NCBI RefSeq assembly: GCF_026342015.1
Contig: NZ_JAPENL010000001.1
Location: 1,736,001 to 1,800,000 of the forward strand
Source: Micromonospora lupini
Lineage (GTDB): Bacteria; Actinomycetota; Actinomycetes; Mycobacteriales; Micromonosporaceae
Length of the DNA stretch: 64,000 nt
Reading direction: 5' to 3'
Shown here: piece after piece, positions 1 through 64,000 of the stretch
Layout of the letters: every line of letters begins with the position of its first letter
How positions within the stretch are numbered: the stretch's first letter is position 1
Program-made: the position numbers and the translations under genes
Notes under the pieces: model-generated
What the model was told of the DNA's origin: nothing
Database searches by the model: none
Seen by the model: only the letters and a program-made list of their open reading frames with translations

Positions 1-766
1 CGACGCGCCCGCTCGCGGAAGCGAGCAGGGTTCGCAGGTACGACAGCAGCAGCGGCCGGGACTCCTGGTGGAAGAAGTGGCCTCCCGGAAGCTCCCGCAC
101 AACGCCACCGGCCCTGGTCAGGCGACGCCAACGCGCCATCTGCTCCGGGGTGACGATCGGGTCGCCGGCGCCGGTGAAGATGTTGATGGGGCAGTCCAGG
201 GGGTCGGTTTCGGAGCCGACCCCGTACAGGTCCCGTGGCTCGCAGAGCGCCAGGTCGTCGCGGAGCAGCGCGATGGCCGCGTCCCGCCACTGCGGGTAGG
301 ACATCAGCGCGGCCGACATCCCGCCGATGCCCACGAGCATCCGCTCCAGCTCGTCGTCGGGGCGGTCGAAGAAGCCCGGGGTCCGGCGATCGGTGCCGGG
401 TGCGCCGGGCGGCTGACAGGCGCCGACGTTGACCATCAGCGGCCGCGACCGGCCGGTCTCGAACCGCATCCGAGCCCAGGAGTACGCGAGCATCGCGCCC
501 ATGCTGTGCCCGTAGAAGGCGTACGGCTCGTCGAGCAGAGCGCCGAGTTCGCCGTCGAGCTGCTCCAGCAGGACCGCCAGGTCGCGGATGCGCGGCTCAT
601 TGACACGCGCCTCGCGTCCGGGTAGCTGGATCGGCAGCACGTCGACGCCCGGCCCGAGGCGGTCGCGCCAGGTCATGAACGGCCGGGCCGTGGAGCCCGC
701 GGGATGCAGGCACAGCAGGCGTACGGTGGCCGCCGGATCCGGAGCGGCCAGCAGGTACCGGCTCAT
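1..766 (-). CDS. Type II thioesterase (partial, runs off left edge)
   Basis: An alpha/beta hydrolase that in polyketide clusters removes wrong or stalled acyl groups from carrier proteins. The N-terminal CLHPAGS segment, the nucleophile motif GHSMGA near residue 93 and the late GGHFFH histidine motif are all typical of type II thioesterases. About 255 residues are visible, close to the usual 250-260, so only the last few codons are cut off. ATG at 766 has an AGAGGAG ribosome site six bases upstream and is preferred to the in-frame ATG at 772. The gene follows the tetronate operon by 15 bases on the same strand and is probably its last visible member. No stop codon is reached inside the window. 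Confidence 0.9.
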   Translation of the reverse strand, partial: MSRYLLAAPDPAATVRLLCLHPAGSTARPFMTWRDRLGPGVDVLPIQLPGREARVNEPRIRDLAVLLEQLDGELGALLDEPYAFYGHSMGAMLAYSWARMRFETGRSRPLMVNVGACQPPGAPGTDRRTPGFFDRPDDELERMLVGIGGMSAALMSYPQWRDAAIALLRDDLALCEPRDLYGVGSETDPLDCPINIFTGAGDPIVTPEQMARWRRLTRAGGVVRELPGGHFFHQESRPLLLSYLRTLLASASGRV

Positions 767-781
767 CGGCATCTCCTCTGG

Positions 782-1873
782 TCAGTGCCGTGTCGCGCCG
801 GGAAGACGGCGGCGGGCGCGCATGAGGCCGAGGGCGAGGCCCATCCCCGCGCGCGCCACCGGCAACCGCCCCGCCATCCGCAGGATCGTCGCGAGTGTCC
901 ACAGTCGGGTCTCGGCGACGTGCGCCGGCGCGCCGTGCACGTCGTCGTACTCGAGGACCCGTAGATCGCGCACGTGGTCGCGCAGCAGCGCCAGTTCGGA
1001 GCCGGGGATGATCTCGTCTCGGAGACACGACACGTAGGCGATCGGGACGCGGAGCCCGGCCAGGATCTCGGTGGGCAGCGCCCACTCCTCCAGGGGCGTA
1101 CCGCTGTCCGTGAGCTTCGTTCCGGTCAGTCGGCTCAGGGTGTCGACGGTGATCCGTGGCACGCGCGGCCACCAGACCGGGTCCAGGAAGAACTCCCGCG
1201 CCGGGGCGCCGACGGTGACCACCCCGCGGATGCGCGCGTCCTCGGAGGCGCAGCGCAGGGCGAGATGCCCGCTGAAGCTGAGCGCCATGAGGATCGTGGT
1301 GGCGGTGTCCGCGCGGTCGCCGAGGGAATCCAGCAACGCGCTGAGAAATCCCGCGGACTCCGGCGTGTACCGCATGGTGTTCTCACCGACGCCGGGCAGC
1401 TCGGTGACGACGACTGCCATCCCGATGCGACCGGCGCCGGCGAGGACGGGCGCCCACTGTTCCTTCACGCTGACGATGCCCCCTGTCACGACCAGCAGGG
1501 GGCGCGGATCGGTGGCGGAGAGGCCGGCGGCCCAGGCGCGTACGCGACAGCCGTCGACAGTCACCTCCAGGGGCTCGATGTCGTCGCGGCCACGGCGCCA
1601 GGCGTCGAAACTCCGCACGCAGCCCTCCTGGGCCTGCGCCCGGGCCGGCCCGTCGACGTAGGGGAAGCGTGCCATGGCGTACCGGGCGCTGGCGCCCAGC
1701 AGGTCGCCGCGGTTCCGCGCCTCGCTCGCCGCCGCCGACCACTGGCACGCCCATGATCCGGGGGCGCCCTCCTCGTCGGACGTGATCCCGGCCAGCACCG
1801 CCTCGTAGTCGGCGATGCCCTGGCCGCGGGCGTGCAGCCGGGCGAACTGCCGCAGCTCGGCCAGGTCCCTCAC
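782..1873 (-). CDS. Alpha/beta hydrolase, AbyA5-like tetronate eliminase
   Basis: This 363-residue protein is an FrsA-like alpha/beta hydrolase with a nucleophile elbow reading LSFSG (Ser in place of the usual first Gly of GxSxG) and a late acidic and His region (DDVHGAPAH). In tetronate pathways such as abyssomicin and agglomerin, an enzyme of this size directly follows the E2-like acyltransferase. It eliminates acetate from the acetylated tetronate to give the exocyclic methylene. Order and size match that role here; the function is inferred from context. The GTG start at 1873 overlaps the upstream stop (GTGA), indicating translational coupling. Confidence 0.85.
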   Translation of the reverse strand: MRDLAELRQFARLHARGQGIADYEAVLAGITSDEEGAPGSWACQWSAAASEARNRGDLLGASARYAMARFPYVDGPARAQAQEGCVRSFDAWRRGRDDIEPLEVTVDGCRVRAWAAGLSATDPRPLLVVTGGIVSVKEQWAPVLAGAGRIGMAVVVTELPGVGENTMRYTPESAGFLSALLDSLGDRADTATTILMALSFSGHLALRCASEDARIRGVVTVGAPAREFFLDPVWWPRVPRITVDTLSRLTGTKLTDSGTPLEEWALPTEILAGLRVPIAYVSCLRDEIIPGSELALLRDHVRDLRVLEYDDVHGAPAHVAETRLWTLATILRMAGRLPVARAGMGLALGLMRARRRLPGATRH

Positions 1874-2634
1874 GCGAACCCCTCCAAGGCGTCCTTGATG
1901 TCGGCGAGGACGTCGGCGGCCTCGGCACCGTCGATCACCCGGTGGTCGAAGGCCAGGCTGAGCCGCATCGAGGGCGCCACGGTGACCGCACCGTCGCGGG
2001 CCACAGGCCTGTCGACGATGCGGCCGACGCCCAACGTGATCGTCGTGCCGCCCACGGAGTAGAAACCGTCCACCGGCCGGTGCCCGAGCGAGGTGACCGA
2101 GAAGCTGCCGAGCAACTCCTCCCGCCGTACGGCGGAGCGTGTCACCACCCGGTAGGCCAGTCGGCCGAGCAGCGGGGGCAGGCGGTGCAGCAGTCGTACG
2201 CCCCGGAATTCGTCGTGCTCGGCCGGGTCGACGGCCTTGATGGCGTCGATCCGATCCTGCACCTCGTCGAGGCCGGCGGTGTCCAGGCCCGGCACGAGGG
2301 CGCTCAGCACGATGCGCTCGCCGGCGAGGGTGGAGTCGATGGCGAGCTTCCCGGTGACTGTGGCGTACCTCGTGACACGAGGTCGACCGCGCCCGCTGAT
2401 GGCCGCGTTGGCGTCGGGGTGCTTGGCCAGCACGGCGCCCCCGGCGAGCAGCACGTACGAGACGAGCGAGTAGCGGCGGTCGTCGGCTTTGGCGGCTGCC
2501 CGGTGCCGAAGCACCGCGGTCATGTCCACCTCGGTGTCCAGGAAGACGGCGCCGAAGGGCCGGATGTACTCCAGGAAGTAGAGGGTGTGCCGTCGCTGTG
2601 CGGCGAGGGCGGAGGTGCCGTCGCCGCCCATCAC
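1870..2634 (-). CDS. 2-oxoacid dehydrogenase E2-like acyltransferase, AbyA4-like
   Basis: A 254-residue stand-alone E2 catalytic domain with the signature FDHRVIDG near the C terminus; its His and Asp are catalytic in the CAT/E2 fold. There is no lipoyl or subunit-binding domain, so it is not part of a dehydrogenase complex. In tetronate clusters such free-standing E2-like enzymes acetylate the primary hydroxyl of the tetronate before elimination. It lies between the ACP and the hydrolase, as in abyssomicin-type cassettes. GTG at 2634 overlaps the ACP stop (GTGA); ATG at 2631 is an equally possible start. Confidence 0.88.
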   Translation of the reverse strand: MMGGDGTSALAAQRRHTLYFLEYIRPFGAVFLDTEVDMTAVLRHRAAAKADDRRYSLVSYVLLAGGAVLAKHPDANAAISGRGRPRVTRYATVTGKLAIDSTLAGERIVLSALVPGLDTAGLDEVQDRIDAIKAVDPAEHDEFRGVRLLHRLPPLLGRLAYRVVTRSAVRREELLGSFSVTSLGHRPVDGFYSVGGTTITLGVGRIVDRPVARDGAVTVAPSMRLSLAFDHRVIDGAEAADVLADIKDALEGFA

Positions 2635-2852
2635 GCCACCGACGCCACGTAGAGCTGTTCGAGGTTTGTGGCCTCGAGCAGGTGCGGAAGGGACAGCTGC
2701 CGGCCGGATGCGCTCTCCAGGGTCGTCAGCAGGCCGAGCAGGTGCATCGAGTCCCAGCCGGGCAGTTCGTCGAAGTGCCGGCCGATGTCGGCCGGTGTCA
2801 CCTCGAGGCCCAGCTCGTCTCCCACCAGGTCAACGAACTCTTCGATGGTCAC
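2631..2852 (-). CDS. Stand-alone acyl carrier protein (glyceryl carrier)
   Basis: A 73-residue carrier protein with the phosphopantetheine attachment motif DSMHLL (Ser near residue 35) and a four-helix ACP pattern. In tetronate biosynthesis a discrete ACP of this kind carries the glyceryl unit made by the FkbH-like enzyme and presents it to the KAS III-like enzyme for offloading of the polyketide. The GTG start at 2852 has a GAAGGGG ribosome site five to six bases upstream, and only two bases separate it from the KAS III stop. The overlap with the next gene points to coupled expression of the whole cassette. Confidence 0.93.
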   Translation of the reverse strand: MTIEEFVDLVGDELGLEVTPADIGRHFDELPGWDSMHLLGLLTTLESASGRQLSLPHLLEATNLEQLYVASVA

Positions 2853-2854
2853 GG

Positions 2855-3904
2855 CTACCCCTTCGAGTAAGCGACTTCCAGAGCCAGTCCGGCCTTGATC
2901 CACTTGCTCGACTCGACTGCCACCAGTACCGAGCGCGACCCCGGAGCCAGCTCGTCGAGTCCCTGTTCGAGCTGGAGGAACGGCAGCGCGTTGCCGTTGT
3001 TGCCGGTCTGGGCGACACAACTGACCTCTCGGGTGGCCGGAGCGAGGCCCATCTCCTTGACGATGGTCTGGGTCATCCGGCCGGACAGCTGGGGTGGGAA
3101 GACGACGTCCAGCTCGTCCTTCGCCCAGCCCGTACGGTCCAGCAGCTCGTCCAGGATCTCGACGGCGAGGACGGGCACTCCGAGTTCGATGGCCTTGTAG
3201 TCCTCGAAGGCGCCGGGGCGGTCGGCGCCCCGGTCGGCCAGTCCGAACCATTCCACGGTCTGCCCGGGCGGTCGGCCCAGCCCGGTGAACCGGACGAACA
3301 GGTCGCGTACCACCACCTGCTTGCCCGGGCCCGGCTCGGCGCTGAGCACCGCGGCGCCCGCGCCGTCGCCGAACAGCAGCGCGTTGATCTGTTCGCCGGG
3401 GCTGCGGTCGCCGAACTCCACGCTGAGGTCGAAGTGCTTGGCGCAGACGTCGCCGCCGAGCACGAGCACGGTATGGTGCCGGCCGCTCGCGATGAGCTGC
3501 CGCGCGACGTCCAGTGCCTGGAGTGCGCCTGTGCAGCCGGACTGCATCTGGTAGGTCGGCACGTCGTTGATGCCGAGCCGGTCGGCGATCAGGTTGACGG
3601 TCGCGGGCATGAGCTGGTCGGGCGTCGCGGTGCCGAGCACGACCACGTCGACGTCCTGGGCCGTGATCCCGGCCCGGGACAGGGCGGCGTGCGCCGCGGT
3701 CTCACCCAGGTCGGCGAGGGAGAACCGGACCTCGGCGGTGTCGAGGTCGACGGCGAGATACCGGCTGCTGGTACCGACGAACATCGCCACCCACTGTTCC
3801 CACAGCCGGTTCTGACCGAAGCGCCGCGCCAGCATGGCGTTGTCGATCCGTTCGCCGGGCAGCGCGGATCCGACCGAGCGCAGGTAGACGTCGGGGGCGC
3901 TCAT
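2855..3904 (-). CDS. KAS III-like tetronate-forming ketosynthase, AbyA1-like
   Basis: A 349-residue FabH-fold protein. The nucleophilic Cys lies in QSGCTGA (residue 124) and a GDGAGA segment is present. Homologues in tetronate clusters join glyceryl-ACP to the completed polyketide and help close the tetronate ring. The segment that reads PHQAN in FabH reads FPPQLSG here (residues 269-275), so the usual catalytic His is replaced by Pro; the late Gly-Asn (301-302) is kept. This suggests chemistry other than normal decarboxylative condensation. It overlaps the FAD gene upstream by four bases (ATGA). Confidence 0.9.
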   Translation of the reverse strand: MSAPDVYLRSVGSALPGERIDNAMLARRFGQNRLWEQWVAMFVGTSSRYLAVDLDTAEVRFSLADLGETAAHAALSRAGITAQDVDVVVLGTATPDQLMPATVNLIADRLGINDVPTYQMQSGCTGALQALDVARQLIASGRHHTVLVLGGDVCAKHFDLSVEFGDRSPGEQINALLFGDGAGAAVLSAEPGPGKQVVVRDLFVRFTGLGRPPGQTVEWFGLADRGADRPGAFEDYKAIELGVPVLAVEILDELLDRTGWAKDELDVVFPPQLSGRMTQTIVKEMGLAPATREVSCVAQTGNNGNALPFLQLEQGLDELAPGSRSVLVAVESSKWIKAGLALEVAYSKG

Positions 3905-5430
3905 CGGCCCGCCTCCGCCGCTGTGGTGTCGTCGCCGCCGGGCGCACCGAGCCAGGTGGTCAGGGCCAGTTCGAGTCCCGCCGCGTCGGTGCCGGTGCGA
4001 TCGGCCCAGGCGACCACCCCGTCCGGTCGGACCAGCAGCGCCGCCGCGTCCAACTCGGTTGACGGCTCCGCGGTGACGACGTCGAGGCGGCCGGCCCAGC
4101 CGGTGAGATCGGGCTGTCGCAGGGTCCCGCCGGAGGCGTCGACGAGCACGCCCCGGCCATCGTGCAGGGTCTGGGTCAGCGCGACCGCGCCACCGCTGGT
4201 GGCCACCTCGACCGCCGGCACGGGCCGGCCGAGCAGGGGGTGCGCGCTGGCCGGCTTGGACCGCCGCCCGGGATAGCTGATCGGGTAGCGCACCTCGGTG
4301 ATGGTGCGGACGAGATGGTCGTTGACGTCCTCGAAGGCGACAAGCTCACCGAACATGTCGCGCAGGGGCCCGATGGTCTCCGGCGGGTACTGCAGTGCCA
4401 ACTGGGCATCGGTGCTCATCCGGACGCGGTCGCCGACCGGGTGCCGCTCGGCGTGGTAGGTGTCGAGCAGACCCGGTGGCGCCCAGCCGTTGATCGCCCC
4501 GGCCAGCTTCCAGCCCAGGTTCGCGGCGTCGTGCAGGCTGGTGCTGGTGCCGTGGCCGGCGCCGAAGTAGTGCACGTGCGCGGCGTCACCGACGAGGAAG
4601 ACCCGCCCCCGACGGTACGAGGTGACGAGCTGCGTCAGACCGGAGTAGCGGTAGATCCAGTCGGGTTGCCCGACGGTCAGGTCCTTGCCTGTGACTCGCG
4701 CGATGGACGCCCGCAGTTCCTCGACCGTCTCGGGTGCCTCGGGATCGTCGGGCAGCCTGCCGAACTCCATGGTCATGAGCCGCACCCGTGTCGGGTGCAC
4801 GGGGTGCGGCACGACAGCGAAGATTCCCGTCGGGTAGTTCGCGGACTCCCACTCGCCGTCCGCCTCGTCGAAGTCGGCGAGGAGTCCGTACCAGGAGATG
4901 CTGCCCTGCCGGGTCGCGAAACCGGCGAGAGCGCGTACGGCGCTGTTCTCACCGTCGCAGCCGACCAGGTAGGCGGCCGTCAGGTCGTACTCGCCGTCCG
5001 GGCCGCTCACGCGGACGGCCACGTCGTCGGCATCGTCGTCCGGCCCTCGTTCGACGGCCGTCAGCGTGTGGCCTCGACGGATGTCGGCGCCCAGCTCGCG
5101 CGCTCGTTCCTCGAGCACCCGGACGGTGCTCGCCTGCGGGATCATCAGTGAGTGCTCGGTCGCGAGGAGCTTGCTCAGGTCCAACCAGAAATTGCCAAAG
5201 TGGATCATCGGCCAGACCGGCGGGTCCTCCTTGCGCAGCGGATCCATCAGCCCACGCAGGTCCAGCAGGTCGGCCGCCCGCGCGTGCAGCATGTGGGCCC
5301 GGAGATTCTCGCCCGTCGACCGGTCCGGGCTGCGCTCCAGCACCGTCACCTCCACGCCGGCCAGGCGCAGCTCGGCGGCGAGGAAGAGACCGGACGGCCC
5401 GGCACCGACGACGAGCACCGGCGCGGACAT
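3901..5430 (-). CDS. FAD-dependent monooxygenase-like protein, candidate PyrE3-type cyclase
   Basis: A 509-residue class A flavoprotein with GAGPSG in the N-terminal Rossmann segment, a CDG motif near residue 155, a GDAAH motif near residue 285 and a thioredoxin-like C-terminal domain. After GDAAH the loop reads AGHGTSTSLHD, not the usual GGxGxNxGxxD of hydroxylases, so the isoalloxazine site may be altered. In pyrroindomycin a related FAD protein, PyrE3, forms the decalin by [4+2] cycloaddition without redox turnover. Position between the AbyU-like cyclase and the tetronate genes makes a similar role likely but unproven. ATG at 5430 shares one base with the upstream stop (TGATG). Confidence 0.8.
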   Translation of the reverse strand: MSAPVLVVGAGPSGLFLAAELRLAGVEVTVLERSPDRSTGENLRAHMLHARAADLLDLRGLMDPLRKEDPPVWPMIHFGNFWLDLSKLLATEHSLMIPQASTVRVLEERARELGADIRRGHTLTAVERGPDDDADDVAVRVSGPDGEYDLTAAYLVGCDGENSAVRALAGFATRQGSISWYGLLADFDEADGEWESANYPTGIFAVVPHPVHPTRVRLMTMEFGRLPDDPEAPETVEELRASIARVTGKDLTVGQPDWIYRYSGLTQLVTSYRRGRVFLVGDAAHVHYFGAGHGTSTSLHDAANLGWKLAGAINGWAPPGLLDTYHAERHPVGDRVRMSTDAQLALQYPPETIGPLRDMFGELVAFEDVNDHLVRTITEVRYPISYPGRRSKPASAHPLLGRPVPAVEVATSGGAVALTQTLHDGRGVLVDASGGTLRQPDLTGWAGRLDVVTAEPSTELDAAALLVRPDGVVAWADRTGTDAAGLELALTTWLGAPGGDDTTAAEAGR

Positions 5431-6005
5431 CAGGAGGACGCTTCCTGCGCGAGCGCCCCGGCGCCCGGACCGCAGAGCGTGATCCGGGAGTCGACCGGGA
5501 TCTGCGGGTCGCCGATCGTGGTGACCCGCCAGGTCCAGACGCCCGCGAGGCCTCGGTACTTCCCGCTGGTGCCGTGGATCGGGATGCTCACCCACTGGAG
5601 GTTGGCCACCCGGTAGCGGTCCATGACGCCCTCGGCGACCAGGTTGCCGTCGGGCAGTTGGAACTGCTCCGTGACGTACTGCATGACGTGGCCCTCTGCC
5701 GTCCTGGACACCATGTGGTTGATCCCGGCGCCGTGCCCCACCAGGGTGGCGCCGTCGGCGGTGTAGATGTCGTCGAAGTAGGCGATCATGAGGCCGACCG
5801 GCACGTCCCGGGGATCGAAGTCGCGGTCCCCGTAGTAGTGGATGGTGCGCTCGACGTACTGCTGCGTGGCGCAGCCCTGCGTGGCCGGGGCCGGCGGGCG
5901 CTCGGCCTGCGCGGGGAGCGCGGAGGCACCGAGCACCAGTGCCGAGGCGGCCGACAGAACGGCGGCCGCGGAACGCAGGATCCGGCGTGATTCGAGCAGA
6001 CGCAT
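5430..6005 (-). CDS. AbyU-like spirotetronate cyclase with N-terminal signal peptide
   Basis: A 191-residue protein. Residues 70-165 match the pattern of AbyU, the abyssomicin Diels-Alderase beta-barrel: FDD..Y.ADGA..G..AG, then LPDGNLVAEGVMDRY, then W...P..GTSGKYRGLAG..TWR. The first 34 residues (ESRRILRS, a long Ala/Leu stretch, then AQA) look like a Sec or Tat export signal, which I do not expect on a cytoplasmic pathway enzyme. The start is well supported by AGGGAG six bases upstream. Cys45 and Cys178 flank the barrel and could form a disulfide if exported. Alternatively it is a secreted allene-oxide-cyclase-barrel protein with another role. Confidence 0.8.
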   Translation of the reverse strand: MRLLESRRILRSAAAVLSAASALVLGASALPAQAERPPAPATQGCATQQYVERTIHYYGDRDFDPRDVPVGLMIAYFDDIYTADGATLVGHGAGINHMVSRTAEGHVMQYVTEQFQLPDGNLVAEGVMDRYRVANLQWVSIPIHGTSGKYRGLAGVWTWRVTTIGDPQIPVDSRITLCGPGAGALAQEASS

Positions 6006-6083
6006 TTCGCTCCCTGTTCATGCTCGTCGTGATCGTCGAAGGCCACCGTCGGGCCGGTAGCGCAAACGAGCATCCGCCGGGGC

Positions 6084-6101
6084 GCTAAAGCGCCGCTTGG
6101 C
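6084..6101. promoter_or_regulatory. Imperfect palindrome, copy 1 of shared CTAAAGC motif
   Basis: The sequence GCTAAAGCGCCGCTTGGC lies 79 bases upstream of the AbyU-like start. It closely matches the site at 17274-17293 (CTAAAGCGCyGCTTrG), and a gapped copy lies at 6571-6588. Conservation in three cluster promoters suggests a pathway-regulator binding site. Confidence 0.55.
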
Positions 6102-6106
6102 CGGAA

Positions 6107-6406
6107 CTACCTCTTCTCGCCGGAGACCCGGAAGCTCCCCAGGAAGCCGGCCTTCACCGTCCCGGACATCAGGTCGTCGTCCACAGTGGTGCGAAAAGTC
6201 AGGGTGACCGGCATCTTGCTCAACTTCGCCTTCCACTGCAGGTCCGTGGCCTCGGCGCGGCCTTCGAAGATCTCGGTGCTCATTCCGCCGGCCTCGTTGA
6301 CCATCGTGCCGGTCAGCACCCCGTCGACGTTCGACAGGTTGAGCATGGTCTCCTGTTTCCCCATCGGACTGTCAATGATCAATTGCCAGATTCCGTCGAC
6401 GCTCAT
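6107..6406 (-). CDS. Small beta-barrel (calycin-like) protein of unknown function
   Basis: This 99-residue protein is predicted to be almost all beta strands, with alternating strand and turn units (DGVLTGTM, DDLMSGTVKAGFLGSF). It resembles a widespread uncharacterised family built around GTVKxGxxGSFxxxG, likely an avidin- or calycin-like barrel. It has no signal peptide or obvious catalytic motif. ATG at 6406 is chosen because TGGAG lies six bases upstream; ATG at 6418 is possible. It is the first gene of the leftward tetronate operon and lies 101 bases before the AbyU-like gene. A ligand-binding, chaperone or second cyclase role is possible, but none can be assigned. Confidence 0.75.
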   Translation of the reverse strand: MSVDGIWQLIIDSPMGKQETMLNLSNVDGVLTGTMVNEAGGMSTEIFEGRAEATDLQWKAKLSKMPVTLTFRTTVDDDLMSGTVKAGFLGSFRVSGEKR

Positions 6407-6515
6407 GCCGAACTCCATTTCTGCGGACCGGGGGATATTCGCCGCGCACCCAGACCGGGCGGGCGCCTTAACGGTAGGATCACCGGCGACGCCCAGCAAT
6501 GGCCGTGGCGGGGAA

Positions 6516-6548
6516 TAGGGGGTTGTCGGACCGCTCTAGGGGTTGTCA
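6516..6548 (+). promoter_or_regulatory. Direct repeat TAGGGG(G)TTGTC, putative SARP site before fkbH-like gene
   Basis: TAGGGGGTTGTC (6516-6527) and TAGGGGTTGTC (6537-6547) are direct repeats about two helical turns apart. The second overlaps a possible -35 element TTGTCA (6543-6548). SARP activators typically bind such repeats next to the -35 box. Related TTTAGGGGG repeats precede the SARP gene itself. Confidence 0.55.
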
Positions 6549-6570
6549 ATGACGGCCACCCGGTTCTGGT

Positions 6571-6588
6571 CCTAGCCGTGCTTTAGCG
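6571..6588. promoter_or_regulatory. Copy 2 of shared CTAAAGC motif
   Basis: CCTAGCCGTGCTTTAGCG, read on the other strand, gives CTAAAGC followed by a one-base-gapped version of the second half of the sites at 6084 and 17274. It lies 21 bases before the FkbH-like start and in the divergent promoter region of the tetronate operon. Confidence 0.45.
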
Positions 6589-6608
6589 CACCTTCCGACG
6601 ATGGCCGC

Positions 6609-16003: not shown

Positions 16004-17224
16004 CTACCACGTGACCGGCAGTTCGGTCACCGAGTAGAACAGGGCGTCCTGCGCGAACGTGAGTTCGTTGACGCCCACCGCGAGCCGCAACCCGGGCACA
16101 CGGGCGACGAGCCTTTCGATCACCGCCTCGATCTCCAGTCGCGCGAGGTTCTGCCCGATGCACTGGTGGATGCCGTAGCCGAAGGCGAGGTGCCGGGCGG
16201 AGTCCGGGCGCAGCCGGAACGAGGCAGGGTCGTCGAAGACCGCCTCGTCGTGGTTCGCGGACGCGTTGAGCACGAGCACGCCCTCGCCGGCGGGGATTGT
16301 CGTTCCGGCCAGCTCGATGTCGGCCGTGGTGACCCGCGCCGTGGCCCGGTCGGCGACGCTGAGGAATCGCAGCAGTTCCTCGACCGCGGCCGGGATCAGC
16401 GTCCGGTCCGCCTTGATCTGGTCGAACTGTCCCGGATTGTCGAGCAGGACCGCGATACCGGTGGAGATCATCGCTGCGGTGGACTCGTGCCCGGCGGTAC
16501 GCAGGGCCATGATCAGCCCGATCAGCACCTCGTAGTCGACCTCCGCACCCACCGCTTCCTTGTACTTGACGACGAGGCGACTGATCAGGTCGTCGGCGGG
16601 GCGCGCCTCGCGCTCGGCGATCAGGTCACCGACCAGTGACCGCACCGCGCCCCAGGAGGCGGCGCGGTCCTCGTTCGAGGTGCGGGTGCCGAGCAGACGG
16701 TCGAGGTGGACGTTGAAGGCGTCGTTCTGCTCCTCGGGGATGCCGAGCAGCTCACAGATCACCTGTCGCGTCACGGGCAGCGCCAGCGCCGTGACCAGGT
16801 CGACCGGCCGAGGGCCGGCCAGCACCTCGTCGATGCGGGTGTCGATGAAGCGTTCGATCGGCTCGCGAAGATGGCCCATCCGCCGGTAGGTGAACTCGTT
16901 CATCAGCATCCGTCGGTAGACGCTGTGTTCCGGGGGGTCCATCCAGGTGAGCATGCCTTTGGGTTGAATCGACCCTCGTGCGCCGCCGCGTCCGGTCACG
17001 TCCGGAAAGGCGACGTGGCCACGGAAGACCGACAGGTGCTCGTTCATCAGTAGTTCGCGCGCCAGGTCGTAGCGGGACACCGCCCAGACCGCGGAGCCGT
17101 CGGGCATCCGCACACGGGTGACGCCGCCCTCGCCCCGCATCTTCTGGTATTCGGGCGGCATTCCGAACGGGCACGTCCGGGGCATCGGAAAGCTCGCGCC
17201 GGGCTCGTCAGCAGGCTCGGACAT
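16004..17224 (-). CDS. Cytochrome P450
   Basis: A 406-residue class I bacterial P450, probably hydroxylating or epoxidising the polyketide. The I-helix motif is TAGHEST, the K-helix ExxR is EELLR, and the haem loop is FGYGIHQCIG with the axial Cys. It begins at ATG 17224 and leads the leftward P450-FAD-LLM unit. No ferredoxin gene is adjacent, so redox partners must come from elsewhere. The divergent promoter region contains a copy of the CTAAAGC motif, linking it to the tetronate operon. Confidence 0.93.
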   Translation of the reverse strand: MSEPADEPGASFPMPRTCPFGMPPEYQKMRGEGGVTRVRMPDGSAVWAVSRYDLARELLMNEHLSVFRGHVAFPDVTGRGGARGSIQPKGMLTWMDPPEHSVYRRMLMNEFTYRRMGHLREPIERFIDTRIDEVLAGPRPVDLVTALALPVTRQVICELLGIPEEQNDAFNVHLDRLLGTRTSNEDRAASWGAVRSLVGDLIAEREARPADDLISRLVVKYKEAVGAEVDYEVLIGLIMALRTAGHESTAAMISTGIAVLLDNPGQFDQIKADRTLIPAAVEELLRFLSVADRATARVTTADIELAGTTIPAGEGVLVLNASANHDEAVFDDPASFRLRPDSARHLAFGYGIHQCIGQNLARLEIEAVIERLVARVPGLRLAVGVNELTFAQDALFYSVTELPVTW

Positions 17225-17273
17225 GGTCGGACTCCTCGGGAGACGACTGTGGTCCGTTCATCGTGGGCAACCT

Positions 17274-17293
17274 GCCTAAAGCGCTGCTTAGGC
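17274..17293. promoter_or_regulatory. Copy 3 of shared CTAAAGC palindrome
   Basis: GCCTAAAGCGCTGCTTAGGC has six-base arms (GCCTAA/TTAGGC) and matches the sites at 6084 and 6571. It lies between the divergent P450 (50 bases) and exporter (82 bases) starts, where one regulator could control both. Confidence 0.6.
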
Positions 17294-17340
17294 CGTCGAG
17301 CGCCTGCTTGTTTCGGCCCCGTCGCTGGGTTAGCCTATAA

Positions 17341-17356
17341 CATGTTAGTCGCTAAC
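17341..17356. promoter_or_regulatory. Exporter operator CATGTTAGTCGCTAAC
   Basis: The core GTTAGTCGCTAAC (17344-17356) is a perfect 13-base inverted repeat located 18 bases before the exporter ATG. TATAAC at 17336-17341 may be the -10 element. Nearly the same sequence overlies the SARP promoter at 8689-8704. Confidence 0.65.
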
Positions 17357-17374
17357 TCGAAGGGACCGCACACG

Positions 17375-18934
17375 ATGAGCACGCGCGTTGATCGCCGCTG
17401 GTTGATGCTTATTGCCGTCTGCCTCGCCGTACTGGTGCTGAGTCTCGACTTCACGGTCCTGAACGTGGCCCTCCCCAGCATCTCGAGCTCCCTGGGCGCC
17501 GGCACCTCCGAACTCCAGTGGATCGTCGACGCCTACTCGCTGGCGATCGCCGGCGCGATGCTGCCCTCCGGTGCGATAGCCGACCGCATCGGCCGCAAGA
17601 AGGTCATGCTGGCGGGGCTCGGCCTCTTCTTCGTCGCCTCGTTCGCCGCCGCGCTGTCGGAGACGGCGGGCCAGTTGATCGCGGCCCGCGCCGTGATGGG
17701 TGTCGGATCCGCGATCATCCTGCCGCTGACCCCGGCGCTCGTCATCACGACCTTCTCCGGCCGTGAGCGCACCCGGGCCATGGCCGTGTTCACGGCAGCG
17801 GTCGGCGCCGGGATGCCATTCGGGCCGATCGTCGGCGGTGCCCTGCTCGAACGCTACTCGTGGAGTTCGGTCTTCTGGATCAACGTTCCGATCCTCGCGA
17901 TCGCGTTCGTGGCCGGCCTGCTGCTGATCGACGAGTCGCGCAGCGAGACGCAGCGCCCACTGGACGTCGTGGGCAGCGTCCTGGCCGTCCTCTCGACCGT
18001 CGCCCTGGTCTACGGCGTCATCCGCGGCCCCGAGTCGGGCTGGTCGGACGGCCTGACCATCGCCCTGCTGGTCGGCGCGGTGATCGCGATCGCGCTGTTC
18101 GTGGCCTGGGAACGGCGCGTCGCCCACCCGCTGATGGACCTCCGGCTGTTCCGCAAGCCGCAGTTCACCTGGAACACCGTCGCCATCATGATCGTCGCCT
18201 TCGCGCTCGCCGGTGTGATCTTCGTGGTCCCGCTCTACCTGCAGGCGGTGCGGGGCTTCGACTCGCTCGGCACCGGCCTGCGGATCATCCCGATGATGGC
18301 CGGCCTCCTGGTGTCCGGCGCCCTGGCCACAAGCCTGGACCGCAGGTTCGGCGGGAAGGTCATCGTGATCACCGGCCTGGTGGTGATGGGTGCCGGGCTG
18401 CTCCTGCTCACCCGGGTCGACGACACCAGCGGGTACGAGTGGCTGGCGATCGGCCTGGCCGGCTGCGGGTTCGGCGTCGGCGCCGTGATGGCCACCTCGC
18501 TGGAGGCGGCGGTCGGCTCGGTCGGTGACGACGCCGCGGGCAGCGGCTCGGCGGTGGTCAACACGCTGCGCCAGGTCGGTAGCGCCGTGGCGGTGGCCGC
18601 CATGGGCAGCGTGCTGTCGGGCGTCTACCAGAAGGATCTCGATCCGGCGCTCGGCGGTCTCCCGTCCGCCGCGGCCGATGCGGCGAAGGAGTCGGTGTTC
18701 GGCGCGGCCGCCGTCGCGGAGAAGCTCGGACCGCCCGGTTCCGCGCTGTTGCGCGCCGCCCAACTGGCGTACGTCGACGGAATGTCGATGGTCATGTGGT
18801 GCTGCTTCGGCCTCGCCGTGGTCGGTGCCGCGCTCTGCCTGGCCTTCCTGCCGAAACGCGAATCGTTCGCATCGTTGACGCCGCACGAGGACGACGAATC
18901 CCCGGTGAGCACCACCGCGCAGAGCAAAGGCTAG
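17375..18934 (+). CDS. DHA2-family MFS exporter
   Basis: A 519-residue drug:H+ antiporter with about 14 membrane segments. Motif LDFTVLNVALPSI in the first segment and GAIADRIGRKK in the first cytoplasmic loop are typical of DHA2 exporters. It probably exports the polyketide and gives self-resistance. ATG at 17375 follows AAGGGA; an upstream in-frame ATG at 17342 lies within the operator and is unlikely. The TetR gene begins 17 bases downstream on the same strand, as in many exporter-repressor pairs. Confidence 0.92.
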   Translation: MSTRVDRRWLMLIAVCLAVLVLSLDFTVLNVALPSISSSLGAGTSELQWIVDAYSLAIAGAMLPSGAIADRIGRKKVMLAGLGLFFVASFAAALSETAGQLIAARAVMGVGSAIILPLTPALVITTFSGRERTRAMAVFTAAVGAGMPFGPIVGGALLERYSWSSVFWINVPILAIAFVAGLLLIDESRSETQRPLDVVGSVLAVLSTVALVYGVIRGPESGWSDGLTIALLVGAVIAIALFVAWERRVAHPLMDLRLFRKPQFTWNTVAIMIVAFALAGVIFVVPLYLQAVRGFDSLGTGLRIIPMMAGLLVSGALATSLDRRFGGKVIVITGLVVMGAGLLLLTRVDDTSGYEWLAIGLAGCGFGVGAVMATSLEAAVGSVGDDAAGSGSAVVNTLRQVGSAVAVAAMGSVLSGVYQKDLDPALGGLPSAAADAAKESVFGAAAVAEKLGPPGSALLRAAQLAYVDGMSMVMWCCFGLAVVGAALCLAFLPKRESFASLTPHEDDESPVSTTAQSKG

Positions 18935-18951
18935 GCTGCCACAGTATCCAG

Positions 18952-19614
18952 ATGAATCCGCAGAATGAGCACCCTGTGAGCAGTACCGATGTCTCCCGCG
19001 CCGCAGGATCCGACTGGCGCCGTGAGAAAAGAGAGCGCACTCGCCGGCAGCTTCAGAAGAATGCCATGCGGCTGTTTCTGGAGAAGGGTTTCGACGCCAC
19101 CACGGTCGAGGAGATCGCCGCCGCCACCGGCGTCTCACACATGACGTTCTTCCGCTACTTCCCCACGAAGGAGGACGCGGCACTCGAGGACGACTACGAC
19201 CCGATGATCGCCGACCTGATCGCCAAGCGTCCGGCCGACGAGCCCGCCATCGACAAGATTCGGCACGCTCTCACCCACGGGCTCAACCAGCTGTACGACA
19301 GCGAACGCGACGTGCTGCTGTCCCGGATGCAACTGGTCTACCAGACGCCCGCGCTGCGGGCCGGCACCGGGCAGCGGCGCGACGCCGACCAGCAACTGCT
19401 CATCGAGGCGCTGGCACCGTCCGCCACGGGATCCCGAGGCAAGCTGCACCTGCGGGTTCTGGTCGCGGCAGCGCTGGCGGCCACCACTGAGGCCATCCGA
19501 TACTGGGCGGAGAGCAACGGCGCGGACGACCTGCGCCACCTCATCAACGAGGCGTTCGACGCGCTGCGCGCGGAGTTGACGCAGGACGCACCGGCCGACG
19601 GGCCCTCCGACTGA
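18952..19614 (+). CDS. TetR-family regulator of the exporter
   Basis: A 220-residue TetR protein with an N-terminal helix-turn-helix (TTVEEIAAATGVSHMTFFRYFPTK, about residues 45-68) and a ligand-binding C-terminal domain. It probably represses the exporter and perhaps the SARP gene through CATGTTAGTC operators, being released by the product or an intermediate. ATG at 18952 has a weak ribosome site; GTG at 18976 is possible. It ends 21 bases from the convergent meaB gene and marks the probable right border of the polyketide cluster. Confidence 0.9.
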   Translation: MNPQNEHPVSSTDVSRAAGSDWRREKRERTRRQLQKNAMRLFLEKGFDATTVEEIAAATGVSHMTFFRYFPTKEDAALEDDYDPMIADLIAKRPADEPAIDKIRHALTHGLNQLYDSERDVLLSRMQLVYQTPALRAGTGQRRDADQQLLIEALAPSATGSRGKLHLRVLVAAALAATTEAIRYWAESNGADDLRHLINEAFDALRAELTQDAPADGPSD

Positions 19615-19635
19615 GCGACGTCCGTCCCGCGCCGG

Positions 19636-20639
19636 TCAGCCGGTGCGGTGACCCTGACCGTCGTAGCAGGCGAGCAGGCGATCGGCCGCCTGCGCCGGAG
19701 TGAGCGAACCGTCCCGGACCGCCTGTTCGAGGCCGCCTGCGACGGCACGCACCCGCGGGTGCGCACGCCAGCGGCTCAGCACGGTGTCCTGGGCCATCGC
19801 CCACATCCACCCGACCTGCTGCCTGCGGCGCCGCTCCGCGAGATCCGTACCGGACTCCAGCGCCTCACGGTGGGCGCGCAGACGCGACCAGACCTCCCCG
19901 ACGCCGGTCCCGTCCAGGGCACTGCAGGTGATCACCGGTGTCGTCCAGAGTGGCCCACCGCCGCCGCCAAGCATCCGCAGGGCCCCCGCCAGTTCGCGAG
20001 CGGCCCGCCGCGCCTCGGCGGCGTGCGGGCCGTCGGCCTTGTTGATCGCGATGACGTCGGCCATCTCGAGGATGCCCCTCTTGATTCCCTGCAGTTGGTC
20101 GCCCGTGCGGGCCAGGGCCAGCAGCAGGAACGTGTCGACCATGTCGCCGACAGCGGTCTCGCTCTGCCCCACGCCGACCGTCTCGACCACGACGATGTCG
20201 TAACCGGCGGCCTCCACCACCACTATCGCTTCCCGGGTCGCCTTCGCCACCCCGCCGAGGGTGCCGGCCGAGGGCGACGGCCGAACGTAGGCGCCGGGGT
20301 GGGACAGCAGACGCGTCATGCGCGTCCGGTCGCCGAGGATGCTGCCCCCGCCGCGGGAGGACGACGGGTCCACCGCGAGAACTGCGACCCGGTGGCCCGC
20401 CACCACCAGGTCACTGCCCAGCCTGTCGATGAACGTGGACTTGCCGGCGCCCGGCACCCCTGTGACACCGATCCGGTGCGATCGACCGGTGTACGGCGTC
20501 AGCGCCGCCAGGAGTCGCTGCGCCGCGCGCCTGTGGTCGGCCCGGGTGGACTCGACGAGCGTGACCGCGCGGGCCACCCAGACCGGCGAGCCGGCCCGTA
20601 CCCCGGCCACCATCGCCTCGACGTCGACGGCCGCCGTCA

Positions 20640-20640
<1 letters not shown>
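19636..20640 (-). CDS. meaB: Methylmalonyl-CoA mutase GTPase chaperone MeaB
   Basis: A 334-residue G3E-family GTPase that guards adenosylcobalamin loading and reactivation of methylmalonyl-CoA mutase. The P-loop is GVPGAGKST, with VDPSSSRGGGS, ETVGVGQSE and NKAD following as expected. GTG at 20640 shares one base with the mutB stop, so the three genes form a coupled mutA-mutB-meaB operon read leftward. The length is normal for the family. Confidence 0.96.
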
Positions 20641-22837
<2,197 letters not shown>

Positions 22838-22841
<4 letters not shown>

Positions 22842-24730
22842 TGCGCAACCCCCAGGTCGTCAAGCGTGGTGGTGAGCGCCGCGACCGCGTCGCAGCCCTG
22901 ATGGACGTAGCCGTCGACGCCGGGTTGGTGGTCACGGCCGGCGAGCCACACGCGTCGCGCCCCCGCGCGCCGCAGCGCCTCGGCCACCGGTCCGGCGTGT
23001 TCGGCGTACGCCTTGTCGGTGCCGCACACGCAGGCGACAGGCGATCCGCTGGCGACGAAGGCGTCGGCCAGCGCAGCCGGGTCCACGCCGGCGCCGGTGC
23101 TGACGGCGACGCCGCCGGCAGCGAACAGGTTGGTGGCGAAGCTCAACCGCGGCCCGTGGGCGGCCGGTGCGCCGAGAGCGGCCAGAAAGACTGTCGGCGG
23201 GCTACCGGTGGCCGCCCGGTGCGCGTCGCTGCGATCCCGCAGGCGCTCGAACGCCTCCGCGAAGCGGCGCACCGGCAGGCCACCACGCGCGGACGCGGGG
23301 GCGGGCCGACGCGGTACGAACGGCTCGGCGGGAGCCGGAAACTCGCTCACCCCGGTGATGGGATCGTGGCGGCACGCGATGTTGGCCGCCCGGAACTGCC
23401 AGGTCTGGTCGATCCGCTCGGCGACGAGGCCGCTGTCCAGAGCGGCCGCTAGGCCCCCGTTCGTCTCGATGGCGGTGAACCAGTCCCAGGCGGCCTGCGC
23501 CAGGTCCTCGGTGTACCGCTCGACGTACCAGGAGCCACCCGCCGGGTCAAGCACGCGCGCGAGGTGGGCCTCGTCGAGGAGCAGCGCCTGGGTGTTGCGC
23601 GCCATGCGACGGGAGAAGGCGTCGGGCTGGCCGAGACTGTGGTCGAAGGGGAGGATCGTCAGCGCGTCGGCTCCGCCGATTCCCGCGGCGAAGGCCGCGA
23701 CGGTGGTGCGCAGCAGATTCATCCACGGGTCCCGGGCGGTCATCATGGCCGCCGATGTCACGGCGTGCTGACGTTGCCCGCCGCGGTGGGCCGCGCCGCA
23801 CATGTCGGCGACCCTGGCCCAGATCCGCCGTGCGGCACGCAGTTTCGCGATCGTGCCGAACTGGTCCGCCGTAGCCGCGTAGCGGAACTCCAACTGCCCG
23901 AGCGCCGCCGTGACGGACAGGCCCGCGTCGGTGAGCGCCCGCAGGTAGGCGACCCCGGCGGCGGCCGCGCAGCCCAACTCCTGCGCGGCGGAGCCGCCGG
24001 CCTCGTGGTAGACGGTCGCGTCCACCGTGATCGCCCGAAGGCCCGGCGCCTCCGCCGCACACCTGGTTGCCACAGCCGCGGCGTCGCGCAGGGCTCCCGC
24101 CAGCGCGTCGGCCGCGCCGGTACGGGCGCGCAGGCCCAGGGGGTCGGCGCCGAGATTGCCGTCCGGCCGGACCGGGCCGCCGGCCTGCCTGGCGAGCAGG
24201 TCCAGCCAGGCGTCGGCGGCGGCGACGACGTGCTCCCCCGGGTCGAGGACCACGCCGGCCCAGTCCAACCGGACGCCGTCGAGGGCCTCCGGCAGGGCGT
24301 CGATCGGCAGGGCGGGAGCGCCGACAGCGAGCCAGATCGACCCGGCGCCGTTCTCCAGATCGTCGAGGATGGCAGTCCGCGCTGCCACCGGGTCGTTGAC
24401 GACGTGGCGCTGCCGCACGTCCCACCCGGCGACCAGGCCACCCGACGCGCGGGCGCCCCGGACGTACGGTGGCTGGCCGGGCAGGCCGGTCGGCGGGGGC
24501 GCCGGATCGCCCGGTGTGTGCAGGGCGGCGACCCGCAGGCCGTCGTAGGTGGTCGCGGCCAGCAGCTCGTCGACCTGCTCGATGCGTGTGCTCTCCGTGG
24601 CGTCCCCCGACCTGCGGAGCGCGGCGAGAGCCAGGCGACGCCACTGGCCCTCGGTGGCGGCCGGGAACCCGGTTCCGGGTTCGGGATCGTCGGTCGACGC
24701 TGTCGTGCCCTCGTAGCGCGGATTCGCCAT
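22838..24730 (-). CDS. mutA: Methylmalonyl-CoA mutase small subunit
   Basis: The 630-residue non-catalytic partner of MutB. It shows the mutase barrel fold ([30 protein letters not shown]) but lacks the cobalamin-binding DxHxxG motif in its degenerate C-terminal domain, as small subunits do. ATG at 24730 has GAGGGG upstream and is preferred over longer in-frame readings. It is the first gene of the leftward operon. Confidence 0.94.
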
Positions 24731-24945
24731 CTCGCCCCTCGTGTCGGCCGTCCCCGCCCACGATGCACAGCACTGGGTACGCCTGCCTACCCCAGTCTTT
24801 GCGACTGCCGGATGGTGCCGCCGGGTGCCCACGAATAGGGGGTCCACCAGCCGGGAACCAGGTGCTGGCCGCTGCTTCGTGGGCTACGAGGATCTCGTGG
24901 CGCAGGGGGTCGAGGGGCGGCATCGACACTGGCAAGATTGACCCC

Positions 24946-25791
24946 ATGGGGGCATCCCTTCTGGCGGTCAGTGACCTGCACGTGTCGTTCGAGGACAATC
25001 GGCCCGTCGTCGATCGCCTCCGGCCGGGCTCCGACGACGACTGGCTCATCGTCGCCGGCGACGTCGGGGAGATCTTCCACGACGTCGAACAGACCCTCCG
25101 GACCCTGCGCGACCGGTTCTCCACAGTGATCTGGGTTCCCGGCAACCACGAGCTGTGGACCCATCCGTCGGATCCGGTGCAGTTGCGGGGCGAGGCCCGC
25201 TACGAGGCCCTGGTCCGGATGTGCCGGGACAACGACATCGTCACTCCGGAGGATCCGTACCGGCTGTGGGACGGCCCGGGCGGCCCGCTGCTCGTCGTGC
25301 CGCTGTTCCTGCTCTACGACTACTCGTTCCGTGCGCCTGGCACCACCACCAGGGAGGAGTCCCTGCGCAAGGCCCACGAAACCGGCGTGGTGTGCACCGA
25401 CGAGATGCTGCTCCACCCGGACCCGTACCCGAGCCGGGAAGCCTGGTGCTGGGCGCGGGTCGCCGCCACCGAACGCCGACTCGCCGCGATCGACCCGGAC
25501 GTGCCCACCGTGCTGGTGAGTCACTGGCCGCTGGTACGCCAGCCGACCGACGTGCTGTGGTACCCGGAGTTCGCCCAGTGGTGCGGCACCGACCTCTCCG
25601 CGGACTGGCACACGCGGTTCGGCGCCTCCGTCGCGGTCTACGGCCACCTGCACATTCCCCGTACGACGACGTACGACGGGGTCCGGTTCGAGGAGGTCTC
25701 GCTCGGCTATCCCCGGGAGTGGCGGCGGCGCGGCGGTGAGCCTCGGCCGATGCGCCGGATAGCCGGCGGTGACGCGGGGCAGCCCGCCTGA
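24946..25791 (+). CDS. Calcineurin-like metallophosphoesterase
   Basis: A 281-residue protein with the ordered metal-binding motifs SDLH (near the N terminus), GDVGE, GNHELW, SHWP and GHLH. These define a two-metal phosphoesterase. The substrate (phosphomonoester, cyclic nucleotide or nucleic acid) is not evident. ATG at 24946 is chosen because the motifs begin immediately after it. It is divergent from mutA and convergent with the MMPL gene, from which a strong terminator separates it. Confidence 0.9.
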   Translation: MGASLLAVSDLHVSFEDNRPVVDRLRPGSDDDWLIVAGDVGEIFHDVEQTLRTLRDRFSTVIWVPGNHELWTHPSDPVQLRGEARYEALVRMCRDNDIVTPEDPYRLWDGPGGPLLVVPLFLLYDYSFRAPGTTTREESLRKAHETGVVCTDEMLLHPDPYPSREAWCWARVAATERRLAAIDPDVPTVLVSHWPLVRQPTDVLWYPEFAQWCGTDLSADWHTRFGASVAVYGHLHIPRTTTYDGVRFEEVSLGYPREWRRRGGEPRPMRRIAGGDAGQPA

Positions 25792-25809
25792 CCGGCGGTG
25801 CTGGGGAGA

Positions 25810-25848
25810 CCGTGCTGCGGACGGGCGGGGGGTCCGTCCGCAGCACGG
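25810..25848. terminator. Strong bidirectional terminator
   Basis: A perfect 15-base-pair stem (25810-25824 with 25834-25848, arms CCGTGCTGCGGACGG and its complement) and a nine-base loop lie between the convergent phosphoesterase and MMPL genes. Confidence 0.85.
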
Positions 25849-25853
25849 CGTCT

Positions 25854-28043
25854 TCACCCGGCGGCGGTCGCCGGTTGCCACTCCCCCGGGTCCTCCTCGG
25901 CGTCGGCGAGCCGCTTGGTGAGCCGCTCTCCCTCGACGTCGACGTTGGGCAGGACCCTGTCGAGCCAGCTCGGCAGCCACCAGGCCGAACGACCGAGCAA
26001 CGACAGCGTGGCGGGAACGATGGTCATCCGAACGAGGAAGGCGTCAACCGCGACACCGAAGGCCAGGCCGTAGCCAAGCATCTTGATCACAGCATCCTCG
26101 GCCAGGATGAACCCGGCGAAGACACTCATCATGATCAACGCCGCAGCGGTGACCACCCGGGCCCCCTGGCGCATACTTGTGACGACCGCGTCGTTCGGGG
26201 CGGTGCCGTGCACGTACTCCTCGCGGGTGCGGGTGACAAGGAAGACTTCGTAGTCCATGGCCAGCCCGAAGAGGATTCCGATGAGGAAGATCGGGATGAC
26301 GCTGACGATCGGGCCGCTGGACGGCAGGCCGATCAGGTCGGCGAGGTGACCCTGCTGGAAGACGAAGACCAGCGCGCCGAAGGCCGCGGCCACGCTGAGC
26401 AGGAATCCGATGGTGGCCTTGATCGGCACCAGAATGCTGCGGAAGATCAGCATCAGCAGGACGAACGCGAGCCCGACGACGATCGCCAGATAGGGCACCA
26501 GGGCCCCGGTGAGCCGGTCCGAGACGTCGATGTCGACGGCGGTGGCCCCGGTGACCGACACCGTCGCGTCGGCCACCGTGCGTTCGCGGATCTCGTGGAC
26601 CAGGTCCTTGGTGCCCTCGCTGGCGGGCGCGCTGGCGGGGATGACGGTCAGCAGAGCGGTGTCACCCGCCCGGTTGAGCGCGGCGTCGGTGACCATGACG
26701 ACGTCGTCGAGTGCCCCGATCGTCGTGCGTACCCGCTCGGCGGCGGCCCCAGCAGCGCCCGGGCCCGCCTCGACGACCACCAGGAGCGGGCCGTTGAAGC
26801 CCGCGCCGAACCCCTCGGCGAGCTGGTCGTACGCCTTGCGCTGGGTGGACTCCCGGGCCGCGGTGCCGTCGTCGGGCAGGGCCAGCCGCAGATCCAGTGT
26901 GGGCAGCGCGACCAGGGCGATCAGCCCGAGCGGAATCAGCAGCGCCAGCACCCGGTGCCGCAACACGCCGCGCGCCCACCGCTCACCGAAGGGCCGCTTG
27001 TCGCTCCTGCCCACCTGCGGCTCGGGACCGCGCTGCCGCTTCGGGAGGATCCTGCGGTTGGCGAAGCCGAGAATCGCGGGCACGAAGCTGAGCGTGATCA
27101 GCACCGCGACGGCAACGGTTCCGGCCGCCGCGACGCCGACCGCGGTGAGGAACGGGATGCCGGTGACCGACAGCGCGACGAGGGCGATGATCACGGTGAG
27201 GCCGGCGAAGACGACCGCGGAGCCCGCGGTGCTTGTCGCCCGCGCGGCGGCCTCCTCCCCGGCACGCCCCGCCGCCAGCTCCTGGCGGTAGCGGGAGACC
27301 ACGAACAGCGCGTAGTCGATTCCGACCGCGAGGCCGAGCATGGTGGCCAGCGCGGGGGTCGAGGAGGAGAGGTCGAAGAAACCGGTGGCGATCTGGATGC
27401 CGAGCATGCCCGCGCCCACCCCGACCACCGCGGTGAGCAGCGGCAGCCCCGCGGCGACCAGGGAACCGAACGTGATCAGCAGGACGAGCGCGGCGATGAT
27501 GATGCCGAGCGCCTCGGCCGCATGGCCCTGCGCGGGGGTCTTGGTGACGTCGCCGGAGAACTCCACCCCGATGCCGGCGGCCTTCGCGGCGGCACCGGCG
27601 GAGAGCAGCTTCTCGCGGTCGGCGACGCTGATGTCGGTAACGGGGACGGAGTAGTCGACTGTGGCGTACGCGGTTCGTTGATCAGGCGAGACCGTACCCG
27701 CCACGAACGGGTCGGTCACGCCGGTAACCTGCGGCACACCGGTCAGCGCCGCGACCGTCTGCCCGATCGCGGCCTTCTGGGCGGCGCCGGTCAACGTCGC
27801 GTCGCCCGGGACGGTGAACACCACCCGCGCCGAGGCCACGTCCGTCGCGCGGCCGAACTTGTCGGCGATGACCCCCAGCGCCTGCGACGACTCGGTCCCC
27901 GGAATGGAGAAGGCGTCGGTGGTCGGCTCGGACAGTCGACTCGCACCGAGGCCCAGCAGCGCCAGCGCGATGACCCACGCCGCGAGCGTGAGCCGTCGGC
28001 GCCGGAACGAGAACCGGCCCAGCCGGTACAGCAGCGTCGCCAC
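25854..28043 (-). CDS. MMPL-family RND transporter
   Basis: A 729-residue membrane protein of the MMPL/RND class with two groups of membrane segments, each following a large extracytoplasmic loop. GLAVGIDYALFVVSRYR and GLAMDYEVFLVTRTREEY are the conserved proton-relay motifs. Such proteins export lipids, siderophores or drugs. GTG at 28043 has GGAGGA upstream, so longer readings are rejected. It is divergent from a two-component system that probably regulates it. Confidence 0.92.
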   Translation of the reverse strand: MATLLYRLGRFSFRRRRLTLAAWVIALALLGLGASRLSEPTTDAFSIPGTESSQALGVIADKFGRATDVASARVVFTVPGDATLTGAAQKAAIGQTVAALTGVPQVTGVTDPFVAGTVSPDQRTAYATVDYSVPVTDISVADREKLLSAGAAAKAAGIGVEFSGDVTKTPAQGHAAEALGIIIAALVLLITFGSLVAAGLPLLTAVVGVGAGMLGIQIATGFFDLSSSTPALATMLGLAVGIDYALFVVSRYRQELAAGRAGEEAAARATSTAGSAVVFAGLTVIIALVALSVTGIPFLTAVGVAAAGTVAVAVLITLSFVPAILGFANRRILPKRQRGPEPQVGRSDKRPFGERWARGVLRHRVLALLIPLGLIALVALPTLDLRLALPDDGTAARESTQRKAYDQLAEGFGAGFNGPLLVVVEAGPGAAGAAAERVRTTIGALDDVVMVTDAALNRAGDTALLTVIPASAPASEGTKDLVHEIRERTVADATVSVTGATAVDIDVSDRLTGALVPYLAIVVGLAFVLLMLIFRSILVPIKATIGFLLSVAAAFGALVFVFQQGHLADLIGLPSSGPIVSVIPIFLIGILFGLAMDYEVFLVTRTREEYVHGTAPNDAVVTSMRQGARVVTAAALIMMSVFAGFILAEDAVIKMLGYGLAFGVAVDAFLVRMTIVPATLSLLGRSAWWLPSWLDRVLPNVDVEGERLTKRLADAEEDPGEWQPATAAG

Positions 28044-28129
28044 GTCAGTCCTCCGTCGATCGTCACCCGAATCACCAGACCCGTCCAACCATCGAGGGAA
28101 GAGGTACGAATGTCGTCCGACCAGCGCAG

Positions 28130-28150
28130 GCGTCCGCGTACCGCGGACGC
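28130..28150. promoter_or_regulatory. Perfect 9-bp inverted repeat in divergent promoter
   Basis: GCGTCCGCG, TAC and CGCGGACGC form a perfect inverted repeat between the MMPL gene and the histidine kinase gene. It could be an operator for the adjacent response regulator. Confidence 0.5.
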
Positions 28151-28179
28151 AGTACACGGCTAGAAGCGCGATACCGCTG

Positions 28180-29442
28180 ATGCGGGACGATGCGGGCGGC
28201 AGGGCCGCCTACCGTCGGGACATGCACGACGTGACCGCGGGATGGGGTCCGGCCTGGCTACGCTGGCACCTCCGGGCCTGGCTGGGCGACGTGGTGCTCG
28301 CCACCGCGCTGTTCGTGCTCGTGCTGAAGCTCGACGAGCGACCCGTGAACGGTTGGGCGATCGCGCTGGCGGCGCTCGCCGCCGTCGCCGCGCCGGTACG
28401 GCGGTGGTATCCACAGGGAGCCCTCGTCGCGGTCACCGCCCTCGCGGCATGCGCCATCCTGACCGGGTTGCCGGCGTCGGGTCTGGTCATCACCCTGGGT
28501 GTGCTGACGTACTCGGCGGCGCTCTACAGCCCCAGCCGGCGCCCCTGGTTCTACGCCACGCTTGTGTGGGGAACGCTCATCGTCGCCGGGTCCGTGGCCC
28601 ACTTCTCGCAGTGGTGGTCGGCCGGACAGTTCGGGCTCTTCGCCTGGCTGTTCGGAGGCGCGGGGGCCGGCGACTCGACCAGGATGCGCCGGGCCTACAT
28701 CGCCGAGGTGACCAAGCGTGCCCGGCAGGCTGAGATGAGCCGTGAGGAGGAGGCGCGCCGACGCGTGATGGACGAGCGACTGCGGATCGCACGCGAGCTG
28801 CACGACGTCGTGGCCCACCACATCGCGGTGATCAGCGTGCACGTCGGTGCCGCCGACCATGTCCTGCGCAACGACCCGGACAGGGTGTGGCCCGTGCTCG
28901 GGCACATCCGCCTGGCCGCCGACACGGTGCTGGAGGAGATCAAGTCAGTGATCAGCGTGTTGCGCGACCCGTACGAGCTGGCCAGCACCGAACCCGCCCC
29001 GGGCCTGGACCGCGTCGACGACCTGCTCGACGGCCTGCGCGCCATCGGCTTCCGGGTCGACCACCACCTGCGCGGCACGGCTCGGCCGCTGCCCGCCGTG
29101 GTGGATCTGGCCGCGTACCGGATCCTGCAGGAAGCCCTGACCAACGCCCACCGGTACGGCGACGGGACGGCCGAATTGACCACCGAGTTCACCGCGGACG
29201 CGGTCACCATCGAGGTCACCAACCGGATCGCCGCGCCCGGCCCGCACCATCCCGGATCCGGGTTCGGCCTGCTGGGCATGCGCGAGCGGGCCGCGGCCGC
29301 GCACGGCGCCCTCACCGCCGCGCCCGTCGAGGGCGGCCGGTTCCGGGTGCGCGCCGTGCTGCCGGCCGACGAACACACAATCAGCCTGAGCGCAGCGGTC
29401 GAGAGCCGCCGGGCCTCCGTCGCCGAACGGCCTGGGGTGTGA
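28180..29442 (+). CDS. Sensor histidine kinase (NarX/DesK type)
   Basis: A membrane sensor kinase of about 420 residues. Several hydrophobic segments in the first 150 residues precede the HisKA_3 box ARELHDVVAHH, and the C-terminal ATPase domain carries QEALTNAHRYG and GFGLLGMRERA. It would phosphorylate the response regulator one base downstream. ATG at 28180 is used; ATG at 28222, nearer the first membrane segment, is an alternative, and neither has a strong ribosome site. It is divergent from the MMPL transporter. Confidence 0.92.
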   Translation: MRDDAGGRAAYRRDMHDVTAGWGPAWLRWHLRAWLGDVVLATALFVLVLKLDERPVNGWAIALAALAAVAAPVRRWYPQGALVAVTALAACAILTGLPASGLVITLGVLTYSAALYSPSRRPWFYATLVWGTLIVAGSVAHFSQWWSAGQFGLFAWLFGGAGAGDSTRMRRAYIAEVTKRARQAEMSREEEARRRVMDERLRIARELHDVVAHHIAVISVHVGAADHVLRNDPDRVWPVLGHIRLAADTVLEEIKSVISVLRDPYELASTEPAPGLDRVDDLLDGLRAIGFRVDHHLRGTARPLPAVVDLAAYRILQEALTNAHRYGDGTAELTTEFTADAVTIEVTNRIAAPGPHHPGSGFGLLGMRERAAAAHGALTAAPVEGGRFRVRAVLPADEHTISLSAAVESRRASVAERPGV

Positions 29443-29443
29443 C

Positions 29444-30127
29444 ATGACGATCCGCATCCTGCTCGCCGACGATCAGGCGTTGATTCGGGCGGGCTTCAAG
29501 ATGATCATCGACGCCGAGCCGGGCTTCGAGGTGGCCGGGGAGGCCGCCGACGGCCGGGAGGCCATCGACCTGATGCGCACGACCTGGGTGGACGTCGTCC
29601 TGATGGACATCCGGATGCCGCACATGGACGGTATCGAGGCCACCCGACGGATCTGCGCCAACGCGCATCTCGCCCGGACCCGCGTCCTGATCCTCACCAC
29701 CTTCGACGACGACGACAACGTCGTCCTCGGACTCCAGGCCGGGGCCAGCGGCTTCCTCGGCAAGAACGTCGCACCGGCCGACCTGGTCAACGCCGTCCGG
29801 GTGATCGCCGCCGGCGACGCGCTGCTCTCCCCCCGCGCGACCCGCGGCCTGCTCAGCCGCTTCATCCACCGCATCCGGCCGACCACCAGGCCGCGCCTGC
29901 CCGCGCTGGACCTGGTCACCGAGCGGGAGATGGAGATCCTCATCCTGGTCGCGCACGGGCTCTCCAACGACGACATCGCCCGGCGGCTGCGGGTCTCGCC
30001 GCTCACGGTCAAGACCCACGTCAACCGTACGATGATGAAGGTGAATGCCCGGGACCGGGCACAACTGGTCGTCATCGCCTACCAGAACGGCCTGGTCGAG
30101 GCCGGGGACACTCTGCCCGACCCGTGA
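29444..30127 (+). CDS. NarL-family response regulator
   Basis: A 227-residue regulator with a complete receiver domain (acidic ADDQ, phospho-acceptor Asp in VLMDIRMP, conserved Lys in LGKN) and a C-terminal LuxR-type helix-turn-helix (VTEREMEILILVAHGLSNDDIARRL). It is the cognate partner of the kinase immediately upstream. Unlike the two regulators at 35-36 kb, every phosphorylation residue is intact. Confidence 0.95.
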   Translation: MTIRILLADDQALIRAGFKMIIDAEPGFEVAGEAADGREAIDLMRTTWVDVVLMDIRMPHMDGIEATRRICANAHLARTRVLILTTFDDDDNVVLGLQAGASGFLGKNVAPADLVNAVRVIAAGDALLSPRATRGLLSRFIHRIRPTTRPRLPALDLVTEREMEILILVAHGLSNDDIARRLRVSPLTVKTHVNRTMMKVNARDRAQLVVIAYQNGLVEAGDTLPDP

Positions 30128-30179
30128 GCCCGGTGGGCACCGCTCGACGCCGCGCCCCGCGCCACCGGCCTCCCGACGG

Positions 30180-31577
30180 TCAGCCGGCGAGCAGGTGCTT
30201 CTGCACCTTGCCCATCGCGTTTCGGGGCAGCGTGTCGAGGAACCTGATCTGTCGAGGCCGTTTGTGGACCGACAGCGTCCGCGCCACGAAGTCGACGAGC
30301 TCGGCCGCGGTGACCTGGTCCGCGACGACGAAGGCTGTCACCTCCTGGCCGAGGTCGTCGTCAGGCGTACCGACGACCGCGGCCTCACGAACGCCCGGGT
30401 GGGCCAGCAGCGCGTCCTCGACCTCGCCCGCGCCGATCCGGTACCCACCGCTCTTGATCAGGTCGGTGGATCGGCGACCGACCAGTCGGTGCAGGCCGTC
30501 GGGTGACACGCTCGCGATGTCGCCGGTGCGGAACCACCCGTCCCCGTCGAGCAGTCGGGCGGTGACGTCGGGTTTGCCCAGGTAGCCGTCGAACAGCATC
30601 GGCCCTCGAACCCACAGCTCCCCGATGGCCGTACCGTCGGCGGGCACCTGGTGCCCGTCGTCGTCGACGACCCGCGTCTCCGCCCCCGGCACCGGCGTGC
30701 CGACCATCCCGGGCCGACGGGACGGGTCGTCGGCCCGGTTGCTCAGCGTGATCAGCGTCTCGGTCATGCCGTAGCGCTCGACCGGCCGGTGACCGGTGAG
30801 TTGGCGCATCCGCTCGAACGACGGCGCGGGCAGTGCCGCACTGCCGGAGACCAGCAGCCGCGCCGAGCCGAGGCGAGCGGCGGCGGTGGGCTGGGCGCAG
30901 ATCCGCGACCAGACGGTCGGCACACCGAAGTAGAGGGTGCCGCCCGCCCCGGCGTACGCCTCCGGGGTCGGCCGTCCGGTGTGGTGCAGCCGGCAGCCCA
31001 CCCGCAGTGCGCCGAGCACGCCGAGCACGAGACCGTGGACGTGGAACAGGGGCAGACCGTGCACCAGGAGGTCGTCGGGGGTCCAGGCCCAGGCGTCGGC
31101 GAGCGCGTCGATGCCGGCCTCGACGGCGCGGTGCGACAGGACGGCACCCTTGGGCGCCCCCGTGGTGCCGCTCGTGTACATGATCAGAGCGGTGCGTTCG
31201 GGGGCCGGATCCGGATAGCGGGTGTCCGAGGTACGCCCCAGGTCGACCCGACTGACAGCTACCTGCGCCGGCTCGTCTCCGGTGCCGCCGACCAGCAGCG
31301 TCGCCCCGGAATCGCGCAGGATGTGCGCCCTCTCCCGAGGGCCGGAGTCGGGCGGCACGGGAACGACGGCGGCCCCGCTGAGCAGCGCGCCGACCACCCC
31401 CACCACGGTCTCGGCGGTGGCGGTGGCGTGCACGGCGACGACCGGTACGCCGTGCAGGTCGTCCGCCACCGCGGCGGCGCATCCCCGCAGACGCTCGGCG
31501 GACATCGTCACCGGACCGAGCCGGATCAGGTCGCCGACGGTCGAGTTGGCGCTGGAGAGACCGGCGAGCAGGCGCAT
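30180..31577 (-). CDS. matB: Malonyl/methylmalonyl-CoA synthetase (MatB-like)
   Basis: A 465-residue AMP-forming ligase that matches the MatB pattern closely: ALIMYTSGTTGAPKGAV, PLFHVHGLVLGVLGALR, RLLVSGSAALP, VERYGMTET, DLIKSGGYRIGAGEVE and the C-terminal PRNAMGKVQK Lys motif. MatB makes malonyl-CoA and methylmalonyl-CoA from the free diacids, another source of PKS extender units. Whether it serves the polyketide cluster about 11 kb away or general metabolism cannot be told from sequence. It is convergent with the response regulator gene. Confidence 0.88.
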   Translation of the reverse strand: MRLLAGLSSANSTVGDLIRLGPVTMSAERLRGCAAAVADDLHGVPVVAVHATATAETVVGVVGALLSGAAVVPVPPDSGPRERAHILRDSGATLLVGGTGDEPAQVAVSRVDLGRTSDTRYPDPAPERTALIMYTSGTTGAPKGAVLSHRAVEAGIDALADAWAWTPDDLLVHGLPLFHVHGLVLGVLGALRVGCRLHHTGRPTPEAYAGAGGTLYFGVPTVWSRICAQPTAAARLGSARLLVSGSAALPAPSFERMRQLTGHRPVERYGMTETLITLSNRADDPSRRPGMVGTPVPGAETRVVDDDGHQVPADGTAIGELWVRGPMLFDGYLGKPDVTARLLDGDGWFRTGDIASVSPDGLHRLVGRRSTDLIKSGGYRIGAGEVEDALLAHPGVREAAVVGTPDDDLGQEVTAFVVADQVTAAELVDFVARTLSVHKRPRQIRFLDTLPRNAMGKVQKHLLAG

Positions 31578-31650
31578 GGGCCGAGGCTACGCCGGATGTG
31601 ACGCGTACACGACTGTGCGTGCCCGACCGGATCGCCCTGGACGGCCGCGG

Positions 31651-32928
31651 CTACGGAGCAGACTCGGCAGTCTCCCGACGCTCGCCCCCGCTGACCAGGA
31701 CCGTCGTGCCCGACCGGGGAGCGACGCCGCGCAGGCCCACGTAGGCGACCACACCGGAGGCCAGGTACAACACGGCCTGCACGTGGAGGACGAGCACGAC
31801 ACTGAGCGCATCGCCGAGCAGGCCGGCCGCCGCCATGCCCAGGCCCTGTGCCGCGTTGTAGATCGCGTAGTAGACGCCGAAGGCCCGGCCGAGATCGGTG
31901 TCCGGCACGCTCCGCTGGATCTGCGCGAAGGCCCCGCTGCTGTAGGCGACGCCCGGCACGCCGACCAGGATGAACAGCAGGACGTACCACCCGGGTTGAC
32001 GGGTGACCGCCGGTCCGTTCCAGATGATCAGGCTGATCAGGCCGAACGTGGTGGCGCCGAGGCTCATCAGCAGCCGGGAACTGAGCCGCGCCCCCAGCAT
32101 GCCGACGATGAGCCCGCCGGCCACACCGCCGATCGCCTGTACGCCACGGAGCACGCCGGTGAGCGTGCCGTCGGCCTGCAGCGCGCGGCTGACGAAGACC
32201 ACGAAGAGCACCACGAACAGGCCCTGCGCGATACCGCCCAGCGCCACACTCAGAATCGTCACCCGTACGGTGCGGTTGCCCAGCATGGTCGCGAGGCCGG
32301 ACCGCCAGTCGGCGAGGAACGACGACGTACGCCCCGGCGGTTTCGACCGGGCGGCGTCGCGACGCGCGGCCCGGCGGCCGGCGACGATCAGGGCTGCCGC
32401 GGTCGTGAAGGCCACCACGCCGCCGACGGCGAGGTAACCGGTGCCGGCGCGGGTGATCGCGAACCCTCCGAGCGAGCTTCCGATGAGCCGCCCCACACTG
32501 ATGTTGAGCGCCACCATGCTGTTGGCGCTCACCAGGTGCGCGGGCTCGACGAGGCTGGGCAGCGCCGCGTTGCGGGCGGAGTCGAACGCCTGGGTCAGCA
32601 CGGCCTGGGCGCCGGCGACCAGGCAGATGATCCACAGATGGTGGCCGGGTTCGGCGAGCAGGGGAAGCACCACTGCCGCCTGCGCCACGGCGACGCAGCT
32701 CATGAGCCGGAACCTGTCGAGGCGGTCGGCCAGGGCCCCGGCGAACGACCCCAGCGTGATGCCGCACAGCAGCTCGACCAGGAAGACGGCGGAGGTGGTG
32801 AACGCCGAGCCGGTCACACCGAACACATAGATCGGCAGCCCGGTGAGCAGCAGCCAGCTCGCCACGCTCGAGCAGAGCCCCGCGGCCCAGATCAGGACGA
32901 ATCCGCGGGAACGCAGCAGCGGCGCCAT
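31651..32928 (-). CDS. MFS transporter (EntS/MFS_3 type)
   Basis: A 425-residue protein with about 12 hydrophobic segments and a cytoplasmic loop motif GSFAGALADRLDRFR. It resembles the enterobactin-exporter type of facilitator found next to ArsR-type repressors. One base separates its ATG from the ArsR stop, so the two form an operon. The substrate is unknown. Confidence 0.88.
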   Translation of the reverse strand: MAPLLRSRGFVLIWAAGLCSSVASWLLLTGLPIYVFGVTGSAFTTSAVFLVELLCGITLGSFAGALADRLDRFRLMSCVAVAQAAVVLPLLAEPGHHLWIICLVAGAQAVLTQAFDSARNAALPSLVEPAHLVSANSMVALNISVGRLIGSSLGGFAITRAGTGYLAVGGVVAFTTAAALIVAGRRAARRDAARSKPPGRTSSFLADWRSGLATMLGNRTVRVTILSVALGGIAQGLFVVLFVVFVSRALQADGTLTGVLRGVQAIGGVAGGLIVGMLGARLSSRLLMSLGATTFGLISLIIWNGPAVTRQPGWYVLLFILVGVPGVAYSSGAFAQIQRSVPDTDLGRAFGVYYAIYNAAQGLGMAAAGLLGDALSVVLVLHVQAVLYLASGVVAYVGLRGVAPRSGTTVLVSGGERRETAESAP

Positions 32929-32929
32929 G

Positions 32930-33514
32930 TCAGAGGAATTCCGGTGTGGGGTACGCCTGGAGGCTGAGGCTGACCGGTCGGGCGTCGCTCGGGGGCGCGT
33001 TGCGCAGGGGGCGCAGGTACGGCCGGATGACGGCGTCCAGGGTCAGCGTGAGGTGTCGCAACTCCTCCGGGGTGAGCGACAGCGTGTAGTTGTGGAATGT
33101 CGCGCTGCCCCGCCACTCGTCTGTCAGCGTGTGCTGCCGGTTCTGGTAGCGCCGCAGCGACCGGAACACCTCGTCGAGGTCGAGCGCTGTCAGCGCGTCG
33201 TTGACCTGCTGTCCGTCGGCATCGTCGGACTCGGGAAGGAATTCGATACCGGTGCCGGCGGCACGCCAGGGCCGGTCTCGTCTGTTGGCCCCCTCGGCCG
33301 GGACCCGTTCGATGAGGCCGTGCCGGGCCAATTGATGCAGGTGGTAGCTGCAGTTCGACCCCGTGTCGTCGAGGGCCTCGGCGCACTGGGCGGCGGTTCG
33401 CGGGCCGGCGGCCAGCAGATAGCGCAGCAGGCGCAGGCGCAGCGGGTGGGCGAGCGCGCGCAGTGTGGTGGCATCGCGTACACGTACGCGACGTTCCGAC
33501 CCGGTCGGTTCCAT
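32930..33514 (-). CDS. ArsR-like winged-helix regulator
   Basis: A 194-residue regulator whose N-terminal half is an ArsR-type winged helix (LRALAHPLRLRLLRYLLAAGPRTAAQCAEALDD followed by SYHLHQLARHGLIE). The C-terminal half is an extra ligand-binding-like extension. There is no obvious cysteine metal site. A 16-base palindrome lies 18 bases upstream of its ATG, pointing to autorepression together with the MFS gene. Confidence 0.88.
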   Translation of the reverse strand: MEPTGSERRVRVRDATTLRALAHPLRLRLLRYLLAAGPRTAAQCAEALDDTGSNCSYHLHQLARHGLIERVPAEGANRRDRPWRAAGTGIEFLPESDDADGQQVNDALTALDLDEVFRSLRRYQNRQHTLTDEWRGSATFHNYTLSLTPEELRHLTLTLDAVIRPYLRPLRNAPPSDARPVSLSLQAYPTPEFL

Positions 33515-33531
33515 GGGGCGACACTCCTAAG

Positions 33532-33547
33532 CGAAAGACTTCTTTCG
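33532..33547. promoter_or_regulatory. Operator palindrome upstream of ArsR gene
   Basis: CGAAAGA, CT, TCTTTCG is a perfect inverted repeat 18 bases before the regulator start. It is AT-rich compared with its surroundings and placed to block transcription. Confidence 0.75.
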
Positions 33548-33834
33548 TTTATACGCGCCCAGGGCTGGTTTTCGCAATGAGTGTTTCGTATCGCCGAGGA
33601 AGTAGGCAGCGGCGTGAGCCTCATGCGGGAGATGACGTGTCAGGACCCGCCGGGCCGGCCGGCCGAGCGAGAAGCGGAGCGAAAGGCGGTAGCGACAGCG
33701 GTGGCCGAGTCCGGTTGACGACTGACGGGCATCACCAGATGCGATTACGTAAGCGCGTCGCTACTATGGGTCAGCAATCCAGAGGGGATGGGGGTCATGC
33801 CGGCGTGCGAAGTCCCGTCAACGGAACCGCGACG
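33548..33834. other. Gap between ArsR gene and proline-rich protein gene
   Basis: No gene is apparent. TACTAT at 33762-33767 could be a -10 element for the downstream gene, but I see no matching -35 element. Confidence 0.4.
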
Positions 33835-34989
33835 ATGTCCGCGCCAGGCCGATCGGCTCCGCTCGTGGCCGGCCGACTGCGCAGGCTCGCCCGGCGGATG
33901 GTGCTGATTGCGGCTGCCGTCGGGGCCGGTTTCCTGCTGGCCGCCCTGTTCCAGGAGCCGGCCGCGGCCGACGGGATCCGCGGCCATCCCGGCGACGAGC
34001 CTCATCGGCAGCTCGGCGCTCTGGCCGAGCCGATCGCGCGACTCACGGTCGCCGAGCGCGCCGAGGGTGCGCGCCCGCGCGTCGTACGGGCAGACGGACC
34101 CCGCCATGATCGTCCCCGCGCCCCGTTGGCAGGGGCCATCGGTAGCGTCGTCACCCCCCGTGCCGTGACACCCCTGGCGGTGCCTCGTCGGTCGACCAAC
34201 GCATCGCCCGGGTTCGTGCCGCTGCCTCGGGTCCGCTCAACCGCCCCGGCCGGCACCGCCGAGCACACGTGGCTCCGGCCCGCCTCCCCGGCACCCGCGG
34301 CTCGTCGCCCCGTACGCCGTGGGCAAACGCCCCGGCCGGCCAGCGATACGGCGCCGCGGCCGGTTCCCGCCGCGGCCGACACACCCGCGCTGCCCGTACC
34401 GGCCGGTTCTCTCGCGGTGGGCCTGATCACCGCCCCCCTGCCGCACGTCGTCGACATCGTGCGCACCGCGCCGATCCAGTCGGTCGTCATCGCGCTTCTC
34501 CGTGTCATCGACGCCGTTCTCCCGCCCGCGCTCCGGGCGGTGCTCCCTCCGGCGGCGCCTCCGCTGACCACTCCCCCAGCGCCATGGCCGGCCGACGTGC
34601 CGGTGACCGGCTCGCCACCGGTGGCGGCCGTGCCGACACCATCGGCGGACTCGGCGCCGCCACCCCTCCGCGCCGCATGCGTGGCGGTACGCGCCACGGC
34701 GACGCCACCTCCGGCCGCGCCGCCACCGATGGCCGTCGACGACCCCACGGCCTCGACGGGACACGTCGCCGCGCGCCCCGCCCCGTTGGACGTGGCCGCC
34801 GACTATCCCGTCCGGCCCGTCGCGCCGGCCGACCAGGATGCCGCAGGCGTCGACGACGGATCGACGCCGGGACCGGGTCTGCTCCGGCCGGTCGACCGGC
34901 AGTCACCCCTCGGTCCCAGAGTGCCCTGCGCACTCGTACCACTTCTCGTCGAGAGCCGCGCTCCGTCTGCGATCGCCCGCCCGGGCTGA
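33835..34989 (+). CDS. Exported proline/alanine-rich protein, unknown
   Basis: A 384-residue protein not recognised as a known family. Residues 1-45 look like a signal peptide or anchor (RRLARRMVLIAAAVGAGFLLAALF, then AAADG). The rest is low-complexity Pro/Ala/Arg sequence with one hydrophobic segment (VVIALLRVIDAVLPPALRAVLPP) near residue 220. It may be a cell-wall-associated or secreted linker-like protein. ATG at 33835 is chosen to start just before the signal; ATG at 33766 is in frame. The biased composition means a chance ORF is not fully excluded. Confidence 0.55.
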   Translation: MSAPGRSAPLVAGRLRRLARRMVLIAAAVGAGFLLAALFQEPAAADGIRGHPGDEPHRQLGALAEPIARLTVAERAEGARPRVVRADGPRHDRPRAPLAGAIGSVVTPRAVTPLAVPRRSTNASPGFVPLPRVRSTAPAGTAEHTWLRPASPAPAARRPVRRGQTPRPASDTAPRPVPAAADTPALPVPAGSLAVGLITAPLPHVVDIVRTAPIQSVVIALLRVIDAVLPPALRAVLPPAAPPLTTPPAPWPADVPVTGSPPVAAVPTPSADSAPPPLRAACVAVRATATPPPAAPPPMAVDDPTASTGHVAARPAPLDVAADYPVRPVAPADQDAAGVDDGSTPGPGLLRPVDRQSPLGPRVPCALVPLLVESRAPSAIARPG

Positions 34990-35187
34990 GGCCTGTCGAC
35001 CGACCCGGGTGGCCGCCGACACGCTCGGTTCCACCCTGGCCTGGTCGATAAGCGCCCGTGCCCGTCCGCCGTGACGGTGCCGCGGGCCCATGCCTGTCCG
35101 TTCGTCGCGCACGACCGCCCTGACCAACCCGTGGATTTTCCGGGATCGGTGGCCGGTGTGACGCGTACCTGAGATCGGAGAAACGTG

Positions 35188-35793
35188 GTGATCCACGTTG
35201 TCGTCGCCGAGGACATGGGTTTGCTTCGCGGTGCGCTCTGCGCCGCGCTGTCAGGTGAGGAGGACATGAAGGTGGTCGCCGACGTCGAGGGTGTCGGCGA
35301 GTTGTTGGCTGTTGTCCGCCGGTGCAGGCCCCAGGTGGTCGTGCTGGCGCTGACACCGGAGTCGCCCGACCCGGTGGAGGTGGTCGCCCGGATCAACGCC
35401 GAGGCGCCGCACGCCGCCGTGCTGGCCATGAGCCCACGGTGGAGCCCCAACCTGGTGGAGGCCGCGCTGGCGGCCGGCGCACGCGGCCTGGTCGGGAAGG
35501 ACAGCTCCCTGGTGGAGCTGGTGCGGGCGATCCGCGCGCTCGCCGCCGGGGAACGGGCGATCGACCCGGGCGCCGCGGTGGCGGTGCTGAGCCCCCCGGA
35601 GATCCCGTTGACGGCTCGGGAGATGGACGTGCTGCGGATGGCGGCCGAGGGCCTGCCCCTGAAGGAGATCGCGGCCCGCCTCTTCCTGGCACACGGGACT
35701 GTCCGCAACCACCTGTCGGTGATCCTGCGCAAGACGGGCGCTCGCAACCGCTTGGAAGCGGTGTGGCGCGCGCGAAGTAACGGCTGGTTGTAG
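35188..35793 (+). CDS. RamR-like response regulator lacking the phospho-Asp
   Basis: A 201-residue NarL-type protein with a receiver domain and a C-terminal LuxR helix-turn-helix (LTAREMDVLRMAAEGLPLKEIAARLF, then GTVRNHL). The acidic pair (AED, residues 7-9) and the Lys in VGKD are present, but the phospho-acceptor position reads VLALTP (Ala54), so normal phosphorylation is impossible. In Streptomyces an orphan NarL-type regulator, RamR/AmfR, activates the SapB genes; size and location fit that role. GTG at 35188 is favoured over 35185 by its spacing from GGAG. Confidence 0.88.
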   Translation: MIHVVVAEDMGLLRGALCAALSGEEDMKVVADVEGVGELLAVVRRCRPQVVVLALTPESPDPVEVVARINAEAPHAAVLAMSPRWSPNLVEAALAAGARGLVGKDSSLVELVRAIRALAAGERAIDPGAAVAVLSPPEIPLTAREMDVLRMAAEGLPLKEIAARLFLAHGTVRNHLSVILRKTGARNRLEAVWRARSNGWL

Positions 35794-35818
35794 CCGTCGA
35801 GGGGCGGGGCCGGCGGGG

Positions 35819-35853
35819 GGCGCCGGACCCGCCCTCTCGCCGTGCGGGTCCGG
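35819..35853 (+). terminator. Terminator between the two RamR-like genes
   Basis: CGCCGGACCCG (35819-35829) and CGGGTCCGGCG (35843-35853) form a perfect 11-base-pair stem with a 13-base loop after the first regulator gene, so the two regulators are probably transcribed separately. Confidence 0.7.
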
Positions 35854-35913
35854 CGGATGCGTGTTTGACTATTGACGTTGTGTGATCGCCGCCGCAGTAC
35901 GGGAAGGTTCATC

Positions 35914-36498
35914 GTGATCCGTACCCTGCTCGCCTTGGACGGCGCCCTGGTGCTGGGCGCGCTGTCGTTCGTCCTCGCGGCCGAGGACGACATCCGTGTC
36001 GTGGCGGAGGTGGATCGCGGCGACGCGGTCTCCGCGGCCGTCCGCGCCCAACGCCCCGACGTCGTCGTGGCCGACCTCGACGTCGTCGAGGGAGTCGATC
36101 CGAGCCGCCTCGGCCGGTGCCCCGTCCTGGTGCTGGCCCATCCACATCGGGCGCGGCGACTGCGCGGCCTGCTCTGCCCGACCCGGACGGTCGGCATCCT
36201 GCGCAGCGACGCGGGCCCCCAGCGGGTCATCGACGGGATCCGCCGGCTCGCCCGCCGGGAGCCGGTGCTCGACGCGGATCTCGTCGTCGCGGCGCTGCGC
36301 TCGAACGGTCCGCTGACCAGCCGCGAGACCGAGGTGTTGACGCTTACCGCGGCCGGGGCGCCGGTCGCGGAGGTGGCGGCGTCGCTCGGGCTCAGCCGAG
36401 GCACCGTCCGCAACCATCTCGGTCGAATCACCCGCAAGGTGGGTGCGCGCACCCGGGTGGAGGCCGTGCGGATGGCGGGCGAGGCAGGCTGGATCTGA
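35914..36498 (+). CDS. Second RamR-like response regulator with degenerate receiver
   Basis: A 194-residue NarL-type protein similar to the preceding regulator (both contain GTVRNHL in the recognition helix). Here the phospho-acceptor Asp54 (VVADLDV) is kept, but the acidic pocket is reduced to one Asp (LALDG) and the conserved receiver Lys is replaced by Arg (ILRSDAG). GTG at 35914 follows GGAAGG by seven bases. It is convergent with the transporter genes of the lanthipeptide operon. Tandem duplicates with different defects may act as a pair. Confidence 0.86.
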   Translation: MIRTLLALDGALVLGALSFVLAAEDDIRVVAEVDRGDAVSAAVRAQRPDVVVADLDVVEGVDPSRLGRCPVLVLAHPHRARRLRGLLCPTRTVGILRSDAGPQRVIDGIRRLARREPVLDADLVVAALRSNGPLTSRETEVLTLTAAGAPVAEVAASLGLSRGTVRNHLGRITRKVGARTRVEAVRMAGEAGWI

Positions 36499-36526
36499 CG
36501 GCGCCGTCGGCTCGGGCGCGTGCAGT

Positions 36527-38305
36527 TCAGCTCCGCCGCGTCGCCGCCGTCCGGGGCAGCGCCACCGGCTCGTCCCAACAACCGACGAGCGCCCGGTAGG
36601 TGGCCGAGCGTGCCATCAACTGCTCGTGCGTTCCCACCACGGGCTCGTCGCCGTCCAGGACCAGCACCCGATCGGCCCGCAGCGCGGAGCTGATCCGGTG
36701 CGCGATCACCACGAGGCTGCCGGCCCGCCGGGCGAAGGCGTTCTCGACTGTCGCCTCAAGTACCGGGTCCAGGTGACAGGTCGCCTCGTCGAGAACCACC
36801 AGTGGAGCGGGTGCCAGCCAGGCCCGGATCGCCGCGACGAGCTGCCGTTCACCTGCGGAGAGCACAGCCGGCACGACCCGAGCGTCCAGACCGCCCAGGC
36901 GGGTCGCCAGGGGACGCGCGCCGAGCGCGGCGAGGGTGACCTCCAACAGGTCGCCGTCGGCTTCCGGCCGCAGGTAGCGGAGGTTGTCGGCAAGGCTGCC
37001 GGTGAAGACGTACGCCTCCTGCGGCACCAGCACCCGCATCCGGGCCAGGTCGGCCGGCGCGACGTCGGCCACCGTGACGCCCGCCAGGTGGACCGTGCCG
37101 GCCTGCGGTGGCACCAGACCGGCAAGCAGCGCGGCCAATGTGGACTTGCCCACTCCGCTCGGGCCCACCACGGCGAGGTGCTCCCCGTCGGCAAGCGTCA
37201 GCGAGAAGTTCTCCAACACGGGCCGGGCGCGCGGGCCGTACCCGAAGGTCAGTCCGCGGACCTCGACGGCCGGTGAGCCGTCGACCGGACCGGCCGGCGG
37301 GCGGGCGCGTGGCGTCCGGGCCGCGGGAGCGGTCGGGTGGGGTCCGTCGGACACCGGACCGGCCCGCAGGATGTTCTCCAGGGTGACCGCATACCGCAGG
37401 CCGCCGCCGCCGAGGCCCTGCACAAGCGTGTGCAGGGCCGGTTGCAGGCCGGTGGAGACATAGATCAGCGCCCCCAGCACCGCGCCCGCCGTCAATCCGC
37501 GCTCGACAAGCCATGGAGCCGCCGAGAGCACCACGACAAGCGGCAACCAGCCGCCGATGCCGAGGCTGAGGCTGCGGATCACCGCCATCCGGGCGAGGGT
37601 GCGTTCGGCGGCGGCCTGCGCCGACACCCACAGCTCCACGTCGGACGTGACGCGTGCCTGCGCGCCGCAGGCCACCACGTCGCGGTGGCCGGCCAGCGCG
37701 ACCGATGCCGACTGGCCGAGCTGTTCACCGGCCCGGACGTACGCGCGCTGGTGCCCGGCCATCGCCGGCAGCGCGGCGAGGAACACGACCAGGCCGGCGA
37801 GCAGCGGCGCGGCGGCCAGCGCCGCCACCACCGGCGCCAGGGCGAGCAGGCCGAGCAGGGCCGCGCCGGCGGAGAAGAGGAAACCGCGGGTCACCATCAG
37901 CAGACCGGCGAAGGTGTCGCGGACGATCTCCATCTGGTGGGTAAGCCGGGTCACGGCTGCGCTGTCCGGGCGACCACCCGCCCTGGTGGCCTCGCACAGC
38001 GCGCCCCCGACCACCCGGGCGGCCACCTCGTCGCGGAACGGCTCGACCACGGCGCCCAGGCTCCGGTACGTCCGACCGGTCGCCGCCGCGCCGACGAGAA
38101 CGGTCACGGCGAGGACCGCCAACCACGCCAGGCCGGTGAGGAGACGTCCGGCCAGAAACCCTTGGTCGACGGCGCGGGCGACCAGGAGACCGGCGAGCAG
38201 CGCGGGCAACGCCTCGACGAGCGACCAGCCGCACAGCCGGGCGAGGTCGCGTCGGCGGGCCCGTAGCGCCCACCAGGTCACCCGCCGTACGCTCGGACGG
38301 CTCAC
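36527..38305 (-). CDS. ramB: ABC half-transporter of lanthipeptide locus (RamB-like)
   Basis: A 592-residue fused membrane-ATPase subunit. Six hydrophobic segments in the first 320 residues precede an ATPase domain with Walker A GPSGVGKST, the Q-loop VPQEAYVF, Walker B LVVLDEAT and the switch His in VIAHR. The signature motif is degenerate (LSAGERQLV). It overlaps the other half-transporter by four bases and probably forms a heterodimer exporting the mature peptide. The symbol reflects its position after ramA in ramCSAB; assignment between A and B is by order only. Confidence 0.88.
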   Translation of the reverse strand: MSRPSVRRVTWWALRARRRDLARLCGWSLVEALPALLAGLLVARAVDQGFLAGRLLTGLAWLAVLAVTVLVGAAATGRTYRSLGAVVEPFRDEVAARVVGGALCEATRAGGRPDSAAVTRLTHQMEIVRDTFAGLLMVTRGFLFSAGAALLGLLALAPVVAALAAAPLLAGLVVFLAALPAMAGHQRAYVRAGEQLGQSASVALAGHRDVVACGAQARVTSDVELWVSAQAAAERTLARMAVIRSLSLGIGGWLPLVVVLSAAPWLVERGLTAGAVLGALIYVSTGLQPALHTLVQGLGGGGLRYAVTLENILRAGPVSDGPHPTAPAARTPRARPPAGPVDGSPAVEVRGLTFGYGPRARPVLENFSLTLADGEHLAVVGPSGVGKSTLAALLAGLVPPQAGTVHLAGVTVADVAPADLARMRVLVPQEAYVFTGSLADNLRYLRPEADGDLLEVTLAALGARPLATRLGGLDARVVPAVLSAGERQLVAAIRAWLAPAPLVVLDEATCHLDPVLEATVENAFARRAGSLVVIAHRISSALRADRVLVLDGDEPVVGTHEQLMARSATYRALVGCWDEPVALPRTAATRRS

Positions 38306-40029
38306 GGCCCACCGCCGACCGGCTGGAAGAGCGCCCGGTAGTCCGGGTCGGCCCAGAGTCGCCGGTGCGGCGCCAGGGCGCGCAGCCGACCGCAGTCCAG
38401 CCAGGCGACGACGTCGGCCGCCGCTGCCGCCGCGGTCCGGTGGGTCACCACCAGTCGCGTACGCTCGCCGCCGCCTCCGAGAACCGCCTCGCTGATCCGG
38501 TGTTCGGTGGCGGTGTCCAGGCTGGACATGGCGTCGTCAAGGATGAGCAGCCGCTCGGCGGCGAACGCCCGAGCCAGGCCGAGGCGTTGCGTCTCACCGC
38601 CGGACAGCGGTGCGTCCACAAGTGGGGTGCGGTAACCGTCGGGCAGTCGGTCGATCACGTCGGCGACCGCCGCCAGGCGGGCTGCCCGCCGGACCGCCGG
38701 CGTGACCGGCCCAGGGTCGGCGGCCGACGCCGTCGAGTCGACAGGCAGCGCCAAGCCGATCGCGTCGTGCACCGTCGCGCCGATCAGCACCGGTTGATCG
38801 AAGGCGTAGCCGACGGCCCGGCGCAGCGCCGCTCTGTCGAGGTCGCGAAGCGGCACGCCGTCGAGTCGCACCTCACCGCCGTCGGGGTCGTGCAGCCGGC
38901 CCGCGACGGCGGCCAGGGTCGACTTGCCGGCGCCGGACGCTCCGACGACGGCCACTGTCGCGCCGGCCGGCACGTCCAGGTCGATGCCGTCGAGGAGGGG
39001 CCGGCCGTCGTCGGCGTACACGCGCACACCGCGCAGTAGCAGTGCGCCGCCGCCGGGTGGAAGGGGCCGGTCGCCCGGCGGCGCGGCGGGTTGGTGCAGC
39101 AGCTCGGCGACCCGGTGCGCTCCCGCGCGGCTGCGCACCAGGTGATTCAGGGTGGCGAGCACGGCACCGAGCCCGGCGCCCATGGCCGCGTACCGGACCG
39201 CGGCGACCAGTTGGCCCGGCGTGAGCCAGCCCACCGTCAGGGCGTACCCGCCGACCGCGATGACGCTCAGGTGCAGCAGCGGCGCCACGGCGGCGGTGCG
39301 CGCGCTCGCCCGGGCCAACAGGTCCCAACCGCGCCGGCCGTGCCGGCCCAGCTCCGGGAGGTCGGCCAGCACCCGGTCCTCCTCGCGGCGGGTGGTGGCC
39401 GCTGCGGCGATGGTCCGGGCGCCGCTCAGCGATTCCAGCAGTCGGCCGGCGATGACGCCGAGCACCCTCTGGTACCCGGCGGTCGCGGCCGAGGCGTCGG
39501 CCACGAAGGCACGCATGAGGACGGCGAGCAGACCGAGACCGGCGAGCAGGGTGATCCCCAGGACCGGTTCCATGATGGCGAGCGCGATGACACTGCCCAG
39601 TGGCGGGAGCACCGCCACGGTGGCCAGGACCACCGCGTTGCCGGCCTGCCCCGCGTCGGCGACCTGGCCGACCAACCGGCCGACGAGATCACCGACCGGG
39701 TATCGGCGGGTGGCGCGGACGTCAAGCGCGAACAGGTGACGCAGCAGATGCCGGCGCAGGTCGGCGGTGGCGCGTGCCGCCCCGAACCCGCTGGCCAGGT
39801 CCGTGAGGGCGTCGACGCCGATGAGGACGACCACCAGACCACCTGCGGACACGGCCCACCAGCCGGAGCCGCCGGCGAGGGCGGCGTCCACGGCGCGGCC
39901 GAGGGTCGCGGGTAGCAACAGTTCGGCGGTCGCGCCGAGCAGCGCGACCGCCGCGAGTCCACAGGTCCAGCCGCCACCGGCCAGAGCCGTCCGCCGGAGC
40001 AACAGGTCCCCCGCGGCGATCGTCGGCAT
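38302..40029 (-). CDS. ramA: ABC half-transporter of lanthipeptide locus (RamA-like)
   Basis: A 575-residue ABC exporter subunit: an N-terminal six-segment membrane domain and an ATPase domain with Walker A GASGAGKST, signature LSGGETQRLGLARA, Walker B LLILDDAMSSLD and the H-loop VVTHR. It follows the precursor peptide gene by 69 bases, across a stable hairpin. It has no N-terminal peptidase domain, as expected for class III lanthipeptides, whose leader is removed by other proteases. Confidence 0.9.
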   Translation of the reverse strand: MPTIAAGDLLLRRTALAGGGWTCGLAAVALLGATAELLLPATLGRAVDAALAGGSGWWAVSAGGLVVVLIGVDALTDLASGFGAARATADLRRHLLRHLFALDVRATRRYPVGDLVGRLVGQVADAGQAGNAVVLATVAVLPPLGSVIALAIMEPVLGITLLAGLGLLAVLMRAFVADASAATAGYQRVLGVIAGRLLESLSGARTIAAAATTRREEDRVLADLPELGRHGRRGWDLLARASARTAAVAPLLHLSVIAVGGYALTVGWLTPGQLVAAVRYAAMGAGLGAVLATLNHLVRSRAGAHRVAELLHQPAAPPGDRPLPPGGGALLLRGVRVYADDGRPLLDGIDLDVPAGATVAVVGASGAGKSTLAAVAGRLHDPDGGEVRLDGVPLRDLDRAALRRAVGYAFDQPVLIGATVHDAIGLALPVDSTASAADPGPVTPAVRRAARLAAVADVIDRLPDGYRTPLVDAPLSGGETQRLGLARAFAAERLLILDDAMSSLDTATEHRISEAVLGGGGERTRLVVTHRTAAAAAADVVAWLDCGRLRALAPHRRLWADPDYRALFQPVGGGP

Positions 40030-40054
40030 CGGTTCCTCCCGGTGGTACGCCGCT

Positions 40055-40086
40055 GCCCTGGGTGGGCACGTCTACCCACCCAGGGC
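40055..40086 (-). terminator. Hairpin between precursor and transporter genes
   Basis: GCCCTGGGTGGG (40055-40066) and CCCACCCAGGGC (40075-40086) form a perfect 12-base-pair stem with an eight-base loop, 13 bases after the precursor stop. It may be a partial terminator or mRNA stabiliser giving more precursor than transporter transcript. Confidence 0.75.
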
Positions 40087-40098
40087 GTGTGCGACGGA

Positions 40099-40218
40099 TC
40101 AGTTGCAGGTCGTGACGGAGAGCGAGCTGTCGCCGCAGAGCAGCAGGCTCGCCCGGCTACCGCCACCCGTGCGGTCGGCCGGAGCCATCTCCAGGCCCTG
40201 GAGGTCCAAGAGCGCCAT
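40099..40218 (-). CDS. ramS: SapB/AmfS-like class III lanthipeptide precursor
   Basis: A 39-residue precursor. The leader starts MALLDLQ, matching the LFxLQ-type recognition motif for LanKC enzymes. The C-terminal core, SLLLCGDSSLSVTTCN (residues 24-39), matches Streptomyces coelicolor SapB except for Val in place of Ile. Two Ser-x3-Cys units (SLLLC and SVTTC) would form lanthionine rings and the remaining Ser residues dehydroalanines. SapB is a surface-active peptide that aids aerial growth. An excellent ribosome site (GGGAGGTGA) precedes the ATG by five bases. The synthetase gene ends seven bases upstream. Confidence 0.97.
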   Translation of the reverse strand: MALLDLQGLEMAPADRTGGGSRASLLLCGDSSLSVTTCN

Positions 40219-40224
40219 GTCGTG

Positions 40225-42801
40225 TCACCTCCCTTCCATCCGTGCATCGGTTCGGTCGCCCCCGCTGTCGCGAGGGAGTCTCTGCGCGCCCGGCAGGGGC
40301 GCGAGGAAGGGCAGCACCGGCGGTTGGTCGTGCCGTGCGCTGGCCAGCGCGTGGAGCACGCCGGCGGTGCCGGTGCCGAAGTCCATGGAGAGCCGCAGCA
40401 ACTGTTCGCCGGGGAACGCGGTCCCCTCGCGGTACGGCAGCGCGTGCCAGGTCAACCGATCGAGCTGCGCGTCGAGCTCCCGGCGGCCGGCGTCGTCGGT
40501 CGAGGCGGCGAGGTAGGTGATGATGCCCGCCCGGCCGGCGAAGAGTCCGGACTGCGCGTAGAACGGTGACCGCGCCGCGCGGCGGATCCCCGCGCTGGCC
40601 TCGGCGAAGCTGTCGTCGGCGCGGTGGCGCAGGTACTGGTCGAGGACCAGCCCGATACCCACGCTGCCTTGCGCCAGGTACGGCATGGTCCGCCAGCCCT
40701 CGTTGACCTCCAGGGCGCCGTCCGGGCGCAGCACGCACCGGCGCAGATCCTGGCGCAGCGCCGTGGCGGCGTGCTCCAACAGTTCGTCGTCACCGCCGAG
40801 CTCGTAGAGCCGCAGCACCATCAGCGCCGGTCCGGTCCGGCCGCGCAGCAGCCCGGCGTACGGGTTACGTCCGCCGCTGATGTCCGGGCCCGGGTCGTCG
40901 GCCAGCTGCCCGATCACTCGTTCGGCGGCCCGCCACGCGGCGTCGCGCAACGAGGTCTCCCCGGTCCGCGCGGCCATCTCGGCCAGGTTGAGCGCGATCC
41001 CGGACAGTCCGCTCGCCAGGCTGTGGTCGAGCCCGTCCAGGGGTTCCCGCAGGCAGATGTCGAGCACGTCCAGCGCGTCCTGCCGGCGTCCGAGGTGATC
41101 GAGGGCGTACGCGACGCCGTGCAGCCCGTCGTAGAAGCCGCAGCGGGTGCCGGACGCGGGCGCTGTCGCCCGCCGCACCAGCCAGTCCTCGTGCTCGGGC
41201 CACCGCCCGGCGCCGCTCCTGTCGAGCGCGTACAGCACGCCCGCCGCGCCGTGGGCGAGGTTGAGGCCGCCGCTGCGGAACTGCTCGATGTCACCGGGAA
41301 AGAGCCTGTCGTCGCGCTCGGGGGTGGCGCTGGCCAGGATGGCTGTCGCCAGCTTCTCCCGCGTGACGGACGCGTCGTGGACGTCCGCGACCTGCGGGCC
41401 GCCGGTGATTTCCTCGACCGCGGCGTCCAGGAAGGACCTGGGCACCGGGAAGTTCGCGGCGATGATGTCGGCGAGGTGGGCCGCCTTGCCCGGGGCGAGC
41501 CGGACCAGCTGGGTCAGGGGTAGGAACAGCGCCAACCGCAGGCACGCCAGGGCGTACCTGTCGACCGCCGGCCCGCTGCGGTCCCTCGGCGCCGCGAAGC
41601 CCTGGTTGCGCAGACCGGGCCGGCGGTGTCCGGCGATCGGCGCGGCGACCTCGAAGTCGACAAGGGCGACCCGGTCGTCCGGCCGGATCATGATGTTGAA
41701 CAGGTGCAGGTCCCCGTAGACCAGGCCGCGCTCGTGGATCGCCGCGACGACTGACTCGACCTGCTCGTAGGTCTCCCGCGCCCACCTGGCGTACGCCGCG
41801 CGGTCGTCGTCCGTCGCGTCGGCGTCGATGAGGGGGTACCTGTCGACGAGCACCTTGTTCAGCGGTCGGCCCTCGATGAACTCGAGCGCGAGGAACCGGT
41901 GCTCGCCGAGGGCGAACTCGTCGTGCACCCGCGGCACCTGCGGCAGGTCGGCGAGTTGCCGCAGGGCGTCCGCCTCGCGGGCCAGCCGGGCGACGGCGTC
42001 GGTGCCGTCGGCGTCCAGGCCGGCGTGCGGCCGGGCCTCCTTCAGCACCACCTCGGTGTCGGTACGCAGATCCCGGCCCACGTAGAGCCCGCCGCCGTTG
42101 GAGAAGTGGATCACTCGCTCGATCCGGTACGGCACCTGGTCGGTGCTGGTGTGGCTGCGGGCGGCCAGGTGCGGGCCGAGGAAGTCGGGCAGGGTGACCC
42201 AGGACGGCACGTGGAAGACGGGCTCGCGGCGGTCCGGCACCAGCGTGCCGGAGTCGTCCTCGATCGCCGGCACCACCTGTCCGTCGGGCGAGTGGCAGTA
42301 GCGGGCGGCGAAGCCGCCGTAGCGCACGTGGACCGGCCCGTCGCCGTAGCGGAGGTCGCTGAGGATGTACGGTCCGGTCTCGCCGGTGAGCAGTTCGTCG
42401 AGCTCCTTGCAGACCAGCTCCAGCTCGGCGTCGTCACGGGGGTAGACGGTGACGAACTTGCCGCTGGCGGCCCGCGCGGCGTACTTGGAGTTGCGCAGCA
42501 GCAGCGTGCGGGGCCCGCGCAGGAACTTGAAGGACAGGCCGCGGGGGACGCAGTAGCTCCAGACGGCGTCCAGCACCCGCTCGGCGTTCGCCAGGCCCGC
42601 CGAGACGTGGATCTTCCAGCCCTGCTGCGGCAGCGAACCGCCGTCGGGGGCGTAGATCAGCCAGTCGTCGAGCGGCTCGCGGCGCCAGCCGGTGGGGATC
42701 GGCCGTTCGGCGGCCGCGAAGACGGGCTGTGCGACGGCGCTGCCGAGCGAGTCGTAGAACAGCCGGTCCGCGGCGCAGTAGCTGTCGTAGCGTTCGTCCA
42801 C
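40225..42801 (-). CDS. ramC: Class III lanthipeptide synthetase LanKC (RamC-like)
   Basis: An 858-residue three-domain synthetase. The N-terminal 210 residues correspond to the lyase-like region; a Ser/Thr kinase-like domain follows (VVLKEARPH with the ATP Lys, YGDLHLFNIM catalytic loop, VDFEVAAP). The C-terminal LanC-like cyclase domain (from about residue 520, LNLAHGAAGVLYAL) lacks the zinc-binding Cys-Cys-His set, as RamC enzymes do. It phosphorylates and eliminates Ser residues and closes lanthionine rings on the adjacent precursor. The GTG start at 42801 follows GGCGAGAC. Confidence 0.94.
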   Translation of the reverse strand: MDERYDSYCAADRLFYDSLGSAVAQPVFAAAERPIPTGWRREPLDDWLIYAPDGGSLPQQGWKIHVSAGLANAERVLDAVWSYCVPRGLSFKFLRGPRTLLLRNSKYAARAASGKFVTVYPRDDAELELVCKELDELLTGETGPYILSDLRYGDGPVHVRYGGFAARYCHSPDGQVVPAIEDDSGTLVPDRREPVFHVPSWVTLPDFLGPHLAARSHTSTDQVPYRIERVIHFSNGGGLYVGRDLRTDTEVVLKEARPHAGLDADGTDAVARLAREADALRQLADLPQVPRVHDEFALGEHRFLALEFIEGRPLNKVLVDRYPLIDADATDDDRAAYARWARETYEQVESVVAAIHERGLVYGDLHLFNIMIRPDDRVALVDFEVAAPIAGHRRPGLRNQGFAAPRDRSGPAVDRYALACLRLALFLPLTQLVRLAPGKAAHLADIIAANFPVPRSFLDAAVEEITGGPQVADVHDASVTREKLATAILASATPERDDRLFPGDIEQFRSGGLNLAHGAAGVLYALDRSGAGRWPEHEDWLVRRATAPASGTRCGFYDGLHGVAYALDHLGRRQDALDVLDICLREPLDGLDHSLASGLSGIALNLAEMAARTGETSLRDAAWRAAERVIGQLADDPGPDISGGRNPYAGLLRGRTGPALMVLRLYELGGDDELLEHAATALRQDLRRCVLRPDGALEVNEGWRTMPYLAQGSVGIGLVLDQYLRHRADDSFAEASAGIRRAARSPFYAQSGLFAGRAGIITYLAASTDDAGRRELDAQLDRLTWHALPYREGTAFPGEQLLRLSMDFGTGTAGVLHALASARHDQPPVLPFLAPLPGAQRLPRDSGGDRTDARMEGR

Positions 42802-42887
42802 CGTCTCGCCGCCTCTCGAACTCGGCCGGCTGTCGTTCCGGCGTTGAATCGAGTCTCATCGACGGGAGGGGGCGGGCCCCAGTGCGC

Positions 42888-42937
42888 TTAGTCACGGACT
42901 GCGATGCGGGGCGCACCGGTCGGCATGACATTAGTCA
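42888..42937. promoter_or_regulatory. TTAGTCA direct repeats upstream of LanKC gene
   Basis: TTAGTCA occurs at 42888-42894 and 42931-42937, 43 bases (about four helical turns) apart and about 90-135 bases upstream of the synthetase start. They could be binding sites for the RamR-like regulators; this is a guess from position. Confidence 0.3.
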
Positions 42938-43088
42938 GGCCCCTGAATCCAGGGCCGCGGTCGCCGTCCACAGGTTCGCACCTCGGGGATGCTCGCGGAC
43001 CGCGCGGTGCGATGAAGCCCCTGACCTGGGACCACTCCTCCTCGGGCGGTGACGCAGAGAGTTTGCCCGCTCACTGCCATCCGCGTTC

Positions 43089-43118
43089 TTGACCCCTGGC
43101 ACGGGCGGAACTTAGACT
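43089..43118 (+). promoter_or_regulatory. GH30 gene promoter
   Basis: TTGACC (43089-43094), an 18-base spacer and TAGACT (43113-43118) make a good vegetative promoter, directly followed by the palindrome at 43127-43140. Confidence 0.6.
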
Positions 43119-43126
43119 CCGGTGAT

Positions 43127-43140
43127 TGTTAGCGTTAACA
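43127..43140. promoter_or_regulatory. LacI-type operator TGTTAGCGTTAACA
   Basis: An inverted repeat with arms TGTTA/TAACA lies just after the predicted -10 element. Its position and form fit a sugar-responsive LacI-family repressor site controlling the glycoside hydrolase. No LacI gene is nearby. Confidence 0.6.
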
Positions 43141-43279
43141 GTTACGTCACTCGATCGAAATCAGAAGGGTCGTCGCCACCTGACCCACCGTCACTCTCGG
43201 TGGCGACGTCGTAGGCCGGTGCCGGCCGGGCCGACGGGACCGTGACGGCGCGTACCACCACCACCCAGGAGGACGAGAC

Positions 43280-45025
43280 ATGACGAACGATCAGAACGAG
43301 CCGGTACGCGGCGAGCGCAGACTGGTGAGCCGGAGAACCATCCTGACGACCATGGGCGCCGTGCCCGTCGCGACAGTCGCGGCTGTCGCGGGGGCCACGG
43401 AAGCCTCGGCGGCTGCGGCGAGCATCAACCTGTCGGCGCAGCGGCAGACGATCCGCGGCTTCGGCGCGATGGCCCACGCCGCCTGGATCGGCGACCTGAC
43501 GGCCGCCCAGCGGGAGACGGCGTTCGGCACCGGCGAGGGCCGGCTGGGCTTCTCCGTGCTACGGATCCCCGTCAACGAGAACCAGGCGGACTGGAGCGCC
43601 GACCTGGCGACGGCGCAGCGCGCGGCCGAACTGGGCGTGACAGTCTTCGCGTCGCCGTGGAATCCCCCGGCCAGCATGATCGAGACCTTCACCCGCGGCG
43701 GTCAGACCAACGCGAAGCGCCTCAGGTACAGCTCGTACGGCGCCTACGCCCAGCACCTGAACGACTTCACCACGCACCTGCGCAACAACGGGGTCAACCT
43801 GTACGCCATCTCGGTGCAGAACGAGCCCGACTACGCGACGGAGTGGACGTGGTGGACGTCCACGGAGATGGTCCGGTTCCTGCGGGAGAACGCCGGCTCG
43901 ATCAGCACCAGAGTCATCGCGCCCGAGTCCTTCCAGTACGTGAAGTCCATGTCGGACCCGATCCTCAACGACTCCACGGCTCTCGCGAACGTGGACATCA
44001 TCGGCGCGCACCTCTACGGCACGTCGTACTCGAACTTCCCCTACCCGCTGTTCAAGCAGAAGGGCGCGGGCAAGGAACTCTGGATGACGGAGGTCTACTA
44101 CCCCAACAGCAACACCAACTCCGGCGACGCCTGGCCGGAGGCGCTCGACGTGGGCGAGCACATCCACCACGCCATGGTGGACGCGGAATTCCAGGCGTAC
44201 GTCTGGTGGTACCTGCGGCGCAGCTACGGCCCCATGCGCGAGGACGGCCAGATCAGCAAGCGGGGCGCGATGATGGCGCACTTCGCCAGGTTCGTCCGCC
44301 CCGGGTACGTGCGGGTCGACGCGACTGCGAACCCTGCCTCTAACGTCTACGTCTCGGCGTACCGGGGTGGTGACACCGTCGTGATCGTCGCCGTCAACAA
44401 GAACACCTCGTCGGTGAGCCAGCAGTTCACCCTGTCGAACACCACCGCGTCCGGCAGCGTCTCGAACTGGCTGACCGACGGGAGCAGGACCGTCGCGCCC
44501 CAGGGTGCGCTCACCATGTCGAACGGCTCCCTCACCGTGTCGCTGCCCGCGCGAAGCGTGATGACCTTCGTGGCCAACGTGAGCGGCGGCGGCACCCCCA
44601 CCGGGGACACCTACAAGCTGGTGAACGTCGACACCGGCGTGGTCCTCGGCGTACAGAACATGTCCACCGCCGACGGCGGTCTGGCCGTGGTGTGGGGCGA
44701 CACCGGCACCGCCGACCACAACTGGGTCCGGGTCACCGACGGCAGCGCGTTCCGGTTCCGCAACGCCAACAGCGGCAAGGTCCTCGGCGTCGAGAACATG
44801 TCGACCGCCGACAACGCCCGCGTCCTGCAGTGGAGCGACAACGGCACCGCCGACCACCGCTGGACGCTGGTGGCCAACAGCGACGGCTCCTACCGGATCC
44901 GCAACGTCAACAGCGGCAAGGTGCTCGCCATCCTCAACGGCTCAAGCACCTGGGGCACGCAGGCCGTCCAGTACTCGGACAACGGCAGCACCCGCAACAA
45001 CTGGCGCCTGGTGCAGGTCGGCTGA
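43280..45025 (+). CDS. Secreted GH30-family glucanase/xylanase with ricin-type CBM
   Basis: A 581-residue exported enzyme. Residues 1-45 form a Tat-type signal (VSRRTILTTMG then ASAAAA). The GH30 barrel shows the acid/base Glu in VQNEPD and the nucleophile Glu in MTEVYY, and a beta-sandwich follows. The last 140 residues are a beta-trefoil lectin domain with three repeats (YKLVNVDTG, FRFRNANSGK and YRIRNVNSGK units), likely binding xylan or galactosides. Similarity to bacterial glucuronoxylanases suggests plant-fibre breakdown. An AGGAGGACGAG site precedes the ATG. Confidence 0.92.
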   Translation: MTNDQNEPVRGERRLVSRRTILTTMGAVPVATVAAVAGATEASAAAASINLSAQRQTIRGFGAMAHAAWIGDLTAAQRETAFGTGEGRLGFSVLRIPVNENQADWSADLATAQRAAELGVTVFASPWNPPASMIETFTRGGQTNAKRLRYSSYGAYAQHLNDFTTHLRNNGVNLYAISVQNEPDYATEWTWWTSTEMVRFLRENAGSISTRVIAPESFQYVKSMSDPILNDSTALANVDIIGAHLYGTSYSNFPYPLFKQKGAGKELWMTEVYYPNSNTNSGDAWPEALDVGEHIHHAMVDAEFQAYVWWYLRRSYGPMREDGQISKRGAMMAHFARFVRPGYVRVDATANPASNVYVSAYRGGDTVVIVAVNKNTSSVSQQFTLSNTTASGSVSNWLTDGSRTVAPQGALTMSNGSLTVSLPARSVMTFVANVSGGGTPTGDTYKLVNVDTGVVLGVQNMSTADGGLAVVWGDTGTADHNWVRVTDGSAFRFRNANSGKVLGVENMSTADNARVLQWSDNGTADHRWTLVANSDGSYRIRNVNSGKVLAILNGSSTWGTQAVQYSDNGSTRNNWRLVQVG

Positions 45026-45036
45026 CCACTGCACGT

Positions 45037-45066
45037 TCCGGGCCGACCGCACCCGGCCGGCCCGGA
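45037..45066. terminator. Bidirectional terminator after GH30 gene
   Basis: TCCGGGCC (45037-45044) pairs with GGCCCGGA (45059-45066); a ninth pair (45045-45058) extends the stem. It lies between the convergent GH30 and LigD-like genes. Confidence 0.65.
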
Positions 45067-45094
45067 GCCGTCGCCACACCGTTCCGCGCGAGCC

Positions 45095-45451
45095 TCAGCC
45101 CGACGGCTGCTCCTTCGTCAGGTGCAGCAGCCACCCCTCGCCGGTGCGGATGAGCGCGTACCGCCTGCGGCCGGATCGCCCGTGCAGCGTGAACAGCATC
45201 CGGCGGTCGGTGCGGTCGTGCTCCTCCCAGGTGCCGATGTCGGCGATCGACTTGTCGGCGTCCTCGTAGGTGAGGTGATCAAGGTGGTGGTCAGGCACCG
45301 CGATGGCGAGCCGGTTGTCGCGGGGACTGTCCGGCAGGCCACGGGGAACCGCCCACGAGCGCAGCACACCGTTCTCCTCGAGCCGCAGGTCGAAGTGCGG
45401 TCGTGGTCTGCGGTGGTGGTGCAGGACGAAAGCCGGGTCCACCCTTGCCAT
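45095..45451 (-). CDS. Stand-alone LigD 3'-phosphoesterase domain protein
   Basis: A 118-residue protein equal to the phosphoesterase domain of the bacterial end-joining ligase LigD: FVLHHHRRPRPHFDLRLEENGVLRSWAVPRG near the N terminus carries the metal-binding His and Asp residues, and the C-terminal LIRTGEGWLLHLTKE fits the family. LigD-PE removes 3'-ribonucleotides and 3'-phosphates at DNA ends. No ligase or polymerase domain is fused or adjacent. It is a complete short protein, not an obvious fragment. Confidence 0.9.
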   Translation of the reverse strand: MARVDPAFVLHHHRRPRPHFDLRLEENGVLRSWAVPRGLPDSPRDNRLAIAVPDHHLDHLTYEDADKSIADIGTWEEHDRTDRRMLFTLHGRSGRRRYALIRTGEGWLLHLTKEQPSG

Positions 45452-45533
45452 TGTCGGCGATCTCCGGCACGGCCGCCGGGCCGGTGGGAATCAGGCAGGT
45501 CTCCCGATCCCCACCGGTCGGTGTGGCGTGCCC

Positions 45534-46988
45534 TCAGCCCAGGTACTTCTCCCACGGGCCGGTGATGGCCAGGGTGAGGCCGGGGTCCTGCATGTTGACG
45601 AAGAGCACCCTGCCGTCGGCCGTGAAGGTCGGCCCGCAGAACTCCGAGTCGTTGAGCTGGTTGCGGGCGATCGGGTACGTCGGCCCGCCCGGGATCGTGC
45701 TGAGCACGTGGGAGGCGCCGGTGCCGTCCTCGGCGAGCACCAGGCTGCCCCACGGGGTGACTGTCACGTTGTCCGGGCCGTCGAAGGTGAGGTCCGTGTA
45801 CTTGACAGGCGTGCCCTCCTCGGAGGCCGTCTGGTGCGGGAAGTAGGTCACCAGTTGGATGGTCTGCGTCCGGAAGTTGTAGAACCAGACCATGCCGTCG
45901 TGCGGCGCGGCGTCCGCCGGCAGGTCACCGTCGTCCCAGGCGTACGAGTTGACCACGTACACGCCCTCGTCGGTGGCCCACACGCCCTCGAACTTGCGTC
46001 CCCGGGTGACCTGGCCGTCGGCGAACTGCTCGCGGACGGACGTGGTCCGCGCGTCGCGGTCCGGCACCTCGATCCACCGCACCGGGAAGGGGCGGCCCAG
46101 CTGGGCGGAGGTCAGGTAGGCGACGTCCGGCAGCACGGAGCCGTCGTCCATGATGATCTGCATCGCCGCGAGGACGCCGGCGTTCGGCGCGAGGCGGGTC
46201 AGCACGCCGGGGCCCAGCTTGACCCCGGTCGGGGCCGTCCAGCGGTAGAAGAGGCCGTTGGGCTCGTCCGCGTCCTCGGAGAGGTAGACGTGGGTCCGGT
46301 CCTTGTCGACCGCCACTGCCTCGTGGGAGTAGCGGCCCAGGCACTTGATCGGCCGCGGGTCGGCGCTGCCGTCGGCCCAGACCTCGAAGACGTACCCGTG
46401 GTCCTTCTGGAAGGTGCCGGTGCGGCCGCTCTCCTCCCACTCGTCGCCGGCCCGGTCCTCGGCCTCCTCGCAGCTCAGCCAGGTCCCCCAGGGGGTCGGC
46501 CCGCCGGCGCAGTTGGAGATGGTGCCGGAGAGCGCGACGAACTCGCCCAGGTTGCGGCCCGCACGGTCCGTCCGGATCACGGTGCAACCACCGGCGTCGA
46601 CGGCGCCCGCGTCGTAGACCGTGCCCTTGACGTGCGGTACGCCGAACTCGGCGCCCGGGTCGATCTCGTGGTTCTGGATGAGTGTGTAGCGGCCGTGGCC
46701 GGCGTCGTAGACGGCCATGCCGTCGTGGTCCGACGGCGTCGCGCCCTGACCACGGTCGAGTCGGGTGACGCCGGTCCGGGTGACAACTGTGTAGCTGAAG
46801 CCCTCGGGCAGGGCCAGGATCCCCTGGGGATCGTCGACGAGCGGCGGGAAGGGCACGTGACCGCCCTGCACCGGCGGGTGCGGCCGAGCGGGGCTGGCCT
46901 GCGCCAGGGACGGCAGGCCGCCGGCGACGGCAAGGCCCACACCGGCGGCGGCGCCGCCAGCGAGGAAGGTACGACGGGAGGAAGGCAC
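45534..46988 (-). CDS. Tat-exported PhoX-family (DUF839) protein
   Basis: A 484-residue secreted beta-propeller-like protein. The N terminus is a clear Tat signal (SSRRTFLAGGAAAG). Family features include NHEIDPGAEFG, NCAGGPTPWGTWLSCEE, YSHEAVAVD and a late TLAITGPWE motif. PhoX proteins are calcium/iron alkaline phosphatases, though many actinobacterial members are uncharacterised. GTG at 46988 follows AGGAG by about ten bases. Confidence 0.88.
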   Translation of the reverse strand: MPSSRRTFLAGGAAAGVGLAVAGGLPSLAQASPARPHPPVQGGHVPFPPLVDDPQGILALPEGFSYTVVTRTGVTRLDRGQGATPSDHDGMAVYDAGHGRYTLIQNHEIDPGAEFGVPHVKGTVYDAGAVDAGGCTVIRTDRAGRNLGEFVALSGTISNCAGGPTPWGTWLSCEEAEDRAGDEWEESGRTGTFQKDHGYVFEVWADGSADPRPIKCLGRYSHEAVAVDKDRTHVYLSEDADEPNGLFYRWTAPTGVKLGPGVLTRLAPNAGVLAAMQIIMDDGSVLPDVAYLTSAQLGRPFPVRWIEVPDRDARTTSVREQFADGQVTRGRKFEGVWATDEGVYVVNSYAWDDGDLPADAAPHDGMVWFYNFRTQTIQLVTYFPHQTASEEGTPVKYTDLTFDGPDNVTVTPWGSLVLAEDGTGASHVLSTIPGGPTYPIARNQLNDSEFCGPTFTADGRVLFVNMQDPGLTLAITGPWEKYLG

Positions 46989-47128
46989 GCGGATCAGCTC
47001 CTGGTCAGGACAAGTGCGACGGCTGACAGCGAACCCCTGCCGACGGACACCGACACGTCACCCGTGGGGTCGGGTGGTGACATCGGGGTGAAGAATCAGG
47101 GTCGCACCCGCCGACGCCGGCTCTCGCC

Positions 47129-47845
47129 TCACCCGTTTCGGCGCGGCGAGGTCCAGCCCTGCTGGTGCAGCCGTTCGATGCCGTCAAGCAGCAGGTCCAG
47201 AGCGAACTCGAACTCGAACTGGTCATCGCAGCCGTCCCCCACGATCGACTGGTCGTCGTGGGACGCCGCCCCGGCGATCTCCGCCAGGTGGGGGAACCGG
47301 GCGGCGAACTCCGGCGGTAGGGCGGCGGGCGGCTCGGGGCTTGTGGCGCCGGACCGACCGGCCTGGCGGGAGGCGTCGAACAGTTCCTGGCTGAAGCCCA
47401 GAACCCGGCTGCCCATCGTGTGCATCACGTGGTGGGCGAGGTTGGCGGAGAACCCGCCGGCCGTGAAGGTCGCGACCACCGAGTCGAGGTAGGCGAGGAC
47501 GGCAGGCGTCGCCATCGTCCGGGACTCGATCGCGAGCGGCGCCCAGGGGTGCCGGCGCAGCACCTCCCGCGCCGAGAGGATGCGACTGCGGACGGCGTCC
47601 TTCCAGGGGGTGTCGGACGCGGGCGGGTCGATCTGGCCGACGATCACGTCGATCATGCCGTCGAGCAGCTCGTCCTTGTTGGCCACGTGCTTGTAGAGGG
47701 CCATCGGCACGACGCCGAGATCCTGGGCGAGGTTGCGCATGCTGAGGGATTCGATGCCTGTCTCGTCGGCGAGCGTCACTGCGGCACGCAGGACGCGGTC
47801 CCTGCTCAGCGGCGTCCGGCGCAGCGTCTCAGCCTGCTCAGCCAT
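47129..47845 (-). CDS. TetR-family regulator
   Basis: A 238-residue TetR protein with an N-terminal helix-turn-helix (LSMRNLAQDLGVVPMALYKHVANKDELLDGM) and a TetR_C-like ligand domain. ATG at 47845 is chosen; longer in-frame readings run into the operator region. It is divergent from a zinc-type oxidoreductase gene, and two near-identical 17-base palindromes lie between them, so it almost surely represses both. Confidence 0.92.
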   Translation of the reverse strand: MAEQAETLRRTPLSRDRVLRAAVTLADETGIESLSMRNLAQDLGVVPMALYKHVANKDELLDGMIDVIVGQIDPPASDTPWKDAVRSRILSAREVLRRHPWAPLAIESRTMATPAVLAYLDSVVATFTAGGFSANLAHHVMHTMGSRVLGFSQELFDASRQAGRSGATSPEPPAALPPEFAARFPHLAEIAGAASHDDQSIVGDGCDDQFEFEFALDLLLDGIERLHQQGWTSPRRNG

Positions 47846-47887
47846 CTCGTCCTCGTCCTGTCCGGCGGTTGTTGAACCATAACCGCC

Positions 47888-47916
47888 TTGACAGGTGTAC
47901 AGCGTACACCTACCGT
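47888..47916 (+). promoter_or_regulatory. Promoter of oxidoreductase gene
   Basis: TTGACA (47888-47893) with a 17-base spacer to TACCGT (47911-47916). The first TetR palindrome fills the spacer exactly, so binding would block RNA polymerase. Confidence 0.6.
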
Positions 47917-47934
47917 CGGTGTACGCCGTACACC
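47894..47934. promoter_or_regulatory. Twin TetR operators GGTGTAC-N3-GTACACC
   Basis: Two perfect palindromes, GGTGTACAGCGTACACC (47894-47910) and GGTGTACGCCGTACACC (47918-47934), have centres 24 bases apart in the divergent TetR/oxidoreductase promoter. Confidence 0.88.
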
Positions 47935-47947
47935 CCCGGGAGGGACC

Positions 47948-48931
47948 ATGAAGGCGATCGTTCAGGACCGATACGGCCCACCGGAGACGCTCGCGCTCGC
48001 CGAGGTCGCCACGCCGACGCCCGCTCCCGACGAGGTGCTCGTCCGGGTGGAGGCCGCCTCGCTCAACGCGTACGACTGGCATGCCATGCGGGGTGATCCC
48101 CGGATGGCGCGGTTGGCGCTGGGCCGGACGCGGCCCCGGGCGCGCATCCGTGGCCGCGACGTCGCGGGCCGGGTGGAGGCCGTCGGCGCGGAGGTCCGGC
48201 AGCTACGCCCGGGCGACGCCGTCTTCGGTGACCTCGGTGACGCCAATGGCGCGTTCGCCGAGTACGTGTGCGTGCCCGAGACGCTTGTCGCGGCGACGCC
48301 CGCGAACCTGACGCCGCAGCAGGCGGCGGCCCTGCCGCTGGCCGGCGTCACCGCGCTCATGGGACTTCGCGACGTCGGTCGGGTCGAGCCCGGCCACCGT
48401 GTGCTCATCAACGGCGCCTCGGGCGGCGTCGGCACCCTCGCCGTGCAACTGGGCAAGGCGCTCGGCGCCACCGTGACCGCCGTGTGCAGCGCCCGCAACG
48501 TCGACCTGGTCCGTTCCCTCGGCGCCGACCACGTCGTCGACTACCGACGGGACGACTTCGCCGATGGCGCGGACCGCCACGACGTCGTGTTCGACCTGGT
48601 CGGCAACCGCCCACTCAGCGAGCTGTTGCGGGCGCTGACACCGACCGGGACGCTCGTGCTCTCCGGTGGCGGCGTGTACGACGGTGGCAGTCTCATCGGA
48701 CCGGTCTGGCTTATCGCGCGCGGACGGCTGCTGGCACCGCTGGTCCGGCAGCGCATCGTCACGCTCGCGACGACGCCGAGCCGACCGCACCTCGACGCGC
48801 TGCGCGGCTACGTCGAAGCCGGCCGTCTCACCCCGGTCATCGACCGTACGTATCCACTCCACGAGGTGCCCGCGGCGATGCGGTACGTCGAAGGCGAGCA
48901 CGCGCGGGCGAAGGTCGTCATCACCATCTGA
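47948..48931 (+). CDS. NAD(P)-dependent alcohol dehydrogenase / quinone oxidoreductase
   Basis: A 327-residue medium-chain dehydrogenase of the zinc-less quinone-oxidoreductase type. N-terminal GroES-like domain (MKAIVQDRYGPPETL), nucleotide-binding motif NGASGGVGTLAVQLGKALGA, and no catalytic zinc ligands visible. It likely reduces quinones or enones using NADPH. ATG at 47948 follows GGGAGGGACC. The TetR operators upstream suggest induction by a reactive small molecule. Confidence 0.92.
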   Translation: MKAIVQDRYGPPETLALAEVATPTPAPDEVLVRVEAASLNAYDWHAMRGDPRMARLALGRTRPRARIRGRDVAGRVEAVGAEVRQLRPGDAVFGDLGDANGAFAEYVCVPETLVAATPANLTPQQAAALPLAGVTALMGLRDVGRVEPGHRVLINGASGGVGTLAVQLGKALGATVTAVCSARNVDLVRSLGADHVVDYRRDDFADGADRHDVVFDLVGNRPLSELLRALTPTGTLVLSGGGVYDGGSLIGPVWLIARGRLLAPLVRQRIVTLATTPSRPHLDALRGYVEAGRLTPVIDRTYPLHEVPAAMRYVEGEHARAKVVITI

Positions 48932-49014
48932 CGGCCCTGTGCGCCTCCGCTGTCACCACCGACGTGCCTCTTGCGTCGTATGGCCGATTGTCCCCACCGA
49001 TTGCCGTCGATACC

Positions 49015-51261
49015 GTGATCCCCGTGTTCGGGGAGGCCGTACAGGAGCTGCGGCGGCACAGCGCGCTGACGCAGGAGGATCTGGCCGCGAAGACGGGGCT
49101 GTCGGTCCGGCACCTCCGGGACCTGGAGGCGGGCCGGATCGCGCGGCCGCGACCCGCGACGATGCTGCTGCTGGCCGACGCCTTCGGCCTGCGCGGGGTC
49201 CGACGGGACCGGTTTCTCTCCGGTACACCGACGCCTGCCGCCACGGGCGGCGTTCCGGCGCAGTTGCCGGCGGACGGCTTCGGTTTCGTCGGCCGAGCAG
49301 GCTCTCTGGCTCGCCTCGACGAGATCCTGGCCCGGGTGGTGGAGCAACCGACAGCGATGGGACTCGCGATCGTGTCCGGCACCGCCGGGGTGGGTAAGAC
49401 CGCGCTCGCGGTGCACTGGGCGCATCGCGTCGCCGCCCACTTCCCCGACGGCCAGCTCTACGTCAACCTGCGCGGTTTCGACCCGGGCGGCGTCCCGGTC
49501 AGCCCGAGCACGGCGCTCGCCGGATTCGTCAACGCTCTCGCGGGACCGGGTGCCCGACCGCCGACCACCCTGGACGAGCAGGTGGCGCGATATCGCAGTC
49601 TGCTGGGCGGTCGCCGGGTGCTTGTCGTCCTGGACAACGCCGGCGATGCCGACCAGGTACGTCCGCTCCTGCCGGGCGCGCCGGGCTGCTTCGTCCTCGT
49701 CACCAGTCGGGACCAGTTCCTGGGTCTGGTAAGCGTGAACGGCGCCCATCCGATCACCCTGGACGTCATGTCCGGTGGCGACTCCCGCGAACTGCTGACC
49801 CGACGCCTCGGCGCGGAGCGCGTGACCGCCGAGCCCGAGGCCGTCGACGTGATCGTCGGCGCCTCCGCCGGGTTGCCTCTGGCGTTGGCAGTCGTCGCCG
49901 CCCGAGCGGCCATTCACAGTGGATTTCGCCTGCTGGAGCTGGCGGCGAATCTCCGCCCGATGGCGGGGCGCCTGGACGCCTTCGACGGCGGCGAACCGGT
50001 CACCGACCTGCGGCTGGTCATGTCGTGGTCGTACCGGACCCTCGACCCGCTCACCGCCCGGCTGTTCCGGTTGCTGAGCGTCCATCCGGGGCCGGACTTC
50101 GCCGTCGCGGCGGCGGCCAGTCTCGCGGGGATCACGCCCGCTCAGGCCCACCGCCACCTGGCCGAGCTGACCCGCGCCCACCTGCTGAGCGAGCACCGCC
50201 CCGGACGGTACACGTACCACGATCTGCTGCGCGCGTACGCCGCCGAGCTGACGACCGCCGAGGACAGCGACGCGAACCGTCACGCCGCCCGGTCCCGCCT
50301 GCTCGACCACTACCTCTCGGTCGCGTACGCCGCCGACGAGCTGGTCTATCCGCAGCGGGACCGGTTGCCGATCGATCCGCCGGGGCCCGGGGTCGCTCCG
50401 GTGGCGCTGCCCGACCGGGACGCGGCCATGTGGTGGTTCGCCGACGAGCACCAGGTGCTGCTCTCAGCCCTGCGGCTGGCCAGCAGCCACGGCTTCGACA
50501 GGCACACGTGTCACCTCGCCTGGGCCATCACCACCTACCTCAACCAGCGCGGCTACTGGGAGGACTGGGCCAGCAGCCTGCAGGCGGCGCTGGCGGCGGC
50601 CGTCCGGCTGGCCGACGACCGGGCCGAGGCGTACGCCCACGGGGTGCTCGGCTTCGCCGACATCGCGCGACAGCAGTACGCCGACGCGCAGCACCACCTG
50701 GAGTCGGCGTACGACAGGTACCGGCGGCTGGGCGACCTGGCCGGGCAGGCCCGGGTCGAACTCAACCTCGGGTGGATCCGCGACCGGACCGGTCAGCCCG
50801 AGTTGGCCCTCGACCACGCCCGGGAGGCGCTGCGCCTGCACCGGCAGGCCGGGCATGTCACCGGCCAGGCCTTCGCGCTCAACGCGGTCGGCTGGTCGCA
50901 CAGCCAGCTCGGTGACCACCACGCCGCGATCGAGAGCTGCGAACAGGCGCTGGCCCTGTTCACGTCGGTCGACAACGTCCTCGGCCAGGCGATCACCTGG
51001 GCCAGTCTCGGGCACGCACACCTGCAACTCGACGCGTACACGGAGGCGGTGACCTGCCATGGGCACGCGGTCCGGCTGCGCCGCGAGATCGGTCACCGAC
51101 GGTTGGAGGCGGATGCGCTTGTGAGCCTCGGCGACGCTCACGTGGCCGCGGGCGACACCGGTTCGGCCCGCACGGCCTGGCAGCAGGCGCTGGACATCCT
51201 CGTGTCGCTGCGGGAGGCCGACACCGACGCGATCGAGGCCAAACTCGCCGCACTGCGCTGA
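49015..51261 (+). CDS. XRE-NB-ARC-TPR signalling regulator
   Basis: A regulator of about 748 residues. An XRE helix-turn-helix (ALTQEDLAAKTGLSVRHLRDLE) is at residues 15-60, an NB-ARC ATPase follows (Walker A GTAGVGKTALA, Walker B RVLVVLDNA), then a winged-helix segment and about six TPR units to the C terminus. This is the AfsR-like architecture with XRE replacing the SARP domain. Its targets are unknown. The GTG start at 49015 has only a weak ribosome site, and GTG at 49024 is possible. Confidence 0.88.
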   Translation: MIPVFGEAVQELRRHSALTQEDLAAKTGLSVRHLRDLEAGRIARPRPATMLLLADAFGLRGVRRDRFLSGTPTPAATGGVPAQLPADGFGFVGRAGSLARLDEILARVVEQPTAMGLAIVSGTAGVGKTALAVHWAHRVAAHFPDGQLYVNLRGFDPGGVPVSPSTALAGFVNALAGPGARPPTTLDEQVARYRSLLGGRRVLVVLDNAGDADQVRPLLPGAPGCFVLVTSRDQFLGLVSVNGAHPITLDVMSGGDSRELLTRRLGAERVTAEPEAVDVIVGASAGLPLALAVVAARAAIHSGFRLLELAANLRPMAGRLDAFDGGEPVTDLRLVMSWSYRTLDPLTARLFRLLSVHPGPDFAVAAAASLAGITPAQAHRHLAELTRAHLLSEHRPGRYTYHDLLRAYAAELTTAEDSDANRHAARSRLLDHYLSVAYAADELVYPQRDRLPIDPPGPGVAPVALPDRDAAMWWFADEHQVLLSALRLASSHGFDRHTCHLAWAITTYLNQRGYWEDWASSLQAALAAAVRLADDRAEAYAHGVLGFADIARQQYADAQHHLESAYDRYRRLGDLAGQARVELNLGWIRDRTGQPELALDHAREALRLHRQAGHVTGQAFALNAVGWSHSQLGDHHAAIESCEQALALFTSVDNVLGQAITWASLGHAHLQLDAYTEAVTCHGHAVRLRREIGHRRLEADALVSLGDAHVAAGDTGSARTAWQQALDILVSLREADTDAIEAKLAALR

Positions 51262-51389
51262 GAGCGCGAAGTGCCGGTCAATCTCCGGTCCGGCTCCTGT
51301 CCGGGCTACGCGGCGGACGAAACGATTGTGAGGCAAGCCGCGCGCCGCAGCGATGCGCGTGCGACCCACACCTCGACCTGGGGGTTCCC

Positions 51390-51848
51390 ATGTTCCGACG
51401 TCTCCTCCGCCTCGGCCTCACCGCTCTGCTCACCGTCACCACCGTGGGCGGCGCGGTGGCGATCTCCTCGCCCGCTCAGGCCGCCCTGCCGCACTGCAAC
51501 GGCGCGGGCGTCTACACCTCCACGTGGTCCGGCGCCCGCGGTGCGACGGCCTGGATCCCGGCGTACGTCAGCAGCACCATCAACTTCAACTGCCTGCTGA
51601 TCCGCGGCGACCACAGCTCGGGCGTCGGTGAACTCCAGCGCACGCTGACAGGGATCTACGGGAGGTACCTCGGCCCCAACGGAGTCGACAACGACTTCGG
51701 CGGCTACACCCAGAGCGCGTTGCGCAGCGTCCAGGCCGACATCGGCATCTCGGCCGACGGCGAGTACGGGCCGCAGACCCGCGACAACCTGTGCTGGCGG
51801 TGGACGGGTAGCGACAACTCCTGCATCTGGCTGAACAACAACCACTGA
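51390..51848 (+). CDS. Secreted peptidoglycan-binding-domain protein
   Basis: A 152-residue exported protein. A Sec signal (MFRRLLRLGLTALLTVTTVGGAVA, cleaved after AQA) is followed by a Cys-containing region and a peptidoglycan-binding-like domain (GVGELQRTLTGIYGRYLGPNGVDNDFGGYTQSALRSVQADIGISADGEYGPQTRDNL). Four Cys residues in the mature part may form disulfides. There is no catalytic domain. It probably binds cell wall; function otherwise unknown. Confidence 0.85.
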   Translation: MFRRLLRLGLTALLTVTTVGGAVAISSPAQAALPHCNGAGVYTSTWSGARGATAWIPAYVSSTINFNCLLIRGDHSSGVGELQRTLTGIYGRYLGPNGVDNDFGGYTQSALRSVQADIGISADGEYGPQTRDNLCWRWTGSDNSCIWLNNNH

Positions 51849-51887
51849 GGACGCGCGGGGCGCGCCTACGGGGGGCACCCCGCAACC

Positions 51888-51915
51888 GACCGCCTCGGCT
51901 CCGGCCGGGGCGGTC
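51888..51915 (+). terminator. Terminator after peptidoglycan-binding gene
   Basis: GACCGCC (51888-51894) pairs with GGCGGTC (51909-51915), extended inward by a wobble and a C-G pair. It lies 40 bases after the stop. Confidence 0.55.
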
Positions 51916-51969
51916 GCCCCTGTCCGTACGACGATCGGGGTATGACCACAAAGCATCGATGGGGAGCAA

Positions 51970-51999
51970 TTGACGGGAGGCCCGCTGTGCCTCTATAAC
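51970..51999 (+). promoter_or_regulatory. Promoter of GH2 gene
   Basis: TTGACG (51970-51975), an 18-base spacer and TATAAC (51994-51999) form a strong-looking promoter 88 bases before the GH2 start. Confidence 0.65.
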
Positions 52000-52086
52000 G
52001 TGGTACGGGTGCCACCCGACGCCCACCGCCCGCGCGCTTCGGGCTCGGCTGCACGGCCCGCGGCGACCCGCCCTCCGGGAGACGGC

Positions 52087-54441
<2,355 letters not shown>

Positions 54442-54486
54442 CGTATCGTCGCCACAGCCGCACACGGTGACGGCCAGCAGCTCCGG

Positions 54487-55617
54487 TCACTCCGGGCGGT
54501 AGCCGTCCCGGTCCAGCCGGGTCTTCCAGTCGTCCAGCGGAGTGAGCGGGACCGGCGCGGGCCGCTGCGCCGCAGTCGTCAGCTCGATGCGCCGGCCCTC
54601 GGCCGCCGACCGGAGCAGGGTGGTCATCGTCTCGAGGACGTGCAGCGCGATGGCGCCGTCGGCCCGCGGTGGACGCTGACCGTCGGCTCGGACAAGGTCG
54701 ATCAGGCCGATGCCCCGGGAGCCCTCGGCGTACCCGGCCCGCGGTTCGAGGACGCGCCATTCGGTGTCGCCGAGCGCGCGGAGGCGGACCGTCCCGTCGA
54801 AATTGTTCGGGTCGGGTACGGCGAGGGTCCCGGTCTCCCCGTGGACCTCGATCGGTGCGGCGGTGGTCGCGACGCCGTCGAAGCTCGTGGTGATGGTGGA
54901 GAGAGCGCCGCTGACATGTTCGAGTACGCCTGTGACGTGGGTGTCCACCTCCACCGGAATCCGCTGGCCGGCGCGCGGACCCGAGCCGATGACGCGCTCG
55001 GCGCGCAGGCGGCTGGCGGCCCCGACCACCGCGCGCACCGGCCCGAGCAGGTGGATGAGCGCCGAGATGTAGTACGGCCCCATGTCCAGCAACGGGCCGC
55101 CGCCGGCGACGTAGTAGAAGTCGGGGTGGGGATGCCAGCGCTCGTGCCCCGGCGTGACCATGACTGCCGTCGCCGACAGCGGGCGTCCGATCAGCCCGTC
55201 GTCGACAGCCGCCCGCGCCGTCTGCGTGCCCGTCCCCAGGACGGTGTCCGGTGCGCATCCCACGTGGACGCGAGCCGCCGTGGCCCGCTCCATGATCGAG
55301 CGGCCGTCCGGGAACGTCACAGCGAGTGGCTTCTCGACGTACACGTTCTTGCCCGCGTCGATCGCGCCGAGCGAGATGTCGGCATGCGCCGCGGGGATCG
55401 TGAGGTTGAGGACCGTCTGCACGTCCGGGCGGGCGAGCAGATGCTCCACGCTGGACGCCTCGCTGCCGGGGACAGCGGCCGCGACCGCGGCCGACCGGGA
55501 GGCGTCGAGGTCGGCCAGGGCGACGATGCGCACGGCAGGGTGGTTCGCGAGGGTGTCCAGGTACGCGCGGGAGATGACCCCGAGACCTACGATGCCGACG
55601 CCGTGCGGGTCGCCCAC
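54487..55617 (-). CDS. Gfo/Idh/MocA-family oxidoreductase
   Basis: A 376-residue sugar oxidoreductase. The N-terminal Rossmann fold (VGIVGLGVISRAYLDTL) binds NAD(P), the EKPLAV motif contains the catalytic Lys, and the C-terminal beta-sheet domain has GGGPLLDMGPYYISALIHLLGP. It likely oxidises a sugar or inositol derivative. GTG at 55617 overlaps the ThuA gene end by 31 bases; ThuA-Gfo/Idh pairs are common in sugar catabolism. Confidence 0.9.
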   Translation of the reverse strand: MGDPHGVGIVGLGVISRAYLDTLANHPAVRIVALADLDASRSAAVAAAVPGSEASSVEHLLARPDVQTVLNLTIPAAHADISLGAIDAGKNVYVEKPLAVTFPDGRSIMERATAARVHVGCAPDTVLGTGTQTARAAVDDGLIGRPLSATAVMVTPGHERWHPHPDFYYVAGGGPLLDMGPYYISALIHLLGPVRAVVGAASRLRAERVIGSGPRAGQRIPVEVDTHVTGVLEHVSGALSTITTSFDGVATTAAPIEVHGETGTLAVPDPNNFDGTVRLRALGDTEWRVLEPRAGYAEGSRGIGLIDLVRADGQRPPRADGAIALHVLETMTTLLRSAAEGRRIELTTAAQRPAPVPLTPLDDWKTRLDRDGYRPE

Positions 55618-56297
55618 ACCATCCCCCTCTCGATGACGGTACGTACGCCCGCGTGCTCCAGCACGTCGAGGCTGTGTCCCGGTGTCGTCACGACGATGCG
55701 CCCGGCACCCCAGCGCCGGGTCCAGATCGCCGGCGAGGTGACCGGCCGGTGCCAGGGATGCCACTGCTGCGTGGGGTGGGTGGTGACGGCCAGGACGTCG
55801 ATCAGGTCGTCGTGCAGCACCCAGTACTGCTCGGTGACCAGGTCGAAGTCCTCGACACCCGCGGTGATCGGATGCTTCCGGCCGAGGTCGGTGATGCGCA
55901 CCGTGTGCGGCAGGAAGTTGTCCGCCGCGTCGCCGTGCCGCTCACACGGCTCCTTGCCCGGGTGGGTCGCGAACTGGCCGCCCACCAGATGCAGGTACTC
56001 CGAGGACGCCCGGAACGAGTCCACGATCCCGCCGTGCCAACCGGTGAAGCCGGTGCCGGCGATGACCGCCGCGCTCAGGCCGGCCGACTGGGCGGTAGTG
56101 ATCTCGGACATCGTCATGCACTGCACGACGAGGTCGGTGTCGGCCATCTCGGCGGCGTCGGCGTAGATCTCCGCCGACTCCTCGACCCGTACGGCGTAAC
56201 CGCTTCGTTCGAGGAAGGGGATGAACAACTCGGTCGCCTCGACCGGCTGGTGCCCCTCCCATCCGCCCCGAACCACGAGTGCTCTCCGCTGCGCCAC
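55587..56297 (-). CDS. ThuA-like protein
   Basis: A 236-residue ThuA-domain (glutamine-amidotransferase-like fold) protein: ALVVRGGWEGHQPVEATELF at the N terminus, TGFTGWHGGIVDSFR in the middle, HPITAGVEDF and WHRPVTSPAIW near the end. ThuA proteins act with Gfo/Idh/MocA enzymes in trehalose or related sugar use. GTG at 56297 is the proposed start, with AAGGGAGCGAGG upstream. It is the first gene of the pair. Confidence 0.88.
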   Translation of the reverse strand: MAQRRALVVRGGWEGHQPVEATELFIPFLERSGYAVRVEESAEIYADAAEMADTDLVVQCMTMSEITTAQSAGLSAAVIAGTGFTGWHGGIVDSFRASSEYLHLVGGQFATHPGKEPCERHGDAADNFLPHTVRITDLGRKHPITAGVEDFDLVTEQYWVLHDDLIDVLAVTTHPTQQWHPWHRPVTSPAIWTRRWGAGRIVVTTPGHSLDVLEHAGVRTVIERGMVWATRTASAS

Positions 56298-56432
56298 CCT
56301 CGCTCCCTTCCCCGTTCCGTCGCCACCGGGTCGGCCCGCTCCCGCCCGGCACCGTGTCGCCGGTGCCCGTGCGTGTCGAGCACCGAAACCGTACCCGTGG
56401 TTGCGGGCCGCGGCCGACCAGCGTGACGGCAC

Positions 56433-56472
56433 GGTTCGGTCGGGGCCCCGGTATCGGGGCCCCGACCGAACC
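56433..56472 (-). terminator. Very strong terminator at end of Mau-like operon
   Basis: A perfect 18-base-pair stem (56433-56450 with 56455-56472) with loop GTAT lies immediately after the membrane protein stop. It is the most stable hairpin I see in the window. Confidence 0.88.
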
Positions 56473-57045
56473 TCAGATCGCGGACGTCACGACCACCACG
56501 ATGGCCGGCAGCAACGCCGTGGCGACCGCCGCGGACTGCACCAGCCGTCGTGGCCCGGGACGCCCAAGGTCACTCACGCTTCCGTGACCGGCGAGAATCG
56601 CCACGACCAGCGGTCCGGTGAACGCGAGGCCGAACACCAGCCCACTCCATTGCGGGGCGACGTTGAGCAACGCCGCCACCAACAGGACCCAGGTCGTCGC
56701 CGACACCCTGAAGGTGCTCCACATGAGTCCGGTGTCCAGGCCCCAGATCATCGGCGGAACCCACCAGGGGATGTTCTCCCGATGACCGAGTTCCTTGGAC
56801 GTCTGCCGTCGCAGCCCGGGGGCGTACGAGTCGGTCCGGATCGCCTGCACGTCGAAGGACGCCGCCACCAGTGCCGCCGTCAGACACAGCCCCACAGCGA
56901 CCCGGGTGTCGAGCCGCCCGGCGAACAGTGTGCCGATCTGGTACAGCGAAGCGGTGACGAAGCCCGCCATGGCGATGTGCGCGACGGACAGTACGGCGAC
57001 GAAGCGGAGACCGCTTCGAACGAGACGGGACGAGTCCCCTTGCAC
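56473..57045 (-). CDS. Integral membrane protein of unknown function
   Basis: A 190-residue protein with four to five hydrophobic segments (about residues 12-42, 49-70, 115-150 and 165-190) and no recognised motif. The GTG start at 57045 is the only one after an in-frame stop, but it lacks a good ribosome site. It lies 92 bases after the Cys-rich MauA-like gene without an intervening terminator, and the operon terminator follows it. It may anchor or serve the redox module upstream. Confidence 0.65.
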   Translation of the reverse strand: MQGDSSRLVRSGLRFVAVLSVAHIAMAGFVTASLYQIGTLFAGRLDTRVAVGLCLTAALVAASFDVQAIRTDSYAPGLRRQTSKELGHRENIPWWVPPMIWGLDTGLMWSTFRVSATTWVLLVAALLNVAPQWSGLVFGLAFTGPLVVAILAGHGSVSDLGRPGPRRLVQSAAVATALLPAIVVVVTSAI

Positions 57046-57137
57046 GAAGGGGCGGATGACTCCGATGAAGGATTGACCTCAAGGGCTGAAGAGCTGAGCG
57101 AAGCCCGCCACCGCGGCGAGCACGATTGTCCACAGAA

Positions 57138-57497
57138 CTACCATACGTACCAGATCGAGCAGGCGAAGGGACCTGACCAGCACGTGGTCTTGCTCTTGCT
57201 GCATTCACCGCAGCCGTACGTGCGGCCGCCGCTGGTGCAGGTCCAGAACGTACGGTAATAGCCCGACGGGCAGGTGTATCGATCGGGTTCGACCTGGTAG
57301 TGGCACCGGGTGCAACTGGCCAGCGAGCAGCAGGGCGACCCCAGGCAGTCGGCGACCGCCGGAGATGCCTTCAGCACGGTGGCCAGGCCCGCGACGACCG
57401 ACGAGGCCGCGCCCATGAGGGCGAATCGGCGGCTACGACGGCGGTCGGTCAACACCGCCGTCTCGGTCGGTGTCACGCACTCCATCTGATTCGTCAT
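57138..57497 (-). CDS. Tat-exported Cys/Trp-rich protein resembling MauA
   Basis: A 119-residue protein with a long Tat leader (SRRFALMGAASS, residues 22-33, with an AVA-D cleavage site near 49/50). The mature 70 residues hold 11 Cys and 4 Trp. The CPSG...W.C segment (76-87), the GCGEC segment and the CW..PFAC segment recall the methylamine dehydrogenase light chain, whose six disulfides and two cross-linked Trp form TTQ. It is much shorter than MauA (about 130 mature residues) and no heavy chain is present. It overlaps the MauD-like gene by four bases. Cofactor formation is speculative; the fold may only be similar. Confidence 0.6.
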   Translation of the reverse strand: MTNQMECVTPTETAVLTDRRRSRRFALMGAASSVVAGLATVLKASPAVADCLGSPCCSLASCTRCHYQVEPDRYTCPSGYYRTFWTCTSGGRTYGCGECSKSKTTCWSGPFACSIWYVW

Positions 57498-58057
57498 AGC
57501 CGTACGGTTCCTTCCTTCGCGACGGGCAGGCTGGTGGGGACGGTGCGGGCGTTCAACAGCGGTTGTAGTTGTCGGAATGACGGCAGCGTCTGGGCGAGGA
57601 ACGCCTCACCCGAGCGGTAGAGGACCACCGACGGCACGGTGTCGATGCCGATGGCCCGCGCGACTCGTTCGTCGACATCGATGGTCGCCCGATCCAGCGG
57701 CATGTTCAGTCCTGCCAGCCACGCGCGACCCTCCTCCTCGGAATGCGCCTGCTGCAGGACGACCCAGACGAGTTCCTGATCCTTGCGACGCAGACCCTCT
57801 GCGATCGATCGGCAGGTCGTGCAGGACACGGACAGAAAGAGCAGCGCGAGGTGCGGCTGCACATCGAGCCGTGACGGGAGCCCCACCAGGGAGGGTTTGA
57901 TCGAATCGTCCATCGGGATCGGGATCGGCGACGGGTTGTCTTCGAGCTTGAGGGACGTACGGATAAGTTCCAGGGTTTGGTATTGGTCGATCAGCGCCAA
58001 CACGCAGATTCCCATCAGCACGCTCAGTGCGGCGACGACGACCCAGAGGAAGCCCAT
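57494..58057 (-). CDS. MauD/TlpA-like membrane-anchored thioredoxin-fold protein
   Basis: A 187-residue protein with an N-terminal membrane anchor (FLWVVVAALSVLMGICVLAL) and an extracytoplasmic thioredoxin fold with the redox motif SCTTC near residue 78 and a cis-Pro segment (IDTVPSVVLY). MauD proteins handle disulfides of the MauA light chain; the four-base overlap with the Cys-rich gene makes that substrate likely. ATG at 58057 lies 34 bases inside the end of the MauE-like gene. Confidence 0.82.
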   Translation of the reverse strand: MGFLWVVVAALSVLMGICVLALIDQYQTLELIRTSLKLEDNPSPIPIPMDDSIKPSLVGLPSRLDVQPHLALLFLSVSCTTCRSIAEGLRRKDQELVWVVLQQAHSEEEGRAWLAGLNMPLDRATIDVDERVARAIGIDTVPSVVLYRSGEAFLAQTLPSFRQLQPLLNARTVPTSLPVAKEGTVRL

Positions 58058-58575
58058 TGACTCTCCAACACTTTGAGGTAGCTCCAGCTCCGCAGGGCCA
58101 GAGGCAACAGCTGACGGATGACGGTCACCACGCACAGCCCCAGCGCCGTCAGCGCGACGGCGTCCGGACCGACGAGCAGATCCGACGTGCCGGTGTGCGC
58201 TGTCGCGGCGACGGCGAGCCAGATCGGGAGCAGCGCGAGCTGCGTCCACCCCAGCTTGGCCTCGGACGTGCCGCCGAAGCAGGCGCAGCGCACTGACGCA
58301 CCCCGGACCAGGGCGATCGTCGCCGCGCCTGCGAACGACCCGCCGAGTGCGACCACCAGGCCCGCTGTCACCCAGGCACGGGGTGCGGTCAGCAGGAGGA
58401 CCGCGGTGACCAGCTCCACACCGCTGACCAGAACGGACAGGCCACGCGGGTGCGGCATCCTGAGCGCCACGAGCGTGTGGCGGAAGGCGGCGGGTGCGGC
58501 GAGCTTCTGACCTGCCGTGTAGAGCAGGACGGCAGCCGCGACGATCCGCACCGAGGCGTCGATCACCGGCAGCAT
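58024..58575 (-). CDS. MauE-like redox membrane protein
   Basis: A 183-residue membrane protein with four to five hydrophobic segments and the conserved MauE/DoxX-type motif CACFGG, whose paired Cys residues are thought to relay electrons to periplasmic thioredoxin-fold partners. ATG at 58575 lies one base after the preceding stop. Together with the MauD-like protein it forms a disulfide-handling pair for the small Cys-rich protein. Confidence 0.85.
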   Translation of the reverse strand: MLPVIDASVRIVAAAVLLYTAGQKLAAPAAFRHTLVALRMPHPRGLSVLVSGVELVTAVLLLTAPRAWVTAGLVVALGGSFAGAATIALVRGASVRCACFGGTSEAKLGWTQLALLPIWLAVAATAHTGTSDLLVGPDAVALTALGLCVVTVIRQLLPLALRSWSYLKVLESQWASSGSSSPH

Positions 58576-58576
58576 C

Positions 58577-59086
58577 TCAGGCTGCGACGACCGCGAGGAC
58601 CTGGGCGTCGGCCAGTTCCGTGTCCAGGACGCAGACCCGTACGCGCCGCGCGGTCCGCCTGTCGAGCAACGGCGACGCGGCCAGCCGCTGACCCGCGACG
58701 GCATAGCCGCTGCCGTCTCGCTTCGGCACTCCCGTCACCCAGTGCACCACCGGCACGGCGGCCACCGCGAGACCGGGCCACAGGTCGGTCACCGTGACCA
58801 GGTCGCCCGGCCGTGGGGCGATGCCCTCGGGGAAGCCGGCGAACGGAACACGCTCCGCGGCCCGGATCGCGGTGCGGTTCGCCACCCTCGGCGTACCCAC
58901 CACCGCGCCGCCGGTCTCCACAGTCGACACGCGGGCGAGTTCACCGCGCGACCCGGCCTGCGCGGCATCCGTCCCGGGGTCGGCCGACGCCGACTCGCCC
59001 GAGACGGCCACCACTGTGACAGCCGATCCCACCACGGCGCCCACCCGAAGGATCTGCCGCCGTGATAGTCCCTTTTCCTGGTTCAT
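58577..59086 (-). CDS. Tat-exported protein of unknown function
   Basis: A 169-residue protein with a model Tat signal (LSRRQILRVGAVVGSA, cleaved near SASA). The mature part has no recognised domain; PGDLVTVTDLWPGLAVAAVPVVHWV resembles a short beta-rich fold, with one Cys near the C terminus. ATG at 59086 follows GAGGAG by about seven bases. It is the first gene of the Mau-like operon, so it may be a partner or substrate of the redox module. Confidence 0.7.
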   Translation of the reverse strand: MNQEKGLSRRQILRVGAVVGSAVTVVAVSGESASADPGTDAAQAGSRGELARVSTVETGGAVVGTPRVANRTAIRAAERVPFAGFPEGIAPRPGDLVTVTDLWPGLAVAAVPVVHWVTGVPKRDGSGYAVAGQRLAASPLLDRRTARRVRVCVLDTELADAQVLAVVAA

Positions 59087-59110
59087 CCGCACTCCTCGGA
59101 TCTGGTCCAT

Positions 59111-59561
59111 GAGGACGATCTACCGGTATCGGTGCCCGTATCGAGCGATAACCCGCAGGTCCGGAGAAACGCCGCGGCAGGACTGCCAGCCCACTCGTCG
59201 ACCACCTCTCCGGGCTGCCGTGACCGGTCCGCGGAACGACGAACGGCGTCCCGGACTTTTGGCAGGGTCGATGTCTCTCCGGGCATCGATGCTGCCCCGG
59301 CCCATGCCCACAACCGTTTCAAGCGAACATTCGAAGGGTCCAGGGCCGGGAGGTGTTCTTGAAGAGATCTTGACCAAAGCAACCGCGACGAGCGGCTGTC
59401 TCGCCGCGCCACCGCAGCCGGCGCACCGGTCCCCGGGCATCGACGGCGCAGTGATCCACGACACGCAAGAATGTCCAGGTACGAGCTTCGATGGGCAGTC
59501 GGGGGCATGCCGTTGGTGAGATCATTTCCGGAGTCGGGGTTACCTACGGATCGGACCTGAC
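59111..59561. other. Divergent regulatory region between Mau-like operon and giant SARP
   Basis: A 451-base gap with no gene I can support. It includes a TCTTGA repeat with an 11-base period (listed separately). Confidence 0.5.
59357..59373 (+). promoter_or_regulatory. TCTTGA direct repeat, 11-bp period (SARP-like site)
   Basis: TCTTGA at 59357-59362 and 59368-59373 repeat with an 11-base period, the classical spacing of SARP heptamer sites. They lie about 190 bases before the giant SARP start and 270 before the Mau-like operon start. Confidence 0.4.
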
Positions 59562-62500
59562 GTGGACCAAGTCGAGGACGGCCTGCGGATCCGGCTCCTG
59601 GGTCCGGTCGGCGTGTGGCACGGCACCCGCTGGCTTGGCCCGTCTGCCGCGCAGCACCGCACCGTGCTGGCCATGCTGGCGCTGGAATGCGGAAACATCG
59701 TCTCCTTCGATCGCCTGGTGACGGCACTGTGGGGTTCGGCACCACCCCGATCGGCCCGCAACGCGGTGCAGGGCTGTGTCTCCCGATTACGGGCCCTGTT
59801 CAACTCGGTCGACCTGTCGCCACGGTCGGTCGAACTGGTCGCGACGGGGCCCGGCTATCGGCTGACCGCCGACCGGTCCGCGGTGGATCTGCACGAATTT
59901 CGTCATCTCCTGCTCCAGGCGCGGACGCGCGAGGCGGAACCGGCTCGTGAACTGGTCGACAGTGCTCTGCGCCAGTGGCGCGGGCCGGCACTGGCCGATG
60001 TCGCCGGCCCGTGGCTGGACGAACTCGTCGCCCCGCAGCTCACCGAAGAGCGGTTCGCGGCACTTGAGCTGCGTGCCGACCTCGACCTCAGGCTGGGCCG
60101 ATACGCTGAGATCATCGACGGACTCTCCGACGTGCTGGCTGAGAACCCGGTCCGGGAGCGGCTCGCGTTGGCACTCCTCATCGCGCTGCACCGGTGCGGC
60201 CGTCGGGTCGACGCGCTGACGCTGTTCCGCCGGGTCCGCGAGAGCCTTGTCGAGAGGCTCGGCATCGAGCCGGGCGAGGAGCTCCAGCAGGCCTACCGCG
60301 CCATGCTCGCCGGCACCGAGCCCACCGCGAAACCCCCGGGGCAGTGGGCACGGGATCCGACCGGAGAGGTGCCGCGGCAACTCCCCGCGGTCACCCCCGG
60401 CTTCGTCGGTCGCCACCGGGAGCTGGCAGTCCTCAACGAGGTGCTGCAGACGCGGTCATCACCGATCACCGTCGTCTGCGGCCCCGCGGGGGCCGGCAAG
60501 ACCAGCCTGGCCGTGCGATGGGCGCACGACGTCCACCACCAGTTCCCCGACGGGCACCTGTTCCTCGACATGCGCGGGTTCCATCCGCGTCCACGCCGGA
60601 CCCCCGGCGAGGCGCTGCCGCTGTTGCTGGACGCGCTTGGCGTACCCGCCGAACGGATACCGCCCGAGGCGGACGCGCAAGTCGCGCTGTACCGGTCGGC
60701 GCTCGCCGGCCGGCGGGTTCTGCTCCTGCTGGACAACGTCGCCAATGCCGACCAGATCCGGCCACTCATCCCCGGCGGCCCAGGCTGTCTGGTCGTGGTG
60801 ACCAGCCGAGACAGGCTCAGCGGCCTGGTCGCCCGTGATGGAGCCGCACGGCTCACGCTCGACGTCCTCCCCGCCGCCGACGCGGTGGAACTGCTCGTCG
60901 GCACCGCCGGCGCCGAGCGGTTCAACGCCGACCCGATGGCTGCTCGCGAGCTGGCCGAGGTCTGTGGACATCTGCCGTTGGCCCTGCGCATCGCCGGGGC
61001 ACGCCTGGCCGACCGGGCACACGTGAGCGTGCGCAGGCACCTCGACGAGCTGATCGCGCGGGGCCGGGTCGCGCAGCTACGAGTCGACGGTGACGACAGC
61101 TCCGCGGTCCGGGCCGCCTTCGAGCTGTCGTACCAGGCGCTCCCGGCTCCAGCGGGTCGCGTGTTCCGACTGCTCGGGCTGGTGCCGGCGCCGGCGGGCG
61201 TCGCCCTGCCCGCGGCAGCAGCGCTGGCCGGCCTGTCCTGCGACGACCTCGAACCGCTCATCGACGCCCTCGCCCGGCTGCACCTGATCCGAATCACCCG
61301 GACGGCCCGGATCGTCAGCCACGACCTGCTGCTCGAATACGCGGCGCAACTCGCCGCCGAACATGGCGACGCGGCCGACAACGCCGCCGCCGTGCACCGG
61401 CTGCTGCACTTCTACCTGCACGCGGTCGCGCAGGCAAGCACCGTGCTGAACGGACCGTCGCGGCTCCGCCTGCCGCCGGACCCGCCACCACCCGGCGTGT
61501 GGGTGCCGCAGCTCGATGACCAGGCGCACGCCCGTGAGTGGCTCGTTGCGGAGTCGGCGAACCTGGTTGCCGCGTTGGAGCACGCGGCTGCCGATGGCCG
61601 ACACCGGATGGCGTGGCAACTCGCCCACGTCCCGTACGACTTTCTCCGTATGCGGACACCGCTGAGCCAGTGGCGGTCGATCGCCCAGACCGGACTGAGA
61701 GCGGCCCGCCGCGACGGCGACCTGCGCGGCGAGGCCGTGATGCGGCAGAGTCTGGGCCTGCTGAACTGGCGGGCCGGCGATCTGCGCGCCGCCCGCACCG
61801 AGTACGAGGCGGTCGCGGCCCTCGCTGCCCGAGCCGATTGGCAGGTCGGCGCCTCGGCGGCACACTGCAGCATCGGCATCACACTGGCTCAACTGGGCCG
61901 ACCTCGGGCCGCGATCAGCCGTTTCGAGCAGGCCCTCGCCATCGACCGGACGATCGGCGACCGCCGAGCGGAGGCCGGCACACTCGCCAACCTGGCCGCC
62001 GCCTGCGAGGAAGTGGGCGAGCTGGCCGCAGCCGCCCAGCACGGCGAGCTGGCGATGCGGCTGCTGCGGGAGACCGGCCAACATCTGGGGGCAGCCGTGG
62101 CCAGCGAGAACCTCGCGCTGGTCGCCCGGGAGCTGGGCAAGCTCGACGACGCGCGGGCGGCGGCGGAGGAGGCGGTACGCATCGTCAGGACGATCGGCGC
62201 GCGGCACGAGGAGGCCGCCTCGCTCACCACGCTCGGCCGCGTACACGGCGACGCGGGCCGCTACGCGGAGGCCGAGGAGGTGCTCGACCTCGGCCTCGAC
62301 ATCGTCCACGGGCTACAGGACGACCAACTGGAGGTGGTCACCCAGACCGCGCTCGCCGAGGTACTGCTGCGACAGGACCGCCTCTCCGAGGCGGACCGCC
62401 GGCTTGAGCTGGTGATGGCACTTGTGGACCGTCCCGGCAACGAGCGCGGCAGAGTCGAGGCGCTGATGCTGCTCTCCGACCTCTGCGCAGCCCGTAAGGA

Positions 62501-62825
62501 GTTCGACAGCGCCCACGAACACGCCAGCAGTGCGATGGCGGCGGCCCGCTCCGGTGGGTACAAGCTGATGGCTGGTCAGGCGCGCAGCCGCCTCGCCGCC
62601 GCGATCCTGGGCCTCGGCGATCCCGCGGGGTGCCTCGTCGAGGGCCGTCAGGCACTGCGCGTCCAACGCCGGGCGGGGCAGCGCCTGTCGTACGCCCGCA
62701 CGTTGATCACCCTCGGCCACGCGGACGCGGCCCTGGGTCGCCCGTCGGCGGCCCAGACCCGGTGGCGGGCGGCGCACGAGCTGTTCCGGGAGATCGGCGC
62801 CGCCGAGGCGGCACTGCTCGGCTAG
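59562..62825 (+). CDS. AfsR/SARP-NB-ARC-TPR giant regulator
   Basis: A 1087-residue AfsR-type regulator. It contains an N-terminal winged helix (RIRLLGPVGVWHG...FDRLVTALWG), a bacterial activation domain to about residue 245, an NB-ARC ATPase (Walker A GPAGAGKTSLA, Walker B RRVLLLLDN), then a long TPR region. Codon 76 (59787-59789) is TTA. It is divergent from the Mau-like operon and is its best candidate regulator. The GTG start at 59562 is supported by the domain starting about eight residues later. Confidence 0.92.
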   Translation: MDQVEDGLRIRLLGPVGVWHGTRWLGPSAAQHRTVLAMLALECGNIVSFDRLVTALWGSAPPRSARNAVQGCVSRLRALFNSVDLSPRSVELVATGPGYRLTADRSAVDLHEFRHLLLQARTREAEPARELVDSALRQWRGPALADVAGPWLDELVAPQLTEERFAALELRADLDLRLGRYAEIIDGLSDVLAENPVRERLALALLIALHRCGRRVDALTLFRRVRESLVERLGIEPGEELQQAYRAMLAGTEPTAKPPGQWARDPTGEVPRQLPAVTPGFVGRHRELAVLNEVLQTRSSPITVVCGPAGAGKTSLAVRWAHDVHHQFPDGHLFLDMRGFHPRPRRTPGEALPLLLDALGVPAERIPPEADAQVALYRSALAGRRVLLLLDNVANADQIRPLIPGGPGCLVVVTSRDRLSGLVARDGAARLTLDVLPAADAVELLVGTAGAERFNADPMAARELAEVCGHLPLALRIAGARLADRAHVSVRRHLDELIARGRVAQLRVDGDDSSAVRAAFELSYQALPAPAGRVFRLLGLVPAPAGVALPAAAALAGLSCDDLEPLIDALARLHLIRITRTARIVSHDLLLEYAAQLAAEHGDAADNAAAVHRLLHFYLHAVAQASTVLNGPSRLRLPPDPPPPGVWVPQLDDQAHAREWLVAESANLVAALEHAAADGRHRMAWQLAHVPYDFLRMRTPLSQWRSIAQTGLRAARRDGDLRGEAVMRQSLGLLNWRAGDLRAARTEYEAVAALAARADWQVGASAAHCSIGITLAQLGRPRAAISRFEQALAIDRTIGDRRAEAGTLANLAAACEEVGELAAAAQHGELAMRLLRETGQHLGAAVASENLALVARELGKLDDARAAAEEAVRIVRTIGARHEEAASLTTLGRVHGDAGRYAEAEEVLDLGLDIVHGLQDDQLEVVTQTALAEVLLRQDRLSEADRRLELVMALVDRPGNERGRVEALMLLSDLCAARKEFDSAHEHASSAMAAARSGGYKLMAGQARSRLAAAILGLGDPAGCLVEGRQALRVQRRAGQRLSYARTLITLGHADAALGRPSAAQTRWRAAHELFREIGAAEAALLG

Positions 62826-63129
62826 CCGGGACGTCCATAAAGACTCTCTCAAGTTCGATCGCGACGCCTCGACGGCGAGTCACCCACCGAACAGCATTCC
62901 GTGCGGGACACGTACACCTCATGCCCTCGACGTCCGCCCATCCGACCGCCGCCTCAGCGGGAAATCAGTGCGGCCTCAGCGTTGTCGGCTGTTATTCGCA
63001 CCGGAACGACCCCCCGTCCGTTCGGGGCTGACGAGGTGCAGCGACGTCGTCGCCGGCCGCCCTGGCCCGGCGCCGATCCTGCTCTCGTCCGGCGGCGGGT
63101 GGGCGCCGCGACGGTGACAGGCGGGGGCG
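62826..63129. other. Gap before the PhoB-type regulator
   Basis: About 300 bases without a gene. I see no repeat, operator or convincing promoter here, only a GCGGGGGC ribosome site next to the downstream start. Confidence 0.4.
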
Positions 63130-63789
63130 ATGCGGATCTTGCTCGTGGAGAATGACCGGCGGATCTCCGCGGCCATGGATTCGAGGCTGCGGCGGCGCGG
63201 TTATCAGGTGGAACAGGCGTCGAGCGCCGCGGCGGCGCTCGCGGCGGCCCCCTGCGACCTGGTCCTGCTGAATCTCCACCTGCCCGACGGTGCGGGTCTC
63301 GGCGTGTGCCGGGCACTGCGAGAACGCAGCGCCGAGCTGGGCATCATCGCGGTCACCGAACGGGGCGAAGAACGCGACGGCATCGCCGGACTGCGGACGG
63401 GCGCCGACGACTATGTCGTCAAGCCGTTCGCAATGGATGAGCTGCAGGCGCGCATCGAGGCATTGCTGCGACGAACAACGCGGCAGGGCCCGCCGCCCGG
63501 CGACATCATCGACGTGGGCGGGTTACGGATCGACCTCTCGGGCCGCACGGTGCACGTGGACGCCCGTCCGGTGTCGTTGACCCGCAAGGAATTCGACATC
63601 CTGGCCTCGCTCGCCCGCCGGCCCGGCCTCGCGCTCCCACGCGAGCGCATCATGCTTGATGTGTGGCAGACCACCTGGTCGGGCCGGCACACCCTGGCGG
63701 TCCACGTGGCGGCGCTGCGCGCCAAACTGGGTCGGCCCGAGTTGATTCAGACGGTACGAGGACTCGGCTACCGCCTACCTGTCGAGTGA
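63130..63789 (+). CDS. OmpR/PhoB-type response regulator with Asn at phospho site
   Basis: A 219-residue orphan regulator with a receiver domain and a C-terminal winged helix (VSLTRKEFDILASLARRPG...HTLAVHVAALRAKLG...TVRGLGYRL). The acidic residues (VENDR) and the Lys (VVKPF) are normal, but the phospho-acceptor reads LLNLHLP, so Asn48 replaces Asp. No kinase gene is adjacent. Codon 132 (63523-63525) is TTA. It probably acts without phosphorylation. Confidence 0.9.
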   Translation: MRILLVENDRRISAAMDSRLRRRGYQVEQASSAAAALAAAPCDLVLLNLHLPDGAGLGVCRALRERSAELGIIAVTERGEERDGIAGLRTGADDYVVKPFAMDELQARIEALLRRTTRQGPPPGDIIDVGGLRIDLSGRTVHVDARPVSLTRKEFDILASLARRPGLALPRERIMLDVWQTTWSGRHTLAVHVAALRAKLGRPELIQTVRGLGYRLPVE

Positions 63790-63821
63790 GGCGGCACCGC
63801 TGGGCTGCGCGCCGAGCTTAA

Positions 63822-63853
63822 TTGCGTAACGCGCATCTTTGCGGGACGCGCAA
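63822..63853. promoter_or_regulatory. Tandem TGCG-N5-CGCA operators
   Basis: TTGCGTAACGCGCA (63822-63835) and TTGCGGGACGCGCA (63839-63852) are direct repeats 17 bases apart, each with TGCG/CGCA arms. They lie just upstream of the final TetR gene and probably serve its autoregulation. Confidence 0.6.
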
Positions 63854-63872
63854 CTAGTGCTACCGTTGTGGC

Positions 63873-64000
63873 ATGACGGGGTTACGGGAGCGCAAGAAGG
63901 CCGAGACGCGGGCGGCGCTCGGCTGGGCCGCGATCCACCTCACCGCCGAGCGCGGCTACGACAACGTCCGCGTCGAGGACATCGCCGAGGCGGCAGGCGT
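63873..64000 (+). CDS. TetR-family regulator (partial, cut by right edge)
   Basis: The first 42 codons of a TetR-type gene: [20 protein letters not shown] and then the start of the helix-turn-helix ([12 protein letters not shown]). Codon 4 (63882-63884) is TTA, the earliest in the window, which would make expression sensitive to the rare leucyl tRNA. Tandem palindromes just upstream suggest autorepression. The rest of the gene lies beyond the window. Confidence 0.85.

Follow-up and report, generated by a model that had tools for sequence, protein, structure and literature searches.

Does the cyclase gene beside the tetronate cassette of this Micromonospora lupini cluster encode an enzyme that closes its product inside the cell, or one that does so after crossing the membrane? 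Here, we address this question for a window of 64,000 nucleotides (the whole stretch of DNA analyzed), in which a minus-strand gene at 5430..6005 encodes an AOC_like cyclase of 191 aa. The initial annotation had placed these coordinates correctly, and the gene reads from 6005 to 5430. We lean towards the interpretation that its product is an exported, disulfide-closed [4+2] cyclase of the AbyU/Cyc15 type, which performs spiro-closure outside the membrane. New here are a leaderless sister of this cyclase, encoded within the cluster, and the recurrence of a leader plus a cysteine pair near PKS genes, Tmn8 included.

The start of the gene is well constrained. Its ATG at 6005 follows an AGGGAG Shine-Dalgarno sequence and, 15 nt upstream, an in-frame TGA, and therefore no earlier start is possible in this frame. 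A later start was considered and rejected: the next candidate, GTG at codon 24, falls in the middle of the hydrophobic residues and would leave no leader, and no Shine-Dalgarno sequence was seen by eye at this GTG. At the distal end, the stop codon overlaps the start of a flavoprotein gene (3901..5430, minus strand) in a TGATG junction, and the genes after it overlap by 4 nt with the starts as read here, so the proposed operon with the tetronate cassette holds. The flavoprotein has the FAD fold and is probably a ChlE3-like decalin [4+2] cyclase, given its best PDB matches, ChlE3 (9srp, 1.5e-96) and Tmn9 (6ui5, 4.9e-95), although monooxygenases such as PgaE follow closely (2.3e-91) and PyrE3 ranks lower (3.3e-75). 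The cassette continues on the minus strand with a KASIII-like tetronate-forming enzyme (2855..3904; Pfam ACP_syn_III, 1.5e-15), an acyl carrier protein (2631..2858; PP-binding, E 7e-4, slightly below cut-off), an acyltransferase of the 2-oxoacid dehydrogenase acyltransferase fold (1870..2634; Pfam 2.8e-20), which we take to be of the AbyA4 type, and an alpha/beta hydrolase (782..1873; Pfam FrsA-like, 2.4e-7), presumably of the AbyA5 type, with the role in exocyclic methylene formation known from abyssomicin and agglomerin work. Upstream of the cyclase lie a small minus-strand protein without a Pfam family (6107..6499), which has 49% and 47% identity (tblastn) to counterparts near exported cyclases in genomes G127 and G691, and, on the plus strand, an FkbH-type glyceryl loading enzyme (6609..8519; NCBIfam FkbH, 5.5e-87) and an MFS transporter (17249..18934; Pfam MFS_1, 1.8e-58 on 17312-18934), the candidate exporter of the cluster.

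Residues 1-34 of the cyclase (5904..6005, minus strand) form a predicted signal peptide, composed of MRLLESRRILR, SAAAVLSAASALVLGASALP and AQA, after which cleavage is predicted. The first 11 residues carry a net charge of +3 and are followed by 23 uncharged residues, and the AlphaFold2 (AF2) model has a pLDDT below 50 at residues 1-36. Leader calls were made with a heuristic score devised for this analysis, not with SignalP. By this score, the basic n-region, uncharged hydrophobic core, AxA site and supported start are those of a Sec/SPI signal peptide. The value of 25.1 ranks 12th among the 96 ORFs scored over 204 kb of this genome, with alternative starts allowed. It was reached by 22 of 20,000 random sequences modeled on the composition of three enzymes of the cluster and by eight of 20,000 shuffles of the cyclase's own first 50 residues. 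The 34-residue leader ending in AQA, as first proposed, thus agrees with the fixed start, the score and its nulls. A lipoprotein (SPII) was rejected: a lipobox has its cysteine directly after the hydrophobic core, and none is present here, Cys45 lying 11 residues past the cleavage site, after Thr-Gln-Gly. From its sequence, the window cyclase is very likely exported, and the suspected export signal also finds strong support in relatives near PKS genes, tmn8 included, that combine leader and cysteines. For these relatives the best-scoring start was used, which biases towards finding leaders, and the threshold for the tree (21.5, with a one-point Shine-Dalgarno bonus) was fixed, like the score, after outputs were known. 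Four of 71 rows fall between zero and this threshold, i.e., L034 (21.4), L044 (19.8), L025 (18.2) and L033 (18.1). L033 and L034 share the 23-row clade of the window protein; as L034 is short by only 0.1, a slightly lower threshold would mean that the window gene is no longer the sole leadered row of this clade. In L034, the best cleavage site reads AAT, with Arg following, and does not fit AxA.

The mature part is an AbyU-like barrel, as the initial annotation had recognized and as Pfam, phmmer, AF2 strands and Foldseek all agree. AOC_like (PF18678) matches residues 61-168 (E 1e-18; 67.6 bits against a cut-off of 25.9) and is the sole Pfam family at E up to 1, with no Dirigent domain (PF03018). 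The closest solved structures by phmmer are Cyc15b (9qp8, 1.8e-19) and Cyc15 (8of7, 1.8e-18), then AbnU and AbyU (7e-11 for AbyU). Comparison of the AF2 model with AbyU and other structures in Foldseek, a check proposed at the outset, put Cyc15 and AbyU on top, and strands and matches agree on an eight-stranded antiparallel barrel, although the model is of low confidence (mean pLDDT 61.6; two-sequence alignment). In the tree, the protein groups with its sister, with the spirotetronate [4+2] cyclases Cyc15 and Cyc15b, and with their homologue L090 (support 100/98). Spirotetronate formation by Cyc15 in vitro is described in the accessible part of PMC10946715. In contrast to the window protein, Cyc15 and Cyc15b have neither leader nor flanking cysteines in the parts seen, which leave out their ends, and L090, seen whole, has neither. 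AbyU (5DYV, abyssomicin) is likewise leaderless but has in common with the window cyclase the fold and an aromatic pair that is present in many members, its Trp124/Phe41 aligning with Trp159/Tyr76. The barrel-head salt bridge (Glu19-Arg122 in AbyU) is lost, however, in the window cyclase and its sister: Glu52, paired by eye with Glu17 of Cyc15, is kept, while the arginine, present in Cyc15 and Cyc15b, is Trp157. Tyr76 of AbyU, which hydrogen-bonds the lactone (PMC11268479, in the part available), is replaced by Val111. We assign the protein to the AbyU/Cyc15 type, with [4+2] catalysis as a prediction.

Exactly two cysteines are encoded, Cys45 (5871..5873, minus strand) and Cys178 (5472..5474, minus strand). 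In the low-confidence AF2 model, they are the first residue of beta-1 (45-58) and the last of beta-8 (171-178), and both are kept in seven of seven aligned exported sequences, the window's included. This is the arrangement of the beta-1/beta-8 disulfide Cys40-Cys186 of the plant dirigent protein AtDIR6, also an AOC-type barrel that steers a stereoselective coupling; such a disulfide is said to be missing from bacterial dirigent-like proteins. AtDIR6 differs in its Pfam family and chemistry (radical coupling of lignans), and the structural similarity is remote, with dirigent chains at Foldseek rank 42 and below. The disulfide suggested from the sequence is thus plausible on the modeled positions, but the pair is not tied to export, as eight of the 60 tree rows, including PyrI4, have it without a leader. 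These rows rule out the pair as proof of export, and a tree test of co-occurrence of leader and pair had no power, with just two to three independent pairs.

The same design recurs near PKS genes in other genomes, among them G127, G691 and G790. Published tmn8 primers fit one exported gene (971-bp product, 573-bp deletion), and therefore Tmn8, the VstJ-like cyclase of tetronomycin, has the leader-plus-cysteine design. Like the window protein, Tmn8 combines a predicted signal peptide and beta-1/beta-8 cysteines with an adjoining FAD-type cyclase and a tetronate cassette. It differs in its separate tree branch, its low identity (22% over the mature part, G790 copy) and its step, a rearrangement or tetrahydropyran formation by analogy with Tsn15 as opposed to spiro-closure. 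In the part of PMC7489565 available, its homologue Tsn15 catalyzes the final step of tetronasin. For Tsn15, the counterpart of Tmn8 in that pathway, the sequence seen starts at residue 48 and stops short of the C-terminal end; it contains neither a leader nor a beta-1 cysteine. AbyU-like genes in G040 and G155 also adjoin a tetronate cassette. The PyrI4-like genes L153 and L157 are leaderless yet adjoin a FAD-fold gene, and a FAD partner hence does not require export. Degenerate-pattern scans of genome contigs returned nothing at first and then only L090 of Streptomyces geranii; plasmids gave no match. Scanning 392 genomes from the genus to which G301 belongs (presumably Streptomyces) with Pfam yielded 30 loci and many weaker matches. 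The 16 of these loci counted here (L142-L157, i.e., apart from the already known places L128-L141 and the weaker matches) contain no new exported lineage with the pair, L145 being the L085 gene again.

The main rival to export followed by closure is that the leaderless sister does the chemistry. This second cyclase (G000:C1:1672609-1673019) lies in the same cluster, across the PKS genes at its other end, is 47% identical to the exported copy, and has neither a leader nor the two flanking cysteines; compared with it and the surrounding Cyc15 group (in the parts seen), only the exported copy has both. The pair in one cluster is an internal control for the location of the pericyclic step. The sister could carry out the final cyclization inside the cell, and the exported copy would then be neofunctionalized to bind, shield or remodel the product outside, for self-protection or carriage. 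Such a division of labor is consistent with the sister's slightly better scores against Cyc15b, Cyc15 and AbyU (1.9e-21, 7.5e-20 and 1.4e-14) and its position on the margin of this PKS cluster; 16 of 26 mapped AbyU positions are identical in both copies. We nevertheless regard it as unlikely, though worth serious consideration, since the tetronate operon holds the exported copy and not the sister. Moreover, in G127, G691 and G790 the exported AOC_like gene is the only one by whole-genome Pfam scan, with FAD-fold and methylene-forming genes present, and tetronomycin is no longer made when tmn8 is deleted (PMC7489565, as excerpted).

The leader could instead stay uncleaved as a lid helix of a cytoplasmic protein, as in PyrI4 of pyrroindomycin, whose N-terminal lid is functional (PMC9814550, in the part at hand). 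PyrI4 shares the barrel, its Ala-rich helix precedes a beta-1 cysteine, a C-terminal cysteine is present too, and its phmmer alignment begins at window residue 21. We consider this improbable, as the N termini of PyrI4 (from residue 11) and of the PyrI4-like L017 are acidic and score no leader, whereas that of the window protein is basic at its start, runs on for 23 uncharged residues and has an AxA site; PyrI4 belongs to another clade, the window protein grouping with Cyc15, and the low leader pLDDT, from two sequences only, does not favor a helix. That a generic secreted AOC_like or dirigent-like protein landed in the cluster without a pathway role is most improbable: such proteins often lack the pair (13 of 60 tree rows, the automatic label giving 14 because it overlooked the second cysteine of L040; 12 of 16 further loci), but the window protein is nested in the Cyc15 group far from them, translation of its gene is coupled to that of the flavoprotein, and neither the cassette nor the PKS probe from the window had a match within some 1.5 kb of any of the 12 loci.

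Under export followed by closure, a Sec-type, possibly Tat, leader would send the cyclase out of the cell, the exocyclic-methylene tetronate would leave through the MFS transporter of the cluster, and the barrel, held in the oxidizing exterior by its beta-1/beta-8 disulfide, would close the spiro ring in a late pericyclic step outside the membrane. The final cyclization would then be extracytoplasmic and the active antibiotic would form at a distance from its target. This spatial self-protection would resemble that by NapU of naphthyridinomycin, a secreted enzyme that activates an exported prodrug (PMC9854587, in the part available); NapU is an oxidoreductase with other chemistry. Counted in favor were the fixed-start leader, the [4+2] relatives, the tetronate operon, the exported-only genomes, tmn8 essentiality, Tsn15 and NapU; counted against were the leaderless sister, the PyrI4 pair, Tsn15, L153/L157 and the lost Glu-Arg bridge, lost in the sister too. 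More tentatively, and with somewhat less than even confidence, we propose that exported, disulfide-closed pericyclases form a class scattered over polyketide pathways of actinobacteria (this spirotetronate, tetronomycin through Tmn8, and ChlE3-like NRPS-PKS clusters) and place the last pericyclic step outside the membrane for spatial self-protection, the design having arisen afresh here within a cytoplasmic cyclase clade and the PyrI4 lid perhaps being a decayed leader.

Export terms were absent from the available main text of the cyclase papers examined, PMC7489565 and PMC9814550 among them. The open-access literature, supplements aside, returned nothing that pairs a spirotetronate cyclase or Diels-Alderase with a signal peptide; in the accessible part of PMC7256010, one of four papers that mention spirotetronates as well as signal peptides, the latter are a genome statistic only. 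If some cyclases work outside the membrane, the substrate to be exported, the logic of self-resistance and the redox conditions needed in vitro would all change. Assays of Tmn8 would call for mature, oxidized protein, and some antibiotics may be completed outside the cell.

The cyclase gene occupies positions 5430-6005, as initially annotated, on the minus strand (reading 6005 to 5430). Its start is well fixed, because an in-frame TGA lies 15 nt upstream of the ATG with a Shine-Dalgarno sequence (AGGGAG) in between, and the next candidate start, a GTG at codon 24, falls within the hydrophobic stretch. In the 191-aa product, a leader is joined through a brief Pro/Ala linker to an AOC_like barrel. 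The 34-residue leader ending in AQA proposed in the initial annotation was recovered, with a net charge of +3 over the first 11 residues, 23 uncharged residues thereafter and an AQA/E cleavage site, and the two cysteines named there, Cys45 and Cys178, are the protein's only ones. Calling the leader Sec/Tat-like is fair in that a twin arginine is present (SRRILR); the remaining Tat motif fits poorly. A self-made leader score (n-region charge, hydrophobic core, -3/-1 site) was chosen, like the threshold of 21.5 applied to the tree, after outputs had been seen. With alternative starts permitted, it gave the leader 25.1, rank 12 among 96 ORFs in 204 kb of this genome, 55 of which scored as leaderless. 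This value was reached by 22 of 20,000 random sequences matched in composition to three enzymes of the cluster and by 8 of 20,000 shuffles of the protein's own first 50 residues. No leader was scored in PyrI4 (from residue 11), the PyrI4-like L017 or a long reading of the genome's second cyclase.

The expected AbyU-type barrel is borne out by Pfam (AOC_like, 1e-18, residues 61-168) and by phmmer matches to PDB sequences, led by 9qp8 (Cyc15b, 1.8e-19) and 8of7 (1.8e-18), followed by AbnU (7dvi, 3.2e-12), AbyU (7e-11) and LucK (9uuv, 1e-9) and, more weakly, PloI4 (7e-8), AbmU (3e-6) and PyrI4 (2e-4). 8OF7 is Cyc15, for which spirotetronate formation was demonstrated (PMC10946715). An AF2 model from two-sequence input (mean pLDDT 61.6, pTM 0.56; residues 1-36 below 50) places the first strand at 45-58 and the last at 171-178. 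Foldseek searches with this model returned Cyc15, AbyU, Cyc15b, LucK, AbnU, AbmU, PloI4, PyrI4 and Tsn15 at ranks 1-41 and dirigent proteins from rank 42 down. In the alignment, Trp159 and Tyr76 occupy the places of AbyU Trp124 and Phe41. AbyU Tyr76 is replaced by Val111, likewise Val in the Cyc15 group, and the barrel-head Arg122 by Trp157.

The proposed operon with the tetronate cassette also stands: the minus-strand order is a small protein of no known family, cyclase, FAD enzyme, KASIII, ACP, acyltransferase and hydrolase, with the cyclase and FAD genes overlapping in TGATG and the FkbH gene divergent from this set. The best solved relatives of the FAD enzyme are ChlE3 (1.5e-96) and Tmn9 (4.9e-95); since monooxygenases score nearly as well and PyrE3 less well (3.3e-75), a function as decalin cyclase is one that we infer. 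Six PKS ORFs, which together hold ten KS motifs and an additional AT at the beginning, are found left of the cassette, and the cluster genes point to a class II spirotetronate as the probable product. Inspection of the ORF listing by eye showed no recognisable sugar genes; an MFS transporter is encoded at 17249-18934. The small protein (6107-6499; GxWQLxIDSPMGKQE) has no Pfam family, is kept near the exported cyclases of the relatives G127 (49%) and G691 (47%), and may bind the product or serve as an accessory protein.

Leader, barrel, cysteine placement and operon are all shown for this gene. Taken together with two precedents, the beta-1/beta-8 disulfide of the plant dirigent protein AtDIR6 (PMC9344732) and the secreted naphthyridinomycin enzyme NapU, which finishes an antibiotic outside the cell (PMC9854587), they lead us to favour, with moderate confidence, an exported cyclase working after export. 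From these features we infer that the protein would leave the cytoplasm, form a Cys45-Cys178 disulfide and carry out spiro-closure outside the cell.

The sole other AOC_like gene of the genome (contig C1, 1672609-1673019; minus strand, 1459-1869 of locus L001) lies beyond the same cluster's PKS genes, 63 kb to the left of the window. It starts with MLELRMIEK behind a Shine-Dalgarno GGAG and encodes 136 aa without leader or either flanking cysteine, its single cysteine being residue 80. With 47% identity it is the window protein's top match among the 354 family genomes searched. The two share 16 of 26 hand-picked, mapped AbyU positions and, among literature-named AbyU residues, 41, 76, 122 and 124, differing at 126 (Val/Leu). 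One spirotetronate-type cluster carries two AOC_like cyclases, the AbyU/Cyc15-type sister being leaderless. That this sister does the chemistry and the exported copy has another job is the strongest alternative, which we hold to be rather unlikely. In G127, G691 and G790, a Pfam scan gave no AOC_like gene beyond the exported ones.

AOC_like genes were found in 14 of 160 genomes of the genus and 36 of 394 of the class; the family search with the window protein gave matches in 14 of 354, and a search of one further family in 10 of 35. In the genus of G301 (presumably Streptomyces), a two-sequence profile found 19 of 392 genomes and Pfam 104 of 392. Leaders and cysteines were read in 71 ORF rows (a few the same gene in overlapping loci) and 16 more, all from matches given with a locus. 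Both cysteines accompany a leader in 11 genes: the window gene, the Tmn8-like L081-L084, two each in G127 and G691, L085 (G921) and L040 (G481). An alignment of seven such sequences, the window's among them, shows no variation at the cleavage-site Ala, Cys45 or Cys178. PKS genes occur in all seven wider neighbourhoods viewed (window, G127, G691, G790, G843, G921, G481), as judged by eye from ORF starts and by Pfam for G691 only; G919 and G793 were viewed to about 1.5 kb.

By tblastn with the window cassette, G127 and G691 encode the acyltransferase (56/53%), hydrolase (53/52%), FAD enzyme (41/42%) and small protein, with no KASIII, FkbH or ACP match in 60 kb from each. A tetramate product is possible in G691, since its FAD enzyme matches ChlE3 (463 bits) and PyrE3 (398 bits) above every other protein and an NRPS module adjoins a PKS module. 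G790 has KASIII (58%), FkbH (53%), hydrolase (53%), acyltransferase (63%) and ACP (49%), and its FAD enzyme matches 6UI5, which is Tmn9 (PMC12380092), with 1052 bits. The controls G040 and G155 carry the full cassette and AbyU-like cyclases without leader, and tblastn gave no FAD enzyme match there (11 and 20 kb). A simple rule linking a FAD-fold neighbour to an exported cyclase is contradicted by L153 and L157, where leaderless PyrI4-like genes stand beside FAD-fold genes. Near type I PKS genes, L093 (G921) and L095 (G481) encode exported AOC_like proteins that have the cysteine pair. In the stretches fetched, their clusters bear little likeness to the window's tetronate cassette, matching it only by a thioesterase and a weak FAD match in G921 and by the cyclase alone in G481. 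In L027 (open frame 0-1872) and L071, an AbyU-like domain ends a long open frame that could be a fusion or read-through frame; the upstream part in L027 looks by eye like an Rhs/YD-repeat core, a layout that may account for the name 'Rhs family protein' and the like in databases.

Deletion of tmn8 is reported to abolish tetronomycin in a paper that also gives the primers for the knockout, the size of the wild-type product (971 bp) and that of the deletion (573 bp) (PMC7489565). In L081 (G793), the two knockout primers (0 and 1 mismatches) enclose 1439-2409, i.e., 971 bp. The two chimeric inner primers, cut by us to their annealing portions, both match without mismatch, exactly 573 bp apart; by these matches L081 carries tmn8 or a gene almost identical to it. 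The outer-arm primers, which fall beyond the ends of the 3.4-kb L081, had no match in it and matched G790 with 0 and 2 mismatches; the four inner and knockout primers match L082, L083 and L084 with 0-4 mismatches. The 190-aa reading of Tmn8, which fits 573 bp, begins at a GTG without Shine-Dalgarno. In L081/L084, a GTG 22 codons downstream follows AAGGGA and opens a 168-aa protein with a clean predicted signal peptide, so the published-length reading was probably begun too far upstream, by these 22 codons. The term 'signal peptide' is absent (0 occurrences) from the paper's main text. Tsn15, the functional counterpart of Tmn8, shows neither leader nor beta-1 cysteine over residues 48-199, the stretch read, which starts after residue 47 and stops short of the C terminus; this counts against an export design in Tmn8.

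The tree comprised 60 rows, i.e., the 71 minus duplicates and rows below 85 bits, plus three partial PDB sequences hand-labelled leaderless. It joins window protein and sister (100/97), then Cyc15, Cyc15b and L090 (100/98); exported lineages, tmn8 and G127/G691 among them, sit on other branches. Ten rows have leader and pair, 14 the leader alone, eight the pair alone and 28 neither, with L040 scored without its second cysteine owing to the alignment, though its sequence ends LCG. The fewest changes are three for the leader and six for the pair; the window protein's branch (0.74) is among several long ones. At 21.5, no other row of the starred 23-row clade around the window protein counts as leadered, with L034 there at 21.4; this suggests that the leader and both cysteines were acquired anew and jointly, although the tree alone cannot separate gain from loss. 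The AbnU-like L033 and L034 (scores 18.1 and 21.4, just below threshold) have an N-terminal hydrophobic segment without AxA site, possibly a membrane anchor, and L034 has a second AOC_like frame adjacent.

The beta-1 and C-terminal cysteines are retained in PyrI4, L017, L060, L019 and L086, whose N-terminal stretch is rich in Ala and lacks a basic start; the PyrI4-type lid might have arisen by decay of a signal peptide. That the window protein's own N-terminal stretch is a cytoplasmic lid appears improbable to us beside its charged start and AQA/E site. Lack of any role in the pathway is least credible of all for a gene overlapping its cassette neighbour. Among the readings weighed, we retain a cyclase that would act after export. 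Cyclases with this fold are familiar, and in the literature searched we found none described as exported; the predicted export is what is new.
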